A DNA stretch of 64,000 bases, taken from the NCBI GenBank assembly GCA_019218315.1, contig JAHUUI010000006.1:62001-126000 (forward strand). Reading direction: 5' to 3'. This stretch comes from Cardiobacteriaceae bacterium TAE3-ERU3. GTDB lineage: Bacteria; Pseudomonadota; Gammaproteobacteria; Cardiobacteriales; Cardiobacteriaceae. Numbering within the stretch: the first letter of the stretch is position 1; each line of letters begins with the position of its first letter. Below are positions 1 through 64,000 of the stretch, piece by piece. The translations under genes were made by a program, and so were the position numbers. The notes beneath the pieces were generated by a model. The model saw only the letters and a list, made by a program, of their open reading frames with translations, was not told the origin of the DNA and did no database searches.

Positions 1-1744
1 GGCGAAATCCGACCAGCGGTTCGAGTAGCCTGATTTGTTTTTTCCAGTGGTCGCGTGCGTCGCGGTATTGTTGCTGCGCCGCTTCGAGAGTTTGCTGCTG
101 TTGGGCGAGTTCTGCGAGGCTGGCATGGATGCGCTGTCGGGCTTGGTTCGCTTGGTCGTGCTGTGCGAGATTTTCTTGCAGGCGTTCAAGGGCGTGGATG
201 TGTTCGCGGGTTTGCTCACCCTGTTCTCGCCAATGATTGAGGGTGTGTCCGTCGAGTAATTTTTGGTGTTGTTCGTGTTGCGCGGCGAGGTGTTGCTCGG
301 CTTGTTGCTGTGTGTCCTTGGCGCTTTGCCATGCCTGCTCACTTTGCGCTACAGCAATAGCGGCCTGACGCTGCTGTTGCGCACAATGGGCGACTTTTTC
401 TGCTTGTGTGGTGTGCGGTTTTTGCCCGGCTTGATAATGGTTGATCTGCTGGCGTATCGCGGCGAGCTGTTGGTTGAGATCAGCGTCATGCGCACTGGAT
501 TCGAGTTGTGCAGTGAGGGTTTGTTGTTGCTTGTCGAGGGTGTCAAGAGCCGTATTGTTTTGCCCGGCATCTGTTTGCTGCTGTTGCAGCTTGGTGCGTT
601 GGGCGCTGAGCTGCGCTTGGCTTTGTGCGAGTGGTTCGGCTGCGTCGCTGATTTGCTGGTCGAGCAAGCGCACTTGTTGCAGGGTGGGCTGGATGTCGTC
701 GTAAGTTTTTTGTTGTGCGGCGAGGTGCGTGGTGGCTTGTTCAACTTTTTTGCTTGCGTTATCCAGTGCTTTTTGTTGTATGGGTAGAGTTTCGTTGGCT
801 TGCTCAAGAGCAGTTTGTGCTTGCTGTTGGTTGCGCCTTTCGCTGCTGAGTTCGCTGTATGCGGCGATGAGGTTTTGTGCGCGTTCGGCTGCGTCGAGGC
901 GTTGTTGTTCGGGGATGAAGGCTTGCTGACGTTGCGCCAGCTTTTGTTGTTCTTGTTCGATGTTGCCGAGTTGCTGGCCGAGGGTATCGAGGCGCTCGAG
1001 CCACTGGCGTGCGTTGCGGTTGTGTTCGATTTTGGGTTGCAGGACGGCGAGCTGCTGTTGGTGGGTTTGCTGTTGCTGCTTGAGTTCGGCGAGTTCGTCG
1101 TCACTGAGTAACTGGATGCCGGATAGTTGCTTGCTGAGGTCTTCGAGGATGAGGCGCTGTTCGCGGCTGCACTGGTGGATGTGCATGGATATGCGGCTGT
1201 AGATGTCGGTGCCGGTGATTTGCTCGAGGATGGGCGCGCGCTGGTCGGGGCTGGCTTGCAGGAAAGCGGCAAAGCTGCCTTGTGCGAGCAGCATGGCACG
1301 GGTGAATTGGTCGAAATTCATGCCGGTGACCGTTTCGACGCGCTGCTGGACGTCGCGCAGCTTGCTTTCGAGGATGCGACCACTGTCGGCATCGGCAATT
1401 TCGTGCTTGGGGTTTTGCAGCTTGCCGTCGGGTTTGCGTCCGGCGCAGTGCTGGCTCCAGTGGCAACGGTAGGTGCCGCTGTTGGTGGCAAAGGTGACTT
1501 CGGCAAAGCATTCGCCGGTCTGGCGTGAGAGGATCTGGTTGTCGCTTTGCGTGATGCGCTCAAGGCGTGGGGTGCGGCCGTAGATGGCGAGGCAAATAGC
1601 GTCGAGGATAGTGGTTTTGCCCGCGCCGGTAGGGCCGGTGATGGCGAAGATGCCGTCAGCACTGTAGGCGGGGTCGGTAAAGTCGATGTGCCATTCGCCG
1701 GTTAGCGAGTTGAGGTTCTGGAAGCGCAGTTGCAGGATTTTCAT
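1..1744 (-). CDS. sbcC: Exonuclease subunit SbcC (partial, C-terminus beyond window)
   Basis: ATPase subunit of the SbcCD nuclease, which cuts DNA hairpins and protein-blocked ends in the cytoplasm. The reading frame is open from the ATG at 1742-1744 to the window edge, giving about 581 residues of a protein usually near 1000 or more. Near residue 35 is the Walker A motif (ITGPTGAGKTTILDAI), followed by the FDQFTRAMLLAQGSFAAF segment typical of SbcC/Rad50. From about residue 200 on, the sequence is very rich in Q, A, L and E with heptad character, the first arm of the long SMC-like coiled coil. The zinc hook and the C-terminal Walker B lobe lie outside the window. The start is three bases after the sbcD stop, so the two are co-transcribed. 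Confidence 0.93.
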   Translation of the reverse strand, partial: MKILQLRFQNLNSLTGEWHIDFTDPAYSADGIFAITGPTGAGKTTILDAICLAIYGRTPRLERITQSDNQILSRQTGECFAEVTFATNSGTYRCHWSQHCAGRKPDGKLQNPKHEIADADSGRILESKLRDVQQRVETVTGMNFDQFTRAMLLAQGSFAAFLQASPDQRAPILEQITGTDIYSRISMHIHQCSREQRLILEDLSKQLSGIQLLSDDELAELKQQQQTHQQQLAVLQPKIEHNRNARQWLERLDTLGQQLGNIEQEQQKLAQRQQAFIPEQQRLDAAERAQNLIAAYSELSSERRNQQQAQTALEQANETLPIQQKALDNASKKVEQATTHLAAQQKTYDDIQPTLQQVRLLDQQISDAAEPLAQSQAQLSAQRTKLQQQQTDAGQNNTALDTLDKQQQTLTAQLESSAHDADLNQQLAAIRQQINHYQAGQKPHTTQAEKVAHCAQQQRQAAIAVAQSEQAWQSAKDTQQQAEQHLAAQHEQHQKLLDGHTLNHWREQGEQTREHIHALERLQENLAQHDQANQARQRIHASLAELAQQQQTLEAAQQQYRDARDHWKKQIRLLEPLVGFR

Positions 1745-1747
1745 GGT

Positions 1748-2977
1748 TTATTCAGCAGTATCTTGTTCGTAGAAGCTGGTCAGTGCTTCCTGATAGGTGT
1801 CGCGCAGGGCATTTTGTTCGTCGTCACTGAGTGGGGCACTGGCGGCGAGGCGGCGCTCGAAAACGTCGTACACGTCGAGGTCAGCCAGGGTTTCTTGGCT
1901 ATGCTGTTGGCTGAGTGCGGCTTGGTTGATGCGGGTATTTTTGATGCGCAGAATGCGCAGTTTGCTGTTTGCGCTGAGGTCGTCGAGGCGCTGGCGCAGA
2001 TCGCTGGCGATTTTGTCGCCGTTGTAGATGATTTCCAGCCACGCATTGCTGTCGGCGGCGATGAGGGTGTGCAGTTGAGTGGTGATGGCTGGCCAGTCGC
2101 CTTTAATGCTTGCCAGTGACTGAAAGCAGGGCACGGGGATGAGCGAATGCTCGATTTTGCGTCCTTGGGTATGCAACAGGCATAGGCTTTTTTGCTGCTT
2201 TGCTTCGCCAAAGCCCATCGCGATCGGCGAGCCGGAATAGCGGATGTGCGGATTGCCGCCGACAATTTGCGGGACGTGCAAATGACCGAGGGCAACGTAA
2301 TCGAGTTGCGATGGAAAGATGCAGCCGCTAACGTGCCCCAGTGTGCCGATGTAGAGTTCGCGTACGCCGTCATCGTCGGTGGTTTGTCCGCCAGCGGTGA
2401 ATAGGTGCCCCATAGCGATGACGGGTATATCGGCATCGAGACTTTTACGCGCCTCTTCGGCGATGGCGCTGACGGCGGCGTAGTGTTCGCGAATACCGTT
2501 GATGATATTTTCGGCTTTGTCGGCGGTGCTCTCGCCCGCGTTGGCGGTGCGGATGTCGCGATCGCGCAGATAGGGTACGGCGCAGACGATCAGCACGGGT
2601 TCACCGTTTGCGTCGTGCAGGGTGATGACTTCATCGGCTGGATCATCCGTGGCTTGACCTGTCACATAGACGTTGAGCGATTTGAGCAATGCTTGTGGCG
2701 CGTCGAGAAAGGTCGGCGAGTCGTGGTTGCCGCCAGTGATAACGATGTGCTGGCAGCAGGAAGCAGCAGCGCGGTGCAGGAAGTCGTAGTACTGCGCCTG
2801 CGCGCGATTTGATGGCGTGGTGGTGTCGAAGACGTCGCCGGCTATCAGCAATACGTCGATATGGTGTTCGACGATGGTATCGAGCAGCCAGTCGAGAAAA
2901 GCGCTAAATTCGTCGTCGCGCCGCTGGCCGTAGAGGGTGCGCCCTAGGTGCCAGTCCGCTGTATGGAGAATGTTCAT
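1748..2977 (-). CDS. sbcD: Exonuclease subunit SbcD
   Basis: Mn-dependent nuclease subunit of SbcCD, 409 residues, the usual length. Calcineurin-like phosphoesterase motifs are in order: LHTADWHLG near the N-terminus, IAGDVFD near residue 47, GGNHDS near residue 80, GHLF near residue 190 and YVALGHLHVPQ near residue 230. The C-terminal third is the less conserved capping and SbcC-binding region. It is the first gene of the sbcDC pair. A 10-bp inverted repeat lies about 50 bases upstream of the start. Family and function are clear from the motifs. Confidence 0.95.
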   Translation of the reverse strand: MNILHTADWHLGRTLYGQRRDDEFSAFLDWLLDTIVEHHIDVLLIAGDVFDTTTPSNRAQAQYYDFLHRAAASCCQHIVITGGNHDSPTFLDAPQALLKSLNVYVTGQATDDPADEVITLHDANGEPVLIVCAVPYLRDRDIRTANAGESTADKAENIINGIREHYAAVSAIAEEARKSLDADIPVIAMGHLFTAGGQTTDDDGVRELYIGTLGHVSGCIFPSQLDYVALGHLHVPQIVGGNPHIRYSGSPIAMGFGEAKQQKSLCLLHTQGRKIEHSLIPVPCFQSLASIKGDWPAITTQLHTLIAADSNAWLEIIYNGDKIASDLRQRLDDLSANSKLRILRIKNTRINQAALSQQHSQETLADLDVYDVFERRLAASAPLSDDEQNALRDTYQEALTSFYEQDTAE

Positions 2978-3026
2978 GCCAACATGCCTGTTTGTATTAT
3001 GGGGACTATGATAACGGAAGCCGTTT

Positions 3027-3057
3027 TATCGGATATACTTTCCTGGAATATCCGATA
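3027..3057. repeat. Perfect 10-bp inverted repeat upstream of sbcD
   Basis: Arms TATCGGATAT (3027-3036) and ATATCCGATA (3048-3057) are separated by 11 bases. There is no T-run on either side, so it does not look like an intrinsic terminator. It sits 50-80 bases upstream of the sbcD start and next to the thiolase terminator. It could be an operator for sbcDC; this is inference. Confidence 0.6.
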
Positions 3058-3063
3058 GACATA

Positions 3064-3090
3064 AAAAACCCGCTGGTGGGCAGCGGGTTT
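3064..3090 (-). terminator. Rho-independent terminator of the thiolase gene
   Basis: Stem AAACCCGCTG (3066-3075) / CAGCGGGTTT (3081-3090) with a 5-base loop. Read on the minus strand the stem is followed by a T-run, fitting the end of the thiolase gene at 3113. It would also partly work towards the plus strand. Confidence 0.85.
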
Positions 3091-3112
3091 ATGTTTTTGT
3101 TGTGTAGAAAAA

Positions 3113-4366
3113 TTATTTCGTCGCCGTAGGGTTTTCGAGCAGGAATGCACCAGCTGTTGCGCCAGCGCCGCAGATGCTGATCAAGCCGTAGCGCTTGCCG
3201 CTGCGTTGTAGTTCATGAGCAAGGGTGGTCATGATGCGTGCGCCGGTGGCGGCAAATGGGTGGCCAAGTGCAATTGAGCCGCCGTGGATGTTCACTTTGC
3301 TGCGGTCAACTTTGCCGATGGCTGGTTCTTTCCAGCCTTCTTCCCATGCTTTGATGTTGCACAATACTTGCCCGGCAAAGGCTTCGTGGATTTCGAGCAG
3401 GTCGATGTCTTCGAGGGTGAGGTTGTTGCGTTGTAACAGGCGCGGTACGGCGAGTGCCGGTGCCATCAAGAGACCTTCTTCCGGCTCAATAGCGGCAAAT
3501 TCCATGTCTTTAATGACTGCGAGCGGGGTGAATCCGTCGCGTTCAGCTGCTTCACGGGTGGCAATCAGGACGCTGGCTGCACCGTCAGTCAACGGGCTGG
3601 AAGAGCCGGCCGTAATCGTGCCGCTGCCGCTTTTGTCGAAAGCAGGCTTGAGTTTGGCGAGTTTGGCTTGCGTGGTGTCGGCGCGGATGGTGTCGTCGTG
3701 GTCGAGACCATCAAGCGGGGCAATTTCATCTTTGAGTGGGCCTTGCTGGGTGGCATAGGCGGCATTTTGATGGCTGTTAAAGGCAATTTCGTCCTGCGCA
3801 TCGCGCGGAATATGGAATTCCTTGACCATCTCTTCGCAGTGTTCACCCATTGATTTGCCGGTGGATGGTTCTTTGACGCCAGGCGCTTTTGGCGTGAGGT
3901 GACGCGGACGCAGCTTGAGGAAGGTTTTGATGCGGTCGCCAGTTGTACGGGCAAAGTTGGCATCGAGGAATATACGGCGCGCGCTGTCCGAGAACATCAG
4001 TGCGGGGTTGGACATCGATTCAACGCCGCCGACGATGGCATATTCACGCTCGGTATTTTGCAGCATCCACACGCCGTATTCAGCAGCAGATAGCGCGCTG
4101 ATGCAGTTGTCATTAAGCGATACAGCACGGATTGATGCGGGCAATTTGCTTTGCAGGACGATTTCGCGCGCGAGGTGCGGCACACGTGGATCGAGCACAA
4201 CGTGACCATAAATCAGTGCGCCGAGTTTATTGGGATCAATGCCGCTGTCCTTGACCAGCGCTTTGACGCTGTGTGTGGCGAGGTCGAGGTTATTGTATTT
4301 TTTGAAGCGACCATGGGCGCGTACAAATGGGGTACGGCGACCTTCAATAATGACGATTTCTGACAT
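3113..4366 (-). CDS. fadI: Acetyl-CoA C-acyltransferase (thiolase, FadI-like)
   Basis: Thiolase of 417 residues catalysing thiolytic cleavage of 3-ketoacyl-CoA, or the reverse condensation. Catalytic Cys88 lies in SLNDNCISAL. The C-terminal half has HEAFAGQV, GGSIALGHPFAATGAR and the CGAGATAGAF block carrying the second active cysteine. The spacing and the STG/PLTDGAA segments resemble FadI-type enzymes of about 430 residues more than biosynthetic AtoB. It stands alone: no fadJ or other beta-oxidation gene is next to it, so the substrate chain length is not settled. It has its own terminator and diverges from aroG, sharing a 200-bp promoter region. Confidence 0.85.
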   Translation of the reverse strand: MSEIVIIEGRRTPFVRAHGRFKKYNNLDLATHSVKALVKDSGIDPNKLGALIYGHVVLDPRVPHLAREIVLQSKLPASIRAVSLNDNCISALSAAEYGVWMLQNTEREYAIVGGVESMSNPALMFSDSARRIFLDANFARTTGDRIKTFLKLRPRHLTPKAPGVKEPSTGKSMGEHCEEMVKEFHIPRDAQDEIAFNSHQNAAYATQQGPLKDEIAPLDGLDHDDTIRADTTQAKLAKLKPAFDKSGSGTITAGSSSPLTDGAASVLIATREAAERDGFTPLAVIKDMEFAAIEPEEGLLMAPALAVPRLLQRNNLTLEDIDLLEIHEAFAGQVLCNIKAWEEGWKEPAIGKVDRSKVNIHGGSIALGHPFAATGARIMTTLAHELQRSGKRYGLISICGAGATAGAFLLENPTATK

Positions 4367-4550
4367 GGTGGATAACCTTATTTATGATAATGGATAGGGT
4401 AAAAGTGACTTTATCATACAGTTGTCTGAATCGGAAATAAGCACAGCTGTACGTTGATGATTTTAAATTATTGTTGCTGGCTTTAGTGCAAAAGTAAAAG
4501 AAACGCTACCATATCCGCTTTGATTACGGTAAGTTTGCTGATTCAAATAA

Positions 4551-4559
4551 TGTAAGGAG
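4551..4559 (+). promoter_or_regulatory. Strong ribosome binding site of aroG
   Basis: TAAGGAGG ends seven bases before the ATG at 4567, a near-perfect match to the anti-Shine-Dalgarno sequence. It fixes the aroG start. The rest of the 4367-4566 gap must hold the divergent promoters of the thiolase and aroG; I could not recognise a TyrR, FadR or attenuator signature. Confidence 0.7.
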
Positions 4560-4566
4560 GCAATAA

Positions 4567-5613
4567 ATGCACCAAACAGATGATGTGCGGATCAAGCAAA
4601 TTAAAGAATTATTACCGCCTGTCGCACTGCTGGAAAAGTTCCCAATTAGCGATAAAGCGGGCGAGACGACGTTTCAAGCACGCCAAGCGATTCATAATAT
4701 GTTGACTGGTGAGGACAAGCGCTTGCTGGTAATCATTGGCCCATGCTCGATTCACGATATTACAGCGGCAAAAGAGTATGCCGAGCGTCTGGTGCCACTG
4801 CGTGAACAATATAAAGACTCGCTGGAAATCGTCATGCGCGTTTATTTTGAAAAGCCGCGCACCACAGTGGGCTGGAAAGGGCTGCTTAACGATCCGCATT
4901 TGAATGATACGTTTGCGATTAACGATGGCCTGCGCATGGCGCGCAAGCTGTTGCTCGATTTGACTGAGGCGGGTATGCCTGTGGCGGTCGAGTATCTGGA
5001 TATGATTACCCCGCAATATATTGCTGATTTGGTTGCTTGGGGGGCGATTGGTGCGCGGACGACCGAAAGCCAGGTGCATCGCCAATTGGCATCGGGTTTG
5101 TCGTGCCCGGTTGGGTTTAAAAATGGCACCAACGGCAATGTGCAGATTGCGCTTGATGCGATTGGCTCGGCTAATGCGCCGCACTCGTTCTTATCAGTGA
5201 CCAAGTTCGGCCATTCGGCGATTGTTGAAACCACGGGCAATGAAGATGCCCACATCATCCTACGTGGTGGTCGTGAACCAAATTATAGCGCCGAGCACGT
5301 TGCAGATGTCGAAAAGCAGCTCGCCAAATCCGGTTTGGCTGAGAAAATCATGATTGATTTCAGCCACGCCAATAGCCTCAAAGACCACAAGCGCCAGAAG
5401 CTGGTGGCGGATGATGTTTGTGCGCAAATTGAAGCGGGCAATCAGTCAATTTTCGGCGTGATGGTGGAAAGCCATTTGGTCGAGGGCAATCAAAAGCTGG
5501 TTGACGGCAAAGCAGCGACCTATGGGCAGAGCATTACTGATGCGTGTATCGGCTGGGATGAGTCGGTCGAGATACTGGCGCAGTTGAGCAAGGCCGCCAA
5601 GGTACGTTTGTAA
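4567..5613 (+). CDS. aroG: 3-deoxy-7-phosphoheptulonate (DAHP) synthase, class I AroG type
   Basis: First enzyme of the shikimate pathway, joining PEP and erythrose 4-phosphate. It is 348 residues, the usual size for the AroF/G/H family, and closely follows AroG: RIKQIKELLPPVALLEKFP at the N-terminus, IIGPCSIHD near residue 60, the RVYFEKPRTTVGWKGL block near 95, ARTTESQVHRQLASGLSCPV near 165, KNGTNG, and DFSHANS near 270. The N-terminal extension typical of allosteric isozymes is present, so feedback control by an aromatic amino acid is likely, but which one cannot be read with certainty. It is a single gene with a strong RBS. Confidence 0.94.
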   Translation: MHQTDDVRIKQIKELLPPVALLEKFPISDKAGETTFQARQAIHNMLTGEDKRLLVIIGPCSIHDITAAKEYAERLVPLREQYKDSLEIVMRVYFEKPRTTVGWKGLLNDPHLNDTFAINDGLRMARKLLLDLTEAGMPVAVEYLDMITPQYIADLVAWGAIGARTTESQVHRQLASGLSCPVGFKNGTNGNVQIALDAIGSANAPHSFLSVTKFGHSAIVETTGNEDAHIILRGGREPNYSAEHVADVEKQLAKSGLAEKIMIDFSHANSLKDHKRQKLVADDVCAQIEAGNQSIFGVMVESHLVEGNQKLVDGKAATYGQSITDACIGWDESVEILAQLSKAAKVRL

Positions 5614-5619
5614 AAAATA

Positions 5620-5648
5620 TGGATAAAGTTTTATTCATGTTTTTGTTA
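5620..5648 (+). terminator. Possible weak terminator after aroG
   Basis: A short AT-rich stem (ATGGATAAA / TTTATTCAT, one G-U pair) followed by GTTTTTG lies a few bases after the aroG stop. It is weak on sequence alone, so readthrough into the flavodoxin gene is possible. Confidence 0.35.
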
Positions 5649-5697
5649 AAATACTGTGCCATGATAATTAGATTGTTTTTTATTTGGAGAACAAAAC

Positions 5698-6192
5698 ATG
5701 AGTAAAATTGCCGTTTATGCCAGTAATCTTGGTTTTGCAGCGGATATCGCCAAGCGTATTGCGCCAAAGCTCGGGATTGATGAAGTCGTTGATGTGCAAG
5801 ATATTGAGATGAGCAAACTCAATGATTACGACAAGATCTTGCTGGTGGTTTCGACCCACGCTGAAGGCGAAATCCAGCGCGATTTCAACGAAAAAATTGA
5901 TGACTTCCGCGCCCTTGATTTGAGCAGCAAGACCGTTGCATTGGTCGGTCTGGGTGATGGCATTGGTCATGGCGAAACCTTTAACAACGCACAAGGTCAG
6001 CTCTATGATATCGCCAAAGCAGCTGGCGCAACGCTGGTCGGTAGCAGTGATCCTGAAGAGTACCGCTACGAAGAAACTGAAAGCATCCGCGATGGCAAGT
6101 TCCCTGGCTTGGTGCTCGATGTGGAAAACGAAGATCATCTGACCATGCGTCGCATTAACCGCTGGCTGGAAGAAGTGCAGTCTGCATTTTAA
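5698..6192 (+). CDS. Flavodoxin-like protein with atypical FMN loop
   Basis: Flavodoxins are small FMN-binding electron carriers. This 164-residue protein has the long-chain flavodoxin layout, including the C-terminal DGKFPGLVLDVENEDH...RRINRWLEE region. The phosphate-binding loop is unusual: where flavodoxins have T-G-N/D-T, this one reads ASNLGFAAD at residues 8-16. The 90s loop reads GDGIGHGETFNNA, where a Tyr that stacks on the flavin is normally found. FMN binding may be altered or lost. It has a clear RBS (GGAG) and a strong terminator, so it is probably transcribed alone. Fold assignment is good; redox function is uncertain. Confidence 0.8.
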   Translation: MSKIAVYASNLGFAADIAKRIAPKLGIDEVVDVQDIEMSKLNDYDKILLVVSTHAEGEIQRDFNEKIDDFRALDLSSKTVALVGLGDGIGHGETFNNAQGQLYDIAKAAGATLVGSSDPEEYRYEETESIRDGKFPGLVLDVENEDHLTMRRINRWLEEVQSAF

Positions 6193-6220
6193 TGTAATCA
6201 AAGAGTATCTTTCTTTGACG

Positions 6221-6252
6221 AGCGGTGAGGTGATACCTCGCCGCTTTTTTTT
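6221..6252 (+). terminator. Rho-independent terminator after flavodoxin
   Basis: An 11-bp stem (6221-6231 with 6235-6245, one G-U pair) and a 3-base loop are followed by eight T. It lies 28 bases after the flavodoxin stop. Confidence 0.92.
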
Positions 6253-6266
6253 GTGTGGAGTAGAGC

Positions 6267-7430
6267 ATGAAACGTTTGCTACCTTTGTTTGCTGCCAATG
6301 GTTTGGTCATGGCAGCGATGTTTGCCTTTGTGCCGCTGGCCGGACCATTGATTCGTGCTTTGTCATTAAAAGAATGGCATGCCGGTGTGATAGTGGCAGT
6401 AGCATCGTTGCTGTGGATGATTGCCGCGCCGGTTTGGGGGCAGATTAGCGACCGTCGCGGGCGTCGCCCGATTATCATTGCCGGTGCAGTCGGTTTTGCG
6501 ATCAGCTACGTGTTACTTGCTCTGTGGCTGCAAATCAACCTCGATGCGTTACAGCCACTGTGGTTGCTGCTCGGTATCTTCATTGTATTGCGCGTATTGA
6601 GTGGTGTCTTTATTGCTGCGGTGTCGGTCGGAGCGATCGCCTATATTGCTGATGTGACGACGCCTGCGCAGCGTACCAGTGCGATGGCATTGATTGGTAT
6701 GGCGGCCGGTTTGGGGATTACACTTGGCCCTGCGATCAGCGGCGCATTGGCTGTGTATGGTTTGGTAGTGCCGATGTTTGCGGTTAGTGCTTTACCACTG
6801 CTTGCGGTTGTGCTGGTTCTGTTCTGGTTGCCGCCCAGCCCAAAGCTTACTCATGAGGATTTGCCACCATTAAGCGCGTTTGATCCGCGTATTTTTGCCA
6901 CGACGGTAAAAATGTTCCTTACAACCTCAACCTCAATTACCGCCAATATGGTTGTTGGTTTTTATGCCATTGACCGTCTTGAGCTGGATGTTCAGGCGGC
7001 GACAGTGGTTGCCGGTTATGCCATGACTGCAGTCGGGGTGACGATGATTGCCGTACAGATGGTGATGATGCGTTTGCCGCAGGTCAAGCCGTGGCAATGG
7101 CAGCGCTATGGGGCATTGCTCGGTGCGCTGGGTTTCGTTGCGGTGCTGTTTGTGCATACCTCTAGCGGATTTATTTTGTCGTATGCGCTGATGGCTGCCG
7201 GTATCTGCGTTATTTTTCCGTCTTTGCATGCAGAAGTGACGATGGCCGTAGAAAAAGGCGAAGTTGGTGCGGCGGCCGGTCGTCTCTCGGCAGCTGAAGC
7301 GCTGGCCGCAGTGGTCGTGCCGTTGCTTGCCACGGGGATGTATGGCGTATCACCACTGTTGCCGTATATTATGGCACTGCTCGCGGCACTGGCAGTTTCT
7401 GCATTATCGTGGCGAAAAATGACTCAATAA
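6267..7430 (+). CDS. MFS transporter, drug:H+ antiporter-like
   Basis: Inner-membrane protein of 387 residues with about 12 hydrophobic segments. The major facilitator motif A appears between helices 2 and 3 as GQISDRRGRRPI. The N-terminal half also carries a glycine-rich stretch (LIGMAAGLGITLGPAISGAL), like motif C of drug efflux antiporters. The substrate cannot be told. It begins a compact set: a lipoprotein starts 10 bases after its stop, then a WYL regulator and a glutathione transferase. That context would fit export or detoxification of a small molecule, which is inference. Confidence 0.85.
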   Translation: MKRLLPLFAANGLVMAAMFAFVPLAGPLIRALSLKEWHAGVIVAVASLLWMIAAPVWGQISDRRGRRPIIIAGAVGFAISYVLLALWLQINLDALQPLWLLLGIFIVLRVLSGVFIAAVSVGAIAYIADVTTPAQRTSAMALIGMAAGLGITLGPAISGALAVYGLVVPMFAVSALPLLAVVLVLFWLPPSPKLTHEDLPPLSAFDPRIFATTVKMFLTTSTSITANMVVGFYAIDRLELDVQAATVVAGYAMTAVGVTMIAVQMVMMRLPQVKPWQWQRYGALLGALGFVAVLFVHTSSGFILSYALMAAGICVIFPSLHAEVTMAVEKGEVGAAAGRLSAAEALAAVVVPLLATGMYGVSPLLPYIMALLAALAVSALSWRKMTQ

Positions 7431-7440
7431 GGAATGAACT

Positions 7441-7830
7441 ATGAATAAAACCATCAAAGTAACATTTTGTGCATTACTGGCAACACTGATTGGCGGCTGC
7501 GCTGGCGGCACAGGTGCGGGCACAAATAATGCCGGTACGGGCGGTATCGGCTCGTCAGTAGTTGCATCGTGGCTGGAAGGTGCGTGCCATGATTATTTGG
7601 ACAAGCAGGATATTTGGCAGATCGCCAAAATCGCTTTGGCACAGCAGGCCGTGCCAATAGCCGATATCGAGCGCGATGTGTGCCAGTGTGCGAGCAGCGC
7701 CGCAGCGCAGAATATGAGTACCGAACAAAAGCTGTCATTAGTGTCGCCACAGTCGCGGCAAAAGGTATTGCTTGAGATGATTGCCCCCGCCGCGTTGTCC
7801 TGCTATCAGCGCTTTGAAGGGCGCTTTTAA
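7441..7830 (+). CDS. Small predicted lipoprotein, unknown function
   Basis: A 129-residue protein that I do not recognise. The N-terminus is a lipoprotein signal: MNKTIK, a hydrophobic stretch, then the lipobox LIGGC with Cys20 as the probable lipidated residue. A Gly/Thr/Asn-rich linker follows. The rest is a small, probably helical periplasmic domain with four further cysteines (in ACHDYL, VCQCAS and SCYQRF), which could form two disulfides. It lies 10 bases after the MFS gene and 3 bases before the WYL regulator, so it belongs to that operon. Confidence 0.75.
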   Translation: MNKTIKVTFCALLATLIGGCAGGTGAGTNNAGTGGIGSSVVASWLEGACHDYLDKQDIWQIAKIALAQQAVPIADIERDVCQCASSAAAQNMSTEQKLSLVSPQSRQKVLLEMIAPAALSCYQRFEGRF

Positions 7831-7833
7831 GCG

Positions 7834-8547
7834 ATGACCCGCACTGAACGCCTGTTTGCCTTATTGCACGAATTGCGTGCGCGGCAACGTGCGGTCAGTG
7901 CGCAGGCTTTGGCCGATACGCTTGGCATCAGTGTACGCTCAGTGTACCGCGATATTGATACGTTGCGCGGTCTGGGCGCGGATATTGATGGTGAGGCGGG
8001 CGTCGGCTTTCAGCTGCGGCAAGGATTTTTCTTGCCGCCATTGGCGCTCAATGACGACGAACTCGAAGCGATGCTGCTCGGGCTGCACTGGGTGCGGCAA
8101 AATGGTGATTCTGCTTTGGCAGCGGCGGCAGATGATGCTTTGGTCAAGCTGAAAACGGTGATTAATGTGCAGCAGGGGCAGGCGGTTGCCGCACACGGAT
8201 TGCTGATTCCGCCAGCGTCGAAATTAGCTGACGACACGCTGGAAATTGATTTTCGCTTGGCAGTGCGTAAGCAGCGGCAAGTGCGGATGACGTATTGTCG
8301 TACGGATGGTGAAGTTTCCGAGCGCGTCATCTATCCCATTGCGATTGGCTATTTTGACGACCGCCACTTGCTTGCCGCATGGTGTACGTTGCGCGAGTCA
8401 TTCCGCCATTTCCGCTTGGACCGTGTTGTTGAATACGAGGTGTTGGCGCAGCAATACAGCGGCAGTCGTGAGACGTGGCTCTCAAAGTGGATGAAAGTGA
8501 CCGGTATTCCCGAGCAAGTTCGTGTACGCACTACTGACAAAAACTGA
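7834..8547 (+). CDS. WYL-domain transcriptional regulator (YafY-like)
   Basis: Cytoplasmic regulator of 237 residues. The N-terminal winged helix-turn-helix (about residues 3-60) has ADTLGISVRSVYRDIDTL as its recognition region. It is followed by the GFFLPPLALNDDELEAMLLG linker. A C-terminal WYL domain covers about residues 130-225, with YPIAIGYFDDRHLLAAWC, where the usual W-Y-L core reads as a variant, and an FRLDRV segment. WYL proteins of this layout usually sense a ligand and often control neighbouring genes. It starts three bases after the lipoprotein stop and precedes a glutathione transferase, so control of this cluster is a reasonable guess. Confidence 0.85.
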   Translation: MTRTERLFALLHELRARQRAVSAQALADTLGISVRSVYRDIDTLRGLGADIDGEAGVGFQLRQGFFLPPLALNDDELEAMLLGLHWVRQNGDSALAAAADDALVKLKTVINVQQGQAVAAHGLLIPPASKLADDTLEIDFRLAVRKQRQVRMTYCRTDGEVSERVIYPIAIGYFDDRHLLAAWCTLRESFRHFRLDRVVEYEVLAQQYSGSRETWLSKWMKVTGIPEQVRVRTTDKN

Positions 8548-8592
8548 CACGAGGTGCGCTTATCCTGTCTGCTTTCGAACCGAGGAAGCAAC

Positions 8593-9225
8593 ATGAGCCA
8601 ACCCAATATAACTTTTTACACCAACCCTTTATCACGCGGACGCTTCGTGCGCTGGATGCTCGAAGAATGCGGTGCGGATTATGAAACCGTCGTCGTGGCA
8701 TTCGGGGCAGAGATGAAGGACGATGCCTATCTTGCCGTTAATCCAATGGGCAAAGTACCGGCGTTGCAATGCGATGATACGGTGATCACCGAAACCGTTG
8801 CCATCATCATGCATCTTGCCGACCTGTTTCCCGATGCGCAGCTTGCACCCTCTGTCGCGACGGGTGAACGCGGCTCGTATTACCGTTGGCTGGTTTTTGC
8901 GCAGCACCTTGAGTACGCCATGCAGGACAGATTCTTTGCCGTGCCGGATAGTGCAGAACGGCGCAAGTCGCTTGGCTACGGGGATTTTGACAGTATGCTG
9001 GCAACGTTACGCCAAGCTTTGACGGGCAAGGATTATCTGGTTGGCGGACAGTTTAGCGCTGCGGATTTGTTTTGTTGCAGCATGCTTGGCTGGGGCTATC
9101 AGCGCGCGCAGGTTTTGCCGCCAGATGACGTGTTTCAGAACTATATGCAACGTATCGCCTCGCGGCCAGCCTTTGCGCGCGCTGCGGCACTCGATGATGC
9201 GTTGATTGGTGAAATGCCTTCGTAA
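8593..9225 (+). CDS. Glutathione S-transferase family protein
   Basis: Cytosolic GST-fold protein of about 210 residues. The N-terminal thioredoxin-like domain (1-80) has [18 protein letters not shown] with candidate Ser/Arg residues in the active-site turn, NPMGKVPAL with the cis-proline, and ITETVAI in place of the usual E-S glutathione contact. The C-terminal part is the all-helical domain. I take the ATG at 8593 rather than an upstream codon because GAGGAAG lies five bases before it and the protein then starts as the family does. The stop overlaps the next gene's ATG (TAATG), so the two are translationally coupled. The substrate is unknown. Confidence 0.88.
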
Positions 9226-9644
9226 TGCAGGTTGCACAACCACAATATTGGCTGGCGGTGGCGTGTGCCGAACACGTTACCGTCGGTGTGGCTGGTGGCT
9301 TTATGCAGGTGTGCCACGGTAAGCAAGCGCCACTTAAGCGGATCAAACGCGGTGATAAAGTCGTTTATTATTCGCCCAGCGTGGTGATGGGTAAAGCCGA
9401 TGGCCTGCAATCGTTTACTGCTGTTGGTGAAGTGGTAAACGATCACCCGTATCAGGTTGAAATGTCGGCTGGATTCAAGCCTTTTCGCCGTGATGTTTGC
9501 TGGCAGCCGTTTGCGCCGTTAGCAATCAGGGCATTGCTCGATGAACTGAGCTTTACCCGTGGACGAAAAAATTGGGGTTATATGCTGCGCTTTGGCTTGC
9601 TTAAGATAGAGGAAGCAGATTGGCAGTGCATTTTGAGTGGGTGA
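9225..9644 (+). CDS. EVE domain protein
   Basis: A 139-residue single-domain protein of the EVE (PUA-like) family. Typical features are [12 protein letters not shown] at the N-terminus, the [10 protein letters not shown] turn near residue 43, [12 protein letters not shown], the FKPFRRDV segment, and [14 protein letters not shown] near the C-terminus. EVE domains of this kind are predicted to read modified nucleotides in DNA or RNA; no partner restriction enzyme is fused here. It overlaps the glutathione transferase stop and ends nine bases from the convergent anti-sigma gene. Confidence 0.85.
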
Positions 9645-9653
9645 GGCAATGCC

Positions 9654-9854
9654 TTACCCGTTTTCGTTTGAGTCGTTGCTTTGGTGTTCGCGGTGCAGTT
9701 GCAGCAGCTCGTGCAGGCTCTGCGTGTTCTTTTTGAATTGGCGGCACGGGCGGCACATGCCAGTGTGGATAAAAATTTCGGCTTTTTCCCCAAGGGTGAG
9801 CGGGCGTTCCATGCCGTCGGAGAGCAATTTGGTCATTTCGGTGCAGTTGCGCAT
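9654..9854 (-). CDS. Zinc-binding anti-sigma factor, ZAS/zf-HC2 type (MseR-like)
   Basis: A 66-residue soluble protein with the ZAS zinc signature Cys4-x25-His30-x3-Cys34-x2-Cys37, visible in HTGMCRPCRQF. It has no membrane segment, so a cytoplasmic redox- or metal-sensing anti-sigma is expected, releasing its sigma factor when the zinc thiols are oxidised or displaced. It is the last gene of the six-gene minus-strand operon, 18 bases after the ECF sigma gene. Neisseria has the same pairing (anti-sigma MseR with its ECF sigma). The homology is inferred from the motif and context. Confidence 0.82.
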   Translation of the reverse strand: MRNCTEMTKLLSDGMERPLTLGEKAEIFIHTGMCRPCRQFKKNTQSLHELLQLHREHQSNDSNENG

Positions 9855-9872
9855 GTTTCTTCCTTGTGAGTA

Positions 9873-10460
9873 TTAGTGGTGCAGCCAGTTGCTACCGAGG
9901 CAGCTTTGTAGCTTGAGGCGTGCGCGGTGCATGAGGACGTAGAATTTATTGTCGCTAATCTTACTTTCCGCGCAAATGGCTGGCGTATCCATGTCCAGAT
10001 ATTCGCGCATGAGGAAGACGCGTGATTGTTCAGCGGGTAAGGCATCGAGGCAGTGTTCGAGGACGGTGAAAAAGGCTTCGTTCTCGTAGACTTGATGCGG
10101 GTTGGGTAAAGGTTGCGGTGTGCAGCCTTCTTGCCAGTGGCCGCTTTGGTCGAACAGCCTGTCGACGACGTCATCATGGGCGTCGTCGGCATACTCGGTG
10201 TCTGAGAAGTTGATGCTTTGTTTGCGCCGGAAGTGATCGTTAATGGTGTTTTTCAGGATGCTGAATACCCACGTTTGATAGGCGGATTTGCCGTGGAATT
10301 TGTCCTGATAGGTGAGGGTTTTGATCAGGGCTTCCTGCACGAGGTCTTCAGCGAGACCGTGGTCATTGACCTGATTGTAGGCAAAACGCAGCATAAGCTG
10401 ATGAATGTCGTTGAGCTCGTCGTCGCTGAGGTGGGGATGCTGCGTTTTGCGGGTAGTCAT
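9873..10460 (-). CDS. ECF-type RNA polymerase sigma factor
   Basis: Extracytoplasmic-function sigma factor of 195 residues. Region 2 (about 15-90) contains AEDLVQEALIKTL and YQTWVFSILKNTINDHFRRK. Region 4 (about 125-185) contains LPAEQSRVFLMREYLDM and the helix-turn-helix ICAESKISDNKFYVLMHRAR. It directly precedes the zinc anti-sigma and follows the DoxX gene by 11 bases. In Neisseria the related ECF controls its own operon and msrAB. A candidate promoter ahead of the first gene of this operon (13511-13540) would fit such autoregulation. Confidence 0.93.
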   Translation of the reverse strand: MTTRKTQHPHLSDDELNDIHQLMLRFAYNQVNDHGLAEDLVQEALIKTLTYQDKFHGKSAYQTWVFSILKNTINDHFRRKQSINFSDTEYADDAHDDVVDRLFDQSGHWQEGCTPQPLPNPHQVYENEAFFTVLEHCLDALPAEQSRVFLMREYLDMDTPAICAESKISDNKFYVLMHRARLKLQSCLGSNWLHH

Positions 10461-10471
10461 GTGCGTTTGTC

Positions 10472-11113
10472 TTATTTATAAAGTGAGCGGTTGAGCCAGT
10501 AATCTACGCTAAGGTAGCGTCCGGCACCGTAGATAAATAATACCAGTAACATGATGAAATAGGTGGCAGCAAATTCAATGCCGTTATTGAGGATAACGTA
10601 ATTGCCAGCCTCGGTGAGCCAATTGTAGTTGCCGTGCTGTTGCAGAATGCTGCGCGCCATGTCGAGCTTTTGCGCGACGGCGGCGCTGTTTTCAAGGCTG
10701 GCTTGGCTGCCGGGGATGTTGAGCCAGTTGAGGACGGTGGCGGGGCTGGTGGCAGGGTCGCTTGGAGCGATAGCGAACCAGCCATGTTGCCAATGGACGG
10801 TGGCTGCGGCAATGGCCATGGTAATCATCAGGGCGAAGCTGGTCAGGCGTGTAAACAGCCCAAAGACGAGCAACCAGCCGCCAACGAGTTCCGCAGCGGT
10901 GGCGAGGAAAGCGAGCAGTGTCGGAAAAGGCAGGCCAAGCCCCCAGTCTGGATTGCCGAACCACGCGACGATATTGTCAAACGATTGGTATTTGTTCCAG
11001 CCGGAAATAATCATGATTGGCGCGAGGTAGAGGCGTAGGGCGAGCAGAGGGATGAAGTCGAGCTTTTGCAGGGCAGTGGTGGCGCGATTCCAGCGGTGGG
11101 CGAGTGTGTTCAT
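10472..11113 (-). CDS. DoxX family membrane protein
   Basis: A 213-residue inner-membrane protein with four or five hydrophobic segments. It has the DoxX features ALRLYLAPIMIISGWNKY at about residues 26-43 and the FLATAAELVGGWLLVFGLF segment near residue 90. DoxX proteins accompany Hvf/Buf-type operons, where their role is not firmly known; export, redox supply or membrane anchoring have been suggested for DoxX proteins in general. RBS AAAGGA fixes the start. It lies 18 bases after hvfC and 11 bases before the sigma factor. Confidence 0.87.
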   Translation of the reverse strand: MNTLAHRWNRATTALQKLDFIPLLALRLYLAPIMIISGWNKYQSFDNIVAWFGNPDWGLGLPFPTLLAFLATAAELVGGWLLVFGLFTRLTSFALMITMAIAAATVHWQHGWFAIAPSDPATSPATVLNWLNIPGSQASLENSAAVAQKLDMARSILQQHGNYNWLTEAGNYVILNNGIEFAATYFIMLLVLFIYGAGRYLSVDYWLNRSLYK

Positions 11114-11131
11114 GGGTTTCCTTTATATAGA

Positions 11132-11938
11132 TTATTTGGGTGTTTTTTGGATAAGGGTAAAGAGATTCTGCTGCACAAAATCAGCGAGCAATGGCACGAT
11201 AAATGACAACAGCTTTTGCTGGTCGGCAAAGCCGATGTGGTTTGCGAATTGCGCGAGTAAGCTGCTTTCGTGGCGCGATGGCGCTTCATCGAGGAAAGCG
11301 ACCAATGCGGCGGTCATGGCGTTGGCAGCAATGAAGCGCACGCGGTGGTCATGGTCGCGGAAGACGAACAGATAGGTGTCTTGCGGGGTGTCGGGTTGGT
11401 TGTCGGCGCTGATGCGGTGTACCGGCCAGTGATAGTGAAGGCTGTGCAGGGTCGGATTGGTGACGAGGTCGAAGCTTGCGGGGCTGGTTTCACTCAAGTA
11501 GGTGGTGATGTGTGTCGCTGCGTTGTCGAGCAGTGCTGTGTCGGTGGCTTGGGGATCGCCGCTGTCGGTATCGACCGCGAGTTCAATCCATTCGTAATGG
11601 GCAAGCGCGGCAAACCACGGTGGCAAGTCAAAGCCTCGCGGTTCACTTTGCAGATAGGCGACAAATTGCGCCGGTATCGAGGTGAACATCGGGTCGTCAG
11701 TCGTGCCGCTGCGGAAGAAGTCGCGCACCAGTGCTTGCCATGTGTCGCGGCTGACGATTTTCCGGCACACGGGAAAGCAGGCATCGGTGAAGCTGCGGAT
11801 GTTATTGAAAATCAGTTCCTGATAGGTGTTGGCGGCACGGTCAGGGATGCCACTTGGGCAGGCTGCGTGTTCGGGGTCGCGCAGGTAGCGCCCGAAGTCG
11901 CGCTGGAATTGTTGCAGGGCGATGGGTGGGGTAGTCAT
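11132..11938 (-). CDS. hvfC: HvfC-like DUF2063 protein, partner of the MNIO enzyme
   Basis: A 268-residue cytoplasmic protein. The N-terminal DUF2063 domain (about 1-100) is shown by ALQQFQRDFGRYLRD, YQELIFNNIRSFTDACFPVC and the LVRDFF segment. The C-terminal half is a separate, more variable domain. In characterised Hvf systems HvfC binds the precursor peptide and forms a complex with the DUF692 enzyme HvfB, being needed for modification. The gene overlaps the hvfB stop by four bases (ATGA), as expected for a stoichiometric complex. An older annotation as DNA-binding rests on structural resemblance only. Confidence 0.87.
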   Translation of the reverse strand: MTTPPIALQQFQRDFGRYLRDPEHAACPSGIPDRAANTYQELIFNNIRSFTDACFPVCRKIVSRDTWQALVRDFFRSGTTDDPMFTSIPAQFVAYLQSEPRGFDLPPWFAALAHYEWIELAVDTDSGDPQATDTALLDNAATHITTYLSETSPASFDLVTNPTLHSLHYHWPVHRISADNQPDTPQDTYLFVFRDHDHRVRFIAANAMTAALVAFLDEAPSRHESSLLAQFANHIGFADQQKLLSFIVPLLADFVQQNLFTLIQKTPK

Positions 11939-12831
11939 GCGTGGATTGTCTGCTTATGGAGGGCAAGGGCGATACGGTGTGGCTGCTGCGTAGCCTTGAT
12001 TTGCCGTACTTCGTTGAGCAGTAATTCGATGTGCGGGAAGTTGAAGTCGCGCTCAAGGCAGACCGGCGTGTGTTCGGATAGCTTCGGTTGCAAGTTGTAA
12101 ACGTAGTCGAGCAGTTTCCATACGTCTGTAATGACGTCTGCACCGTGGGTGTCGATGATGAAGCCGTCTTCTTCGACGTAGTGCCCTGCAATGTGCATGT
12201 AGCCGGTTTTGACCAGTGGCAGTTGGCGCAGGTGTTCGTAAGGGTCGTAGTTGAAATTCTGGCTGTTGACATAGACGTTGTTGACGTCGAGATGCAGATA
12301 GCAGCCGGATTCTTCAATGACCGCAGTGATGAATTCGGCTTCGCTCATGTCCGAGCCGGGCGGGGTGAAATAGACCGAGGCATTTTCCAGCCCGATTTGG
12401 CGCTCGAGGATGTCTTGCGTTTGGCGTACGCGTGCGGCGACCCAATGCACGGCTTCTTCGTTGAGCGGAATGGGCAGCAGGTCGTAAAGCTGGCCGTCAT
12501 CGGCCGTCCACGATAGATGCTCGGTAAAGTGGGCAATGTCGTAGTGGGCGAGAAATGCCTTGACGCGCTTGAGGTGCTTGACGTTCAGCGGTGCAGCACT
12601 GCCAATCGACAGCGACAGACCATGTGCCGCAAAAGGCTTGTACGCGGCAAATTCGTCGAGGATGGCGCGGTAACGGCCGCCCATGCCGAGCCAGTTTTCC
12701 GGCGAGACTTCAAAAAAGTCGATGGTATTGGCGCGCTGCGGGTCTTTCATCACTTCGCGCAGAGGCTCGACGAGGTCACGGCGCAGGCCGAGGCCTGCAT
12801 GGCCGATAAAGGGACGGGGTGAGGTGGTCAT
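11935..12831 (-). CDS. hvfB: MNIO (DUF692) peptide-modifying enzyme, HvfB-like
   Basis: Multinuclear non-haem iron oxidative enzyme, TIM-barrel fold, 298 residues. Family residues are in place: His11 in FIGHAGLGLR, FFEVSPENW (Glu41, Glu45, Asn46), HGLSLS (His70), TEHLSW (Glu104, His105), HLDVNNVYVN (Asp182, Asn184, Asn185), MHIAGH (His213, His217), DTHG (His229) and LERDFNFP. HvfB of Haemophilus converts Cys in EGKCG motifs to oxazolone-thioamide pairs. The substrate with five such motifs is encoded just upstream. I choose the ATG at 12831 because AAGGA precedes it; an upstream TTG would add 13 unlike residues. Three hairpins separate it from the peptide gene. Confidence 0.92.
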   Translation of the reverse strand: MTTSPRPFIGHAGLGLRRDLVEPLREVMKDPQRANTIDFFEVSPENWLGMGGRYRAILDEFAAYKPFAAHGLSLSIGSAAPLNVKHLKRVKAFLAHYDIAHFTEHLSWTADDGQLYDLLPIPLNEEAVHWVAARVRQTQDILERQIGLENASVYFTPPGSDMSEAEFITAVIEESGCYLHLDVNNVYVNSQNFNYDPYEHLRQLPLVKTGYMHIAGHYVEEDGFIIDTHGADVITDVWKLLDYVYNLQPKLSEHTPVCLERDFNFPHIELLLNEVRQIKATQQPHRIALALHKQTIHA

Positions 12832-12951
12832 TGTGATTCCTTGCTTGTTATTGGCCAGGTCGCTTGGCAATGGACTATATGGGTAAATGCATTGCCAAGC
12901 CCCCTGAGGGGGCAGCCATACACTGGTATGACTGCCGGCTGTGAATGCTAC
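12832..12951 (-). promoter_or_regulatory. Three consecutive hairpins between hvfA and hvfB
   Basis: In transcript order: an 11-bp stem with one mismatch (12926-12936 with 12911-12921), a GC-rich stem GCCCCC/GGGGGC with a 3-base loop (12913-12908 with 12904-12899), and a perfect 10-bp stem CTTGGCAATG/CATTGCCAAG with a 17-base loop (12899-12890 with 12872-12863). No T-run follows any of them, so they are not classic terminators. They may attenuate transcription or protect the 3' end of the peptide mRNA, giving more peptide than enzyme. Pairing is seen directly; role is inferred. Confidence 0.65.
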
Positions 12952-13419
12952 TTACTTTTTGTCGCCGCCGCATTTGCCTTCGCCGCACTTGGCTTCACCG
13001 GCTTTAGTGTCGCTGGCTGCCTTGTCGCCGCCGCATTTGCCTTCGCCACACTTAGCTTCACCGGCTTTGCTATCGCTGGCTGCCTTGTCGCCACCGCATT
13101 TGCCTTCGCCACATTTGGCTTCACCGGCTTTGCTGTCGCTGGCTGCCTTGTCGCCACCGCACTTGCCTTCACCACATTTGGCTTCGGCTTTTTTCATGTC
13201 TGCCATGCATTGGTCTTTATCGGCTGCTGCGTCACAATCCATTTTATGGTCGCCGCCGCATTTGCCTTCACCACATTTTGCTTCGCCGGCTTTGGTTTCG
13301 TAACCGCCATCAAGTGCTTCAGCGTTGAACAGGTTTTCAGCGTGGGCCATACCAGACAGCGCCATTGCCAGTGAAGAACCGAGTGCCAAAGTGTTAAGTG
13401 TCATTTTTTTCATCGTCAT
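12952..13419 (-). CDS. hvfA: Exported Cys-rich repeat precursor peptide, HvfA-like RiPP
   Basis: A 155-residue precursor. Residues 1-27 are a signal peptide (MKKMTLNTL, hydrophobic core, cleavage after AHA). The mature part has five modules EAKCGEGKCGG at about 46-56, 79-89, 100-110, 121-131 and 142-152; the last four repeat every 21 residues, joined by DKAASD(S/T)KAG. Residues 57-78 carry a different linker with two more Cys (62, 71), making 12 Cys. EGKCG is the motif modified by HvfB/HvfC in Haemophilus to a copper-binding group. It is first in the operon, where high expression would be expected. How many of the ten module cysteines are modified cannot be told. Confidence 0.9.
   Translation of the reverse strand: MTMKKMTLNTLALGSSLAMALSGMAHAENLFNAEALDGGYETKAGEAKCGEGKCGGDHKMDCDAAADKDQCMADMKKAEAKCGEGKCGGDKAASDSKAGEAKCGEGKCGGDKAASDSKAGEAKCGEGKCGGDKAASDTKAGEAKCGEGKCGGDKK
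12957..13190. repeat. 63-bp tandem repeats inside hvfA
   Basis: Three full units of 63 bp plus a partial fourth encode the regular 21-residue EAKCG-EGKCG modules. The units differ at only a few, mostly synonymous positions. A fifth, diverged module lies near 13246-13290. Because the unit is a multiple of three, unequal crossing-over would change module number without shifting the frame. Confidence 0.85.
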
Positions 13420-13449
13420 GTTGTCTCTTGTATTCGTGTTTATTTAAAC

Positions 13450-13504
13450 GAAGGAGAGCAGATCGCGGTCAACTCCGTTTGGTGCGATCCGTTTTTCTCC
13501 CTTC
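13450..13504 (-). promoter_or_regulatory. Structured 5' leader of hvfA
   Basis: Two nested stems: an inner perfect 6-bp pair GATCGC/GCGATC (13484-13489 with 13461-13466) inside an outer pair of about 8 bp with one bulge (13497-13504 with 13450-13458). If transcription starts near 13504, the stem begins at the very 5' end and could stabilise or control the mRNA. Confidence 0.45.
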
Positions 13505-13510
13505 AAGTGG

Positions 13511-13540
13511 TTAGACGCAGTGAAGAGACGGTTTCTTACA
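13511..13540 (-). promoter_or_regulatory. Candidate ECF sigma promoter for the hvf operon
   Basis: On the minus strand TGTAAG, 17 bases, then CGTCTAA. This has the spacing and the CGTC-type -10 element seen with many ECF sigma factors, and is about 90 bases before hvfA. The match is by eye and to a general pattern, not to a known consensus for this sigma. Confidence 0.45.
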
Positions 13541-13600
13541 TTTTAATTTATTTTAGTTTTAAAAATATTTTATGTATTTGAAATTAAAGTGTAATTAAAT

Positions 13601-13629
13601 AATAAAAAAGCCCACAATCATTGTGGGCT
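13601..13629 (-). terminator. Rho-independent terminator of the histidine phosphatase gene
   Basis: Stem AGCCCACA/TGTGGGCT with loop ATCAT; read on the minus strand it ends in six T. It lies 24-52 bases after the phosphatase stop and insulates the hvf operon. Confidence 0.92.
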
Positions 13630-13652
13630 CGGCATTTTGGGCAAGATTCAGG

Positions 13653-14297
13653 TTAGCCGATAAATGCTTCGGGGGTGAATTTGGGCATGATGTTGATCGC
13701 GGCGTCATCGCGGCCAGTTTGCCAATGCAGGCGGAATACAGCGGTATTTGGCACCGGCATATTGATTTGCCAGTCGTGGAATAAGCGTAGGTGATGCGCA
13801 GTATGCATAGGATAGCCAAGCAAGCGCCACATGATTAGTTTGATAAACATGCCGTGAATAAATAAGACGCTGCCATCCTCGCGTGTATGTAATGTGTCGA
13901 GGAATTTGCTGACGCGTGCCGAGAATTCGGCAAAGGTTTCGCCGTCCTCACCGACGCGCTCTTGCAGGCTGCATTTGCGCCAATAGCGTTGACCAACAGG
14001 TTGGCGTTGTTTACCAGTCATGCCTTTGACGACGCTGTAGCCGAGTACGTTAAATTCATTGATCAGGCCATCGACTTCCGGCTCGATACCGAGCTTGTCC
14101 AGCCAAGGCTGTGCGGTTTGGCGGGTACGGATGAATTCGGATACGACGACCTTGCTCGGCTCTAGAGTCAGGCGTTCGGCAAGTTGGCGTGCTTGTGCGC
14201 GGCCTTTGGCTGTGAGATCGACTTCGGGATTGGGTTGCGAGATTTCACCCGCATTGGCGGTGCTTTCGGCGTGGCGAATGAGATAGATGGTAGGCAT
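13653..14297 (-). CDS. Histidine phosphatase family protein (phosphoglycerate mutase-like)
   Basis: A cytoplasmic protein of about 214 residues. The catalytic motif is YLIRHAES, with the phospho-accepting His near residue 8. The acid-base Glu is probably in GEDGETFAEFSARV, and the second catalytic His is in VLFIHGMFIKLIMW. The segment VVVSEFIRTRQTAQPW is the usual substrate-pocket region (S-x-x-x-R-x-x-Q-T). I choose the ATG at 14297, since it puts RHAES right after the first strand as in the family; an upstream ATG at 14345 would add 16 unlike residues. Substrate is unknown. Transcribed alone with its own terminator. Confidence 0.83.
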   Translation of the reverse strand: MPTIYLIRHAESTANAGEISQPNPEVDLTAKGRAQARQLAERLTLEPSKVVVSEFIRTRQTAQPWLDKLGIEPEVDGLINEFNVLGYSVVKGMTGKQRQPVGQRYWRKCSLQERVGEDGETFAEFSARVSKFLDTLHTREDGSVLFIHGMFIKLIMWRLLGYPMHTAHHLRLFHDWQINMPVPNTAVFRLHWQTGRDDAAINIMPKFTPEAFIG

Positions 14298-14380
14298 GGG
14301 GCGTCCATTTAATGAATAGATTGGGTGATGATAGCGGGATTGCATGAGGCTGCAATAAAGATTAAATATAGTTAACCTTA

Positions 14381-14408
14381 CTTGAAAATAGCACTTGTGA
14401 CCCGACTA
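14381..14408 (+). promoter_or_regulatory. Sigma-32 heat-shock promoter of groESL
   Basis: CTTGAAA (14381-14387), 13 bases, then CCCGACTA (14401-14408). This matches the sigma-32 pattern (CTTGAAA, 11-16 bases, CCCCATNT) and lies 64 bases before groES. Confidence 0.8.
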
Positions 14409-14429
14409 AGGGTTACAGGTTTACAAATG

Positions 14430-14450
14430 CCGACGTGTGTCGGAGTTTTT
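14430..14450 (+). promoter_or_regulatory. Hairpin with T-run in the groES leader
   Basis: CCGAC/GTCGG with a GTGT loop, then AGTTTTT, between the heat-shock promoter and the RBS. It looks like a small terminator or attenuator; it may instead be a 5' stabilising stem. Confidence 0.45.
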
Positions 14451-14471
14451 ATCTTAATTTCAGGAGTATTT

Positions 14472-14759
14472 ATGAATCTGCGTCCTTTACATGATCGTGT
14501 GATCGTCAAGCGTCAAGAAGAAGAAACAAAAACAGCTGGCGGCATCGTCCTGCCAGGTAGCGCTGCCGAGAAGCCTTCACAAGGTGAAGTTATTGCAGTC
14601 GGCAACGGCAAGAAGCTGGACAACGGCGAAGTTTGCGGTCTTGACGTTAAAGTCGGCGACAAAGTGCTGTTCGGCAAGTTCTCCGGCTCTGAAGTGAAGG
14701 TTGATGGTGAAGAGTACATCATCATGCGTGAAGAAGAAATTTTTGCAGTCATCGGTTAA
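14472..14759 (+). CDS. groES: Co-chaperonin GroES
   Basis: A 95-residue subunit of the heptameric lid of the GroEL folding chamber. It has [14 protein letters not shown], the mobile loop [15 protein letters not shown] (about 17-31), [10 protein letters not shown], and the C-terminal [15 protein letters not shown]. The start is the ATG at 14472 after CAGGAG; the frame is open further upstream, but those residues match no GroES. It is co-transcribed with groEL 47 bases later, from a sigma-32 promoter. Confidence 0.97.
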
Positions 14760-14794
14760 TACCGGTCATTGATTGTTACCCGATTTATTATTAA

Positions 14795-16447
<1,653 letters not shown>

Positions 16448-16504
16448 GCCTTTTGGCTAATCACCCGTAGCTCATACTTACCGGTTCGCCGGTAACGTCT
16501 GATC

Positions 16505-16537
16505 AAAGCCGGTACGCGTAAGCGTACCGGCTTTTTT
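16505..16537 (+). terminator. Rho-independent terminator of groESL
   Basis: Perfect 12-bp stem AAGCCGGTACGC/GCGTACCGGCTT with a GTAA tetraloop, followed by T. Confidence 0.95.
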
Positions 16538-16622
16538 ATTATGGCCTAATCTGCTTTGCTTTTTGTTATTCATTAACTATAATCAAGATCTATTACTAAC
16601 GAGAAAGGGATAGACCTCAACC

Positions 16623-17576
16623 ATGAAAAAAACACTATTGGCTCTCTTAATGACAAGTGCGATGACCACAGCACAAGCCGCAGAGACTTACCTGAATTTT
16701 GGCACTGGTGGCCAAAGTGGCGTCTATTACGTGGTGGGGCAAAGCGTATGTAAGCTGGTTAACCGCAACACCGCCAAGACAGGCGTGAAATGTAGCCCGT
16801 CAACTTCGGCCGGCTCTATTGCCAATTTACGCAGCATTGAAGCCGGGGAAAATCAGCTCGGTATGGCGCAGTCTGATTGGCAATATCATGCTTATAACGG
16901 CAGCAGCGAGTTTGCTGATGCAAAAAATGACAAATTGCGCGTGGTCTTTTCCGTCTATCCTGAATTGTTCTCAGTGATTGCGCGCAATGATGCCGGTATT
17001 GAGCATTTTGATGATTTAGCAGGTAAGCGCGTCAACGTTGCAGAGCCTGGCTCTGGCACGCGTGCAACAGCTGATCTTTTGATGGCTGAGAAAGGCTGGA
17101 CGACCGATGATTTTTCACTGGCATCGGAACTGAAAGGTTCGGAAGTGGCGGACGCGCTTTGTGACAATAACATTGATGCATTCTTCTACAACGCCGGCCA
17201 CCCAAGTGCAACAGTCGAATCAGCAGTAGCGGCTTGTCAGCCACAAATCGTGCCTGTTACTGGCGAATACGTAGACAGCTTGCTCGAAAAGCATCCCTAC
17301 TATGCCAAAGCAAGCGTCCCGGGTGGTCTCTATGGCGGCATGCCGGATGATGTGCCGACGTTTGCCGTGTATGCGACATTGGTCAGCTCGACTGATGTGC
17401 CGGATGAAGCCATTTACCAAACGGTCAAAGCGGTATTTGAAAACTTCGACCGCTTTAAAAAGCTCCATCCTGCGTTCGCTAATTTGACCCCACAGGATAT
17501 GCTGGAAAAGGGCGTGACAATCCCATTCCATCCCGGTGCTGAGCGCTACTACCGCGAGCAGGGCTGGATTGAATAA
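16623..17576 (+). CDS. TAXI family TRAP transporter solute-binding protein
   Basis: Periplasmic binding protein of 317 residues. A signal peptide (MKKTLLALLMTSAM, cleavage near AQA at 17-19) is followed by the TAXI N-terminus LNFGTGGQSGVYYVVGQSVC and by CSPSTSAGSIANLRSIEAGE, then LGMAQSDWQYHAYNG. GKRVNVAEPGSGTR near residue 140 is the ligand-loop region. Such receptors feed small carboxylates or amino acids to a TRAP permease, but no TRAP membrane subunit is nearby. The gene is flanked by two good terminators, so it is monocistronic. Two Cys pairs could form disulfides. Confidence 0.88.
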   Translation: MKKTLLALLMTSAMTTAQAAETYLNFGTGGQSGVYYVVGQSVCKLVNRNTAKTGVKCSPSTSAGSIANLRSIEAGENQLGMAQSDWQYHAYNGSSEFADAKNDKLRVVFSVYPELFSVIARNDAGIEHFDDLAGKRVNVAEPGSGTRATADLLMAEKGWTTDDFSLASELKGSEVADALCDNNIDAFFYNAGHPSATVESAVAACQPQIVPVTGEYVDSLLEKHPYYAKASVPGGLYGGMPDDVPTFAVYATLVSSTDVPDEAIYQTVKAVFENFDRFKKLHPAFANLTPQDMLEKGVTIPFHPGAERYYREQGWIE

Positions 17577-17599
17577 CTACCAAGTTCACGAGCTTGATG

Positions 17600-17630
17600 A
17601 GCCGGATGCAGAATATGCGTCCGGCTTTTT
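17600..17630 (+). terminator. Rho-independent terminator after the TAXI gene
   Basis: An 11-bp stem with one G-U pair (17600-17610 with 17616-17626), then five T. Confidence 0.9.
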
Positions 17631-17728
17631 ATTGGTGTAGGAGAAAGGCGACGACATATAGAGCAAGATATTGTTCTTGAATCTATATTTACTTATCTCA
17701 GTGGCCGATTTTGTGAAATGAAGTTGTA

Positions 17729-18529
17729 TTAATCAGCGAGGCCGTAGCGGCGCAAGGCATTGAGGATGCCGTTTTCTTCCAGTGGGCCAGTGCTGTCTTT
17801 CGCGGCGTTGCGGGCTTTTTCGTGACCATCACCCATCGCGACGCCGATGCCAACACCTTGCAGCATTTCGACATCGTTAAGCCCATCGCCAAAGGCCATG
17901 ACGTTTGCCATATCAATGTTGAGTGCATCACATACCGCTTCGATGCCGCGAATTTTGCTGCCGTCAGCTGGCAACATATCCATACCTTCTTTATGCCAGC
18001 GAATGGTTTGATAGTTTGCTGGCAGCATATTGTCGCGTATCTGCTGTTCGGCATCTGCTTCGCAGAATATCAGCATTTGATAGACGGGGTTGCTGTGGTG
18101 GTAGTCAGGGATTATTTCATATCTGCCAATGGTTGCTAAAGCACGGCGAACCACAGGCGTGTCCGCTGATACAGCCATATGCTCGTTGGCAATGAGCCCA
18201 TAAGCTATCCCCGCTTCATCGAGCTTGGCGATGACGGCGTTGAGGTCTTGCAGGTCAATTGGGTGGTCCGTTAGTGCTTTACCTTGATATTGATTGTATT
18301 GACCGTTGATGGTGACAAACAGCTCAATACCTTCGGCATCAATCAGGTTGCGGATTTTATCCGGCAGGGCGGCGAGTGTGCGCCCTGTAGCTATAGCGGG
18401 AATGATGCCGCGCTTTTTTAATTCACGGATGGCAGTGGCGACACTGCTTGGCAAAGTATCGGTTTCCTTGCGGTATAAGGTGCCGTCAATATCAAAAAAA
18501 ACAATACGTATATTGGCTTGTGTTGGCAT
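17729..18529 (-). CDS. HAD superfamily phosphatase, Cof/YbiV type
   Basis: Cytoplasmic Mg-dependent phosphatase of 266 residues. Motif I is VFFDIDGTLY (nucleophile Asp near residue 13), motif II is in AIATGRT, and motif IV is MAFGDGLNDVEML near residue 220, followed by GDGHEKARNAA. The large insertion between motifs II and III is the type IIB cap of Cof-like enzymes that act on sugar phosphates or FMN-like compounds. The true substrate cannot be read. It diverges from the proX-like gene. Confidence 0.87.
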   Translation of the reverse strand: MPTQANIRIVFFDIDGTLYRKETDTLPSSVATAIRELKKRGIIPAIATGRTLAALPDKIRNLIDAEGIELFVTINGQYNQYQGKALTDHPIDLQDLNAVIAKLDEAGIAYGLIANEHMAVSADTPVVRRALATIGRYEIIPDYHHSNPVYQMLIFCEADAEQQIRDNMLPANYQTIRWHKEGMDMLPADGSKIRGIEAVCDALNIDMANVMAFGDGLNDVEMLQGVGIGVAMGDGHEKARNAAKDSTGPLEENGILNALRRYGLAD

Positions 18530-18739
18530 AGATGTGCTCGATTGGAAAATGAAGGAGTAATCCGGTTGAGTTGCTTGGTTATGGCGTTTTCTGTTTTATG
18601 CCATAACAGCAGTAGCAGAGCAGTATGGCAAAGCACCAGCGTAAATTCAATGATGGATAAATAGGCGTTATAACGGTACATTGTTTTTATTTACCAATCA
18701 AAATTAGTATTTTAATTGAGATAAAAAAGATATCTTAGC

Positions 18740-18767
18740 TTGTTGATTTTATTTTATGTGTTACAGT
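18740..18767 (+). promoter_or_regulatory. Candidate sigma-70 promoter of proX-like gene
   Basis: TTGTTG, 16 bases, TACAGT, about 40 bases before the ATG. The remaining 18530-18739 stretch is AT-rich and holds no gene I can support. Confidence 0.45.
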
Positions 18768-18807
18768 AAGGATTGATGAATTTTTGACCATTAAATAGGG
18801 TGATTCC

Positions 18808-19836
18808 ATGAAAAAAATGCTACTTTCTTTAGTGTTGGGTGCAGCTGCTTGTGCTCAGGCTTATGCAGATGATGCCCAGTGTGAAGTAAATAAACCCGTG
18901 GTTTTCGCAGGGTTTGACTGGGACTCTATTGCTTTTCACAACAGCGTTGCACGCTATATCATTGAAGAAGGTTACGGCTGCGATACGGATGAAATCCCGG
19001 GTTCAACGATTCCTTTATTCAATGGTATGTTCCGCGGCAACGTCGATGTGGCAATGGAAATTTGGACGCAGGCTGTGGATCAGATGTGGCACGACGCAGT
19101 GGATCAAGGCGTGGTGAAAGAAGTTGGGGTTAATGTAGATGATGCAGTGCAGGCATTTTTTGTACCGCGCTATATGGTTGAGGGTGACGATGCCGTAGCG
19201 CCAGATTTGAAGAGCGTGGCTGATCTGCCCCAGTACGCCAAGTTATTTGCTGATCAGGAAGAGCCTGAGAAGGGGCGCTTCTATAACTGTGTACTCGGTT
19301 GGTCGTGTGAAAAAATCAATACAGCCAAGCTGCATGCTTATGGCATGGATGAAGATTTCGTCAATTTCCGCCCGGGGTCAGGCAATGCGGTTTCCTCAGC
19401 TGTGGAATCAGCATTACTGCGCAAAAAACCGATTTTATTCTATTACTGGACGCCATCATGGCTGATGGGCAAGTTTGGTGATCAGTTGGTGCGCATTGAA
19501 GAGCCGGCTTATGATGAAGCCGTGTGGGATAAGGTCATTGCGGCTACGGCTGATGATGGCGATCTTGCCAGCGTCAGTGAGGCAACTGCCTATCCTGATA
19601 CGCAGCTGGCAATCGGCGTCAACTCTCGCTTTACGGATAAAGCCCCGCAATTGACGGAGTTCCTCTCCAATTACCACACCAATAGCCAGATCGTTTCTGA
19701 AGCACTGGCCGATATGCAGGAAAACGATACGCGCGGTGAGGACATTGCCAAGCGTTTCCTGACTCAATACCCTGATGTATGGACGCAATGGGTACCTGTA
19801 GAGGTGGCTGAGCGTGTTCAGAATACTTTGAACTGA
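18808..19836 (+). CDS. proX: Glycine betaine/choline-type ABC substrate-binding protein
   Basis: Periplasmic binding protein of the ProX/OpuAC family, 342 residues. The signal peptide ends at AYA (residue 20). The mature protein has VVFAGFDWDSIAFHNSVARYI, LFNGMFRGNVDVAMEIWTQ and FRPGSGNAVSSAVESAL, and ILFYYWTPSWL near residue 215, whose Trp/Tyr residues fit the aromatic cage for quaternary ammonium ligands. Permease and ATPase genes follow after a 346-base gap holding a terminator, which would let the binding protein be made in excess. Import of a compatible solute such as betaine is likely; choline or carnitine is possible. Confidence 0.88.
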   Translation: MKKMLLSLVLGAAACAQAYADDAQCEVNKPVVFAGFDWDSIAFHNSVARYIIEEGYGCDTDEIPGSTIPLFNGMFRGNVDVAMEIWTQAVDQMWHDAVDQGVVKEVGVNVDDAVQAFFVPRYMVEGDDAVAPDLKSVADLPQYAKLFADQEEPEKGRFYNCVLGWSCEKINTAKLHAYGMDEDFVNFRPGSGNAVSSAVESALLRKKPILFYYWTPSWLMGKFGDQLVRIEEPAYDEAVWDKVIAATADDGDLASVSEATAYPDTQLAIGVNSRFTDKAPQLTEFLSNYHTNSQIVSEALADMQENDTRGEDIAKRFLTQYPDVWTQWVPVEVAERVQNTLN

Positions 19837-20182
19837 TGATTTTGTTTGAGTGAATAACGGTTGGGCTTGCGTCATGTATGGCGTAAGCCTGCCACTCAGG
19901 GTTGGCTGGTTATCGCTTGCCAGCCTTTTAGTATGATTTTTCTGTGCTGTGTTACGGCGTATTGACTTGATATTTATATTGTAAATTCGGCTATTTATAG
20001 TTTTGCATAAGCGTGTGCATTGCATGAGTGCGCTGTGACAACTTTGTGCCGTAACGATATAACCGCAACCTTATAAAAGATAAGAGACCATCTTGTGTGC
20101 TTAAGACTAAGCCTCACTTTGGCTTTTTCTCCGCAGTATTGTGGTTTTATAGGGTATTCACCAGCACACTTACGGAGTGACC
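19837..20182 (+). other. 346-base gap between proX and proW
   Basis: No coding gene is supported here. It holds the proX terminator (19904-19929), an upstream stem GGCTTGCG/CGTAAGCC near 19864-19889, and a short AGCC/GGCT stem followed by T (about 20110-20130) that could be an attenuator or the end of a small RNA before proW. Confidence 0.5.
19904..19929 (+). terminator. Terminator after proX
   Basis: GGCTGG/CCAGCC with a 10-base loop, then TTTT. Moderate strength; partial readthrough into proWV is likely. Confidence 0.65.
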
Positions 20183-21055
20183 ATGAACGATTTCTTTTTT
20201 AACATCGGCGACGCTATCCGCGATAACGTCAATGATGCTATCCGCTATTTGGTGATTAATTACGCTGATGGATTTGAGCAATTTTCCGGCTTTTTCATCA
20301 CTATTCTGATTGCCATTGAAAAGGGGCTACGCTGGGTGCCGGCCCCCGCACTTATTGCAATCATTATGGCGCTGGCTTTTGTCGCGAGCAGGCGTTGGCT
20401 GCTGAGTATCGGTGTTGGTGTGGGTATGTATCTCATCGGGTGTCTTGGCCTATGGGATCAGGCTTTGCAAACTATTGCCATTATGCTGGTGTCGATGCTG
20501 ATCTCGATCGGCTTTGGCTTGCCGCTGGGTATTCTTGCGGCACGCAGTAATGGGTTTCGCTCGGTGATGGCGCCGGTACTTGATCTGATGCAGACAATCC
20601 CGAGCTTTGTGTATCTCATTCCGGCTGCGATGTTGTTTGGGTTGGGAAAAATGCCAGCCATTCTCGCTACGGTGATTTATGCGACACCGCCGCTGATTCG
20701 CTTGGTTGATCTTGGCATCCGTGGTGTAGATAAGGAAGTTGTTGAAGCGAGCCGAGCTTTTGGCGCGACGCGCTGGCAAGTGCTTTCAGGTGTGCAGTTC
20801 CCGCTGGCTATGCCGTCGATCATGCAGGGTATTAACCAGACGATGATGATGGCGCTGGCAATGGTTGTGGTCGCATCGATGATCGGTGCACGCGGATTGG
20901 GCGAGACGGTCTTGCTTGGTTTGCAGCGTAATGATGCAGGGCAGGGCTTGATTGGCGGTATTGCCATCGTGATTTTGGCGATTGTCTTTGACCGTATCAC
21001 GCAAGCAGCCGGCACTCGGGCACAAGCACACCATCAAGTCAGCAAGGGGCAATGA
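20183..21055 (+). CDS. proW: Betaine-type ABC transporter permease
   Basis: Inner-membrane permease of 290 residues with about six to seven hydrophobic segments, ProW/OpuAB family. The cytoplasmic EAA loop that contacts the ATPase reads EVVEASRAFGATRWQVLSGV near residue 190. DLMQTIPSFVYLIPAAMLFG is the conserved helix preceding it. I choose the ATG at 20183 with GGAG six bases before; a GTG two codons earlier is possible. The ATPase gene starts one base after its stop. Confidence 0.92.
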   Translation: MNDFFFNIGDAIRDNVNDAIRYLVINYADGFEQFSGFFITILIAIEKGLRWVPAPALIAIIMALAFVASRRWLLSIGVGVGMYLIGCLGLWDQALQTIAIMLVSMLISIGFGLPLGILAARSNGFRSVMAPVLDLMQTIPSFVYLIPAAMLFGLGKMPAILATVIYATPPLIRLVDLGIRGVDKEVVEASRAFGATRWQVLSGVQFPLAMPSIMQGINQTMMMALAMVVVASMIGARGLGETVLLGLQRNDAGQGLIGGIAIVILAIVFDRITQAAGTRAQAHHQVSKGQ

Positions 21056-21056
21056 G

Positions 21057-22229
21057 ATGAGCAAGATTGAAGTCAAACACGTATCCAAAATATTTGGCGC
21101 CAACCCTCAGCAGGCATTAAAGAAAGTAGAAAATGGGGTTGGCAAGCAAGAGCTGATGGCTCAGCACAGTCACGCCTTGGGGCTTTTCGATATTAATTTG
21201 AGTATTGAAGCTGGTGAGATATTCGTCATTATGGGCTTATCTGGCTCAGGGAAATCCACACTGATTCGCCATTTTAACCGCTTGATTGAGCCGACGGCTG
21301 GGCAGATTATTGTTGATGGTGAAGACGTCACAGCGATGAATAAGGCCAAGTTGCGCGAATTTCGCCGCCGCACCATGAGCATGGTTTTCCAGCATTTTGG
21401 GCTGATGCCGCACCGCAGTGTACTTGATAATGTTGCTTATGGGCGCAAAGTTCGTGGTGAGAGTAAAGCTGAAGCACAAGAGAATGCTAAAAAGTGGCTG
21501 GAGCTGGTCGGCTTGGCAGGATTTGAAGGGCAGTATCCGTCGCAGCTTTCTGGCGGTCAGCAGCAGCGCGTTGGGCTAGCGCGAGCACTCGCTTCGGATA
21601 GTGATATTTTGCTCATGGATGAAGCTTTTTCAGCGCTTGATCCGTTAATTCGTTCGCAGATGCAGGAGCAGCTACTGGAGTTGCAGGAGCAGCTGCATAA
21701 AACCATCGTCTTTATTACTCACGATCTCGCTGAAGCATTGCGTATTGGCTCTCGGATTGCCATTTTGCGCGATGGCCAGGTCGAGCAAGTTGGTACACCC
21801 GAAGATATTTTGCTTAATCCGGCTAATGAGCACATTCGTGAATTCGTCAAAGATGTGAATCGTGCCAGTGTGCTTAATGTCGAAGCTGTGATGCGTAGCC
21901 CAAGAATTTATATTGATGAAATGCCTGTAGTAGAGGCGCTGCAAAAAATTCGCGAGCGTGGTTTGCGCTGGGCATGGGTCAAGCGTGGTGAAAATTGGCA
22001 GGGGCTGATTACAGAGAAGCAGCTTGAAACTGCAATAGAGCTTGGCAGTACAGCCAGCTTGGCTGAAATAGCGACCAAGCCAGCCAGTGTACGCGGCCAT
22101 AACAGTATTGAAGAGCTATTGCCGATGGCTGTTGGCAATCAGTTTCCGGTGCCGGTGGTTGATGAGGATGGCCGCTTGAGTGGCGTTGTCGATCCGCAGG
22201 AAGTGGCAACATTAATTAACCGCTCCTGA
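21057..22229 (+). CDS. proV: Betaine-type ABC transporter ATPase with CBS pair
   Basis: ATP-binding subunit of 390 residues, ProV family. It has Walker A GLSGSGKST near residue 62, the Q-loop VFQHFGLMPHR, signature LSGGQQQR near 165, Walker B ILLMDEAFSALDPL and the switch ITHDLAEA. After residue 275 there are two CBS-like units, through VLNVEAVMRSPRIYID and FPVPVVDEDGRLSGVVD. In ProV/OpuA such domains sense ionic strength or cyclic nucleotides. The protein extends from the ATG at 21057; the open frame upstream lies inside proW. Confidence 0.95.
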   Translation: MSKIEVKHVSKIFGANPQQALKKVENGVGKQELMAQHSHALGLFDINLSIEAGEIFVIMGLSGSGKSTLIRHFNRLIEPTAGQIIVDGEDVTAMNKAKLREFRRRTMSMVFQHFGLMPHRSVLDNVAYGRKVRGESKAEAQENAKKWLELVGLAGFEGQYPSQLSGGQQQRVGLARALASDSDILLMDEAFSALDPLIRSQMQEQLLELQEQLHKTIVFITHDLAEALRIGSRIAILRDGQVEQVGTPEDILLNPANEHIREFVKDVNRASVLNVEAVMRSPRIYIDEMPVVEALQKIRERGLRWAWVKRGENWQGLITEKQLETAIELGSTASLAEIATKPASVRGHNSIEELLPMAVGNQFPVPVVDEDGRLSGVVDPQEVATLINRS

Positions 22230-22310
22230 TACACAGTCCGTATAGCAGCTTTTATCTCTGATGGATGAGTGTAATTCTTATAGAATGCACTTTTCGCTTT
22301 GGAGAAGATC

Positions 22311-23300
22311 ATGCAGAAAATGGTTCCGGGTTTAGTGATCGTTACGGTGATGGCTGCGCTGTCCATGGTGGCTGCAAAGCTGATTGGGCATTCGCTAAGC
22401 CCGCTGCTGGTGGCAATTGTACTGGGCATGATTTTGGGCAATACACTATACCCACGCTACGCTGCACCGTGTAGTAGCGGAGTGGAATTTGCCAAGAAGC
22501 GTATTCTGCGTACGGCGATCGTGCTGTACGGCTTTCGCCTTACTTTTGCTCAAGTTGCCCATTTGGGCTGGGCAGTGTTACTGCTTGATATTGTGATGGT
22601 CTTTGCGACGTTTATGCTGGCCCTATGGCTAGGGCGGCGCTTTTTCGGGCTGGATCGGGATACTTCTGCATTGATCGGCGCAGGTTCGGCAATTTGTGGT
22701 GCGGCAGCTGTGCTGGCGGTCGAGCCGGTACTCAAGTCACCAGCGTATAAAGTATCGGTAGCAGTCGCTACAGTGGTACTGTTCGGCACGATTGCGATGC
22801 TGCTTTATCCATTGTTGTATTCGCTCGGTGTATTGCCGTTTTCAGCGGATGTATTCGGGGTCTATATCGGTGCGTCAGTGCATGAAGTGGCGCAAGTGGT
22901 TGCTGCGGGCGGAGTGATCTCACCTGAAGTAGCAGATACAGCAGTACTGACCAAAATGGCTCGCGTTATGTTGCTTGCTCCGTTTTTACTGTTCCTCTCA
23001 TGGATGATTGCTAAGTCCAATGGTGGCGCTAAGGAAAAAGCGCGTATCCAAGTGCCGTGGTTTGCACTGTGGTTCATTGTGATGATTGGCGTCAATTCCC
23101 TGCATGTTTTGCCCGAGGCACTGGTCGGCGCATTGGTGTGGATTGATACCTTGCTCCTCACCATGGCGATGGCTGCGCTGGGGCTCACCACGCGCTTCAA
23201 AGAAATGGCAACGGTTGGTGCTGCGCCATTTGCGTTAGCATCGTGTTTGTTTGCGTGGCTCGTCATCGGTGGCGGAGTCTTGACGTGGCTGTTTGTGTGA
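22311..23300 (+). CDS. YeiH/UPF0324 family putative sulfate exporter
   Basis: Integral membrane protein of 329 residues with about ten hydrophobic segments. Family features are LVAIVLGMILGNTLYP near residue 30, the GVEFAKKRILRTAIVLYGFRL segment (shown in part: KKRILRTAIVLYG), GAGSAICGAAAVLA near residue 125, and ASVHEVAQVVAAG near 190. The YeiH family is often annotated as a sulfate exporter on indirect grounds, so the substrate is unsure. The start is the ATG at 22311 after GGAGAAG. The AEC permease gene begins seven bases after its stop. Confidence 0.85.
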   Translation: MQKMVPGLVIVTVMAALSMVAAKLIGHSLSPLLVAIVLGMILGNTLYPRYAAPCSSGVEFAKKRILRTAIVLYGFRLTFAQVAHLGWAVLLLDIVMVFATFMLALWLGRRFFGLDRDTSALIGAGSAICGAAAVLAVEPVLKSPAYKVSVAVATVVLFGTIAMLLYPLLYSLGVLPFSADVFGVYIGASVHEVAQVVAAGGVISPEVADTAVLTKMARVMLLAPFLLFLSWMIAKSNGGAKEKARIQVPWFALWFIVMIGVNSLHVLPEALVGALVWIDTLLLTMAMAALGLTTRFKEMATVGAAPFALASCLFAWLVIGGGVLTWLFV

Positions 23301-23307
23301 GCCAGAA

Positions 23308-24258
23308 ATGAGCGAGTTCATCCGTGCTTTGGGCTTTTCAGTCAGTATCATTGCGCCAATTTTTGCGTTGATCTTGCTTGGTTGGTGGTTTAGGCGTCGT
23401 GATGAAATGCCACCATCATTAGTGACGGGGCTGAATTTGCTGCTATTTCGTTATGCTTTGCCCGCGCTACTGTTTTTCAGCGTACTCAATAATGAAGTAG
23501 AAATCTCCACCCAATGGCGTGCGATAGCTGCTGGTTATATCGCGGTATTGTTGCTTTATTTTGGTGCAAGCTGGTGGGGTAAGCGCCATATTGTGCGCAG
23601 TGCGGATCGTAGTGTATTTATTCAAGGCGTATTTCGCGGCAATTTGATCATCGTTGGGCTGGCACTGGCGACAGCTGTTTATGGTAATGATGGCGCGGGT
23701 ATCGGTGCAGTAGTCGGCGGATCAATTGCTTTTTTGCTCAATATTTTGGCGGTGCTGTGCTTGCTGCAAGATGATGATGCACGACCAAGTTTGAGGCAGT
23801 GGGGTGGCAGATTTTTGCGCAATCCACTGATGGTCGCCATCACACTGGCGTTGATCGTCAAGGGCATTGGTATTCACCTGCCGGAAGTGGTGCTGCGCTT
23901 TGGTGATTATTTCACGCGCATGACTTTGCCACTGGCGCTGCTGTGTACTGGCGCGACGTTTGACCTGCGTGGTGTACTCGGTGCCGATAAGTTGGCGTGG
24001 TTGGCGAGCATCGGGCGGATGATTATCTCGCCATTGCTGTTTGTCGGCATTGGTCTGCTGCTCGGTGTGCGCGGTCAAGATTTAGGAATTTTGTTCTTGA
24101 TGGGGGCTGCGCCTGCGGCAACTGCCGGTTATGTCATGGCAAAGGCGATGGGCGGCAATGATGTGATGGCGGCGAATATCATCGCCATCACCACAGCCGG
24201 CGCGTTACTTCTGCTTGCACCGACCATGGCGGTATTGCATATGCTTGGCTGGATGTAA
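23308..24258 (+). CDS. AEC family transporter (auxin efflux carrier type)
   Basis: A 316-residue inner-membrane protein with about ten hydrophobic helices split by a charged loop. It shows ILLGWWFRRRDEMPPSLVTG near the N-terminus, FRGNLIIVGLALATAVYG near residue 110, RNPLMVAITLALIVKG near 170, and FLMGAAPAATAGYVMAKAMGG near 265. Bacterial AEC members move malate, malonate or other carboxylates. It is seven bases after the YeiH-like gene and so probably co-transcribed. I chose the ATG at 23308 because an upstream codon would overlap the previous gene without an RBS. Confidence 0.85.
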   Translation: MSEFIRALGFSVSIIAPIFALILLGWWFRRRDEMPPSLVTGLNLLLFRYALPALLFFSVLNNEVEISTQWRAIAAGYIAVLLLYFGASWWGKRHIVRSADRSVFIQGVFRGNLIIVGLALATAVYGNDGAGIGAVVGGSIAFLLNILAVLCLLQDDDARPSLRQWGGRFLRNPLMVAITLALIVKGIGIHLPEVVLRFGDYFTRMTLPLALLCTGATFDLRGVLGADKLAWLASIGRMIISPLLFVGIGLLLGVRGQDLGILFLMGAAPAATAGYVMAKAMGGNDVMAANIIAITTAGALLLLAPTMAVLHMLGWM

Positions 24259-24491
24259 CTAGAACAGCGATCATGGCTTTATAGCACGTGCGATGAATGT
24301 GATTTTCTCCTTCGCTCGAGCTTGCTTGAAATGAATTCTGACTCTGAATTGTTTCGTGACTACTCTTTATGCTACATTTAATTTAACGAAATGCTAATGT
24401 TTGCTGCGCTTCTTTCTTTGAAGCAAGAGCAAAGAAGGCTTTTGATCGTTAGGTTGCAAATGCACCATCATTCACCAGGGAGAAATATTGT

Positions 24492-25724
24492 ATGAAGATC
24501 AAACTTTGGCAGCAGATTCTGATTGGTCTGATTCTTGGCGTTATCGTCGGTAGTATCGCAGGGCAAGGTGTTCTAACAGACGAGATTCTTAAACCTATTG
24601 GCACGCTGTTTATTAATCTGATCAAAATGCTCGTTATTCCGCTTATTTTCTTTTCTCTGGTGGTTGGGATCATCAGTATGGGCAATGACGTCAAGCGGAT
24701 TGGGCGTATCGGCGGGGCAACGTTCACTTTATATCTAGTCACTACAGCCTTTGCCATCACTATTGGCTTACTTATTGCCAATTTGCTTTCACCTGGAGAT
24801 GGGCTTTCCATTCCAATCCCGGAAATTGGTTCGCATGATGGCGAGCAGCCAGGGACGTTACTCGGCAACTTTATGAATACTTTGGTTGGTATTGTGCCTG
24901 CTAATCCGATTAGTGCGCTTTCCAGCGGCAGTATTTTGCAAGTGATTTTCTTTGCCGTGATGTTTGGCATTGCGATTAATATCACAGGTGAAAAGGCTGA
25001 GCCTTTGCGTGGCTTTTTCAATGCCGGTGCTGAAGTTATGTATACCTTGACCCATATCGTCATGAAAGTTGCGCCTATTGGTGTGTTTGCATTGATGGCA
25101 TGGGTTGCAGGTAAGTTTGGCCTCAGCGTATTGCTGCCACTGCTCAAGGTGATTATTGCTGTATATATCGCCTGTATTGTTCACGTTTTGATCGTTATCA
25201 GTGGTGGCGTCAAATTGTTGGGGCGTTTGTCTCCGGTGCGTTTTCTCAAAGATATGATTGAGCCCTTTAGTTTTGCATTTGTCTCGACCAGTAGCTCTGG
25301 TACGTTGCCGTTATCAATTGCTGCGGTGACAGATAAGCTGGGTGTTTCAAAGCGCATCGCCAACTTTGTTTTGCCACTTGGTGCGACGATTAATATGGAT
25401 GGTACAGCTATCTATCAAGGTGTTTGCGCAGTGTTCATTGCTCAGGCATATGGTATTGATCTCAGTATGGCGCAATATGTCACGATTATCTTTACCTGTA
25501 CTTTGGCTTCTATTGGTACAGCTGGTGTTCCGGGGGCCGGGTTGATTATGTTGTCAATGGTACTCAGTAGTGCAGGGCTGCCTTTGGACGGATTGGCCAT
25601 GGTTGCAGGTATTGACCGTATCCTTGACATGGCGCGTACCAGCGTCAATGTACTTGGAGATTGCATGGTAGCGCTGATCATTGGTCGCCGTGAAAATGAG
25701 GTTGAAAATACACAAGCTGTTTAA
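24492..25724 (+). CDS. Dicarboxylate/amino acid:cation symporter (DAACS family)
   Basis: Inner-membrane symporter of 410 residues, the usual length. The serine-rich re-entrant loop is FVSTSSSGTLPLSI near residue 260. The signature NFVLPLGATINMDGTAIYQG follows near 295, and the last conserved block is GVPGAGLIMLSMVLSSAG with DRILDMARTSVNVLGD (substrate Asp/Arg). Members carry glutamate, aspartate, serine/threonine or C4-dicarboxylates with Na+ or H+. Which one cannot be said. RBS is AGGGAG. Transcribed alone; the 233-base gap before it holds no gene. Confidence 0.93.
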   Translation: MKIKLWQQILIGLILGVIVGSIAGQGVLTDEILKPIGTLFINLIKMLVIPLIFFSLVVGIISMGNDVKRIGRIGGATFTLYLVTTAFAITIGLLIANLLSPGDGLSIPIPEIGSHDGEQPGTLLGNFMNTLVGIVPANPISALSSGSILQVIFFAVMFGIAINITGEKAEPLRGFFNAGAEVMYTLTHIVMKVAPIGVFALMAWVAGKFGLSVLLPLLKVIIAVYIACIVHVLIVISGGVKLLGRLSPVRFLKDMIEPFSFAFVSTSSSGTLPLSIAAVTDKLGVSKRIANFVLPLGATINMDGTAIYQGVCAVFIAQAYGIDLSMAQYVTIIFTCTLASIGTAGVPGAGLIMLSMVLSSAGLPLDGLAMVAGIDRILDMARTSVNVLGDCMVALIIGRRENEVENTQAV

Positions 25725-25832
25725 GCCTGAAAAGTAGTTTTGGAATTGTCATGTAACGCTAAAACAATGCGTTATATTCTGTAACTGCTTTATCAATAAT
25801 CTTCTATCATTGGTTTCAGCTGATGAATAAAT

Positions 25833-25866
25833 AAAAAAGCAGGTGCGTTGAGCACCTGCTTTTTTA
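25833..25866. terminator. Bidirectional terminator between symporter and ppc
   Basis: Perfect 12-bp stem AAAAGCAGGTGC/GCACCTGCTTTT with a 5-base loop and T-runs on both strands; it serves the converging symporter and ppc genes. Confidence 0.93.
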
Positions 25867-25891
25867 TTACGCTATAAACGTGGCGAGTTAA

Positions 25892-28672
25892 TTAGCCGGT
25901 GTTGCGCAATCCTGCTGCAAGGGCGTTAATTGAGCGTACCAGCGGGTCGTGAATGGCGACTTCGGCGTGTTCATCGCCGTTGTCTTGTGCCCGGCGCAGA
26001 CGCTTGAGCAGCTCAATTTGGATGAGGTTGATCGGGTCGAGATATGGATCACGCCAGCGCAATGAGGCTGCGAGTTCGGGTTGGTGCGCGAGCAGGCTGT
26101 CTTGCTCGAGTAGCTGGTTAAGGCCGTCGAGGGTTTTGCTGTATTCGCCGTCGATAGCGTTCATGACAGTGCTGCGCAGGGCTTCATCGTGGCAGAGCTG
26201 GCTGTAGTCGTGCGCGATTGGCAGCTCGGCTTTGGTAAATGCCATCTCTATGTTGCTGATAAAGGCTTCAAAGAATGGCCAGTTGGCAAGCATGTCCTTG
26301 AGCAGTGGGCGTTCGTCCTCACTGACCGAATTGAGGGCACTACCAACGCCGTACCATGCGGGCATCATAAAGCGTGCGAGCGACCAGCCAAATACCCACG
26401 GAATGGCGCGGATGGTTTGCTTGGTTGGGTTGCCTTTTTTGCGGTGTGCAGGTCGTGAGCCAATATTGAGCAGGCTGATTTCCTTGACTGGTGTGGCTGC
26501 GGCAAAGAAGTCATAGAAACCTTCTGTGTGGTCGGTGAGTTGGCGGTAGGCTTCTTCGCCGGTGTTGGCGAGGCGTTCCATGAGTTTTTCGTACTCGGGC
26601 AGTGCCGCAGGGGTTGTGGCAAATTGAGTAGCGCTGGCTTTGAGTGCACCGGTGATGCCCATGGTGAGCTCGAATACGGCAGTTTCGGGGTTGGCGTATT
26701 TGGCATAAAGCACTTCACCTTGTTCGGTGAATTTGATTTGCCCTTGTAACGTACCCGGAGGTTGCGCTGCGATGGCTTTGTGAGTCGAGCCGCCACCGCG
26801 ACTGACTGAGCCGCCACGCCCGTGGAAGAGGCGGGTTTTAAGTTTGTGGCGAGTGGCTATTTCGGTGATGTTTTGCTGGGCGCGGTAAAGCTGCCATGCG
26901 GAGGTGAGGATGCCGCCGTCTTTGGATGAATCCGAGTAACCGAGCATGATTTCCTGAATGTTACCTTGCTGGTGCAACAGTTCGCGGTAGCCTGCGTTGT
27001 CAAACAGAACAGGTAAGATATTATCGATGTTCTTGAGATCCTCGATAGTTTCGAACAGCGGTGCGATTGGTAGCGCAGCAAAAGGTTTGCCTTGTTCGTC
27101 GTGGCCAGAAAGGCCAGCGAAACGCATCAGGAAAAGTGCTTCGAGGATGTGGCTGGCGCGGTTGGTCATCGAGATGATGTAGCTGCCGAAGGTTCGCTTG
27201 CCAACCAATGCTCGCATGGTGGCAATGGTGCGCATGAGTGCGAGTTGCTCTTGAGTATCTTCGCTGAGATGTTCGGCGTAGAGCAGTGGTGCGCCGGGTT
27301 GGGCAATGAGTTTGCTCAGCTCTTCAAGGCGCTGTTCTTCGCTGAGGCTTTCGTAGTCTGGTAAGTTCGGGCAGTGCGCAAAGATATCGGCGATAACTTT
27401 GCTGTGGTGCGCGGATTCCTGACGAATATCGAGTGCCGCGAGGTGGAAACCACAGGTTTTGACCAGGCGGATAAGGTCAAGAATGTCGCCATCTGCTTGC
27501 TTGGGATCGTGCTCGGCAAGTGCGCTGCGGATTAGGCGTAGGTCAGCGAGTAGTTCATCAGGGTTGTGGTAAGCAAGTAGGGCAGCACGATCGTGTTTGC
27601 CGTTATTGCGGATATGCTTGAGGGTATAGCTGATTTTGCTGCCCATCAATCCAAGTAGGCGACGATAGGGTTCGTTGTTGTAGTCGTCAGGGTTGTAATC
27701 GTAATACTCGCGGTCAAGCTCGCCATAGTCATTGACGCGATTGCGCACCGCTGGGTCGATGTTGATCAGTGTGTCGCTATAGACGAGCTTTTGGCGTAGT
27801 GCTTTGAGGCGCTTTTTGTATTCGCTGAGTATGGTGTGGACGTGCATGTGCACAGCTTGAATGGTGGTTTCGTGAGTGACGAATGGGTTGCCGTCACGGT
27901 CGCCACCAATCCATGAACCAAAGCGTAAAAATGCCGGTACGCCGTCACTAGAAATATCGGGGTAGTAGGTGTCGCGGGCGCGTTGGAAATTGCGGTAAAT
28001 TTGTGGGATAGCATCGAATAAGCTGGTTTTGAAGTAGTGCAGGCCGTTGTTGATTTCATCGTAGACCAGCGGCTTGCGGGTGCGAACTTCATCGGATGAC
28101 CATAACATGTCAATGGCACTGGCGGTTTCATCAAATGCTTGTTTGTATGCTGCACTGTCGTTTGCTTTATCGGTCAGAGCATCGTTGTCTTGATAGATGC
28201 TTTGCAGCAGGTTCATGGTAGTGCGGCGGCGCGCTTCGGTAGGGTGCGCAGTGAATACAGGAATAAAGCGCAGCTGATCGATCAGGGTGCGGATTTGCTC
28301 GTTGCTGATATTGTTGTTCTTACACTGCGCAAAGGTATCGCGAAATGAACCTTCCCAATATTGGTCACTGTTTTGGCGCATGACGACGCGCGCTTGGTGC
28401 TGTTGGTCCTCTTCGGCGAGGTTGGCGAGAGAAAAATAAGTACTGAAGCCGCGAATGATGTGCTTAATGGTGTCGTTATCGAGCTCGGCAATGGCTTGGT
28501 TAAGCTGTGCCCGGCGTTCAGGGTTGGGTTGCATGCGCTCTTCGATAAAGCCCTTGCGCAGATACTCAATGGTATCGAGCGTTTCTTTGCCAGCTTGGCG
28601 GGTAATTGCATCGCCGAGCAGTTCGCCGAGTAAACGGATGCGGTCGCGCAGGTTTTGGGCTTGGTCACTCAT
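25892..28672 (-). CDS. ppc: Phosphoenolpyruvate carboxylase
   Basis: Anaplerotic enzyme making oxaloacetate from PEP and bicarbonate; 926 residues, somewhat longer than E. coli Ppc (883). Catalytic motifs are VFTAHPTEARRRT near residue 150, LGYSDSSKDGG near 575, FHGRGGSVSRGGG near 610 and AIPWVFGWSLARFMMPAW near 765. It ends in LRNTG, as the family does. I choose the ATG at 28672 with GGAG ten bases before; the upstream in-frame extension is unlike any Ppc. Allosteric control by acetyl-CoA and aspartate is known for the family. Confidence 0.97.
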   Translation of the reverse strand: MSDQAQNLRDRIRLLGELLGDAITRQAGKETLDTIEYLRKGFIEERMQPNPERRAQLNQAIAELDNDTIKHIIRGFSTYFSLANLAEEDQQHQARVVMRQNSDQYWEGSFRDTFAQCKNNNISNEQIRTLIDQLRFIPVFTAHPTEARRRTTMNLLQSIYQDNDALTDKANDSAAYKQAFDETASAIDMLWSSDEVRTRKPLVYDEINNGLHYFKTSLFDAIPQIYRNFQRARDTYYPDISSDGVPAFLRFGSWIGGDRDGNPFVTHETTIQAVHMHVHTILSEYKKRLKALRQKLVYSDTLINIDPAVRNRVNDYGELDREYYDYNPDDYNNEPYRRLLGLMGSKISYTLKHIRNNGKHDRAALLAYHNPDELLADLRLIRSALAEHDPKQADGDILDLIRLVKTCGFHLAALDIRQESAHHSKVIADIFAHCPNLPDYESLSEEQRLEELSKLIAQPGAPLLYAEHLSEDTQEQLALMRTIATMRALVGKRTFGSYIISMTNRASHILEALFLMRFAGLSGHDEQGKPFAALPIAPLFETIEDLKNIDNILPVLFDNAGYRELLHQQGNIQEIMLGYSDSSKDGGILTSAWQLYRAQQNITEIATRHKLKTRLFHGRGGSVSRGGGSTHKAIAAQPPGTLQGQIKFTEQGEVLYAKYANPETAVFELTMGITGALKASATQFATTPAALPEYEKLMERLANTGEEAYRQLTDHTEGFYDFFAAATPVKEISLLNIGSRPAHRKKGNPTKQTIRAIPWVFGWSLARFMMPAWYGVGSALNSVSEDERPLLKDMLANWPFFEAFISNIEMAFTKAELPIAHDYSQLCHDEALRSTVMNAIDGEYSKTLDGLNQLLEQDSLLAHQPELAASLRWRDPYLDPINLIQIELLKRLRRAQDNGDEHAEVAIHDPLVRSINALAAGLRNTG

Positions 28673-28980
28673 TAAGGTTCTCCTGAAAGGAAAGAAATTC
28701 AACCAAGCATCATAGCGCAAGCAAGGCTGTAATTGAATGGATTTAGCTGCTATCAGCGCAATGATTCGATGTGGTAAAGGTATTTTTATCTACTGGACGT
28801 GAATGGCCGAGAAACTGGGGAGAGTTGATCAAATATCAATTAAATTCATGAAGTTGTTATATTTAATAATCATTTGTGTTTGTAACATGTTAACTCTATA
28901 ATTACTTCCAGTTCATGTAGCAGTCATTTGACTGTTAATGCTTGGTTTTTAATGCGATCAGATGATCGGGAGACGTAATT
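28673..28980 (+). other. 308-base gap between ppc and FTR1 genes
   Basis: Divergent promoter region without a supported gene. It contains the ppc RBS at one end and, at 28874-28902, the candidate promoter of the iron permease gene. The middle is AT-rich. Confidence 0.5.
28874..28902 (+). promoter_or_regulatory. Candidate sigma-70 promoter of FTR1 gene, weak Fur-like overlap
   Basis: TTGTGT, 17 bases, perfect TATAAT. Just upstream and touching the -35 is AATAATCATT (28865-28874), nine of ten bases of a Fur half-site core; the full 19-bp Fur consensus is matched at only about ten positions, so Fur control is no more than possible. Confidence 0.45.
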
Positions 28981-29814
28981 ATGTTAGTGACTTTTTTAAT
29001 TATGCTGCGTGAGGGCGTCGAAGCGGCGCTGATCGTTGGCATTGTAGCGAGCTTTTTAAAGCAGAGCGGGCATCCGCAGATGATCGCCAAGGTATGGATT
29101 GGCGTCGTTTTGGCAGTAGTGCTGTGTGCGCTGTTTGGCTGGGTGATTTATAAGGGAACCGGTGAAATGCCAAAGCAGCAGCAAGGGCTGGTTGCCGGAT
29201 GTATTGCTTTATTTGCGGTCGGGATGCTGACCTATATGATCTTGTGGATGAAAAAAGCTGCAAGATCGATGAAAAAGCAGCTGCAGGATTCAGTTGAGGC
29301 AGCACTTAACCACAGTAAGGGCTACGGCTGGGCATTGGTTGGCATGGCATTTCTCGCCGTAGCACGTGAAGGCATCGAGACGGTATTCTTCCTGCTCGCT
29401 ATCTTCCAGCAGGGCTACTCTTCTAATATGCCACTTGGCGCGGTGCTCGGGTTGGCGGTGGCGATTGTCATCGGTTGGTTGATTTATGAAGGTGGCGTGC
29501 GCATCAATTTGGCGAAGTTTTTCCGCTGGACGGGTATTTTCCTGATTTTCGTTGCCGCAGGCTTATTTGCTGGCGCATTCCGTGGCTTGCATACCGCTGG
29601 ACTGTGGAATATTGGACAGGAAGTATTGTTTGACTGGTCGCATGTGCTTAGCGAAAACAGTGCATTTGGTGCGTTGATTAGCGGTGTATTTGGTTACAAG
29701 GATCATCCGACGGTAAGTGATGTTGTGCTGTATTTTGCTTACTTGATTCCGGTGATGTTCTTGTTCTTGCGTAATAGTAGTCAGAAGCCACCCGCAGCGG
29801 TTGCGCAATCTTGA
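28981..29814 (+). CDS. FTR1 family iron permease (EfeU-like)
   Basis: Inner-membrane protein of 277 residues with seven hydrophobic segments. Both iron-coordinating REXXE motifs are visible: REGVE at residues 10-14 and REGIE near residue 128. This is the EfeU/FTR1 pattern for uptake of ferrous iron after oxidation. No efeB peroxidase is adjacent. An imelysin-like protein is encoded about 1 kb downstream on the other strand, which may be the functional partner. The gene has a good promoter and a perfect terminator, so it is expressed alone. Confidence 0.9.
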   Translation: MLVTFLIMLREGVEAALIVGIVASFLKQSGHPQMIAKVWIGVVLAVVLCALFGWVIYKGTGEMPKQQQGLVAGCIALFAVGMLTYMILWMKKAARSMKKQLQDSVEAALNHSKGYGWALVGMAFLAVAREGIETVFFLLAIFQQGYSSNMPLGAVLGLAVAIVIGWLIYEGGVRINLAKFFRWTGIFLIFVAAGLFAGAFRGLHTAGLWNIGQEVLFDWSHVLSENSAFGALISGVFGYKDHPTVSDVVLYFAYLIPVMFLFLRNSSQKPPAAVAQS

Positions 29815-29840
29815 TTATAGATATTTTTAGATCTATGTTT

Positions 29841-29866
29841 AAGGCCACCCTAGGGTGGCCTTTTTT
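29841..29866 (+). terminator. Rho-independent terminator of the FTR1 gene
   Basis: Perfect palindromic stem AAGGCCACC-CTAG-GGTGGCCTT followed by T, 27 bases after the stop. Confidence 0.93.
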
Positions 29867-29914
29867 ATGAAAAATTCAAAGTAGATGGTCAAGAAAAGTA
29901 TTGGTAAGGAGAAA

Positions 29915-30757
29915 ATGGCTGAGAAGGGATATGTTTATGTATTGGCTTCTGATCATTGTGAGAGCGTAAAAATTGGCGGTAGCATTTATCCACCTGCCAA
30001 AAGGCTGAAGGAAGTTAACCAATCAGAACCGTATAAAAGCCTAGGACCTTGGCAGTTGGTGGATTTTAGAGAGGTCCTTGATTGGCGGAAAGTTGAGTAC
30101 TTCTTACATTACGCATTTCGAGAGTTGCAAGACCGGGATATTGTCGGCCAAAGAGAATTATTTCGAGTGTCTCTTAAGCGAGTACGAGAAGCTTTATATC
30201 AAATTGATGATGAAGTTGTGGTTGCAAAGCCAAAAATAGAAAGGTTGTTCAATGATGTGGATTTTCTCCATTATCTATCCAGGCTATTTGTCCTTTCTGG
30301 TTTGACAAATTGGTTAAGTTATCAAGGTGCGTGGACACTGTGTTTGTATCCTTCTACGGAGGGAGGTCGTTATTTCACGATTAATATAGGTTCGCATGAG
30401 GTGGCTTTTACTACTTTGGGTCGGCGCGATAAATCCATGGAGCACTTTGTGGTTATGGATAAATTGATTATGGACTTTCCTGAGGTTCTTGAATGGGTTG
30501 AAAAACATCAAGGGTTTATTGTTAATAGCCACTATCGGTCTGCTTTAATGCGAGCTGTATCGGTGAGATTTGAAGGAGATTTTAATGATGCCCAAGCTTT
30601 TCTAAATCTGACTGGTGTCCGTAGGGCACTTCTTGCCTATTGGCACGATGGGCTATTTACCATGCAAGCTAGAAATAGCTTCAGTGTTTACGCAAAATCA
30701 CATAACTACAATGCTGTGGCTGAGCTGGCTCAGTTTGTCCGTGATCAGGGCTACTGA
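29915..30757 (+). CDS. GIY-YIG/T5orf172-like protein, unknown role
   Basis: A 280-residue protein. The first 90 residues resemble the T5orf172/MUG113 branch of GIY-YIG nucleases: GYVYVLASDHCESVKIGGS, PPAKRLKEVNQSEPYK, and a conserved Glu in WRKVEYFLHYAF. The rest (residues 100-280) I do not recognise; it has no membrane segments. The start is the ATG at 29915 after AAGGAG. Codon use is AT-rich, with AGA, AGG and TTA more often than in its neighbours, suggesting transfer from elsewhere. It sits alone between the iron permease and the imelysin-like gene and converges with the latter. Confidence 0.7.
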   Translation: MAEKGYVYVLASDHCESVKIGGSIYPPAKRLKEVNQSEPYKSLGPWQLVDFREVLDWRKVEYFLHYAFRELQDRDIVGQRELFRVSLKRVREALYQIDDEVVVAKPKIERLFNDVDFLHYLSRLFVLSGLTNWLSYQGAWTLCLYPSTEGGRYFTINIGSHEVAFTTLGRRDKSMEHFVVMDKLIMDFPEVLEWVEKHQGFIVNSHYRSALMRAVSVRFEGDFNDAQAFLNLTGVRRALLAYWHDGLFTMQARNSFSVYAKSHNYNAVAELAQFVRDQGY

Positions 30758-30783
30758 GCCAGTCATCTTTTATAAGCTAGCAG

Positions 30784-31803
30784 TTAATCCCCATCGGCTT
30801 CGAGGATTTTTGCCATGACCGGCAATGCTTGAATAAGGTTGCTGTAGTAGCTGGTTTGCAGGTCATTGGTGGTGTCGTAAAGTGGTCTGGTTGCTTCAGT
30901 ATTAAAGTCAAAGCCAGGTTTATTGAGTTTGATGGTTTGCTGCTGCGCTTGTGTGAGCAGTTGTTGGCTAGCGGTGAGTTGCTTTTCGGCGTCATAGAAT
31001 GCTGCGAGCTGACGGAAGTTCGGGTATTCCTGCTCACCAATCAGTTGGTTCTGCGTCTCAAAAATAGCGCCAATGGCGGTTAGGCTTAAGCCACTGAGGT
31101 GGTATTCAGCGCGGCTTGGATCTGGGCGTCCTGCGTATTTTTTGGTTAGGCCAGCTGGGTCGCCAATGCGCCAGTCTTTGGTTTTGAAGGTCTGGCTGGC
31201 GAGTGCGTTGGCAAGTAGGGAGAGCGCTTTGCTTGGCTCGTTGATAAAGTCTTCCCGGTGTGTTTTGTAGGTGTCATCAATTTTATTCAGTCCGTCACAG
31301 ATGTGGCTGATGATAACGGGAGAGAGTGCTAGCTGGCGCGCGTTAAGCTCGTCGTTTTGATAAAGGACGATTTGCAATGCGTTGATGGTCTTTGATTGAT
31401 TGCTGAATAATGCCGTTTTTGGATCACTACTACTGCGTAAAATTCTTTCCATTTTCTTGTTGAAATCGCCTTTCCCGACGTGGAAAGTGTCTATGTAATA
31501 TTGTGGGTAGTCGATGGCAGCTTCGTCCAAATCTCCGGCGATGTAAGTAGATTGTACGGCTGCCCAGCCGGTTACGAGATTCTTAAATGCATCGTCAATG
31601 GCTTTGCTGCGCTTGCCTGGCGTGGCTTGTTGGATTTGAGTTTCCATGTCCTGGCAGACGGCAACGGCATTATCGGCATTTTTTTGAATGATATTGTCGT
31701 AAATGGACGCTAGTGCTTCACCTTGTTGTTGGTTGGGATCTTTGATGAATAAAGCCAGTGCGGCGAGACCAATCAGTGCGGCGATAATGAGCAATTTTTT
31801 CAT
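30784..31803 (-). CDS. Imelysin-like (peptidase M75 family) exported protein
   Basis: A 339-residue protein with an N-terminal signal or anchor (MKKLLIIAALIGLAALALFI). The mature part is nearly all helical. The pattern of NLVTGWAAVQSTYI near residue 90, YPQYYIDTFH near 125, and the C-terminal helical bundle (PNFRQLAAFYDAEKQL) resembles imelysins, periplasmic iron-uptake proteins related to EfeO and IrpA. The HxxE-type GxHAIE motif of imelysin is not clearly present; the matching place seems to read NALQIVLYQ. So metal binding may differ. The nearby FTR1 permease supports a role in iron. No cysteine-lipobox. Confidence 0.65.
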   Translation of the reverse strand: MKKLLIIAALIGLAALALFIKDPNQQQGEALASIYDNIIQKNADNAVAVCQDMETQIQQATPGKRSKAIDDAFKNLVTGWAAVQSTYIAGDLDEAAIDYPQYYIDTFHVGKGDFNKKMERILRSSSDPKTALFSNQSKTINALQIVLYQNDELNARQLALSPVIISHICDGLNKIDDTYKTHREDFINEPSKALSLLANALASQTFKTKDWRIGDPAGLTKKYAGRPDPSRAEYHLSGLSLTAIGAIFETQNQLIGEQEYPNFRQLAAFYDAEKQLTASQQLLTQAQQQTIKLNKPGFDFNTEATRPLYDTTNDLQTSYYSNLIQALPVMAKILEADGD

Positions 31804-31980
31804 ATTGATTCTCGAGTTGGCGAAGTGTTTGTTAATAAGGGGTAATATTATAAGTCATCACCTGAAGATTAAAAATCATTTTTGTTTATCGTTTGGATAT
31901 TCTTGTCAGCTGTGATGAGGTGAGATTGCTATTCTGATAAACTATTGCAACTTAATTTCAGTACATCGGAGTCGTTGTCA

Positions 31981-34290
31981 ATGAGTCATTCTTTTAAAGA
32001 GGAAGCACTGCGCTTTCACCGCTATCCCACAGCCGGTAAAATTTCGGTTGTTCCAACTAAAACACTGGATAACCAGCGTGATTTGTCGTTGGCGTATTCG
32101 CCGGGCGTAGCGTATGCCTGTGAGGCGATCGAAGAAGACCCATTACAAGCGGACTACCTGACTGCACGTGGTAATTTGGTTGCAGTTATCTCTAATGGTA
32201 CAGCGGTGCTTGGTCTCGGTAACATCGGTGCGCTAGCTGGTAAGCCGGTCATGGAAGGCAAGGGTGTATTGTTCAAGAAATTCGCTGGTATTGATGTATT
32301 TGATATTGAGGTGAATGAAACTGATCCAGATAAATTCATCGAGATCGTTGCCAGCCTAGAGCCGACGTTCGGTGGTATTAACTTGGAAGATATTAAAGCG
32401 CCGGAGTGTTTTGAGATCGAGACACGCCTCAAAGAGCGTATGAATATTCCCGTGTTTCACGACGACCAGCACGGTACGGCAATTATTGCTTCCGCTGCTT
32501 TGATCAATGCATTGCGTATTCAGAAGAAGGAAATTAGCGAGGTTAAAGTCGTTGCTTCTGGCGCAGGTGCGGCTGGTATGGCATGCCTCGAGATGTTTAT
32601 CGTGCTTGGGGTTAAGCGTGAAAATATCGTGGTTTGTGATTCTAAAGGGCCGATTTATGAAGGTCGTGAAGGCAAGCTTGATGGTAAAAAAGCCGAGTTT
32701 GTGAGCAATACCAGTGCGCGTTCGCTTGCTGATGCATTGGTTGGTGCTGATGTATTCCTCGGTGTGTCTAAGGCAGGCGTTGTTAATCAGGATATGGTTA
32801 AGTCGATGGCGAAGCAGCCACTGATTCTTGCCCTTGCTAACCCTGATCCAGAAATTCGCCCTGAAGACGTACACGCAGTGCGTGACGATGCCATTGTTGC
32901 GACCGGTCGTTCGGATTTCCCGAATCAGGTCAATAATGTTCTTTGCTTCCCGTATTTGTTCCGTGGTGCGCTTGATGTTGGCGCGACAGAGATCAACGAT
33001 GCAATGAAAATGGCTGCGTGTTATGCATTGGCTGATTTGGCCAAATCACCAGCTGGGGAAGAAGTTATTGCTGCTTATGGTGGCCACCGTTTGGTCTATG
33101 GTAAAGAGTATGTTATTCCCAAGCCATTTGATCCTCGTTTGATTTCAACGCTTCCGGTAGCTGTTGCAAAGGCGGCAATGGAAAGTGGTGCGGCACGTCG
33201 TCCGATCAAAGATTTGGACGCCTATCGCGAGAAGCTTGAAAGTCTGTTTAACCGCAGCGGCTTCGTGATGAAGCCAATCATTGATCAAGCGCGCGAAAAT
33301 CCGCTTAAAGTTGTCTTTGCCGAAGGTGAGGATCTGCGTGTGCTGCGCGCGGTGTACGCCTGTGTGCAAGAGGGAATTTGTAAGCCGATTGTGATTGGTC
33401 GCCGTGATACTATTTTGCAGCGCCTGGAGCAGAACAACATCATCCTCGATTTCGAGAACGATGTTGAGCTGATTGAACCGATGAACAATCCATATTATGC
33501 CGAGTGTTATCAGGGCTATCACAAATTGCGTGGGCGTGATGGTGTCACCGAACAAGATGCGCGTATTCATATCAATACGCGTCCGACCACTCTTGGCGCA
33601 ATGCTGGTTAAGCTCGGCTACGCTGATACTATGCTTTGTGGCTTGACAGGGCGGTATGAGCGTCATTTGCGTCGTGTATGTGGCATTTTTGGCACGATTA
33701 AAGGTATGCATGAGCCAGCTGCTATGGAAATGATGGTCTCATCAAAAGGTACAATTTTCATCACTGATACGCATATCCATAAGCGCCCAGATGCGAAAGC
33801 AATTACCGAGATCACTTTGCAGGCTGCACAAACGATGGAGCGCTTAGGTATAGAGCCACGCGCTGCATTGCTCTCGCACTCTAATTTTGGCTCAAGTGAT
33901 GATGCCAGTGCGCGTGTAATGCGCGATGCGCTGCCGATGATTCGCGCCGCTGCGCCGGATTTGATCGTTGAGGGTGAGATGCATGCTGATACTGCTCTGG
34001 CTGATGAGATCCGTGCAGGATTATTGCCACAAGGTGGTGTGGACGTGAATGCAAACCTGTTGGTCATGCCTAATATTGAAGCAGCAAACATCAGTTATAA
34101 CCTGATGAAAGTCGTCTCCGACGGTAGCGTCATTGGCCCAATCATGATGGGCTTGCGTCGTCCTGTCGAAATCCTCACCTCCAGCGCTACGGCTCGCCGT
34201 ATCATAAATATGGCAGCAATTGCTGTGGTTGAAACCCAGCATTACTACGAACGAGCCAAGCAACATATTCAAGACGGTGATATTGAATGA
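31981..34290 (+). CDS. maeB: NADP-dependent malic enzyme MaeB (malic enzyme-PTA fusion)
   Basis: Oxidative decarboxylation of malate to pyruvate. The 769-residue protein has the MaeB layout: malic enzyme domain (1-430) with [22 protein letters not shown] near residue 160 and the nucleotide loop [14 protein letters not shown] near 195, then a C-terminal phosphotransacetylase-like domain (430-769) that acts as an acetyl-CoA-sensing regulatory part in the family. The ATG at 31981 follows CGGAG; the upstream frame starts only with TTG. Its stop overlaps pepN by four bases, and pepN overlaps relA likewise. Confidence 0.95.
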
Positions 34291-36896
34291 GTAATGTAAC
34301 TACTATTCGTTTAGCAGACTACCAGCCACCGGCATTTAGCGTCGGTGAGCACAATTTGCGCTTTGTCCTTGAAGACGGCAAGGCGCAAGTACATCACGAA
34401 CAAACCTTGACCCGCGAACAGGCAGGTGCACCATTAGTCCTTAATGGTGAGGCGCTGAAGGTCATTAGTATTGCTATTGACGGCAATCCTTTGCCTGATG
34501 ATGGCTGGCAATACGAAGATGCCAAGCTGACTATTGCTGATGTGCCAGATCAATTCACTTTAAAAACGGTGGTTGAGATTGATGCAGATAGCAATAAAGA
34601 GCTTTCCGGCCTTTACCGCTCTAACGGCGTGTACTGCACCCAATGCGAAGCGGAAGGTTTCCGCCGCATTTCCTTTGCACTTGACCGGCCTGATGTCCTC
34701 GCCACTTATCGCGTGCGCATCGAAGCAGATAAGGCAACTTGCCCGATTCTGCTCTCAAATGGCGATTTACTCGGGTCCGGCGATTTGGACGACGATTGCC
34801 ACTACGCAGAATGGCATGATCCGCACCCCAAGCCGAGCTATTTGTTTGCCTTGGTCGCTGGTGATTTGGGTGAAGTACAGCGTAGCATCACCACACCACA
34901 TGGTCATGACATTGACCTGCGCATTTATACCGAACACGCCTTTATTGACCAGACTGATTTTGCGATGCAGGCACTTGTGGACTCAATCCATTGGGACGAG
35001 CAGCGTTTTAATCTCGACTACGATCTTGGGCGCTTTAACATCGTCGCGGTTAGCGATTTCAACATGGGCGCGATGGAGAACAAAAGCCTCAATGTGTTCA
35101 ACACGCGCTACGTTTTAGGCGATATTGAAACCGCCACCGACAGCGATTTCCACGGTATTGAATCGGTCATCGGTCATGAGTATTTTCACAACTGGACCGG
35201 CAACCGCATCACTTGCCGCGATTGGTTCCAGCTGAGCCTCAAAGAAGGCCTGACCGTATTCCGCGACCAGGAGTTTTCCGGTGATCAGGGTGAAGCCGCA
35301 CTTGAGCGTATTGCTAACGTCAATCTTCTGCGCCGAGTGCAGTTTGCCGAGGATGCCAGCCCAATGTCGCACCCGGTTCAGCCGCAGGAATATGCCGCAA
35401 TTGATAACTTCTACACCGTCACCGTGTACGAAAAGGGTGCTGAACTGATCCGTATGTACCACACCATCATCGGTGAAGAAGGCTTCCAGAAAGGCATGAA
35501 GCTCTACGTTGAGCGCCACGATGGACAAGCTGTGCGTATCGAAGAATTTGCCAAGTGCATGGAAGATGCATCTGGTTATCCGTTCAGTGAACAATTCTTT
35601 AAATGGTATACCAGCAAAGGCACGCCGTACGTCCAATTTACCAGTGACTACAACGCCGACAGCCGTACTTTGACCCTACATGCCAAGCAGGACGTCAAGC
35701 GCCTGACGCCTGCTGAGCCGCTGGTTATCCCTGTGCGTTTGTCATTGATGAACCAAGATGGTGAGCACTACGCCTTTGACGACAGCGAGCAAGAATATTT
35801 GTGGTTGCTCAACGAAGCCGAAGAAAGCCTTGAATTCCACGATGTTGATAGCGGCTGGATGCCGGTGTGGATGCATGGCTTTACCGCGCCAATTTACTAC
35901 GACTACGACTACAGCGACGACGACCTCGTGCGCATTGCCTTGCACGGCATTGACGGCTTTGCGCGCTTTGAGGCGATGCAGACTTGCTACCGCCGCCTGT
36001 TTTCTGCGGCACTCGCAGGCAACGATGATGCTTATCGCCCACGCCTTGCCCGCGTTACTACCTTGCTCAAGGACATCCTTGCGCACGAACAGCGTAGTGC
36101 CGGTGAAAAAGCCCTGTTACTCGACGTACCAACAGCGGCATCATTGATGAACGAGCTTGATCCGCCACTTGATATGGACGCCATCCTCGCCGCCGACAAG
36201 CGCTTGGGTGACGACATTTCGGCTGGTATTGCTGACGCCGCTGATGCTTGGTTGCAGCAGGATGATACTAAGACTCAGCCGGAATACAGTGTTGCCGATG
36301 CACAAATCCGTCGCCTGCGCGGCGTCCTCATGCAGCACCTTGCCAAAGCCGACGACGGCAAATGGCACAGCCGCTTTGCCGAAGCCTACCAGCAATCGCG
36401 CAACATGACCGAGCGCATGAGTGCCATGAACGCACTCAATCAGTGCCACGACCAAGCGCGTATGGATGCATTGGCAGACTTTGCCGAGCGCTTTGCTGAA
36501 TATCCGCTGGTGATGGACAAATGGTACGCCTTACAAGCCTCGGCAGACGATAACGGTGCACTTGAGCGTATCCGTCGTCTGAGCGAAAGCAAAGGGTTTG
36601 TTATCACCAATCCGAACCGCTTCCGCTCGCTGGTTGGCGCCTTTGCGCAGAATCTTAAGCTGTTCCATGCCAAAGACGGCAGCGGCTATGCTTTTGTCGC
36701 AGATCAAATTCGCCGCGTGTTGACCATCAATCCACAGCTTTCCGCACGTATGCTCAACCTGTTCGCAATTGCTTCACGCCTTGACCAAGGCCGCCAGCAG
36801 CAAATCCGCGAGCAGCTGGAAAGCTTGCTTGCTGTTGATGGTATCAGTGTTGATGCGCGCGAAGTGATTGATCGCATCATCAGTGGGCTGTCATGA
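34287..36896 (+). CDS. pepN: Aminopeptidase N
   Basis: Cytoplasmic zinc metallopeptidase of family M1, 869 residues, the usual length. The substrate-anchoring motif is FNMGAMENKSLN near residue 258. The zinc site is VIGHEYFHNWTGNRI (HExxH, near 295) with the third ligand Glu in SLKEGLTVFRDQEF about 19 residues later. It removes N-terminal residues in peptide recycling. It is coupled to maeB and relA by ATGA overlaps, so the three are co-transcribed. Confidence 0.97.
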   Translation: MSNVTTIRLADYQPPAFSVGEHNLRFVLEDGKAQVHHEQTLTREQAGAPLVLNGEALKVISIAIDGNPLPDDGWQYEDAKLTIADVPDQFTLKTVVEIDADSNKELSGLYRSNGVYCTQCEAEGFRRISFALDRPDVLATYRVRIEADKATCPILLSNGDLLGSGDLDDDCHYAEWHDPHPKPSYLFALVAGDLGEVQRSITTPHGHDIDLRIYTEHAFIDQTDFAMQALVDSIHWDEQRFNLDYDLGRFNIVAVSDFNMGAMENKSLNVFNTRYVLGDIETATDSDFHGIESVIGHEYFHNWTGNRITCRDWFQLSLKEGLTVFRDQEFSGDQGEAALERIANVNLLRRVQFAEDASPMSHPVQPQEYAAIDNFYTVTVYEKGAELIRMYHTIIGEEGFQKGMKLYVERHDGQAVRIEEFAKCMEDASGYPFSEQFFKWYTSKGTPYVQFTSDYNADSRTLTLHAKQDVKRLTPAEPLVIPVRLSLMNQDGEHYAFDDSEQEYLWLLNEAEESLEFHDVDSGWMPVWMHGFTAPIYYDYDYSDDDLVRIALHGIDGFARFEAMQTCYRRLFSAALAGNDDAYRPRLARVTTLLKDILAHEQRSAGEKALLLDVPTAASLMNELDPPLDMDAILAADKRLGDDISAGIADAADAWLQQDDTKTQPEYSVADAQIRRLRGVLMQHLAKADDGKWHSRFAEAYQQSRNMTERMSAMNALNQCHDQARMDALADFAERFAEYPLVMDKWYALQASADDNGALERIRRLSESKGFVITNPNRFRSLVGAFAQNLKLFHAKDGSGYAFVADQIRRVLTINPQLSARMLNLFAIASRLDQGRQQQIREQLESLLAVDGISVDAREVIDRIISGLS

Positions 36897-39052
36897 CTTT
36901 GCTACGTCCACAATGGCTGCCCGGTCAGGCGGAATATCCTGACAGCAGCGCCCGTGAGTTGATCGAGCGTGCTTACGACCTCGCCAACGACACGGGCAAC
37001 ATTGCGGACGATCAGCAAACCCAATGGTTGATTCAATCGCTGCGTGGTTTGCACGGCGATGCAACTTTAGTTGCAGCTGGGCTGTTGGTCAGCGTGTGGC
37101 GCAGTGGCAAAGTCGATGCCGAGCGTATTGACAATGACGTCTCGCCAAAAGTCACCGGGGTGCTCAAAGCCCTTGATGACCTCGCGCTGATTGACGCCTT
37201 GCACGAGCAGGAAAAAAGCGACCTCGAACAACTGCGCAAAATGTTGCTCGCGATGGCGAGCGACATGCGTGCGGTGATACTCAAGCTCGCCTTGCAGACT
37301 GTCGCCATCCGCAGTGCAGGGCGCTATTCGCTTGCCGACCAGCAGCGCTTGGCTTTGCAGACCCGCGATCTATTCGCGCCGCTTGCTAACCGCCTCGGTA
37401 TTGCACAACTCAAATGGGAACTCGAAGATCGCGCTCTGCGCATCCTCGAACCCGATATCTATCAGGAACTTGCCAACGCACTCGAAGAGCGTCGAGTTGA
37501 CCGTGAGCGCTATATCACGCGAATTATCGCGATCTTGCGTCAGAAAATGGCGGAAGCCGGGATCGGTGCAAATAAAATTTACGGCCGCGTTAAGCATATC
37601 AACAGTATTTATCTGAAAATGAAGCGCAAGAATTTGCGCTTTGAGCAGGTTAATGACGTACGCGCGGTGCGGGTTGAAGTCGAGACCGAAGAAGAGTGCT
37701 ACCAAGTGCTTTCGATCGTCAATGACATGTGGCAACCTATCCCTGAAGAATTTGACGACTACATCGCGCACCCGAAAGCGAACGGCTATCAATCTTTACA
37801 CACTTCATTAATCGGACCGGAAGATCGTGTGCTGGAAGTGCAAATCCGCACGCGCAAAATGCACGAGCACGCCGAACTTGGTGTTGCTGCGCACTGGATA
37901 TATAAAGAAAAAGGCGTGCGTCACTCACGCCAATTCGAGCAGCAAATTGAATGGTTGCGCCGTATGCTCGATGGCTCGGGCGATGCCGCGCGTGGTGACG
38001 TCGTCTTCGATCAATTCAAAAACGAAGCCTTCCGCGACCGCGTCTATGCCGTCTCGCCTCAGGGTAAAGTCGTCGATTTACCTGAAAGTGCGACGCCACT
38101 CGATTTTGCCTACCACATTCATACCAACCTCGGTCACCGCTGTCGTGGCGCAAAAATCAACGGCAAAATCGTCCCGTTAACCACGGCGCTAAAAAATGGC
38201 GACACCGTAGAAATTCTTACTCACAAAGAACCCAATCCTAGCCGCGACTGGCTTAATGACCATCTCGGCTATCTACAAAGCGCACGCTCGAAAGCCAAAG
38301 TGCGTAGCTATTTTAAAAAGCTTGAAAAAGAAAGCAGTGTCATTGCTGGGCAAGAGATGTTCGATCGCGAATGTAAACGCCTTGGCATCACTGCTATACC
38401 GGAAGATGTCGTCGCACTCGCCAAGCAATTCAACGTCACGAGTCCGCAGGATTTGTTTGCGCGCATTGGCTTTGGTGAAGTTGGCGTACTTACCGTTGTG
38501 CATGACCTTGCGGAAAAGCACGCTGCAAAACGGCAAAGCGAGCAGCCTAGCCTTGATGAGCGTCTGGCTCGCATTCCACTCAAAGCGTCAAAGCGCAATA
38601 AAAGTAGCAGCATTGAAGTAAATGGTGTTGATGACCTGATGGTTAATTTTGCCAGCTGCTGCCAGCCATTGCCGCCAGTTGACATCACTGGCTTTATCAC
38701 CCAAGGGCGTGGCATAAATATTCACCGCAGCGATTGCCAGAATTTACAACACCTCGCCAATGCACACCCTGAACGCATTATCGACGTGCATTGGCAGGCT
38801 GATGTCGCTGGGGTATATACCCTTGATATCGCTATCGAAGCACATGACCGCATACATCTGCTGCGAGACATCACGCAAATTTTTGCCAATGAAAAAGTCA
38901 CCATCACCAACGTCAATATGGGACACGATGACCGCCAGCGCCTATCTGGCACTTTCACCCTTGAAGTCGCTGACATGGCGCAGCTCTCGCGCGTCATCGA
39001 CCGAGTCAGCCAAGTCAAAGACGTCAACAGTGTCCGCCGCGTTACCCGGTAG
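36893..39052 (+). CDS. relA: (p)ppGpp synthetase RelA
   Basis: Ribosome-associated stringent response enzyme, 719 residues. The HD hydrolase region (about 60-150) has lost its HD-ED residues (AAGLLVSVWRSGKVD at that place), as in RelA rather than SpoT. The synthetase domain (about 210-340) has KIYGRVKHINSIYLKMKRKN, VNDVRAVRV and the EFDDYIAHPKANGYQSLHT block; the acidic EFDD form is the RelA type. TGS (VYAVSPQGKVVDLPESATPL) and C-terminal ACT (LDIAIEAHDRIHLLRDI) follow. A long hairpin lies about 80 bases after the stop. Confidence 0.95.
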   Translation: MTLLRPQWLPGQAEYPDSSARELIERAYDLANDTGNIADDQQTQWLIQSLRGLHGDATLVAAGLLVSVWRSGKVDAERIDNDVSPKVTGVLKALDDLALIDALHEQEKSDLEQLRKMLLAMASDMRAVILKLALQTVAIRSAGRYSLADQQRLALQTRDLFAPLANRLGIAQLKWELEDRALRILEPDIYQELANALEERRVDRERYITRIIAILRQKMAEAGIGANKIYGRVKHINSIYLKMKRKNLRFEQVNDVRAVRVEVETEEECYQVLSIVNDMWQPIPEEFDDYIAHPKANGYQSLHTSLIGPEDRVLEVQIRTRKMHEHAELGVAAHWIYKEKGVRHSRQFEQQIEWLRRMLDGSGDAARGDVVFDQFKNEAFRDRVYAVSPQGKVVDLPESATPLDFAYHIHTNLGHRCRGAKINGKIVPLTTALKNGDTVEILTHKEPNPSRDWLNDHLGYLQSARSKAKVRSYFKKLEKESSVIAGQEMFDRECKRLGITAIPEDVVALAKQFNVTSPQDLFARIGFGEVGVLTVVHDLAEKHAAKRQSEQPSLDERLARIPLKASKRNKSSSIEVNGVDDLMVNFASCCQPLPPVDITGFITQGRGINIHRSDCQNLQHLANAHPERIIDVHWQADVAGVYTLDIAIEAHDRIHLLRDITQIFANEKVTITNVNMGHDDRQRLSGTFTLEVADMAQLSRVIDRVSQVKDVNSVRRVTR

Positions 39053-39132
39053 GAATTTAATAGACATACAGAAGTGATGCTATTGATCCACCCACGCTGC
39101 TTCTATGCTTCATGAGGATAATAATGGTTCAA

Positions 39133-39171
39133 GAGTATTTATAAGGCCTTGAGTAAGCTTTATAAATACTC
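39133..39171. repeat. Long inverted repeat downstream of relA
   Basis: GAGTATTTATAA (39133-39144) and TTATAAATACTC (39160-39171) pair perfectly over 12 bp and extend three more (one G-U) to a 9-base loop. There is no T-run after it. Confidence 0.75.
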
Positions 39172-39317
39172 GGAATTAGCTAAGATTTATCTCTAATTGG
39201 TTAGCCTTAACTTGAATGATAGCAATGTCTTTGTCTATGTACAGGAAGTGTATGTTTTGCTTAATTAATCAACAAAAAGACAATAATAATTGCTATTTAT
39301 CATGGCTGTCTGTACAA

Positions 39318-39346
39318 TTGTTAACCTTTTGCAATATTGTTATATA
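39318..39346 (+). promoter_or_regulatory. Candidate sigma-70 promoter of the autotransporter gene
   Basis: TTGTTA (39318-39323), 17 bases, TATATA (39341-39346); start of transcription would be about 35 bases before the ATG. Confidence 0.6.
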
Positions 39347-39387
39347 AGTTTCTAAAAAAATATAATAATTTCATATAGGTTCTATTA

Positions 39388-42300
39388 ATGAATAATAAAC
39401 ATTTTCCGCTCAATAAAATGAGTGCCGCCATATTATTTTCCCTTGGAGTGATGAGTGTGTCCTCAGTAGCCGAAGCTAGCTATAAGCTTGGTGAGGGTGC
39501 CACGATAACAGTAGGGGCATTAGAAAGTATTGACCGCACAGATGTTATTGACGGGCATTTAGAAGATGACCCGAAAGACACCAATGCAACACAAGGTGTC
39601 CGTAATCGTTCAGGTAATGCCGTTCGGGTTATCTGGTACGGCAACCCTGCGCAAACAAATGTAGTCAACGAAGGTGCTATTCACGGCAAGTTTGAGTTTA
39701 CCGGTGGTGAAGTCGTTGTAGACGATGAAAATGATGAAGCAGCAAAATGGCATAATGAAAATGCATCTGCTTTTTCCGATGGTCAAGGTAATGGTGTGGA
39801 TGCATATGGCTGGACATCACGTAATAACTCCAATGATGTCAATTATAGTATCGATACCATAAAGAATCAGGGAACGATTACCGGTGAAGGCCTGCTCAAA
39901 GGTGGAGAAAGTGAAAAAAAGAGCTTTCTGTTCAGCAATGGCTCAGGTAACGGCATTGCACTTTTCTCACAAACAGAATATGGCAGCGAAATCAGTTTTG
40001 CCACGGGTAGTGCTGTTTCTGGAGGAAGTGGTGCACGTGTAGCAAAGGTGCGCAGCGCGCGTAGTGCTCCTGCAAGCATGGTGAGAGCGCTTAACGATAA
40101 CACCAACTTACATGGCAAGTCGATTGATATCAATCTGAATGAGTTGGATAATGAGGGTGTACTACGTGGCGATATTGCGCTCAAGGGTAATACGAAAAAA
40201 AATGGTACGCCACAAAGCGCTCAGTATTTCCCTTCGGTTTCTTTCGGGTCAGGTAATGGTGCTAGCTTATTCGGCTATGTTTACACACCTGATCAATATA
40301 CCTATTCACAAAGCAAAACAAATACGGTCACGCTCGAAAAACTTTCCAACACGGGCTGGATGTCGGGTAATGCACTTGTAGCTGGAGGTGCCAACCTTCA
40401 TCCTAGCGTATTGGGCTGGAGCCATACTCGCAGCAAGGATACTGGTAATGGTTTATCGCTTGCGACAACTACTTTACGTAGAGCCAAGCATGCTACAAGT
40501 ACACATCTTGGTGATGTTGAAAATAGTGGACGTATTTTAGGCTCATTGGTATCTAAAGCAGAAAAAAATGACTTTGTACCCAATACCAGTACGGGCAATT
40601 ACCTCAATATTATTGATTCATCTGTAGAAGCTAAAGGCAGTGGTAATGGTATTAACGTCCGTACGGTGACAGAAAGCTCAAGTCCAAGCTCTAAAGTGAA
40701 GCTGGACTCTCTGAAAAATAGTGGTCGTATTGCAGGCGCTGCGTCGTTGAAAGCAGCAGAAACAGGTGTAGATAAAATCAATGTTAATGCTTACGGTGTA
40801 GGTGATGGTGTATCTGTATTCTTGAAAACAGATATTGGTGGCGATGACGAAGTGAGTATTGGCTCAGTCGATAACAGTGGCATCATTTCAGGAGATTTGT
40901 ATACCAAAGCTGGTACTACTCTCAATACCAATAAGGCAGCTGATGGAGCACTAGTGCATCCTGATGAAGAAGTCATGCTGTTTGTTACAACACGAGCATA
41001 TGGGCTAAACTCGTTTGCCGCTACTGATCAGACACCAGATAGACCTGATAATGCTTATGCGCCTAAAGGCTGGGATAATCGCAGTGGTGTTGTTCGAAGT
41101 ACGGATGCAAAGACCACAGTCTATGGTGGTGGTAATGGTATTTCCCTATTTAGTGGTAAAAAGTCAACCGGGGGAGTTAAGCCGAAGCTTGGTGATATTA
41201 ATAATAATGGTGTGATCAGTGGGTATAGCCGCATGATCCATGGCTATGGTGCTGATGGTTATGCTCGTGCCGATTTTCTGGGTACGGGAACAGGTATTGC
41301 TGTGAATGGGAAAATGACGGGTGGTATTACCAACACCGGCATTATTTCAGGTAACCAGACTGCGCTTTTAGCGCTTGGTGAAATTGCTAATCGATATGGT
41401 AGTTATGACTTCAATCCTGGATATGAGCAAGACATTAATAACTATGGCTTGATGGCTGGCATACTAATTGCGGGTAATTATGATAGAAGTTTTAGTGGTA
41501 ATACTGAAAAACAAAGCTATCGCTATTTTGGTTTAGAAGACGTAAAGGACGAAGATAATCCGCTTAATAACCACGGTACATTAGTCTATTTGAAAAGAGG
41601 GCTGGTCAAGAAACCGAACGCATCATTTTATGATAATAAGCTAAAACGCAATAAAGATGCCGAAAGCATTGATAAAATTATTGTCGCTCCAGACGGTGAA
41701 TCAACGATTAATGGCAAAACATATCAAGTTATTAATGCACCGTTAAAAGCTACTGGAAAAGACAGTGAACTGGTTGCGAAAGAAGCCTATACCAATACCA
41801 TTATCAATGGCGTTGGTGTCGAAAATGCTGCTTTAATTGCGAATCAGGATTTGGCGCTGGAAGGCAGTATCGTCAATGGTTTTGTTAATGCCATTAAACT
41901 GGCTGATGAAGCGAAATTGACCGTTGATGATTCTGTGATCAACAGCAATGGCTTTAAGGTGCGCATCAGTGATAGTACTCAAGAGAAGGGCTATATCGAA
42001 AAAGATCCATATGCGATTACTGGTGCGGCTGATAAAAACAAAACACTACTGTTGAAAAATAATGCGACTATTAATGGTGATGTTGCACTTAATGGAGGCG
42101 ATAATACGGTCATTATTTCTGATGAGACAGTACGTCTTAATGGTAAGGATTTTAATGTTGGCACAGGAAGCAACACGCTACAATTTGGTGAAGTGGTTGA
42201 TCGTAGTAGTGACGAGACGATCACGCTCTATCAGCCATTCAGTGGCAATATTGATCGTTTGATCGTTAATAAGCCAACTGCTATTCATCAAAATGAAACT

Positions 42301-44022
42301 GGTATTGATGCGGTACACAATGCAGAACTGAATAGTAGACTGGATTATTATGGTGATTACGCCATGAATAGCGGTGATAGCCTTGTTATTGGTATTGCTG
42401 GAAAGGATGAGAATGAGCATGGTCAGCTCCATGTCATCGGTGGCTCAGCTGATATTAGTAATGGTAAGTTGTCAGTACAAGTAGAAGAGCTGGCAAAAAG
42501 TGCACTGGTTAAGGATGATAAAGTGCTAAATGTTGTCAAGGTTGACGATATTGCCGTACGTAACGTTGAGCATAACGAGCCTACGGCTGGTGAAGATGGC
42601 ACGACGACGCATCCTTATAAAGTCATTGGTCAATTCCAGTCATTTGAGGATGACAGTACGTTGTTTGACTTTACGCCTGAATACGAAGATCATGCTGTCC
42701 ACCTCAAGGTAGGTACAACTGGTGATACGACTGGTGGTTCAACTGGTGGTTCAACTGGTGGTTCAACTGGTGGTTCAACTGGTGGTTCAACTGGTGGTTC
42801 AACTGGTGGTTCAACTGGTGGTTCAACTGGTGGTTCAACTGGTGGTTCAACTGGTGATACAACTGGTGATACAACTGGTGATACAACTGGTGATACAACT
42901 GGTGATACAACTGGTGATACAACTGGTGGAGATCCTTTAATTGTCGATATCATAAAAAGTAGTGACCATGCTGATTTAAGTGATGCTGCAATGGCTATCA
43001 ATAGTTCTCTGAAGGAAAATTCAACAAGTGAATTTGCTCGTAAGTTCTGGGCGTTAAATAGTAGAGAAGCTGTTAAAGTCGCTGTAGCTGAGTCCGTACC
43101 ACTGTTCACCGGTGCTACCAGTAATATCGCATCTGATGTCATTGATAAGAGCCGGTTTGCTTTTGCTGACCATCGCCTGAATGATGTAGATTCACCTAAT
43201 ATTTGGGCTGATATTGGCGCCAGTAACAGTAGACAAAAAGGTGGTCATGGCCGATCAGGTTATGAAAATAATAGTCAGAACCTATATGTGGGTGCCAACA
43301 AATTTATCGATAATGGTATGGGGCTTGGTGTGTTAGTCGGCTATAACAATAGCGATATTGAGAGCCGTGATTTTGCTGCAAATGCTAAGGCAAAAATGAA
43401 AACCTTCAATATTGCGGCTTATGGCTCTATACCAATGAATGATAGGTTTGGTGCGGATTTTGAGCTTGGTTATGCGCATAGTTCAGTTGATGGCAAACGT
43501 TTTATTTCATTTACTAGCCCTGCACGTATCGCAACATCTGATTTTGGCATTAATACAGGTTATGCTAGTGCAGGTGCTCATTACCGCTTTGGCACTGATG
43601 ATCGTATTGTTGAGCCTTTCGTGCGTTCTGACTTGGTGGTTAATAAGCGTGATGGTTACCATGAGTATGGCGCAGGTGCGCTTAATCTCATCATCGATCC
43701 GAAAACTCAGACTAACTTGGCACTGGAAACAGGCGTGCAAGTTGCCTATAAGCTAGGTCAACAATTCACCTTAAAAGGACGTGCTGCTATCGCTTATGAC
43801 GTGATGGATACGCAGTCAGAAGTAGTTGCAGTCCATGAGGAAGGAGCTTCTCGTAAATTTACGAGTTATGCAGCTGATAGAGGTCGAGTCCAAGGTAGTT
43901 TGAGCTTTGAGGCGGGTTATCAGATAGCACCAAGCGCTAAGATTTCGGCACACTATCAAGGTAAAGTACGCAAAGGGTTGAGTGACCATAATTTGGGGCT
44001 GAACATTCGTGTTGATTTCTAA
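39388..44022 (+). CDS. Autotransporter (type Va) with repeat passenger
   Basis: A secreted outer-membrane protein of 1544 residues. Residues 1-30 are a signal peptide ending AEA. The passenger (31-1110) is rich in Asn, Gly, Ser and Thr, with recurring N-(S/T/N)-G-x-I-x-G units (NSGIISG, NTGIISG, NNGVISG) and GSGNGI/GNG turns, as expected for a beta-helix. Residues 1112-1179 are a low-complexity linker of GGST and GDTT tetrapeptides. The C-terminal 270 residues, from about NIWADIGAS, form the 12-strand barrel ending in RVDF. No protease triad is apparent. Probably an adhesin. GC is visibly lower than in the flanking genes. Confidence 0.92.
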   Translation: MNNKHFPLNKMSAAILFSLGVMSVSSVAEASYKLGEGATITVGALESIDRTDVIDGHLEDDPKDTNATQGVRNRSGNAVRVIWYGNPAQTNVVNEGAIHGKFEFTGGEVVVDDENDEAAKWHNENASAFSDGQGNGVDAYGWTSRNNSNDVNYSIDTIKNQGTITGEGLLKGGESEKKSFLFSNGSGNGIALFSQTEYGSEISFATGSAVSGGSGARVAKVRSARSAPASMVRALNDNTNLHGKSIDINLNELDNEGVLRGDIALKGNTKKNGTPQSAQYFPSVSFGSGNGASLFGYVYTPDQYTYSQSKTNTVTLEKLSNTGWMSGNALVAGGANLHPSVLGWSHTRSKDTGNGLSLATTTLRRAKHATSTHLGDVENSGRILGSLVSKAEKNDFVPNTSTGNYLNIIDSSVEAKGSGNGINVRTVTESSSPSSKVKLDSLKNSGRIAGAASLKAAETGVDKINVNAYGVGDGVSVFLKTDIGGDDEVSIGSVDNSGIISGDLYTKAGTTLNTNKAADGALVHPDEEVMLFVTTRAYGLNSFAATDQTPDRPDNAYAPKGWDNRSGVVRSTDAKTTVYGGGNGISLFSGKKSTGGVKPKLGDINNNGVISGYSRMIHGYGADGYARADFLGTGTGIAVNGKMTGGITNTGIISGNQTALLALGEIANRYGSYDFNPGYEQDINNYGLMAGILIAGNYDRSFSGNTEKQSYRYFGLEDVKDEDNPLNNHGTLVYLKRGLVKKPNASFYDNKLKRNKDAESIDKIIVAPDGESTINGKTYQVINAPLKATGKDSELVAKEAYTNTIINGVGVENAALIANQDLALEGSIVNGFVNAIKLADEAKLTVDDSVINSNGFKVRISDSTQEKGYIEKDPYAITGAADKNKTLLLKNNATINGDVALNGGDNTVIISDETVRLNGKDFNVGTGSNTLQFGEVVDRSSDETITLYQPFSGNIDRLIVNKPTAIHQNETGIDAVHNAELNSRLDYYGDYAMNSGDSLVIGIAGKDENEHGQLHVIGGSADISNGKLSVQVEELAKSALVKDDKVLNVVKVDDIAVRNVEHNEPTAGEDGTTTHPYKVIGQFQSFEDDSTLFDFTPEYEDHAVHLKVGTTGDTTGGSTGGSTGGSTGGSTGGSTGGSTGGSTGGSTGGSTGGSTGDTTGDTTGDTTGDTTGDTTGDTTGGDPLIVDIIKSSDHADLSDAAMAINSSLKENSTSEFARKFWALNSREAVKVAVAESVPLFTGATSNIASDVIDKSRFAFADHRLNDVDSPNIWADIGASNSRQKGGHGRSGYENNSQNLYVGANKFIDNGMGLGVLVGYNNSDIESRDFAANAKAKMKTFNIAAYGSIPMNDRFGADFELGYAHSSVDGKRFISFTSPARIATSDFGINTGYASAGAHYRFGTDDRIVEPFVRSDLVVNKRDGYHEYGAGALNLIIDPKTQTNLALETGVQVAYKLGQQFTLKGRAAIAYDVMDTQSEVVAVHEEGASRKFTSYAADRGRVQGSLSFEAGYQIAPSAKISAHYQGKVRKGLSDHNLGLNIRVDF
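42721..42924 (+). repeat. 12-bp tandem repeats encoding the autotransporter linker
   Basis: Seventeen 12-bp units: one GGTGATACGACT, ten GGTGGTTCAACT, then six GGTGATACAACT. Within each block the units are identical, which indicates recent slippage or expansion. The unit keeps frame, so linker length can vary without loss of the protein. Confidence 0.95.
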
Positions 44023-44042
44023 AAAGCATGGTATCTAAAATT

Positions 44043-44071
44043 ATGGCCGGGCATTGTGCTCGGCCATTTTT
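44043..44071 (+). terminator. Rho-independent terminator of the autotransporter gene
   Basis: 11-bp stem (44043-44053 with 44057-44067, one G-U pair) and T-run, about 20 bases after the stop. Confidence 0.9.
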
Positions 44072-44103
44072 GTATATATCTCTTGTTATCAGGTTGAAGT
44101 TTT

Positions 44104-45054
44104 ATGAATGAATTAGTGAGATTACAAGGTCAGACCATGGGCTCTCCGTGGCAAATACAGATTGCCCATACTATAGCGAAAGATGATCAAAAGGTTATTC
44201 GTGATAGTGTTGAATTGCTGCTGCGGATGATCAACGGACGGATGTCTCTTCATCAAGAGACATCTGAAATCTGCGCTTTTAATGCTTATCGAGGGACAGA
44301 TATCATCCTTATTAGTCCCGAAATGCGTTATGTCGTCTCTAAGGCACTAACGATCTGCGCTGAAACAGATGGCGTATATGACATTACAATTGCACCACTG
44401 GTTGATATCTGGGGGTTTGGAGCGCATCAAATCAGCCACTACCCTGAGCATGATGCTGTTACTGCGGCACTCCAAAAAGTTGGTTATCATTATTTACATT
44501 TGAATGAGCGCGGATTGTCGAAGGATAATCCCGAAGTCAGCATCGATTTGAGCTCCATAGCAAAAGGCTATGGTGTTGATAAGCTGGCCCAGCTTATTGA
44601 GCAATTTGGTTACCATAATTATATGGTGGATATTGGTGGTGAAATACGACTTAGTGGCGATTGCTATGGTCAGCCATGGAAGGTAGCGATTGAATATCCT
44701 CAGTGGGATGGTGGCACCTTTAATGAAGTCATGGCATTTAGTGGTATATCGCGAGCAGTAGCAACCTCTGGAAGTTATCGTAATTACTCACGCCTCGACA
44801 ATGGATTTGCAGCTCATGAGATTGACGCTAAAACTGGCTATACCAAAGCTTCTCATCTACTGTCAGTGACTGTACTGGCTGATGACTGTATGAGCGCGGA
44901 TGGTTATGCAACAGCCCTCTATCTTCTTGGTGATGATGCACGTTCATTTGCAGAGCAAAATCGCATAGCAGCGGTACTGATGATTGAAGATGAAAAGCAA
45001 GCTCAAGGTTATCGTCTGGAAATAACAACGTCACTACAAAAAATGCTTTCGTGA
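44104..45054 (+). CDS. apbE: FAD:protein FMN transferase (ApbE family)
   Basis: Moves FMN from FAD onto Thr/Ser of target flavoproteins such as NqrB/C or RnfG. It is 316 residues with the ApbE order: RLQGQTMGSPWQIQI, MSLHQETSEICAFN, ISPEMRYVVSKAL, DITIAPLVDIWGFG near residue 98, DLSSIAKGYGVDKL near 150, MVDIGGEIRLSG, and ISRAVATSGSYRNY near 220, which should hold Mg ligands. Unlike most ApbE proteins it shows no signal peptide or lipobox, so it may act in the cytoplasm. It follows the autotransporter terminator; no target flavoprotein is nearby. Confidence 0.88.
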   Translation: MNELVRLQGQTMGSPWQIQIAHTIAKDDQKVIRDSVELLLRMINGRMSLHQETSEICAFNAYRGTDIILISPEMRYVVSKALTICAETDGVYDITIAPLVDIWGFGAHQISHYPEHDAVTAALQKVGYHYLHLNERGLSKDNPEVSIDLSSIAKGYGVDKLAQLIEQFGYHNYMVDIGGEIRLSGDCYGQPWKVAIEYPQWDGGTFNEVMAFSGISRAVATSGSYRNYSRLDNGFAAHEIDAKTGYTKASHLLSVTVLADDCMSADGYATALYLLGDDARSFAEQNRIAAVLMIEDEKQAQGYRLEITTSLQKMLS

Positions 45055-45221
45055 GGTATGGCGTGTGGTTATGTACTTTAGATGAGGCTTATACACGTCA
45101 GTCCTTTATTGGTTGGTAGCGGTATCAGCCTTTCCCATCAGTATAAATTAGATGCCCTTTAAAAAAGCCTACATTGTCACCATAATCTCTTATACCAAGA
45201 AACGTAATCAAAGGATTTACC

Positions 45222-47258
45222 ATGACTGATTTTTCGTCAAACCCGCTTTACCATCCCCCCGCAGCGCCGGATTTTGCCGCGCTCAAGCCTGAGCATGCGA
45301 ATGCGATTGCCGCGATCATTGAAGAGAACCGTCAGGCGCTCGATGTGTTACTCGGGCAAAGCAATTTCACTTGGGATAACCTGATGCAGCCTTTGGAGCG
45401 CATGGACGACCGCCTGTCGCGCGCATTTTCACCCATCGGGCATTTACAAGGCGTGAATAGCACCGACGAATGGCGCGCCGCGTACGAGCAGACTTTACCG
45501 GTACTGTCCGAATACGGCACGGACATGGCACAGCATCGCGGCTTGTACGAAGCGATTAAGTCTATCCGCGATGGTCATGAATACAACTCGCTTGATGCGG
45601 TCAAACAGAAAGTCATCGATGACGCGATTGAGGACTTTGAGCGCAGTGGTGTGGTATTGCCCGATGAAGACAAAGCCGAGTTCAAAAAGATGAGCCTGCG
45701 CCTGTCCGAGCTCTCGACCCAATACGCCAATAACGTCCTCGACGCGACCAACGCATGGCACAAGCTGATTACTGACGAAGAAGAGCTTGAGGGCTTGCCC
45801 GCGAGTGCCAAAGCGCTGATGGCAGACCTTGCCAAGCAGAACGATCAGCACGGCTGGCGCGTGACCCTTGATGCACCGGTTGTTATCCCTGTCCTGACCT
45901 ACGCCGACAACCGTGGACTGCGCGGTGAAGTGTACGCCGCCTACAATGCACGCGCCTCGGAATTTGCCGACGAAGGGCGCTATGACAACGCCGCCATCAT
46001 CCGTGAAATCCTCGAACTGCGCGAGAAAAAGGCCAAGATGCTTGGCTTTGCCGATTATGCGGCGCTGTCAGCCGACAGCAAAATGGCGAAAAACAACGAC
46101 ACCGTGCTGAGTTTCCTCGACGACTTGGTGAAATCGAGCAAAGCTGCCGGTGAAGCAGACATGGCCGCACTGCGCGAATTTGCCGCCGCCGAACTCGATT
46201 TACAGGACTTGCAGCCGTGGGACGTTGGCTATGCGTCGGAAAAACTGCGCCAGCAAAAGTATGCCTTGTCACAGGAAGACTTGCGTCCGTATTTCCCCGT
46301 ATCCAAGGTACTCGAAGGGCTGTTCGCGATTACCGAGCGCCTGTTTGGCGCACGCTTCAAGCCTAATAATGAATTGAGCACATGGCATAAAGACGTCCTC
46401 GCGTTTGACGTGATTAACAAAGACGATGAAGTACAGGCGCGCTTCTATCTTGACCTTTACGCGCGTGCGAAAAAGCGCGGCGGTGCGTGGATGGACGGTG
46501 CCGTGCAGCGCTTCCGCGATGAAGGCAAACTGCAATTACCGGTTGCCTATCTGGTGTGCAACTTTACTCCGCCGGTCGGTGACGAAGAAGCGTACCTGAC
46601 CCACGACGAAGTCACCACGCTGTTCCACGAATTTGGTCACGGCCTGCACCACATGCTCACGGAAATCGACGTTTATTCCGTGTCCGGTATCAGCGGCGTG
46701 GAATGGGACGCGGTCGAGCAGCCGAGCCAGTTCATGGAAAACTTCTGCTATACCCACGAAGCACTTGATGCACTGACCCGCCACAAGGAAACAGGCGAAA
46801 AATTACCTGATGAGTTGTTCGACAAACTGATTGCGGCGAAAAACTTCCAGTCGGCAATGGCGATGCTGCGCCAGTTGGAATTCTCGCTGTTTGATTACCG
46901 CCTGCACACCGCTGCTTCCAGTGGCAAAGACGTGCTGGACGTACTCAATAGTGTGCGCAGTGAAGTGTCGGTCACGCCATCGTACGAGAAAAACCGCTTC
47001 CCGATGCAGTTCTCGCACATCTTTGCTGGCGGTTACGCTGCAGGGTATTACAGCTACAAGTGGGCGGAAGTGCTTTCAGCGGACAGTTTCAGTGCGTTCG
47101 AGGAAGAGGGCGTCTTCAACCCTGAAACCGGCGCACGCTTCCGCGATGAAATTCTTGCAGTTGGCGGCTCGCGTCCGTCGATGGACAGCTTTGTCGCTTT
47201 CCGCGGCCGTGAACCGAAAGTTGATGCTTTGCTCAAGCACAGCGGCATTGCACAGTGA
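45222..47258 (+). CDS. prlC: Oligopeptidase A (M3 family)
   Basis: Cytoplasmic zinc metallo-oligopeptidase of 678 residues, the normal length for PrlC/OpdA. The zinc site HEFGHGLHHM is near residue 468, with the third ligand Glu about 25 residues on in VEWDAVEQPSQFMENF. FAGGYAAGYYSYKWAEVLSAD near residue 605 is the conserved C-terminal substrate region (GGYAAGYYSYKW shown). RBS is AAAGGA. The next gene starts with a GTG overlapping this stop (GTGA), implying coupled translation. Confidence 0.96.
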   Translation: MTDFSSNPLYHPPAAPDFAALKPEHANAIAAIIEENRQALDVLLGQSNFTWDNLMQPLERMDDRLSRAFSPIGHLQGVNSTDEWRAAYEQTLPVLSEYGTDMAQHRGLYEAIKSIRDGHEYNSLDAVKQKVIDDAIEDFERSGVVLPDEDKAEFKKMSLRLSELSTQYANNVLDATNAWHKLITDEEELEGLPASAKALMADLAKQNDQHGWRVTLDAPVVIPVLTYADNRGLRGEVYAAYNARASEFADEGRYDNAAIIREILELREKKAKMLGFADYAALSADSKMAKNNDTVLSFLDDLVKSSKAAGEADMAALREFAAAELDLQDLQPWDVGYASEKLRQQKYALSQEDLRPYFPVSKVLEGLFAITERLFGARFKPNNELSTWHKDVLAFDVINKDDEVQARFYLDLYARAKKRGGAWMDGAVQRFRDEGKLQLPVAYLVCNFTPPVGDEEAYLTHDEVTTLFHEFGHGLHHMLTEIDVYSVSGISGVEWDAVEQPSQFMENFCYTHEALDALTRHKETGEKLPDELFDKLIAAKNFQSAMAMLRQLEFSLFDYRLHTAASSGKDVLDVLNSVRSEVSVTPSYEKNRFPMQFSHIFAGGYAAGYYSYKWAEVLSADSFSAFEEEGVFNPETGARFRDEILAVGGSRPSMDSFVAFRGREPKVDALLKHSGIAQ

Positions 47259-48355
47259 GATGCTGTGCTGTAGCGGGGCTGGTCACAGTATTATCAGCGA
47301 CCAGTCTTGCTGCTCTTGAAAATCATCCCGCAGATCACTCGGCAAACCAGCCGTGGATTGCATTTGCAGAGGATGATAACGGGGAGACCCGTGTCGGCTT
47401 CAAGGATGCACACGGCAATGTCACCATCGAACCGCACTTTTCGCCCATGATCAGCGCGGTTGCTTTTTCGGATCTGATTGGTTTTATCGAGTTTGATGGA
47501 AAAAGTGCCAAAAGCGGCATTCTGCTCAAGGATGGACGCGAATTACCATACAAACCTTTCCTGTTTGATGCATTGCCCGATTGCGAGCACGAAGGCTATA
47601 TTCGTGCTTATGGTGAAGAGGGCATGCTTGGTATGCTTGATCGTGATGGTCAGTGGGCAATAGCGCCACGCTACAATCATCTTGGCATCATGGAAAATGG
47701 CACCAGCCTTGCGCTGTCTGGCGCGACCCGATACAGCGATGGTGAGCATTCTTATTGGAGTGGCGGCAAGCATCAGCTACTCGATCAGCATGGCAACGTA
47801 CTGATTGACGATTTCTACGATGCCGGTATCAGCATAAATTGGCACTCATTACGCAAAACAGAGTCCGAACCTGATATTCAAGCGCCGTGGCGAAGCTGGC
47901 AGGGTACGGATGGCTATTTTTACAGTGCCATAGATAATGACCGCGATTTCGGTCAATTTTTGTTTGATGATCTTCTGCAAGCTACTTTGCAGAACGATCA
48001 AAATAACTTTATTGCCGATGGCGTTTGGTGCGAAGGGGCTGTAGTCAAAGTCGGCTCGGCTAAAATCCGTGATGCGGTTAAGCATCTTGAATCTGCAATT
48101 AAAAGACGCCGTGCGCAGTTTAGGCAGGTAAGAGAATTTGATCCACTATTTGCTGCTGATACACACGACAATCCCGCGACCAAAGCCTATACGGAAAGTC
48201 TGCGCCACTATTCAGATAATTGTGGGCTGTTTTCAGCCTCCAACCATCCGCTGTATCGTGTCTATGACCCCGATGATCCACATCAGCACGCCATACTGTG
48301 GTTTTTACGCATGGATGATACTTACAAATTAATTGCTGTTTCAGATAAGAGATAA
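47255..48355 (+). CDS. Secreted WG-repeat-like protein
   Basis: A 366-residue protein. It starts with GTG overlapping the prlC stop and has a signal peptide (residues 1-20, hydrophobic, ending SLAAL). The middle contains WG/KWG-like beta-hairpin repeats: VGFKDAHGNVTIEPHF, MLGMLDRDGQWAIAPRYNH and LLDQHGNVLIDDFYD, in each of which a glycine turn is followed by I-x-P/D and an aromatic residue. WG-repeat proteins are of unknown function. The last 150 residues are not recognised and hold two Cys. No RBS of its own is needed if coupled to prlC. Confidence 0.72.
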   Translation: MRCCAVAGLVTVLSATSLAALENHPADHSANQPWIAFAEDDNGETRVGFKDAHGNVTIEPHFSPMISAVAFSDLIGFIEFDGKSAKSGILLKDGRELPYKPFLFDALPDCEHEGYIRAYGEEGMLGMLDRDGQWAIAPRYNHLGIMENGTSLALSGATRYSDGEHSYWSGGKHQLLDQHGNVLIDDFYDAGISINWHSLRKTESEPDIQAPWRSWQGTDGYFYSAIDNDRDFGQFLFDDLLQATLQNDQNNFIADGVWCEGAVVKVGSAKIRDAVKHLESAIKRRRAQFRQVREFDPLFAADTHDNPATKAYTESLRHYSDNCGLFSASNHPLYRVYDPDDPHQHAILWFLRMDDTYKLIAVSDKR

Positions 48356-48361
48356 ATATTG

Positions 48362-48748
48362 ATGAGTATTTTTACCGATATGATGGCCGGAAAAATATCG
48401 GCTGTAACTGTGGTTGAGGACGAACAACACATCGCCTTTATGGAGCCCAACCCCAATGCGCGTGGGCATATTATTTGTCTGCCCAAAGCGGAAGTGCAGG
48501 ATTTGTTTGCCATGCCGAAAGCGGATTACGATGCACTGATGGCATTTACCCGCCGTGTTGCCACAGCACTGCAATCTGCGTAGCCGTGTCGCAAAGTGGG
48601 TATGGCTTCCATCGGACTGGCTGTACCACATGTGCATATTCATCTCGTACCACTTAACGATGCCAAAGAGATGAATTTCATCGATAAAGTCTCTGTCGAT
48701 GCGCAAGATATGCATGATATTGCAAAGCAAATTCAAGCATATTTATAG
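48362..48748 (+). pseudogene. HIT family protein interrupted by an in-frame amber codon
   Basis: The frame from the ATG at 48362 reads MSIFTDMMAGKISAVTVV and continues as a typical HIT hydrolase (EPNPNARGHIICLPK) until a TAG at 48581-48583, codon 74. In the same frame, without any shift, the rest of the family follows: PCRKVGMASIGL, the histidine triad VPHVHIHLVPL, and an end at 48748. A whole HIT protein would be about 128 residues. One base change explains it. It is a recent pseudogene, a readthrough gene, or a sequencing error. The second part could restart at GTG 48596 or ATG 48602. Confidence 0.85.
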
Positions 48749-48792
48749 TACGATAAAGCTGCCGCATGTGCGGTATATTCATGGAGTCGATG

Positions 48793-49371
48793 ATGTCGAA
48801 AAAGATTCTGATGCTGGTCGGCGATTACGCCGAAGATTATGAAACGATGGTGCCGTTCCAATTTTTGCTGGGGGTGGGGTATGAAGTACATGCGGTGTGC
48901 CCAGACAAAAAGTCAGGCGATAGCGTGGCGACGGCTATTCATGATTTTGAAGGCGAGCAGACCTACAGCGAAAAGCGCGGTCATAACTTTGCCTTGAATT
49001 ATGATTTTTCTGCGGTCAATACTGATGATTATATCGGGTTGTTGATTCCGGGCGGCCGTGCGTCGGAATATCTGCGCATGAATGAAAAGGTGCTGGATAT
49101 TGTGCGCGCATTTGATCAGGCGAAAAAGCCGATTGCTGCAGTATGCCACGGAGCGCAATTATTGGCTGCAGCAGGTATTCTGGAAGGTCGCAAATGCTCC
49201 GCTTATCCTGCTTGTGCAGCCGAAGTGCGGCTTGCTGGTGGTGAGTATGCCGATATTGAGGTGACGGATGCTGTGACTGACGGCAATTTGGTTACAGCGC
49301 CAGCATGGCCTGCACACCCACAATGGCTGGCGCAGTTTGTTGCTTTGCTTGGTGCGAAGATTACGCTCTAA
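48793..49371 (+). CDS. DJ-1/PfpI family protein
   Basis: A 192-residue class I glutamine amidotransferase-like protein. It has [19 protein letters not shown], with the Glu that usually pairs with the catalytic Cys, [13 protein letters not shown] near residue 80, and the nucleophile elbow [13 protein letters not shown] near residue 115 (Cys and adjacent His). Members are deglycases, chaperones or proteases, and the exact activity is disputed. I choose the ATG at 48793 because GGAG lies six bases before it; other in-frame ATGs lie upstream. A clear terminator follows. Confidence 0.87.
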
Positions 49372-49424
49372 TCTGGGCTTGACCGTAGTGACGGCTGGTT
49401 TTGTCGTCTTAACAAAGCATTCGG

Positions 49425-49462
49425 AATCGGTGATGAAAATTGTATTGTCATCACCGATTTTT
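49425..49462 (+). terminator. Rho-independent terminator after the DJ-1 gene
   Basis: Perfect 11-bp stem AATCGGTGATG/CATCACCGATT with a 13-base loop, then T. Confidence 0.88.
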
Positions 49463-49553
49463 GCTTGGTTATTAGGCACTCAGAAAGTGAGCGAAAGTGC
49501 GTGCCATATACTCAAATACTGCGGTGATATAGCTAGCGTAGGGGCGTGTAGCT

Positions 49554-50588
49554 TCATAGTGCTTCATGGCGATTTTTACGCCAAGAGGCGAAAAGTGCCA
49601 GCAGAATAAGTGCAATACCGATGCTCCCCGTGACCAGTTCCGGGATATGGTATTTAACGGACAGTAGCATGATGACGGCTAATGCGCCAATGGCGTAATG
49701 TGCGCCATGTTCTAGGTAGGCATAAGTTTGTAGAGTACCTTTCTCTACCAGATAAATAGTGATAGAGCGCACGAAGATGGCACCGATGGCCAGGCCAAGC
49801 ATAATAATGACGACATCGCTGGTAATAGCAAATGCACCGATAACACCATCGAAGCTAAAAGAGGCGTCAAGCACTTCTAAATAGATAAACCCGGCAATAC
49901 CACCTTTCATGATGGCGCTTGTGCCGTTGCTTGCATTCTCTCTTTCGAGCAGGCCACTAAGTACCTGCACGCCAAGGTAGGTCACTAATCCCCATATGCC
50001 TGAGGTGAGGATCGCGGCGACTTCATGTTCCGCGGTGAGGAACTTGGCTGTGAGTATCAGTAAAATGAGGCAGATGAATAATGCCATGCCTTGAATGCTG
50101 GCAATGCTTTGCATCGGCTTTTCCAGCCAATGTAGCCAGTGCTCATCTTTGTTTTCGTCAAAGAAAAAGTTCAAGAAAACCATCATCAGGAAGATACCCC
50201 CAAAAGTGGCGACCTGACTGTGGTGTGCGAGTAGGCGTGCAGCGTATTCAGCAGGGTCGTTCAGTGCGAGATGGGCGACTTCTATTAAGCCCATATTGGC
50301 TGTGATGGCGACGATGGCCAATGGAAAGATAAGGCGCATACCGAAAACAGCGATAAGGATGCCAACGGTCAGAAACAGTTTCAGCCAAAAATCCGGCCAC
50401 CCACGCAGGACAGATGCATTCACAACGGCATTATCGAATGACAGTGAAATTTCCATTAAAGCCAAGACAGCGGTGATAAACAGCGCCTGCCCAAGCATGG
50501 AGATGCCGCCTTGTTCGTAGCCCCACCATGCAGCAAGAGCCAAACATATTGCGCTAAAAAAGAATGAAAAGCCAAAGTGTTTGAGCAT
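49554..50588 (-). CDS. TerC-like membrane protein, DUF475
   Basis: Inner-membrane protein of 344 residues with about nine hydrophobic helices. Two internally related helices carry acidic metal-binding-like motifs: LMEISLSFDNAVVNA near residue 45 and LEVLDASFSFDGVIGAF near residue 240. This is the DUF475 branch of the TerC superfamily; TerC-like proteins are linked to tellurite resistance and to manganese export or metal loading of secreted enzymes. A double inverted repeat lies 50-110 bases upstream. Its exact cargo is not known. Confidence 0.85.
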   Translation of the reverse strand: MLKHFGFSFFFSAICLALAAWWGYEQGGISMLGQALFITAVLALMEISLSFDNAVVNASVLRGWPDFWLKLFLTVGILIAVFGMRLIFPLAIVAITANMGLIEVAHLALNDPAEYAARLLAHHSQVATFGGIFLMMVFLNFFFDENKDEHWLHWLEKPMQSIASIQGMALFICLILLILTAKFLTAEHEVAAILTSGIWGLVTYLGVQVLSGLLERENASNGTSAIMKGGIAGFIYLEVLDASFSFDGVIGAFAITSDVVIIMLGLAIGAIFVRSITIYLVEKGTLQTYAYLEHGAHYAIGALAVIMLLSVKYHIPELVTGSIGIALILLALFASWRKNRHEAL

Positions 50589-50636
50589 GAAGATCCTTAG
50601 TGAATAAATTTAGATAGATATATGAGAGCGCTTCGT

Positions 50637-50697
50637 GATGCGGTGAATGCATGATAGGATCATGCAACGCATCAAAATTCCCCGCCTTATTTTGATG
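50637..50697 (-). promoter_or_regulatory. Overlapping inverted repeats upstream of the DUF475 gene
   Basis: One hairpin pairs TGCATGAT (50648-50655) with ATCATGCA (50659-50666), extended by GATGCG (50637-50642) and CGCATC (50668-50673). A second perfect 9-bp repeat CATCAAAAT (50670-50678) / ATTTTGATG (50689-50697) uses part of the same arm, so the two cannot form fully together. In the minus-strand transcript the second comes first. It may be a regulatory leader, or the second may serve as a pilZ terminator. Confidence 0.5.
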
Positions 50698-50758
50698 GCC
50701 TAGGTATTTTGTTGAGTTTTGGGCTGACGTGACGTAGGTCGTATGGGGGCTTGTAGTA

Positions 50759-51121
50759 TTAAAGCGTCATAGTTGGGAGTCCACTATCTTGCAGTTTTCC
50801 CAGCGCTTTTTCTACTGTCTCACGAATTTTAGGAACATCGCGACCGAGAAGCTGAATCCCGATACCTGGAACGCGTTTGCCGGATTTCTTAGGCGGATTG
50901 AGCCATACAATTCGGCCTGATACGGCAAATTTACCTAAATCATCGGGTAGGGTAAGAAAGACAAAAACATCTTGCCCCATCTGATAGGTTTCATCAGTAG
51001 GATAGAAGACACCACAGCCTTCAATAAATGGCATATACACTTGATAAAGGCTACGCGTATCAGCAGGAGCCATACGAATGACGCCTTTTTTTAACTTGGA
51101 TTGTGGTGAAGAAGAGGTCAT
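50759..51121 (-). CDS. pilZ: PilZ domain protein (type IV pilus PilZ)
   Basis: A 120-residue protein of the PilZ type needed for type IV pilus assembly. It has GVIRMAPADTRSLYQVYMPF, GGCGVFYPT-like FIEGCGVFYPT, and GRIVWLNPPKKSGKRVPGIG. As in the pilus PilZ of Pseudomonas and Xanthomonas, the N-terminal RxxxR c-di-GMP motif is not evident, suggesting that it acts by protein contact and not by binding c-di-GMP. It lies seven bases after holB, the same neighbour as in Pseudomonas. No other pilus gene is in the window. Confidence 0.9.
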   Translation of the reverse strand: MTSSSPQSKLKKGVIRMAPADTRSLYQVYMPFIEGCGVFYPTDETYQMGQDVFVFLTLPDDLGKFAVSGRIVWLNPPKKSGKRVPGIGIQLLGRDVPKIRETVEKALGKLQDSGLPTMTL

Positions 51122-51128
51122 ATTGTGC

Positions 51129-52082
51129 TCACAGTATAGGAATACGATTATCCATTATCTCAAGTAAATGGCCTTTGATGTTGGCCGCCATACCTACTTG
51201 CTGCACCTGCGGTTGACGCAATGCGGATATACGAGCATATAAGGTGTGCAGTTTAGGCAAGTCGAGGGCTTTGATTTGTGCTTGTATGGAAGCAAGGTGA
51301 TTTTGCCAATATTCATCGTAGCTGTCCAGCTGTATATAGTTGATTAATGCAATCAGCTGAGCGCAGACGTAATCAACTAAATGGTTTTGATCAAGGCCGT
51401 CAAGGTGCATTAAATATGCCGTCTCATGCTTGGGCGAGGTTAAAAACATAACGCAGAGTGCGATTTCGGCTGCCGGATCAGGAATATCGCGCTGCGTGAG
51501 TACGCGGAAAGGATTGTCCTGACATAAAGCCAACGCACGCGTAGCATCTTGTACGGACCACTGATGCGTATGACACAGCCAGTTAAGTGCTTGATTATGA
51601 TTGGGGGTAGGGACACTCAGGCAGCGTGCACGGCTGAGGATGGTTGGCTTTACAGCACGCCTGTTTGGTGCACTGAGAATAAAGTGATTGCTGGCTGGAG
51701 GCTCTTCCAAGGTTTTAAGTAGTGCATTAAGCGCATAATCATTGTAGCGGTCAATGTCGGGCAAAAAAATGATGCGCCGCTTGGCTATATTGGGTGTCTT
51801 TTGCGACTGCTCGGTGAGTGTACGAACATCATCTACTTTGCAGGGATCATCGCGCCAAATCAGATCTGGATGAGTATCTTGCTTGAGTAAGTGGCAGGAT
51901 TGGCAAGCCTGACACGCTTGGCCATTATGTGGATTAAGGCACAACGCTGCCGCAGCGATACTTTTAGCGGCCACGATGGCGTTGCCACGCTGCGTATCGA
52001 GGAGCAGCGTGGTGGTCGGCAGGTTTTTTACTAAGTAGCTAAAGTCCTCAGTAAGTGCACTGAGCCATGGGAGCTCAGTCAT
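51129..52082 (-). CDS. holB: DNA polymerase III subunit delta'
   Basis: Clamp-loader subunit of 317 residues. The zinc module is Cys48-x8-Cys57-x2-Cys60-x2-Cys63. The P-loop is degenerate (RGNAIVAAK), as expected since delta' does not hydrolyse ATP. The sensor-like SRC motif appears as ILSRARCL near residue 155, and DIDRYNDYALNALLKTLEEP precedes it. It overlaps the tmk stop by four bases and is followed by pilZ. Confidence 0.92.
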   Translation of the reverse strand: MTELPWLSALTEDFSYLVKNLPTTTLLLDTQRGNAIVAAKSIAAAALCLNPHNGQACQACQSCHLLKQDTHPDLIWRDDPCKVDDVRTLTEQSQKTPNIAKRRIIFLPDIDRYNDYALNALLKTLEEPPASNHFILSAPNRRAVKPTILSRARCLSVPTPNHNQALNWLCHTHQWSVQDATRALALCQDNPFRVLTQRDIPDPAAEIALCVMFLTSPKHETAYLMHLDGLDQNHLVDYVCAQLIALINYIQLDSYDEYWQNHLASIQAQIKALDLPKLHTLYARISALRQPQVQQVGMAANIKGHLLEIMDNRIPIL

Positions 52083-52693
52083 AGCTGCGCCATCAGGTGG
52101 GGGCGAATTTGTTCAAATACGCTGTCGCTATCGCCATCTGCATCAATACTGACTGCATTTTCCCTTTGCGCGCGCACATGATAACCATGCGCGACGGCAG
52201 CAAAAAATTCTGCTTGTTCTTGCTCAAAGCGGTCTTTATGCGTATTGCGCTGATCAAGCCGCTGCATGGCGATCTCTGGGCTGACAGACATGATCAGGCG
52301 TAAATCCGGCTCAACATCAGGCATTGCCCAGCGTTCAAGTTCGGCTATGCGTGTGATGTTAATACCGCGTCCGTAGCCTTGATAAGCATAGGTTGAGTCG
52401 TTAAAGCGATCACAGATCACCCATTGACCACGGCTCAGTCGTGGCAAGATTTCAGCACTTAGGTGTTGACGCCTGGCGGCCATCATCAGCAATAACTCTG
52501 CATCAGCGTCAATGGTATTGGCTGGATTAAGCAAAATATTGCGCACTTGCTCGCCCACTGCTGTACCACCAGGTTCCCGAGTGAGCCAAAAATCAATATG
52601 GTGCTCGCTGAGCCAGTCGCGGATGTAGTTAATTTGGGTGCTTTTCCCAGCACCTTCACTGCCGTCAATGACGATAAAGCGACCGCGCTTCAT
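52079..52693 (-). CDS. tmk: Thymidylate kinase
   Basis: Phosphorylates dTMP to dTDP. It is 204 residues with the P-loop IDGSEGAGKSTQ at 9-20, the DRX region TREPGGTAVGE near 40, and CDRFNDSTYAYQGYGRG near 95, all standard. It overlaps mltG and holB at its two ends by four bases each, so the three are translationally coupled. Confidence 0.96.
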   Translation of the reverse strand: MKRGRFIVIDGSEGAGKSTQINYIRDWLSEHHIDFWLTREPGGTAVGEQVRNILLNPANTIDADAELLLMMAARRQHLSAEILPRLSRGQWVICDRFNDSTYAYQGYGRGINITRIAELERWAMPDVEPDLRLIMSVSPEIAMQRLDQRNTHKDRFEQEQAEFFAAVAHGYHVRAQRENAVSIDADGDSDSVFEQIRPHLMAQL

Positions 52694-53721
52694 TGCTTGG
52701 CCTTTTTCTCGCGCTGTATGCGAATGAGGTTTTGCACCGCTTTTTTGTGTGTTGCGTAGGTTTCACTGAATACATGGCCACCACGACCGTCAGCAACGAA
52801 AAAGAGGCTTTTTCCACTGTCTGGATGCACAGCTGCTTCAATGGCCGCTTGGCTGGGTAATGCAATTGGAGTTGGCGGCAGGCCGTGGCGAGTGTAGGTG
52901 TTGTAAGGTGTGTCTGTTGTGAGATGGGTGCGGGTGATATTGCCATTGTAATTGACTATACCGTAAATGACGGTTGGGTCCGTCTGTAAGCGCATGCCTT
53001 TTTTGAGGCGACGATTGAATACTCCGGAAACCAAAGCACGTTCGTTTGCCAGTTGAGTCTCTTTTTCAATAATCGAAGCAAGAATCAGCGCCTCATAAGG
53101 GGTTTTGATGCTGATCTCAGGATCACGATTTTCCCACGCCTGATTGAGTGCCTGTTCAAGCTTATTATGCAGGCGTTTTAAGATGGTGAAGTCTGAGTCA
53201 TTAGCGGTATAGAAGTAGGTTTCAGGTAAAAACTGCCCTTCGAGGTGTCCTGCTTCAATGCCCAATTTTTTGGCCAGTTCTTCATCGGTTACGCCGTCGA
53301 GAGTTTGGGTTAGATCTTCAGCTTCGCGTAGCTTGCGGCGTAGGTCGGCATATGTTGTGCCTTCTACGATAGTGATGCTGTGGGTGATGACGTCACCTTC
53401 TACCATACTTTGGTACAGCTCAGCAGGGGTATCCTGCATTTTGAGGCGATAGTCGCCAGCTTTTAGCAGCCCAGCATCACCGCGCAGCCGACCGTAAATC
53501 CGCAGTGGCCATGCTTGCTGGATAATGCCACGCGACTCAAGCTCATTAGCAATTTGCTTGAGATTGCTGCCGTTAGCCACATGAATAATGGTACCGCCAT
53601 GTACGCTGGGCGCAAGATGCGCATCCATGACTTGGCAGTATTGCCAGTAACCCAATGCGGCGATACCGATGCCGATAATCAGCAGCAGTATAAATAGGCG
53701 GCGAAAGATCTTGCCAAACAT
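52690..53721 (-). CDS. mltG: Endolytic transglycosylase MltG
   Basis: Inner-membrane enzyme that cuts nascent peptidoglycan and ends glycan strand growth; 343 residues. There is an N-terminal membrane anchor (LFILLLIIGIGIAALGYW, about 10-27), a LysM-like region around residues 45-100, and the YceG catalytic domain with EALILASIIEKETQ (catalytic Glu near residue 220), GVFNRRLKKGMRLQTDP and TYTRHGLPPTPIA. It lies nine bases after fabF and overlaps tmk. Confidence 0.95.
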   Translation of the reverse strand: MFGKIFRRLFILLLIIGIGIAALGYWQYCQVMDAHLAPSVHGGTIIHVANGSNLKQIANELESRGIIQQAWPLRIYGRLRGDAGLLKAGDYRLKMQDTPAELYQSMVEGDVITHSITIVEGTTYADLRRKLREAEDLTQTLDGVTDEELAKKLGIEAGHLEGQFLPETYFYTANDSDFTILKRLHNKLEQALNQAWENRDPEISIKTPYEALILASIIEKETQLANERALVSGVFNRRLKKGMRLQTDPTVIYGIVNYNGNITRTHLTTDTPYNTYTRHGLPPTPIALPSQAAIEAAVHPDSGKSLFFVADGRGGHVFSETYATHKKAVQNLIRIQREKKAKQ

Positions 53722-53730
53722 CGGCTGTGT

Positions 53731-54993
53731 TTAAATTGCTTTAAAAACGAGACTGGCGTTCGTGCCACCAAAGCCGAATGAGTTCGACAGTGCTGCACGA
53801 ATAGGCATTTGCTGCGCTTGATGCGGCACGTAGTTCAAATCGCAATCTTCACTTGGGTTATCAAGGTTGATCGTTGGTGGCGCTACTTGGTCGCGCAAAG
53901 CAAGCAGAGTGAAAATGGCTTCCATACCACCTGCGGCACCCAGAGCGTGTCCGGTCATGGATTTGGTGCTGCTGACCGCAAGGCGGTAAGCATGATCGGC
54001 GAATGCTTTTTTCATGGCGAGTGTTTCGGCAACGTCACCCGCTGGTGTGGATGTGCCGTGGGCGTTGATGTAGTCAACATCTTCAGGGTTGAGCCCGGCA
54101 TCTTTTAAAGCTTGGGCCATACAGCGAGCTGCACCACTACCATCTGTTAAAGGAGCAGTCATATGATGTGCATCGGAAGTCATACCAATACCTACCACTT
54201 CGCCATAAATATTTGCACCGCGTTTTTTGGCACTTTCAAGTGTTTCCAAAACCACAACACCAGCGCCATCGCCTAGAACAAATCCGTCACGATCTTTATC
54301 CCAAGGACGTGATGCCGCTTGTGGGTCGTCGTTGCGGGTTGAAAGTGCTTTAGCCGCAGCAAATCCGGCGATGCCCATCGCATTGCCCGCCATTTCTGCA
54401 CCACCGGCAATCATGACATCAGCGTCGCCCATTTGGATCATACGCACCGCTTGACCAATACTATGAGTACCAGTAGCACAAGCGGTTGCAGTGGCCAAAT
54501 TTGCACCTTTGATGCCGTAGCGGATCGAAAGGTTGCCAGAGATCATATTGATGATATTTTTAGGAACGTAAAATGGTGAAACACGCCGCGCACCACGATC
54601 GATTAACGTTTGGTAGCCATCGAGCATACCAGGTAAGCCGCCAATGCCTGAGCCAATAATGATGCCTGTACGCTCAGCCAGAGCTTCATCGCTGAAATCC
54701 AGACCGCTATCAGTAATTGCATCAATACCTGCGGCCATGCCGTAATGGATGAATACATCCATTTTACGTGCTTCTTTGGCATCGAAATATTGCGTAGAGT
54801 CAAAGTCTGTCACTGAGCCACGAAAGCGCACCGGTAGCTCACTGGCGTCATAGTCTGTAATAGGGGTAATGCCACTTTTTCCAGCAAGGATATTTTGCCA
54901 TGCCTGCGTTAACTTGCAGCCAACCGGACTGATGATGCCCATGCCGGTCACGACGACGCGCGGTACTGAGCGGATGGAATGCGTTTCACTCAT
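53731..54993 (-). CDS. fabF: 3-oxoacyl-ACP synthase II
   Basis: Condensing enzyme of fatty acid elongation, 420 residues. Catalytic Cys is in TATACATGTHS near residue 168, and the two His are in YINAHGTSTPAGD near 308 and SMTGHALGAAGG near 345, the Cys-His-His set of KAS II. I choose the ATG at 54993 after AAGAG; an upstream TTG is less likely. A terminator lies between acpP and this gene, so part of its transcription may come from the 234-base gap. Confidence 0.96.
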   Translation of the reverse strand: MSETHSIRSVPRVVVTGMGIISPVGCKLTQAWQNILAGKSGITPITDYDASELPVRFRGSVTDFDSTQYFDAKEARKMDVFIHYGMAAGIDAITDSGLDFSDEALAERTGIIIGSGIGGLPGMLDGYQTLIDRGARRVSPFYVPKNIINMISGNLSIRYGIKGANLATATACATGTHSIGQAVRMIQMGDADVMIAGGAEMAGNAMGIAGFAAAKALSTRNDDPQAASRPWDKDRDGFVLGDGAGVVVLETLESAKKRGANIYGEVVGIGMTSDAHHMTAPLTDGSGAARCMAQALKDAGLNPEDVDYINAHGTSTPAGDVAETLAMKKAFADHAYRLAVSSTKSMTGHALGAAGGMEAIFTLLALRDQVAPPTINLDNPSEDCDLNYVPHQAQQMPIRAALSNSFGFGGTNASLVFKAI

Positions 54994-55176
54994 AGTTTTT
55001 CTCTTCAAAATCTCTGAAAGTTGGTTAACTGCCTCAAAGCTAAGGCATGTGTGTGGTTAGATTTTACATGGGAAAGAAATAGGGTCAATGCCAACGTGTT
55101 TTGCGCATGGTCAGCCGTCTATTCTTTGTAAAAGTGTTGCTGTATTGAGCTGTATATCAGTGATGAATCTAAATAT

Positions 55177-55215
55177 AAAAAAAGCCACAGCAGTGGGACT
55201 ACCGTGGCTTTTTTG
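55177..55215 (-). terminator. Terminator between acpP and fabF
   Basis: AAAAGCCAC with GTGGCTTTT around a loop of about 15 bases; read on the minus strand it ends in seven T. It lies 12-50 bases after the acpP stop and would uncouple acpP from fabF. Confidence 0.85.
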
Positions 55216-55227
55216 ACTCAGTCAGTC

Positions 55228-55464
55228 TCAAGTATTGGATTTGACGTAGTCAATCGCAGTTTGGACAGTCGTGATTTTCTCTGCTTCTTCGTCAGGAATT
55301 TCGCAATCGAATTCTTTTTCCAGAGACATAACCAGCTCAACCAGATCAAGCGAGTCAGCGCCGAGGTCGTCAATGAAGTGTGCTTCAGGCTTGACCTGCG
55401 ACTCGTCAACGCTCAATTGTTCTGCGATGACGCTGATAACGCGTTGTTCAATGTTGTTGCTCAT
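55228..55464 (-). CDS. acpP: Acyl carrier protein
   Basis: A 78-residue acidic carrier of growing acyl chains. The phosphopantetheine Ser is in [11 protein letters not shown] near residue 38, followed by the [18 protein letters not shown] recognition helix. The size and very acidic composition are typical, and the place between fabG and fabF is the common one. Confidence 0.97.
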
Positions 55465-55562
55465 GTGTGTTTTCCTTTGTTGGGTGAAAGCGCTATTTTA
55501 AGAGGTTTAAGCAATAATTACCAGTCACTTTTTAATTTGCCCGATAGTTCTGCTTAACTCTA

Positions 55563-56300
55563 TTAAATCATGTACATGCCGCCATTGACGTGCAGTGTCT
55601 CACCGGTGACGTATCCGGCTTGGGCGAGAAATACAGCTGCTTGGGCGATATCTTCAGGCTGACCAAGCTTCGCCAAGGGGACTTGCTCGACCAATGCCTG
55701 CTTTTGTGCTTCAGGCAATTGTTCCGTCATATCAGTGGCAATGAAGCCAGGGGCAATGGTGTTAACAGTAATTCCGCGAGAGCCTATTTCCCGCGCTAAG
55801 GACTTGGAAAATCCAATCACGCCGGCTTTTGTCGCAGCATAGTTTGCTTGACCTGCATTTCCCATAACGCCGACGACTGAGGCGATATTGATGATGCGGC
55901 CAAAGCGCGCTTTCATCATATCCCGCATGACGGCTTTGCTCAGGCGGTAAACGCTGGACAAGTTGGTGTCGATGACACTGTCCCACTGCTCAGCTTTCAT
56001 TCGCATAAGCAGATTGTCGTCAGTAATACCGGCATTGTTAATCAGGATTGAGACCGGGCCAAATGTGTCACGGATGGTTTTGATGGTTGCGTCAATTGCC
56101 TCAGCATCATTGACGCTGAGTACCATACCTTGACCTTTCCAGCCATTTTCCGTGATATGGGCGCTGATTTTTTCTGCACCGCTGTCACTGGTTGCAGTGC
56201 CGATGACGGTCGCACCTGCTTCGGCAAAGCTATTTAGCACCGCACGGCCTATGCCGCGGCTAGCGCCTGTGACGAGTACGATTTGCTCATTCATCTTCAT
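55563..56300 (-). CDS. fabG: 3-oxoacyl-ACP reductase
   Basis: NADPH-dependent short-chain dehydrogenase, 245 residues. The cofactor loop is VTGASRGIG near residue 10. NNAGIT is near residue 85, and the active site is Ser in NIASVVG (near 138) with YAATKAG (Tyr and Lys, near 151-155). The ATG overlaps the fabD stop (ATGA) with GGAG five bases upstream; an ATG two codons on is also possible. Confidence 0.96.
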   Translation of the reverse strand: MKMNEQIVLVTGASRGIGRAVLNSFAEAGATVIGTATSDSGAEKISAHITENGWKGQGMVLSVNDAEAIDATIKTIRDTFGPVSILINNAGITDDNLLMRMKAEQWDSVIDTNLSSVYRLSKAVMRDMMKARFGRIINIASVVGVMGNAGQANYAATKAGVIGFSKSLAREIGSRGITVNTIAPGFIATDMTEQLPEAQKQALVEQVPLAKLGQPEDIAQAAVFLAQAGYVTGETLHVNGGMYMI

Positions 56301-57229
56301 ACAGACTCCAGAGTTTCAATAATAACTGGTAATGCAGAGGGTTGATCGAAAGCTGTGGTTTTGAGTTCTTTGTTAATACGCTTGTTCAGTCCGGTTAAAA
56401 CTTTGCCTGGGCCGGCTTCGACGCAATAGGTCACGCCTTCAGCAACCAGCTTGTCAATACACTTGACCCACTGAACTGGCTTGTAGAGCTGTGCACCCAA
56501 AGCAGATTTGATTCCATCTACGTTGTGACGCTCTTGACCGTCGACATTGTGAATAATGGTTGTATTGGGCATTTTCCAGTGAGCGTGATCCAAAGAAAGG
56601 CTCAGCTTGGCTGCAGCGCCTTTCATCAGGCTGCAATGTGAAGGTATGCTGACCGGCAGCTCAATAGCGCGTTTGGCACCATGCTTTTTGGCACTTTCAA
56701 TTGCTGCGGCAACGCCGGCAACTGTACCTGCAATCACGACCTGACCCGGGGCATTGAAGTTGGCTGCCTGTACGGTCTCATCAACCATGGCGCAAATTTC
56801 AATCACGTCCTGATCTTCCAAGCCAAGAATAGCAGCCATACTGCCTTCACCATATGGCACAGCTTCCTGCATCAATTCACCGCGTTGGTGGACGAGGTCG
56901 ATTGCTTCAGCAAAGGAGATTGCTTGAGCAGCACATAGTGCGGTGTATTCACCAAGAGAGTGGCCAGCCATAAATACTGGATTGATATCAGTTTCGGCCT
57001 TGAGAATATCGAAGCAGGCGATACCTGCAGCAAGTAATACTGGTTGGGTAATTGCTGTTTGATTGAGTTCCGCGTTGTTATTTTCTTGTACGATTTGCCA
57101 AAGGTCTTTTCCGATGACTTCGGAAGCTTCGTCAAAGCGCTGCTTTACAATCGAAAATTGAGCGGCCATTTCACTCAGCATTTGCTGGCTTTGTGAGCCT
57201 TGTCCCGGGAAAATAATTGCTGTCGTCAT
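56297..57229 (-). CDS. fabD: Malonyl-CoA:ACP transacylase
   Basis: Loads malonyl groups onto ACP; 310 residues. It has IFPGQGSQSQQM at the N-terminus, the nucleophile motif AGHSLGEY near residue 91 and the His of SIPSHCSLM near 200. It overlaps fabG by four bases. The 221-base gap upstream separates it from fabH and probably holds a promoter. Confidence 0.96.
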   Translation of the reverse strand: MTTAIIFPGQGSQSQQMLSEMAAQFSIVKQRFDEASEVIGKDLWQIVQENNNAELNQTAITQPVLLAAGIACFDILKAETDINPVFMAGHSLGEYTALCAAQAISFAEAIDLVHQRGELMQEAVPYGEGSMAAILGLEDQDVIEICAMVDETVQAANFNAPGQVVIAGTVAGVAAAIESAKKHGAKRAIELPVSIPSHCSLMKGAAAKLSLSLDHAHWKMPNTTIIHNVDGQERHNVDGIKSALGAQLYKPVQWVKCIDKLVAEGVTYCVEAGPGKVLTGLNKRINKELKTTAFDQPSALPVIIETLESV

Positions 57230-57450
57230 CCTGTTTCTCCTAGATTATTCTGTTCTCAATACACTCTATTATGCCCAAACTGGAAATGAAATGGGACATG
57301 TCGCTAGGACTGATTAATATCGCATTACAGATTATGCTGGAGTTATAAGGCTTCACTCGACGGTGCTATATCTGTATAGACGTGACCTATAGAATCAGTT
57401 GTTAACCCGCATGTATAATCTAGGGGCTATACCGATATATCAATCAGAAC
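57230..57450 (-). other. 221-base gap between fabH and fabD
   Basis: No open frame or clear hairpin is visible. Most gammaproteobacteria have fabH and fabD almost touching, so a separate promoter for fabDG is likely here. AT-rich TATA-like stretches are present, but I cannot choose one promoter. Confidence 0.4.
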
Positions 57451-58419
57451 CTAGAATTTCAGGATGCAGCCGCCCCAAGTGAAACCACCGCCAAATGCTT
57501 CGAGCAATAAATTTTGTCCACGTTGTATTTTGCCACTGCGAACGCCGTGGTCAAGCGCCAGTGGAACAGATGCAGCTGAGGTATTGGCGTGTTTGTTGAC
57601 CGTGACGATAACTTTATCCATCGACATACCTAAATGCTCTGCTGTAGCGCTGATGATGCGTAAGTTGGCTTGATGCGGTACGAGGTAGTCAATGTCGTCG
57701 GCTTTGAAATCACAATGTTTAAGCAATTCTCCAACCAGGCTGGACAATGAACGCACTGCAACCTTAAATACTTCACGGCCTTGCATCTGAATGAAACGTT
57801 CACGTTCCTTGTAATCATTTGCAGAAGATCCAGGGCCTTGGGGAGCCCATAGTAATTCTTTGAAGTTTCCATCACTGTGTAACACACTGCCATAAATGCC
57901 CGGTTCATCACTTGCACCGACAACAACTGCACCAGAACCATCACCGAAGAGAATGGCCGTGGTACGGTCATCCCAGTTGAGGGCGTTGGTGAATAGTTCG
58001 GTGCCGACGACGAGGATGTTTTTGTAACCGCCACACTTGATGAATTTATCTGCAGTGCTCAGGGCGTAAATAAAGCCTGAACACACAGCCTGCATGTCAA
58101 AAGCGGGGATATTGTTGCATCCCAGGCGTGCTTGCAACTGTGTTGCGTTGCTAGGGAATAGGTGTTCTGGTGTTGAGGTCGCGACGATGATCAGATCAAG
58201 CTCAGCTGGCGTTATACCTGCGCTGTCTAATGCGCGTCTTGCCGCTTGCTCGGCCATATCGGTTGAGCTTTCGTTTGGTGCGGCCATGTGTCTTTGCTCT
58301 ATTCCAGTACGGGCACGAATCCATTCGTCTGTGGTATCCATTTGAACGCTGAGTTCATCATTGCTGACAATGCGTTCGGGCAGGTAGCTGCCAGTACCGA
58401 GAATTTTGCTGTAGATCAT
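57451..58419 (-). CDS. fabH: 3-oxoacyl-ACP synthase III
   Basis: Starts fatty acid synthesis from acetyl-CoA and malonyl-ACP; 322 residues. The catalytic triad is visible: Cys in [12 protein letters not shown] near residue 113, His in VPHQANLRI near 248, and Asn in [12 protein letters not shown] near 278. It ends with [13 protein letters not shown]. It begins six bases after plsX. Confidence 0.97.
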
Positions 58420-58425
58420 GGGATA

Positions 58426-59487
58426 TTATTCACTGCTGGTTTGAGGTTGGCTGCGCTGCTCAGTATTTTTCTGATTATGGCTTTCGAGGTGTGTGCGGAT
58501 TTTCGCGATGACGTGGTTTTTGGTCTCCAGTCGCGCGATGTTAATCGCATTTGCGTAGGCATAGGCGTCAGCATTGCCGTGGCTTTTGATGACGATGCCT
58601 TGCAAACCAAGTAAGCTTGCGCCATTGTAATTGCGTGGATCAACACGCTTCTTGAGATTTTTTAAAACAGGGTAGGCAACAACTGCAGCCAGTTTGCTGA
58701 GTATATTGCGCTTAAATGCTGCTTCTGTTTGAAGCTGCAAAAATTTTGCGATCCCTTCAACGGTTTTTAATGCAACATTCCCAACAAAGCCATCACAGAC
58801 AACGACGTCAATTCCTTTTTTAAGGAAGATGTCGTTGCCTTCAACAAAGCCAATATAGTTGAGCTGGCTTTGCTCAAGCAATTTACCGGTTTCTTTGACC
58901 GTTTCATTGCCCTTGATCGCTTCTTCGCCAATGTTGAGCAAGCCAACTTGTGGTGCAGATGTACCATCAACCGCACGAGCAAGCTCTGAACCCATAACGG
59001 CAAATTGCTCTAGTTGTTCTGGCTTTGCATCGACGTTTGCGCCGAGATCAAGCCAGTGGACATGGCCATGTGCAGTCGGTAGGGTGGCGCAAATCGCTGG
59101 TCGTGAAATGCCGGGTAGCATTTTGAGAATATAGCGTGCAGATGCCATCAGTGCGCCAGTATTACCAGCGCTGACGCATGCATCAGCTTTACCTTCTTTG
59201 ACCAGCGTTATAGCTTGCCACATTGATGAGTCATTCTTGTGGCGTAGTACATTAGCTGGTGCTTCATCCATTTCCACAACTTGTGTGCAGTGGTGAATTT
59301 TACTGCGTGTTGCGTCAATTTCACTAAAGCGTTTGTGTGCCCGGATTGTCGCTTCATCACCAACGAGGATGATAGTGAAGTCTGGGCTCTGCGTCAGTGC
59401 GTGTGCGGCGGCTGCAAGCGTTGTATCCAGACCAACGTCACCGCCCATTGCATCAATTGCAATGACCGGCATGTGCTCAACAGTCAT
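58426..59487 (-). CDS. plsX: Phosphate acyltransferase PlsX
   Basis: Makes acyl-phosphate from acyl-ACP for phospholipid synthesis; peripheral membrane enzyme of 353 residues. It starts with MPVIAIDAMGGDVG after a five-residue lead, so the ATG at 59472 is an alternative. It has SAGNTGALMASA near residue 105, RPAICATLPT near 130 and VVCDGFVGNVALKTVEG near 230. It sits between rpmF and fabH, the usual order. Confidence 0.95.
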   Translation of the reverse strand: MTVEHMPVIAIDAMGGDVGLDTTLAAAAHALTQSPDFTIILVGDEATIRAHKRFSEIDATRSKIHHCTQVVEMDEAPANVLRHKNDSSMWQAITLVKEGKADACVSAGNTGALMASARYILKMLPGISRPAICATLPTAHGHVHWLDLGANVDAKPEQLEQFAVMGSELARAVDGTSAPQVGLLNIGEEAIKGNETVKETGKLLEQSQLNYIGFVEGNDIFLKKGIDVVVCDGFVGNVALKTVEGIAKFLQLQTEAAFKRNILSKLAAVVAYPVLKNLKKRVDPRNYNGASLLGLQGIVIKSHGNADAYAYANAINIARLETKNHVIAKIRTHLESHNQKNTEQRSQPQTSSE

Positions 59488-59496
59488 GGTGATGAC

Positions 59497-59700
59497 TTAT
59501 TCTTCGTCTTCGAAGTCGACGACTTCAGCAGGACGTACGATGGCTTGGCGGCCACGGTAGAAACCGTCTTTTGAAACGTGGTGACGCAGGTGACGCTCAC
59601 CGCTTTTGGTTTCAGTTGTGACAGTGGCATAGCCCAATGCGTCGTGAGTACGGCGCTTGTCACGCTTTGATGGGGTTTTTCGGTTTTGCTGAACGGCCAT
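59497..59700 (-). CDS. rpmF: 50S ribosomal protein L32
   Basis: A 67-residue basic ribosomal protein starting [20 protein letters not shown], with [18 protein letters not shown]. It lacks zinc-binding cysteines, so it is the C-minus form. A short acidic tail (VVDFEDEE) extends it beyond the E. coli protein. It begins two bases after yceD. Confidence 0.97.
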
Positions 59701-59702
59701 GA

Positions 59703-60227
59703 TTAATGCTCCTTGGATTTCATCATCTCTTTTAGTGCTGCAAATGGGTGTTGTCTATCATCATCGGTTTCTTCTTCCGGTGAGGCGACTAAATCCACTG
59801 GCGGCGTGCAATCGTCATGTTTGGCGATCATCGGCATCGCTAACAGGACTTCCTCTTCTAAAAACCATGCCACGTCAAGTTCATCGTCGGCGCAAATCAA
59901 TGTTTCTACAGGGCCTTCAACGCGGTCTTCGAATTTTTGATCACGAATGACAACGTAATCAAAATCCCGATCAACCGGCATTTCCATTGCCTGTAGGCAA
60001 CGCTGACATTGCATGTTTAGCAACACACGGACGCGACCATAGACGTGTGTCTGGCCGTGTTCATCTAAATCTCCGCTAAGTTCGCCGTATAGCGTCTCAC
60101 CGGGTTCAGCCCATTGTTTCAGGGTGTGTGTTGCCACCAGCGGGAGGCTGCCTTCGCAGCTTCGCCGTGACCGGGCATAGGCCCATGGATCAATTTGGCG
60201 TGGCAGTGTGTCAATTGGATGGCGCAT
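59703..60227 (-). CDS. yceD: 23S rRNA accumulation protein YceD (DUF177)
   Basis: A protein of about 174 residues, the usual size, encoded before rpmF as in many bacteria. It has [17 protein letters not shown] with a CxxC pair near residue 72, the [19 protein letters not shown] acidic stretch and the [12 protein letters not shown] end. YceD is involved in 23S rRNA accumulation. I chose the ATG at 60227, since the family begins just before the basic proline-containing stretch; ATGs at 60230 and 60266 are possible. Confidence 0.88.
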
Positions 60228-60333
60228 CATACTCTCAACTATTTGAAGTGTCAAAAATCCTACCATATCTGTACCAGATACAAGCCTTTGTGATGGTGAG
60301 ATCTGGTGATAGTCTGGTTATCTATTGTCGTTG

Positions 60334-61209
60334 CTATACAGGCAAACTGTAGCGTTTGGCGAAATACAGGTAGACCTGATCAGAAACATCGCGCATGACA
60401 TCGCTGCGCTCGCTGATCCAGTTGCCATAATTACTCGCGCGGCGGCTTTTTTCTATTATACCGGTGATGGTGTAGGGTACGGTTCCACCAAATTTATCTT
60501 TACAAGCAATGATGCCAGTGTCTCCACAAAGCATGGAGGTTGAGCCGGTTTTGTCGTAAACAGTGGCATTTTTGGAAACGAACTTGGTTGCGCTGCGGAT
60601 ACGGTCGTGATTAGGAATACTCATCATTTTTTTGAGGATATTCGAGCCGGGTAATTCGTTGCGCCATAAGGCAAGCAAGAAACGGTCATAATCAGCAGCA
60701 GATGCCTGGTTCTTATAGGTACGGCCATTTTCGGGAATGTATTCGACGATATTGATGTTGCGGAATATGTGTGGCGCTTCTTTTTTCAGCATCCATTGCA
60801 CACCTTGTGGGCCGCCAAGTCGTTTAATGATGTGGTTGGTGAATTCATTATTAGACTTGACGATCATTCCGCGCATTTCTTCCATAACCCTTGGAGAAAG
60901 AGGGTAAAGCTTGCTGTCTTTGGTGAAGTGGCACATCAGGTATGCCTGAATGACCATGTGTTTGACCATGCTTGCACATTGCATGGGGCGATCAGCATTG
61001 ATCGAAACGATTCTGGCACCTGATTGAATGTCTGTCACCGTCCATGCGGTCCGTTCATCTGCACTGACCCGGCCTTCGCGGCGCATTTGGGTTACTACTT
61101 GCTGGATACGTTGTTCGAGCGTGGTGTTTGTACGCGCAAGTAGTGGCGTTGTTGTAAGGCCAGTGGTGGTCAGCGCTAAGGCGCTTTGGAGCAAGGCGCG
61201 TCGTTTCAT
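60334..61209 (-). CDS. Class A beta-lactamase-like serine hydrolase, exported
   Basis: A 291-residue protein of the beta-lactamase class A fold (PF13354 type). The signal sequence MKRRALLQSALALTT has a twin-arginine look (RRALLQ). Active-site motifs: SMVK (SxxK, near residue 80), SNN near 119 (in place of SDN) and KTGS near 218. The omega-loop ExxLN motif with the deacylating Glu of true beta-lactamases is not obvious, so it may be a slow penicillin-binding hydrolase or an esterase. It lies next to ampD in the same direction, suggesting a cell-wall or beta-lactam link. Confidence 0.8.
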   Translation of the reverse strand: MKRRALLQSALALTTTGLTTTPLLARTNTTLEQRIQQVVTQMRREGRVSADERTAWTVTDIQSGARIVSINADRPMQCASMVKHMVIQAYLMCHFTKDSKLYPLSPRVMEEMRGMIVKSNNEFTNHIIKRLGGPQGVQWMLKKEAPHIFRNINIVEYIPENGRTYKNQASAADYDRFLLALWRNELPGSNILKKMMSIPNHDRIRSATKFVSKNATVYDKTGSTSMLCGDTGIIACKDKFGGTVPYTITGIIEKSRRASNYGNWISERSDVMRDVSDQVYLYFAKRYSLPV

Positions 61210-61270
61210 GGGGGTAGTCTGGTCATTGCAAAGCGAGGCATTCTAACAAATCTTACGTCAATGGAAAGGG

Positions 61271-61849
61271 TTATAAATGATCAAGGCGCTGTATTAGGTG
61301 TTTGAAATAACGCATATTGAATGCTGGCCCTGGGTCAGTTTTGCGCTGTGGGGCGATGTGTTGGTGTGTCGTGATGCGTTCGGCATTAATTTGCGGATGA
61401 CGGATCATAATGGCTTGAGTGAGTAAGGCGAGGGATAAATATTGGCGGTGTGTGTAGGGATGGTGGTCACAACCGTTGAGTTCGATGCCGATTGAAAAAT
61501 CATTGCAGCCACTTTGTCCCTCGTATTCTGATGCGCCTGCGTGCCATGCGCGGTCACAAGTTGAAACATACTGGGTAATGGCGCCGTCTCTTGTGATCAG
61601 GAAGTGGGCGCTTACTTGTAAATCCATGATGCTGTCAATAAATGGGTCTTCTCCTTGGTGCTGAGCGATATTGCCGGCGAAGAGTGCGTCAATATGTGTG
61701 GCGCCAAATACTCCGGGTGGCAGGGATATATTGTGCAAGACAAGTAAATTAATTGGCGCTGATGTGGGGCGTTGGTTCTGAAATGGAGAGTGGATATGGC
61801 GCGCGTTTAGCAGCCAGCCTTGGGTATCTATCAGCAATGGTTGTTTCAT
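61271..61849 (-). CDS. ampD: 1,6-anhydro-N-acetylmuramyl-L-alanine amidase AmpD
   Basis: Cytoplasmic zinc amidase of peptidoglycan recycling, 192 residues, normal length. Zinc ligands are His in LLVLHNISLP near residue 36, a second His near the C-terminus (THQHIAPQRK) and Asp in KTDPGPAF near 168. The VSAHFLITRDGAITQYV and RAWHAGASEYEG segments are also typical. By removing anhydro-muropeptides it normally keeps AmpR-controlled beta-lactamase low; no ampR is in the window. Confidence 0.95.
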   Translation of the reverse strand: MKQPLLIDTQGWLLNARHIHSPFQNQRPTSAPINLLVLHNISLPPGVFGATHIDALFAGNIAQHQGEDPFIDSIMDLQVSAHFLITRDGAITQYVSTCDRAWHAGASEYEGQSGCNDFSIGIELNGCDHHPYTHRQYLSLALLTQAIMIRHPQINAERITTHQHIAPQRKTDPGPAFNMRYFKHLIQRLDHL

Positions 61850-62139
61850 TGTATTGGCTAAGCAATTGGGTGGGATGTTTGACAGTATAGATGATGATTG
61901 GCTGTTGGGTTTTTACACATTTATTTATTGACATCGGCGTTTTTTCTCGAATCAGTATAGCTGAGTTATACACAATTGCAGCAGTGGTGCGCATTTGCAC
62001 AAATGCAAGTTTAAAAATTACTTACAGAACAAATGAATCTGTTAATAGTTTGTTTTTTAAGAATATTTAAATATCTGCTTAAATTCTGGGCAACTTGGTA
62101 AGTGACGATTTTTATTGTGAAAAAGAAGTAACGCAGAGG

Positions 62140-62174
62140 TTATTCACAAAGTTTTCCACAAGGAATGTGGATAA
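62140..62174. promoter_or_regulatory. Three closely spaced DnaA boxes
   Basis: TTATTCACA (plus), TTTTCCACA (plus, one mismatch) and TGTGGATAA (TTATCCACA on minus) lie within 35 bases beside an AT-rich stretch. This is the density expected at a replication origin or a DnaA-titrating or regulated site. Confidence 0.65.
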
Positions 62175-62242
62175 ATCATTGGCGGTATTTGAAGGGCTTT
62201 TTGCTAGAAATTGATGTGCCATGTATGTCATGTCATTGCTAC

Positions 62243-62283
62243 AAAAAAAAGTGCCACAACCAATGTGACGGTGGCACTTTATT
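62243..62283 (-). terminator. Rho-independent terminator of cysK
   Basis: Perfect 10-bp stem AAAGTGCCAC/GTGGCACTTT with a 13-base loop; on the minus strand it is followed by eight T. It lies about 55 bases after the cysK stop. Confidence 0.92.
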
Positions 62284-62335
62284 TGACATCATATTACGAC
62301 CAACGGCAGAGGTTTGGTCGTTGATTCAGTTTGGT

Positions 62336-63283
62336 TTAAGGCAGCAGATGGTCATCCGAGCCTTCGTTAATACTTTCAAATAGGAAGGTGGACATGTAGC
62401 GCTCTGATGTATCTGGCAACATGGCGAGAATGACGGAACCTTCGTCTGCTTTTTGGGCAAATTGCAGGGCCGCATTGAATGTTGCGCCGCCGGAAATGCC
62501 GGTCAGGATGCCTTCCTGTGAGGCGAGCGCAAGTGCGGTATCACGCGATTCTTCATCACCAACCGGAATGAGGTGGTCATAGATTTGCTTGTTCATGGTG
62601 TCGGCGACGAAGTCTGGTGTCCAACCTTGAATCTTGTGTGGTGTCCAATCTTTGCCGGCAAGCAACTGGGCATTGAGTGGCTCGGTAGCAACGATTTCCA
62701 GCCCTGGGCGTGCGGCCTTAAGTACTTCGCCAGTGCCGGAAATAGTACCGCCAGTACCGTAGCCGCTAACGAAGTAGTCCAGTCGTTCACCTGCAAAATC
62801 GCGCAGTATTTCTGCTGCTGTGGTTTCGCGGTGGTATTGCGGGTTGGCTGGGTTGGCGAACTGATTGGCGAGGAACCAACCATTTTTTTCCGACAGTTCT
62901 TTGGCAACGCGTACCATGCCGAGGCCTTTTTCAGCGGCTGGGGTAAGAATGACAGTACCACCAAGGCTGCGGATCAGCTTACGGCGTTCAATGGAGAACG
63001 TCTCAGTCATGACGGCGACAAAAGGATAACCTTTGGCGGCACAAACCATCGCCAATGCGATGCCGGTATTACCTGAAGTTGCCTCAACCACGGTTTGCCC
63101 GGGCTTGAGTAGGCCGCGCTTTTCAGCATCAGTGATGACAGCGTATGCCAAACGGTCCTTGACCGAACCACCCGGATTGAAGGATTCGACCTTGACGTAC
63201 ATGTCAACGTGCTTGGGCGCAAGACGATTAATGCGGACAATCGGCGTGTGACCAATGGTGTCAAGAATAGAGTTGTATTTCAT
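62336..63283 (-). CDS. cysK: Cysteine synthase A
   Basis: PLP enzyme making cysteine from O-acetylserine and sulfide; 315 residues. The PLP Lys is in NPGGSVKDRLA near residue 41, the substrate loop is EATSGNTGIAL near 68, the phosphate-binding loop is GTGGTISGTG near 178, and DTSERY is near the end. The ATG at 63283 follows AAGGAG; an upstream extension is unlike the family. A CysB-like regulator is divergently encoded 272 bases away and probably controls it. Confidence 0.96.
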   Translation of the reverse strand: MKYNSILDTIGHTPIVRINRLAPKHVDMYVKVESFNPGGSVKDRLAYAVITDAEKRGLLKPGQTVVEATSGNTGIALAMVCAAKGYPFVAVMTETFSIERRKLIRSLGGTVILTPAAEKGLGMVRVAKELSEKNGWFLANQFANPANPQYHRETTAAEILRDFAGERLDYFVSGYGTGGTISGTGEVLKAARPGLEIVATEPLNAQLLAGKDWTPHKIQGWTPDFVADTMNKQIYDHLIPVGDEESRDTALALASQEGILTGISGGATFNAALQFAQKADEGSVILAMLPDTSERYMSTFLFESINEGSDDHLLP

Positions 63284-63555
63284 GGCTAAGCACTCCTTAA
63301 AGTGATCAAAAATTATGTACTCAGTGTAGGGCATGATGATGGATAAATTAAATAACCAATGGTTATAGGAGCATAACCATTACCGAGATTGGCTTGAATT
63401 GATGCGCAGATATGTAAATTGTAAATTAAAATCAATATTTTGGTTTTGTGCGATGTAGGTAGTTTACCGGCTTGTTGTTGCGTGATCGTCAGAGGAATTA
63501 GCCCACGCAACGGGAGCTTTGCGGTAGAATAGCGCCAAAATTCATTGGGTAGGAC

Positions 63556-64000
63556 ATGAAGATCAAGCAATTCCAATGCGTGTTGGCTGTGGTAGAGAGT
63601 GGCTACAGCGTTACAGCAGCAGCGGAACGTTTATTTTTGTCTCAACCGGCGGTCAGTAAGCAAATCAAGTTGTTCGAAGAAACCTTGGGTAAACCGATAT
63701 TTCGTCGTCAAAGTAAGCAGTTTGTGGGTTTGACCGAGATCGGTGAGGCTATTTTGCCAGAACTGAAGCGCATCATGCAGAGTGTCGAGTACCTGCGTTC
63801 TTTGGCACACAATCCGTATAGTGGCAGTGCGCCGACCATGACCATCGCTACAACCAATACCCTCGCCACGTACCGCCTCGCACCATCATTGGCTGCGATT
63901 CGAGGCACGCACCCACAGTTGCAGCTCAATGTCATTGAAAGTACCAACGCACAGGCATTGCAGATGGTGCAGGAATATGAGGCTGATTATGCGTGGTTCT
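63556..64000 (+). CDS. LysR-type regulator, CysB-like (partial, runs off window)
   Basis: The first 148 residues are visible. The N-terminal winged helix-turn-helix (MKIKQFQCVLAVVESGYSVT, then AAERLFLSQPAVSKQIKLFE) is classic LysR. After a linker helix, the effector domain begins with TMTIATTNTLATYRLAPSLA, where CysB has the IATTHTQARY sulfate/acetylserine-binding loop. With cysK divergent next door, control of cysteine synthesis is the best guess. The C-terminal half lies beyond the window. Confidence 0.87.
   Translation, partial: MKIKQFQCVLAVVESGYSVTAAAERLFLSQPAVSKQIKLFEETLGKPIFRRQSKQFVGLTEIGEAILPELKRIMQSVEYLRSLAHNPYSGSAPTMTIATTNTLATYRLAPSLAAIRGTHPQLQLNVIESTNAQALQMVQEYEADYAWF

Follow-up and report, generated by a model that had tools for sequence, protein, structure and literature searches.

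The six gene types discussed here have been in print as a single Neisseria operon since 2010. That operon (NMB2140-NMB2145 / NGO1948-NGO1943; gonophorin, MseR) is reported to be co-transcribed and sigma-E-dependent (PMC2893595), and together with msrA/msrB it is described as the strongest target of neisserial sigma-E (PMC2893595, PMC3240639); for the meningococcus, rpoE and msrA/msrB transcripts are reported as unchanged by peroxide, diamide and singlet oxygen (PMC2893595). In H. influenzae, hypochlorite (HOCl) is reported to induce hvf homologues through RpoE2 (PMC7907618). Oxazolin, the H. influenzae product, forms the captophorin class with gonophorin and fontiphorin; in both H. influenzae and N. 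gonorrhoeae the EGKCG product is reported to carry 5-thiooxazoles, and fontiphorin and gonophorin are reported to have been found copper-bound (PMC13097082). The oxazolone-thioamide chemistry given in our initial annotation no longer holds, the Haemophilus product having been reassigned as a 5-thiooxazole (PMC13419390, PMC13097082), which is also the reported gonococcal assignment (PMC13097082). Bufferins (BufA/BufB/BufC) likewise combine an MNIO and a DUF2063 partner with an exported Cys-rich precursor, 5-thiooxazole chemistry and, sometimes, a linked sigma factor.

Here we describe an operon of these gene types on the minus strand of a 64,000-nt window, the whole stretch of contig JAHUUI010000006.1 of Cardiobacteriaceae bacterium TAE3-ERU3 that was analysed; every feature given below by position lies on that strand. 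The 5' to 3' order is hvfA-hvfB-hvfC-hvfX-ECF-anti-sigma, with successive spacings of 117 nt, a 4-nt overlap, 18, 11 and 18 nt, in agreement with the initial annotation's picture of six co-directional genes that overlap or lie 11-18 nt apart except at a hairpin region. hvfA (12952-13419) encodes 155 aa; hvfB (11935-12834) encodes an MNIO (DUF692) maturase (PF05114, E 4.9e-91) of 299 aa counted from the ATG, upstream of which the ORF list places a TTG start; hvfC (11132-11938) encodes a DUF2063/PME1 partner protein (PF09836, PF22106), and hvfX (10472-11113) a DoxX-family membrane protein (PF07681, E 2.7e-22). HvfC and HvfX match NF050145 at 235 bits (cut-off 142) and NF050144 at 239.2 bits (cut-off 80), respectively, and HvfC resembles PDB 3dee (E 7.6e-12), which PMC13097082 names as gonococcal PME1. 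The family-model matches bear out the proposed MNIO-RiPP identity, and the operon is a well-supported member of the family known from work on Haemophilus and Neisseria. What distinguishes the operon is a rearranged gene order, with DoxX fourth rather than first as in Neisseria and as listed for the Haemophilus cluster, and a precursor in which a further C-x8-C pair accompanies the ten KCG cysteines.

The ECF sigma gene (9873-10460; Sigma70_r2, r4_2) matches TIGR02943 at 197.7 bits (cut-off 162.2), and we infer from its partner and promoter that it belongs with RpoE2 and neisserial sigma-E. Directly 3' of it, across the 18-nt gap, a gene for a 66-aa zinc-type anti-sigma (MseR/HrsE-like; 9654-9854; zf-HC2) matches the antisigmaE model NF052368 at 60.8 bits (cut-off 50); this placement and its Cys-x(n)-His-x3-Cys-x2-Cys pattern are those of a ZAS pair, with Cys4, His30, Cys34 and Cys37 being the residues described for meningococcal MseR. 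Models and residues together substantiate the thiol-zinc sigma/anti-sigma pair that had been read from the sequence. An ECF/MseR pair with related genes is also present in Neisseria, where the ECF gene is likewise followed by a ZAS anti-sigma and all six gene types share one DoxX-first operon. The H. influenzae system is alike in its HvfA/B/C/X families and KCG double modules, and in sigma control of the peptide genes, the last being predicted here from the promoter. Its ZAS anti-sigma has 67 aa, and rpoE2-hrsE stands apart from the hvf genes as its own operon close to msrAB, exerting very little control over itself, whereas the present pair closes the hvf operon at its 3' end. Sigma-linked bufferins (Buf1), in contrast, use NrsF rather than a ZAS-type anti-sigma.

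Upstream of hvfA lies a predicted ECF (sigma-E/RpoE2-type) promoter (13510-13539), consisting of the -35 core GTAAG (13535-13539), 17 nt, and the -10 element CGTCTAAC (13510-13517), the end of which is 91 nt from the hvfA ATG. Compared with the reported neisserial sigma-E consensus, GTMAGBWTT-N12-13-CGTCTAAH (PMC2893595), it agrees at eight of eight -10 letters with a spacer of 13, but at only six of nine -35 letters. It is the sole GTAAG-N16/18-CGTCTAA site in the window, and 100 shuffles gave none. In a search of both strands of the 45 named loci (1.07 Mb in all), exact GTAAG-N16/17-CG[TA]CTAA, whose -10 variant CGACTAA was admitted only after the Moraxella sites had been seen, occurs three times, always on the strand of the operon and with its start 90-114 nt 5' of the first listed hvfA start; 20 rounds of mononucleotide shuffling of the full set gave 0 or 1 match each. 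Two of the three loci are from Moraxella, the only two of the 45 with both sigma and anti-sigma genes by phmmer. Of 10 loci in which an ECF or anti-sigma gene is linked, 6 have an operon-strand site when up to one mismatch is allowed, and sites also occur in three loci in which the search detected no linked sigma gene (L063, exact; L075 and L038, one mismatch); promoter site and sigma gene do not always go together. The neisserial sigma-E-type promoter is new to this analysis and, at the level of sequence, supports the self-regulation proposed earlier.

It is quite improbable that the sigma/anti-sigma pair simply rides along, controlling other genes while hvfA-hvfX are read from a housekeeping promoter. 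Such an arrangement would fit a weak sigma-70-like site at 13595-13567 (9/12 letters), a second exact ECF site elsewhere in the genome, before a solute-binding-protein gene, and the 43 of 45 named loci, several on short contigs, in which a linked sigma gene was not found; however, sigma-70-like sites number two, below the shuffle mean of 3.7, and an ECF-type site stands directly 5' of hvfA both here and in the two Moraxella loci. In the stretch separating the hvf promoter from the phosphatase gene upstream of it, a consensus scan picks out an intrinsic-terminator-like hairpin (13608-13630); the region holds four sites of this kind, below a shuffle mean of 8.5. On the other side of the promoter, a predicted 84-nt 5' leader with a hairpin (13420-13503), its start placed at the conserved A that, by the neisserial rule, lies six nt past the -10, falls within a segment (13400-13503) that folds with z = -2.52 (2 of 200 shuffles as good). 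Folding is stronger still in the 117-nt hvfA-hvfB intergenic region (12835-12951), where two strong stem-loops reach -45.8 kcal/mol (z = -4.33, 0 of 200 shuffles as good). Lying 3' of hvfA, these would keep precursor mRNA at a higher level than enzyme mRNA.

We consider it highly probable that the locus is a self-regulated captophorin operon of the oxazolin type. At rest, the small zinc anti-sigma would hold the ECF sigma; either a thiol oxidant (hypochlorite, for example) or some thiophilic metal would strike the Cys-zinc centre and free the sigma, and its use of the promoter 5' of hvfA would raise expression of all six genes, including its own and that of its inhibitor. Judging by homology, HvfB and HvfC would convert the KCG cysteines of HvfA to 5-thiooxazoles ahead of export, the exported peptide would bind copper outside the cytoplasm, and HvfX would act at the membrane. 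Both the 5-thiooxazole on HvfA cysteines and copper binding are extrapolated from the related products as reported in PMC13097082 and PMC13419390, an analogy that also favours the copper buffering suggested in the initial annotation; the product was there called probably undescribed, which stands for the peptide sequence itself, while its class, the captophorins, is described.

Alternatively, the chief role of the modified peptide may be to serve as a sacrificial sink for oxidants or to buffer other soft metals (gold, silver), with copper secondary, which we regard as unlikely. This kind of sigma/anti-sigma pair is tied to oxidants, as in the reported HOCl induction of the H. influenzae homologues (PMC7907618) and the reported pairing of msrA/msrB with the operon as top neisserial sigma-E targets (PMC2893595, PMC3240639), but copper binding is what is reported for related products (PMC13097082), and the oxidant-repair link is loosened here: the host's msrAB, the one SelR-domain gene found, has no sigma site with up to three mismatches in the 300 nt upstream, whereas neisserial sigma-E also controls msrA/msrB. 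It is possible that msrAB has a more distal promoter.

The precursor HvfA carries the KCGExKCG domain (NF050137) in five stretches at 82.8 bits (cut-off 19.5); it scores 76.7 against the equivalog NF050188 (cut-off 95) and is without a match in Pfam. By eye it has a signal peptide, and its F-x4-L-x2-GY element reads FNAEALDGGY. Ten of its 12 cysteines lie in five EAKCGEGKCG double modules, as first noticed, and the further two, Cys62 and Cys71, form a C-x8-C pair between modules 1 and 2; the H. influenzae precursor has three double modules, and bufferin precursors are of the DUF2282 or Buf_6/12Cys types. The array consists of 63-bp units repeated in tandem (12959-13185; 3.6 copies, 93% matches). 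A beta-helix has been proposed for precursors of the HvfA type (PMC12452194), a fold that AlphaFold2 did not reproduce (mean pLDDT 47.4, residues 82-155 below 50); only blocks 61-70 and 71-80, which cover the extra cysteine segment, reach higher means (78 and 69), with a single helix at 68-83. This model decides little, since the alignment was thin (10 rows) and the protein was treated in unmodified form. It is conceivable, though doubtful, that HvfA is a two-part metallopeptide of ten thiooxazoles plus C-x8-C thiols, and the operon a self-sufficient mobile cassette that joins sensor and chelator. HvfB would then leave as thiols the small helical Cys62/Cys71 element, which several clade members would have in common and which would serve as an internal redox latch or as another site for metal, and the cassette would occur in both a Moraxella lineage and the present one.

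HvfB resembles PDB 3bww (E 1.6e-65) and scores 245.2 bits against BufB, below the 310 bits that mark a bufferin-type MNIO. H71, H106, E150, N151, N186, H214, H218 and H230 are invariant in all 75 rows of an alignment of relatives, and we take these His/Glu/Asn columns to include the iron ligands. We give little credence to a drifted HvfB that makes some other modification or forms few of the ten rings. Its end branch in the tree is long (1.05), the NF003818 equivalog cut-off is passed by only 1.8 bits (361.8 vs 360), and the first cysteine of each pair sits in EAKCG instead of EGKCG, yet HvfB departs at just five of the columns that 95% or more of the remaining 74 rows conserve, never at His, Asp or Glu, and EAKCG is also used by M. 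boevrei HvfA. In Fontimonas, an AKCGA-substituted substrate is reported to have received one modification only (PMC13097082).

A search for relatives with the same gene order found it in M. oblonga and M. boevrei (L031, L032), which share the exact order A-B-C-X-ECF-ASF, a promoter of the same kind and a long hvfA-hvfB gap; they differ in GC content (38-39% vs 55% in the present operon), and M. oblonga HvfA is lipoprotein-like, unlike the present one. HvfB (55% and 53% identical to those of M. oblonga and M. boevrei) is placed with Moraxella in the tree and not with the host's own family, which makes horizontal acquisition likely, and the ECF sigma lies beside Moraxella ECFs (support 94/89). 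Vertical hvfB inheritance within the host family was rejected: the joint grouping costs 41.6 log units (AU p = 0.0037), in a test of 40 of 81 rows with long branches, an unsettled bootstrap and a group chosen after the first tree. An old hvfB duplication followed by loss may be an alternative to transfer. The promoter and gene order common to Moraxella and the present operon suggest that sigma-peptide coupling has a longer history, or moves more readily, than Neisseria by itself would indicate. Furthermore, the operon unites the thiol-zinc sigma switch (Neisseria, Haemophilus) and thiooxazole copper-peptide literatures, and in 3.9 kb offers promoter, switch, enzyme, partner and substrate as a compact test bed for the trigger and the role of HvfX.

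A larger regulon, sought genome-wide by pattern only, did not emerge: GTMAG-N16/17-CGWCTAA occurs at 2 places vs 3 for the reversed control, a separate motif count gave 2 vs 2, and allowing one mismatch (spacing 17, CGTCTAA) gave 3 vs 19. With counts no higher than control, the motif convinces by position rather than number. In a family genome (G003), the sole exact site falls within the first part of a frame that we read as kinase-like and is probably a chance match, and the second exact site of the host (G000:C4:78367-78395, minus strand) is therefore kept as a mere candidate. It ends about 37 nt before the likely start of the solute-binding-protein gene, a start that the ORF list puts further upstream; 3' of this gene come a 552-aa frame, unmatched in Pfam, and an ABC ATPase gene.

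Profile searches against NCBIfam and Pfam bore out the six-gene anatomy proposed in the initial annotation, identifying on the minus strand (window 9654-13419) HvfA (KCGExKCG domain), HvfB (MNIO), HvfC (DUF2063) and HvfX (DoxX), followed by an ECF sigma factor gene and then a gene for an antisigmaE-family protein. HvfB clears its curated cut-off by just 1.8 bits, and HvfA, with an equivalog score of 76.7, does not reach the cut-off of 95, five KCGExKCG stretches being present nonetheless. Among known structures, HvfB is matched by PDB 3bww at E 1.6e-65, and HvfC at E 7.6e-12 by PDB 3dee, the partner protein from the gonococcus. Selected His, Glu and Asn columns of HvfB are invariant across a 75-row alignment, window protein included, from which 6 of 81 rows (long-branch or distant) had been removed beforehand; these columns probably include the iron ligands. 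Downstream, a plus-strand EVE-domain gene stops at 9644, tail to tail with the operon, whose 3' end is at 9654; the upstream neighbour is a histidine-phosphatase-family gene on the operon's own strand, ending at 13653 and followed 3' by a terminator-like hairpin (13630-13608, minus). The operon looks complete and is a further member of an already described type. Formation of a 5-thiooxazole is expected to change the mass by -4 Da per cysteine. A copper-binding RiPP has reportedly been found in Microbulbifer (PMC12538549).

Published work names the class of such products captophorins (PMC13097082) and calls for an update of the oxazolone-thioamide chemistry assumed at first: H. influenzae HvfA has three AEGKCGEGKCG motifs, whose six modified cysteines, formerly described as oxazolone-thioamides, are now given as 5-thiooxazoles (PMC13419390), as they are in the gonococcal product (PMC13097082). 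Copper binding is demonstrated for fontiphorin and gonophorin (PMC13097082), and EGKCG precursors number about 2,000, chiefly in Pseudomonadota, the longest having 58 Cys (PMC12452194). Our search of a limited literature collection, beyond which other papers could exist, found no publication on this operon; the product had been thought probably undescribed, and the actual novelty is smaller than that.

The HvfA N-terminus reads to us as a probable Sec-type signal, and the protein contains an F-x4-L-x2-GY element whose regular expression matches 33 of 56 KCG precursor entries (duplicates counted). Its five EAKCGEGKCG modules are encoded by repeated 63-bp DNA units (93% matches), so the array likely arose by recent tandem duplication. 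Beyond the ten cysteines of the modules HvfA has two more, Cys62 and Cys71, for a total of 12; these two lie in a segment (residues 57-82; window 13174-13251, minus) that is the top-scoring part of a poor AlphaFold2 model (block means of 78 and 69) and is helical in part. Any non-CG cysteine past residue 25 occurs in 9 of 63 distinct KCG-bearing frames. To our eye, a C-x(6-11)-C pair within a charged, alanine-rich segment appears in the window's own locus (L001), family genome G003 (L030), Moraxella boevrei (L032) and Rudaea (L075), with a looser apparent likeness in G007 (L027); comparison of these frames found no such pair in M. oblonga (L031). The M. oblonga HvfA (L031:2796-3272) has, in our reading, a lipobox-like AGTVACSQQ where the signal peptide ends, so its product may be membrane-anchored.

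The 117-nt gap between hvfA and hvfB is strongly structured (z = -4.33), the 5' leader hairpin being weaker (z = -2.52). In Moraxella this gap is likewise long, 318 and 214 nt up to the first listed hvfB start. We infer that the structured gap holds precursor RNA above enzyme RNA.

The claim of self-regulation is strengthened by the sequence upstream of hvfA, where a predicted promoter (GTAAGAAAC, 13 nt, CGTCTAAC) agrees with the neisserial sigma-E consensus (GTMAGBWTT, 12-13 nt, CGTCTAAH; PMC2893595) perfectly at the -10 and at 6/9 positions of the -35. GTAAG-N16/18-CGTCTAA occurs once in the window and in 0 of 100 shuffles. The 66-aa anti-sigma has Cys4, His30, Cys34 and Cys37, residue numbers identical to those reported for Neisseria MseR in PMC2893595. 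The neisserial operon is co-transcribed, sigma-E-dependent and under positive feedback (PMC2893595, PMC3240639), and a DoxX/hvf cluster is driven by RpoE2 under HOCl (PMC7907618).

Related sites lie upstream of hvfA in M. oblonga (GTAAG-N17-CGACTAA) and M. boevrei (GTAAG-N16-CGACTAA), and upstream of doxX, the operon's first gene, in G003 (GTCAG-N16-CGTCTAA). With CG[TA]CTAA as the -10, the A variant being allowed only after the Moraxella sites had been viewed, the exact motif has three matches in 45 named loci (L031, L032 and L063), all before hvfA on the operon strand, and 0 or 1 in each of 20 mononucleotide shuffles; no sigma gene was found on the short contig of L063. A wider scan of upstream regions took in 57 rows, a small number of which repeat the same place, and required a recognised first gene and at least 120 nt of upstream sequence; it gave the exact site in five rows (the window twice, L031, L032, L063) and a one-mismatch site in four (G003 twice, L075, L038). 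For L075 and L038, no linked sigma gene was found within the visible sequence, and their sites may reflect control in trans or chance. In ten loci (the window, L031, L032, L079, L110-L115) an ECF or anti-sigma gene is linked; six of these show a site on the operon strand that is exact or has one mismatch, in L110 the site is on the opposite strand, and none was found in L112, L113 or L115, the last on a contig starting within hvfA. Doubled sites precede MNIO operons with a nearby sigma factor at L111:4216 and 5866 and at L114:8400 and 8479 (minus), the L114 copies being identical and 79 nt apart; the MNIO of L114 is not closely related to HvfB, and about 4 kb separate it from its sigma pair.

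Across 115 relatives' genomes, host included, 60 have an HvfB-type match (29 above cut-off) and 21 the anti-sigma family. The host family (12 genomes) has hvfB in five and the anti-sigma in three (the host G000, G003 and G011), where the two adjoin; neither was found in G001, the sole same-genus genome of this sample. Grouping the window HvfB with its own host family was rejected (AU p = 0.0037; 40 of 81 rows, bootstrap not settled), with long branches in play and the group picked after the first tree was viewed. The class sample (369 genomes) has anti-sigma matches in 81 and HvfB-type matches in 222; among the matches listed, the anti-sigma lies directly upstream of hvfB in at least four genomes (G114, G158, G265, G363), so the switch can come before or after the biosynthetic genes. 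By phmmer, only the two Moraxella loci among the 45 named loci have ECF and anti-sigma within the operon, both in the exact order hvfA, hvfB, hvfC, hvfX, ECF sigma, anti-sigma. The window HvfB clusters with both Moraxella HvfBs (support 100/99), and its ECF adjoins Moraxella in the ECF tree (94/89). The simplest reading is horizontal acquisition. With a GC content of 55% in the operon and 50% in the window, against 38-39% in the Moraxella loci, these Moraxella do not look like recent donors, so any transfer would be old or from a different source.

The 2.41-Mb host genome has two motif places, no more than a reversed control. The second exact site (G000:C4:78367-78395; L076:1501-1529, minus) lies about 37 nt upstream of a solute-binding-protein gene, measured to its likely start. 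Two flavin-oxidoreductase-type genes stand before that gene; after it come a 552-aa frame without a match and then an ABC ATPase gene. Published work puts msr genes in the regulon of both Neisseria and Haemophilus, whereas no site with three or fewer mismatches was found within 300 nt of the single SelR-domain gene found in the host, which encodes an MsrA/MsrB fusion. The fusion gene (L085:2112-3719, minus) has a redoxin-like front part and lies 39 nt 3' of a DNA polymerase III alpha-type gene. Another fusion, of 711 aa (L082:5493-7628, minus), joins a VTT-domain membrane protein to a pyridine nucleotide-disulphide oxidoreductase.
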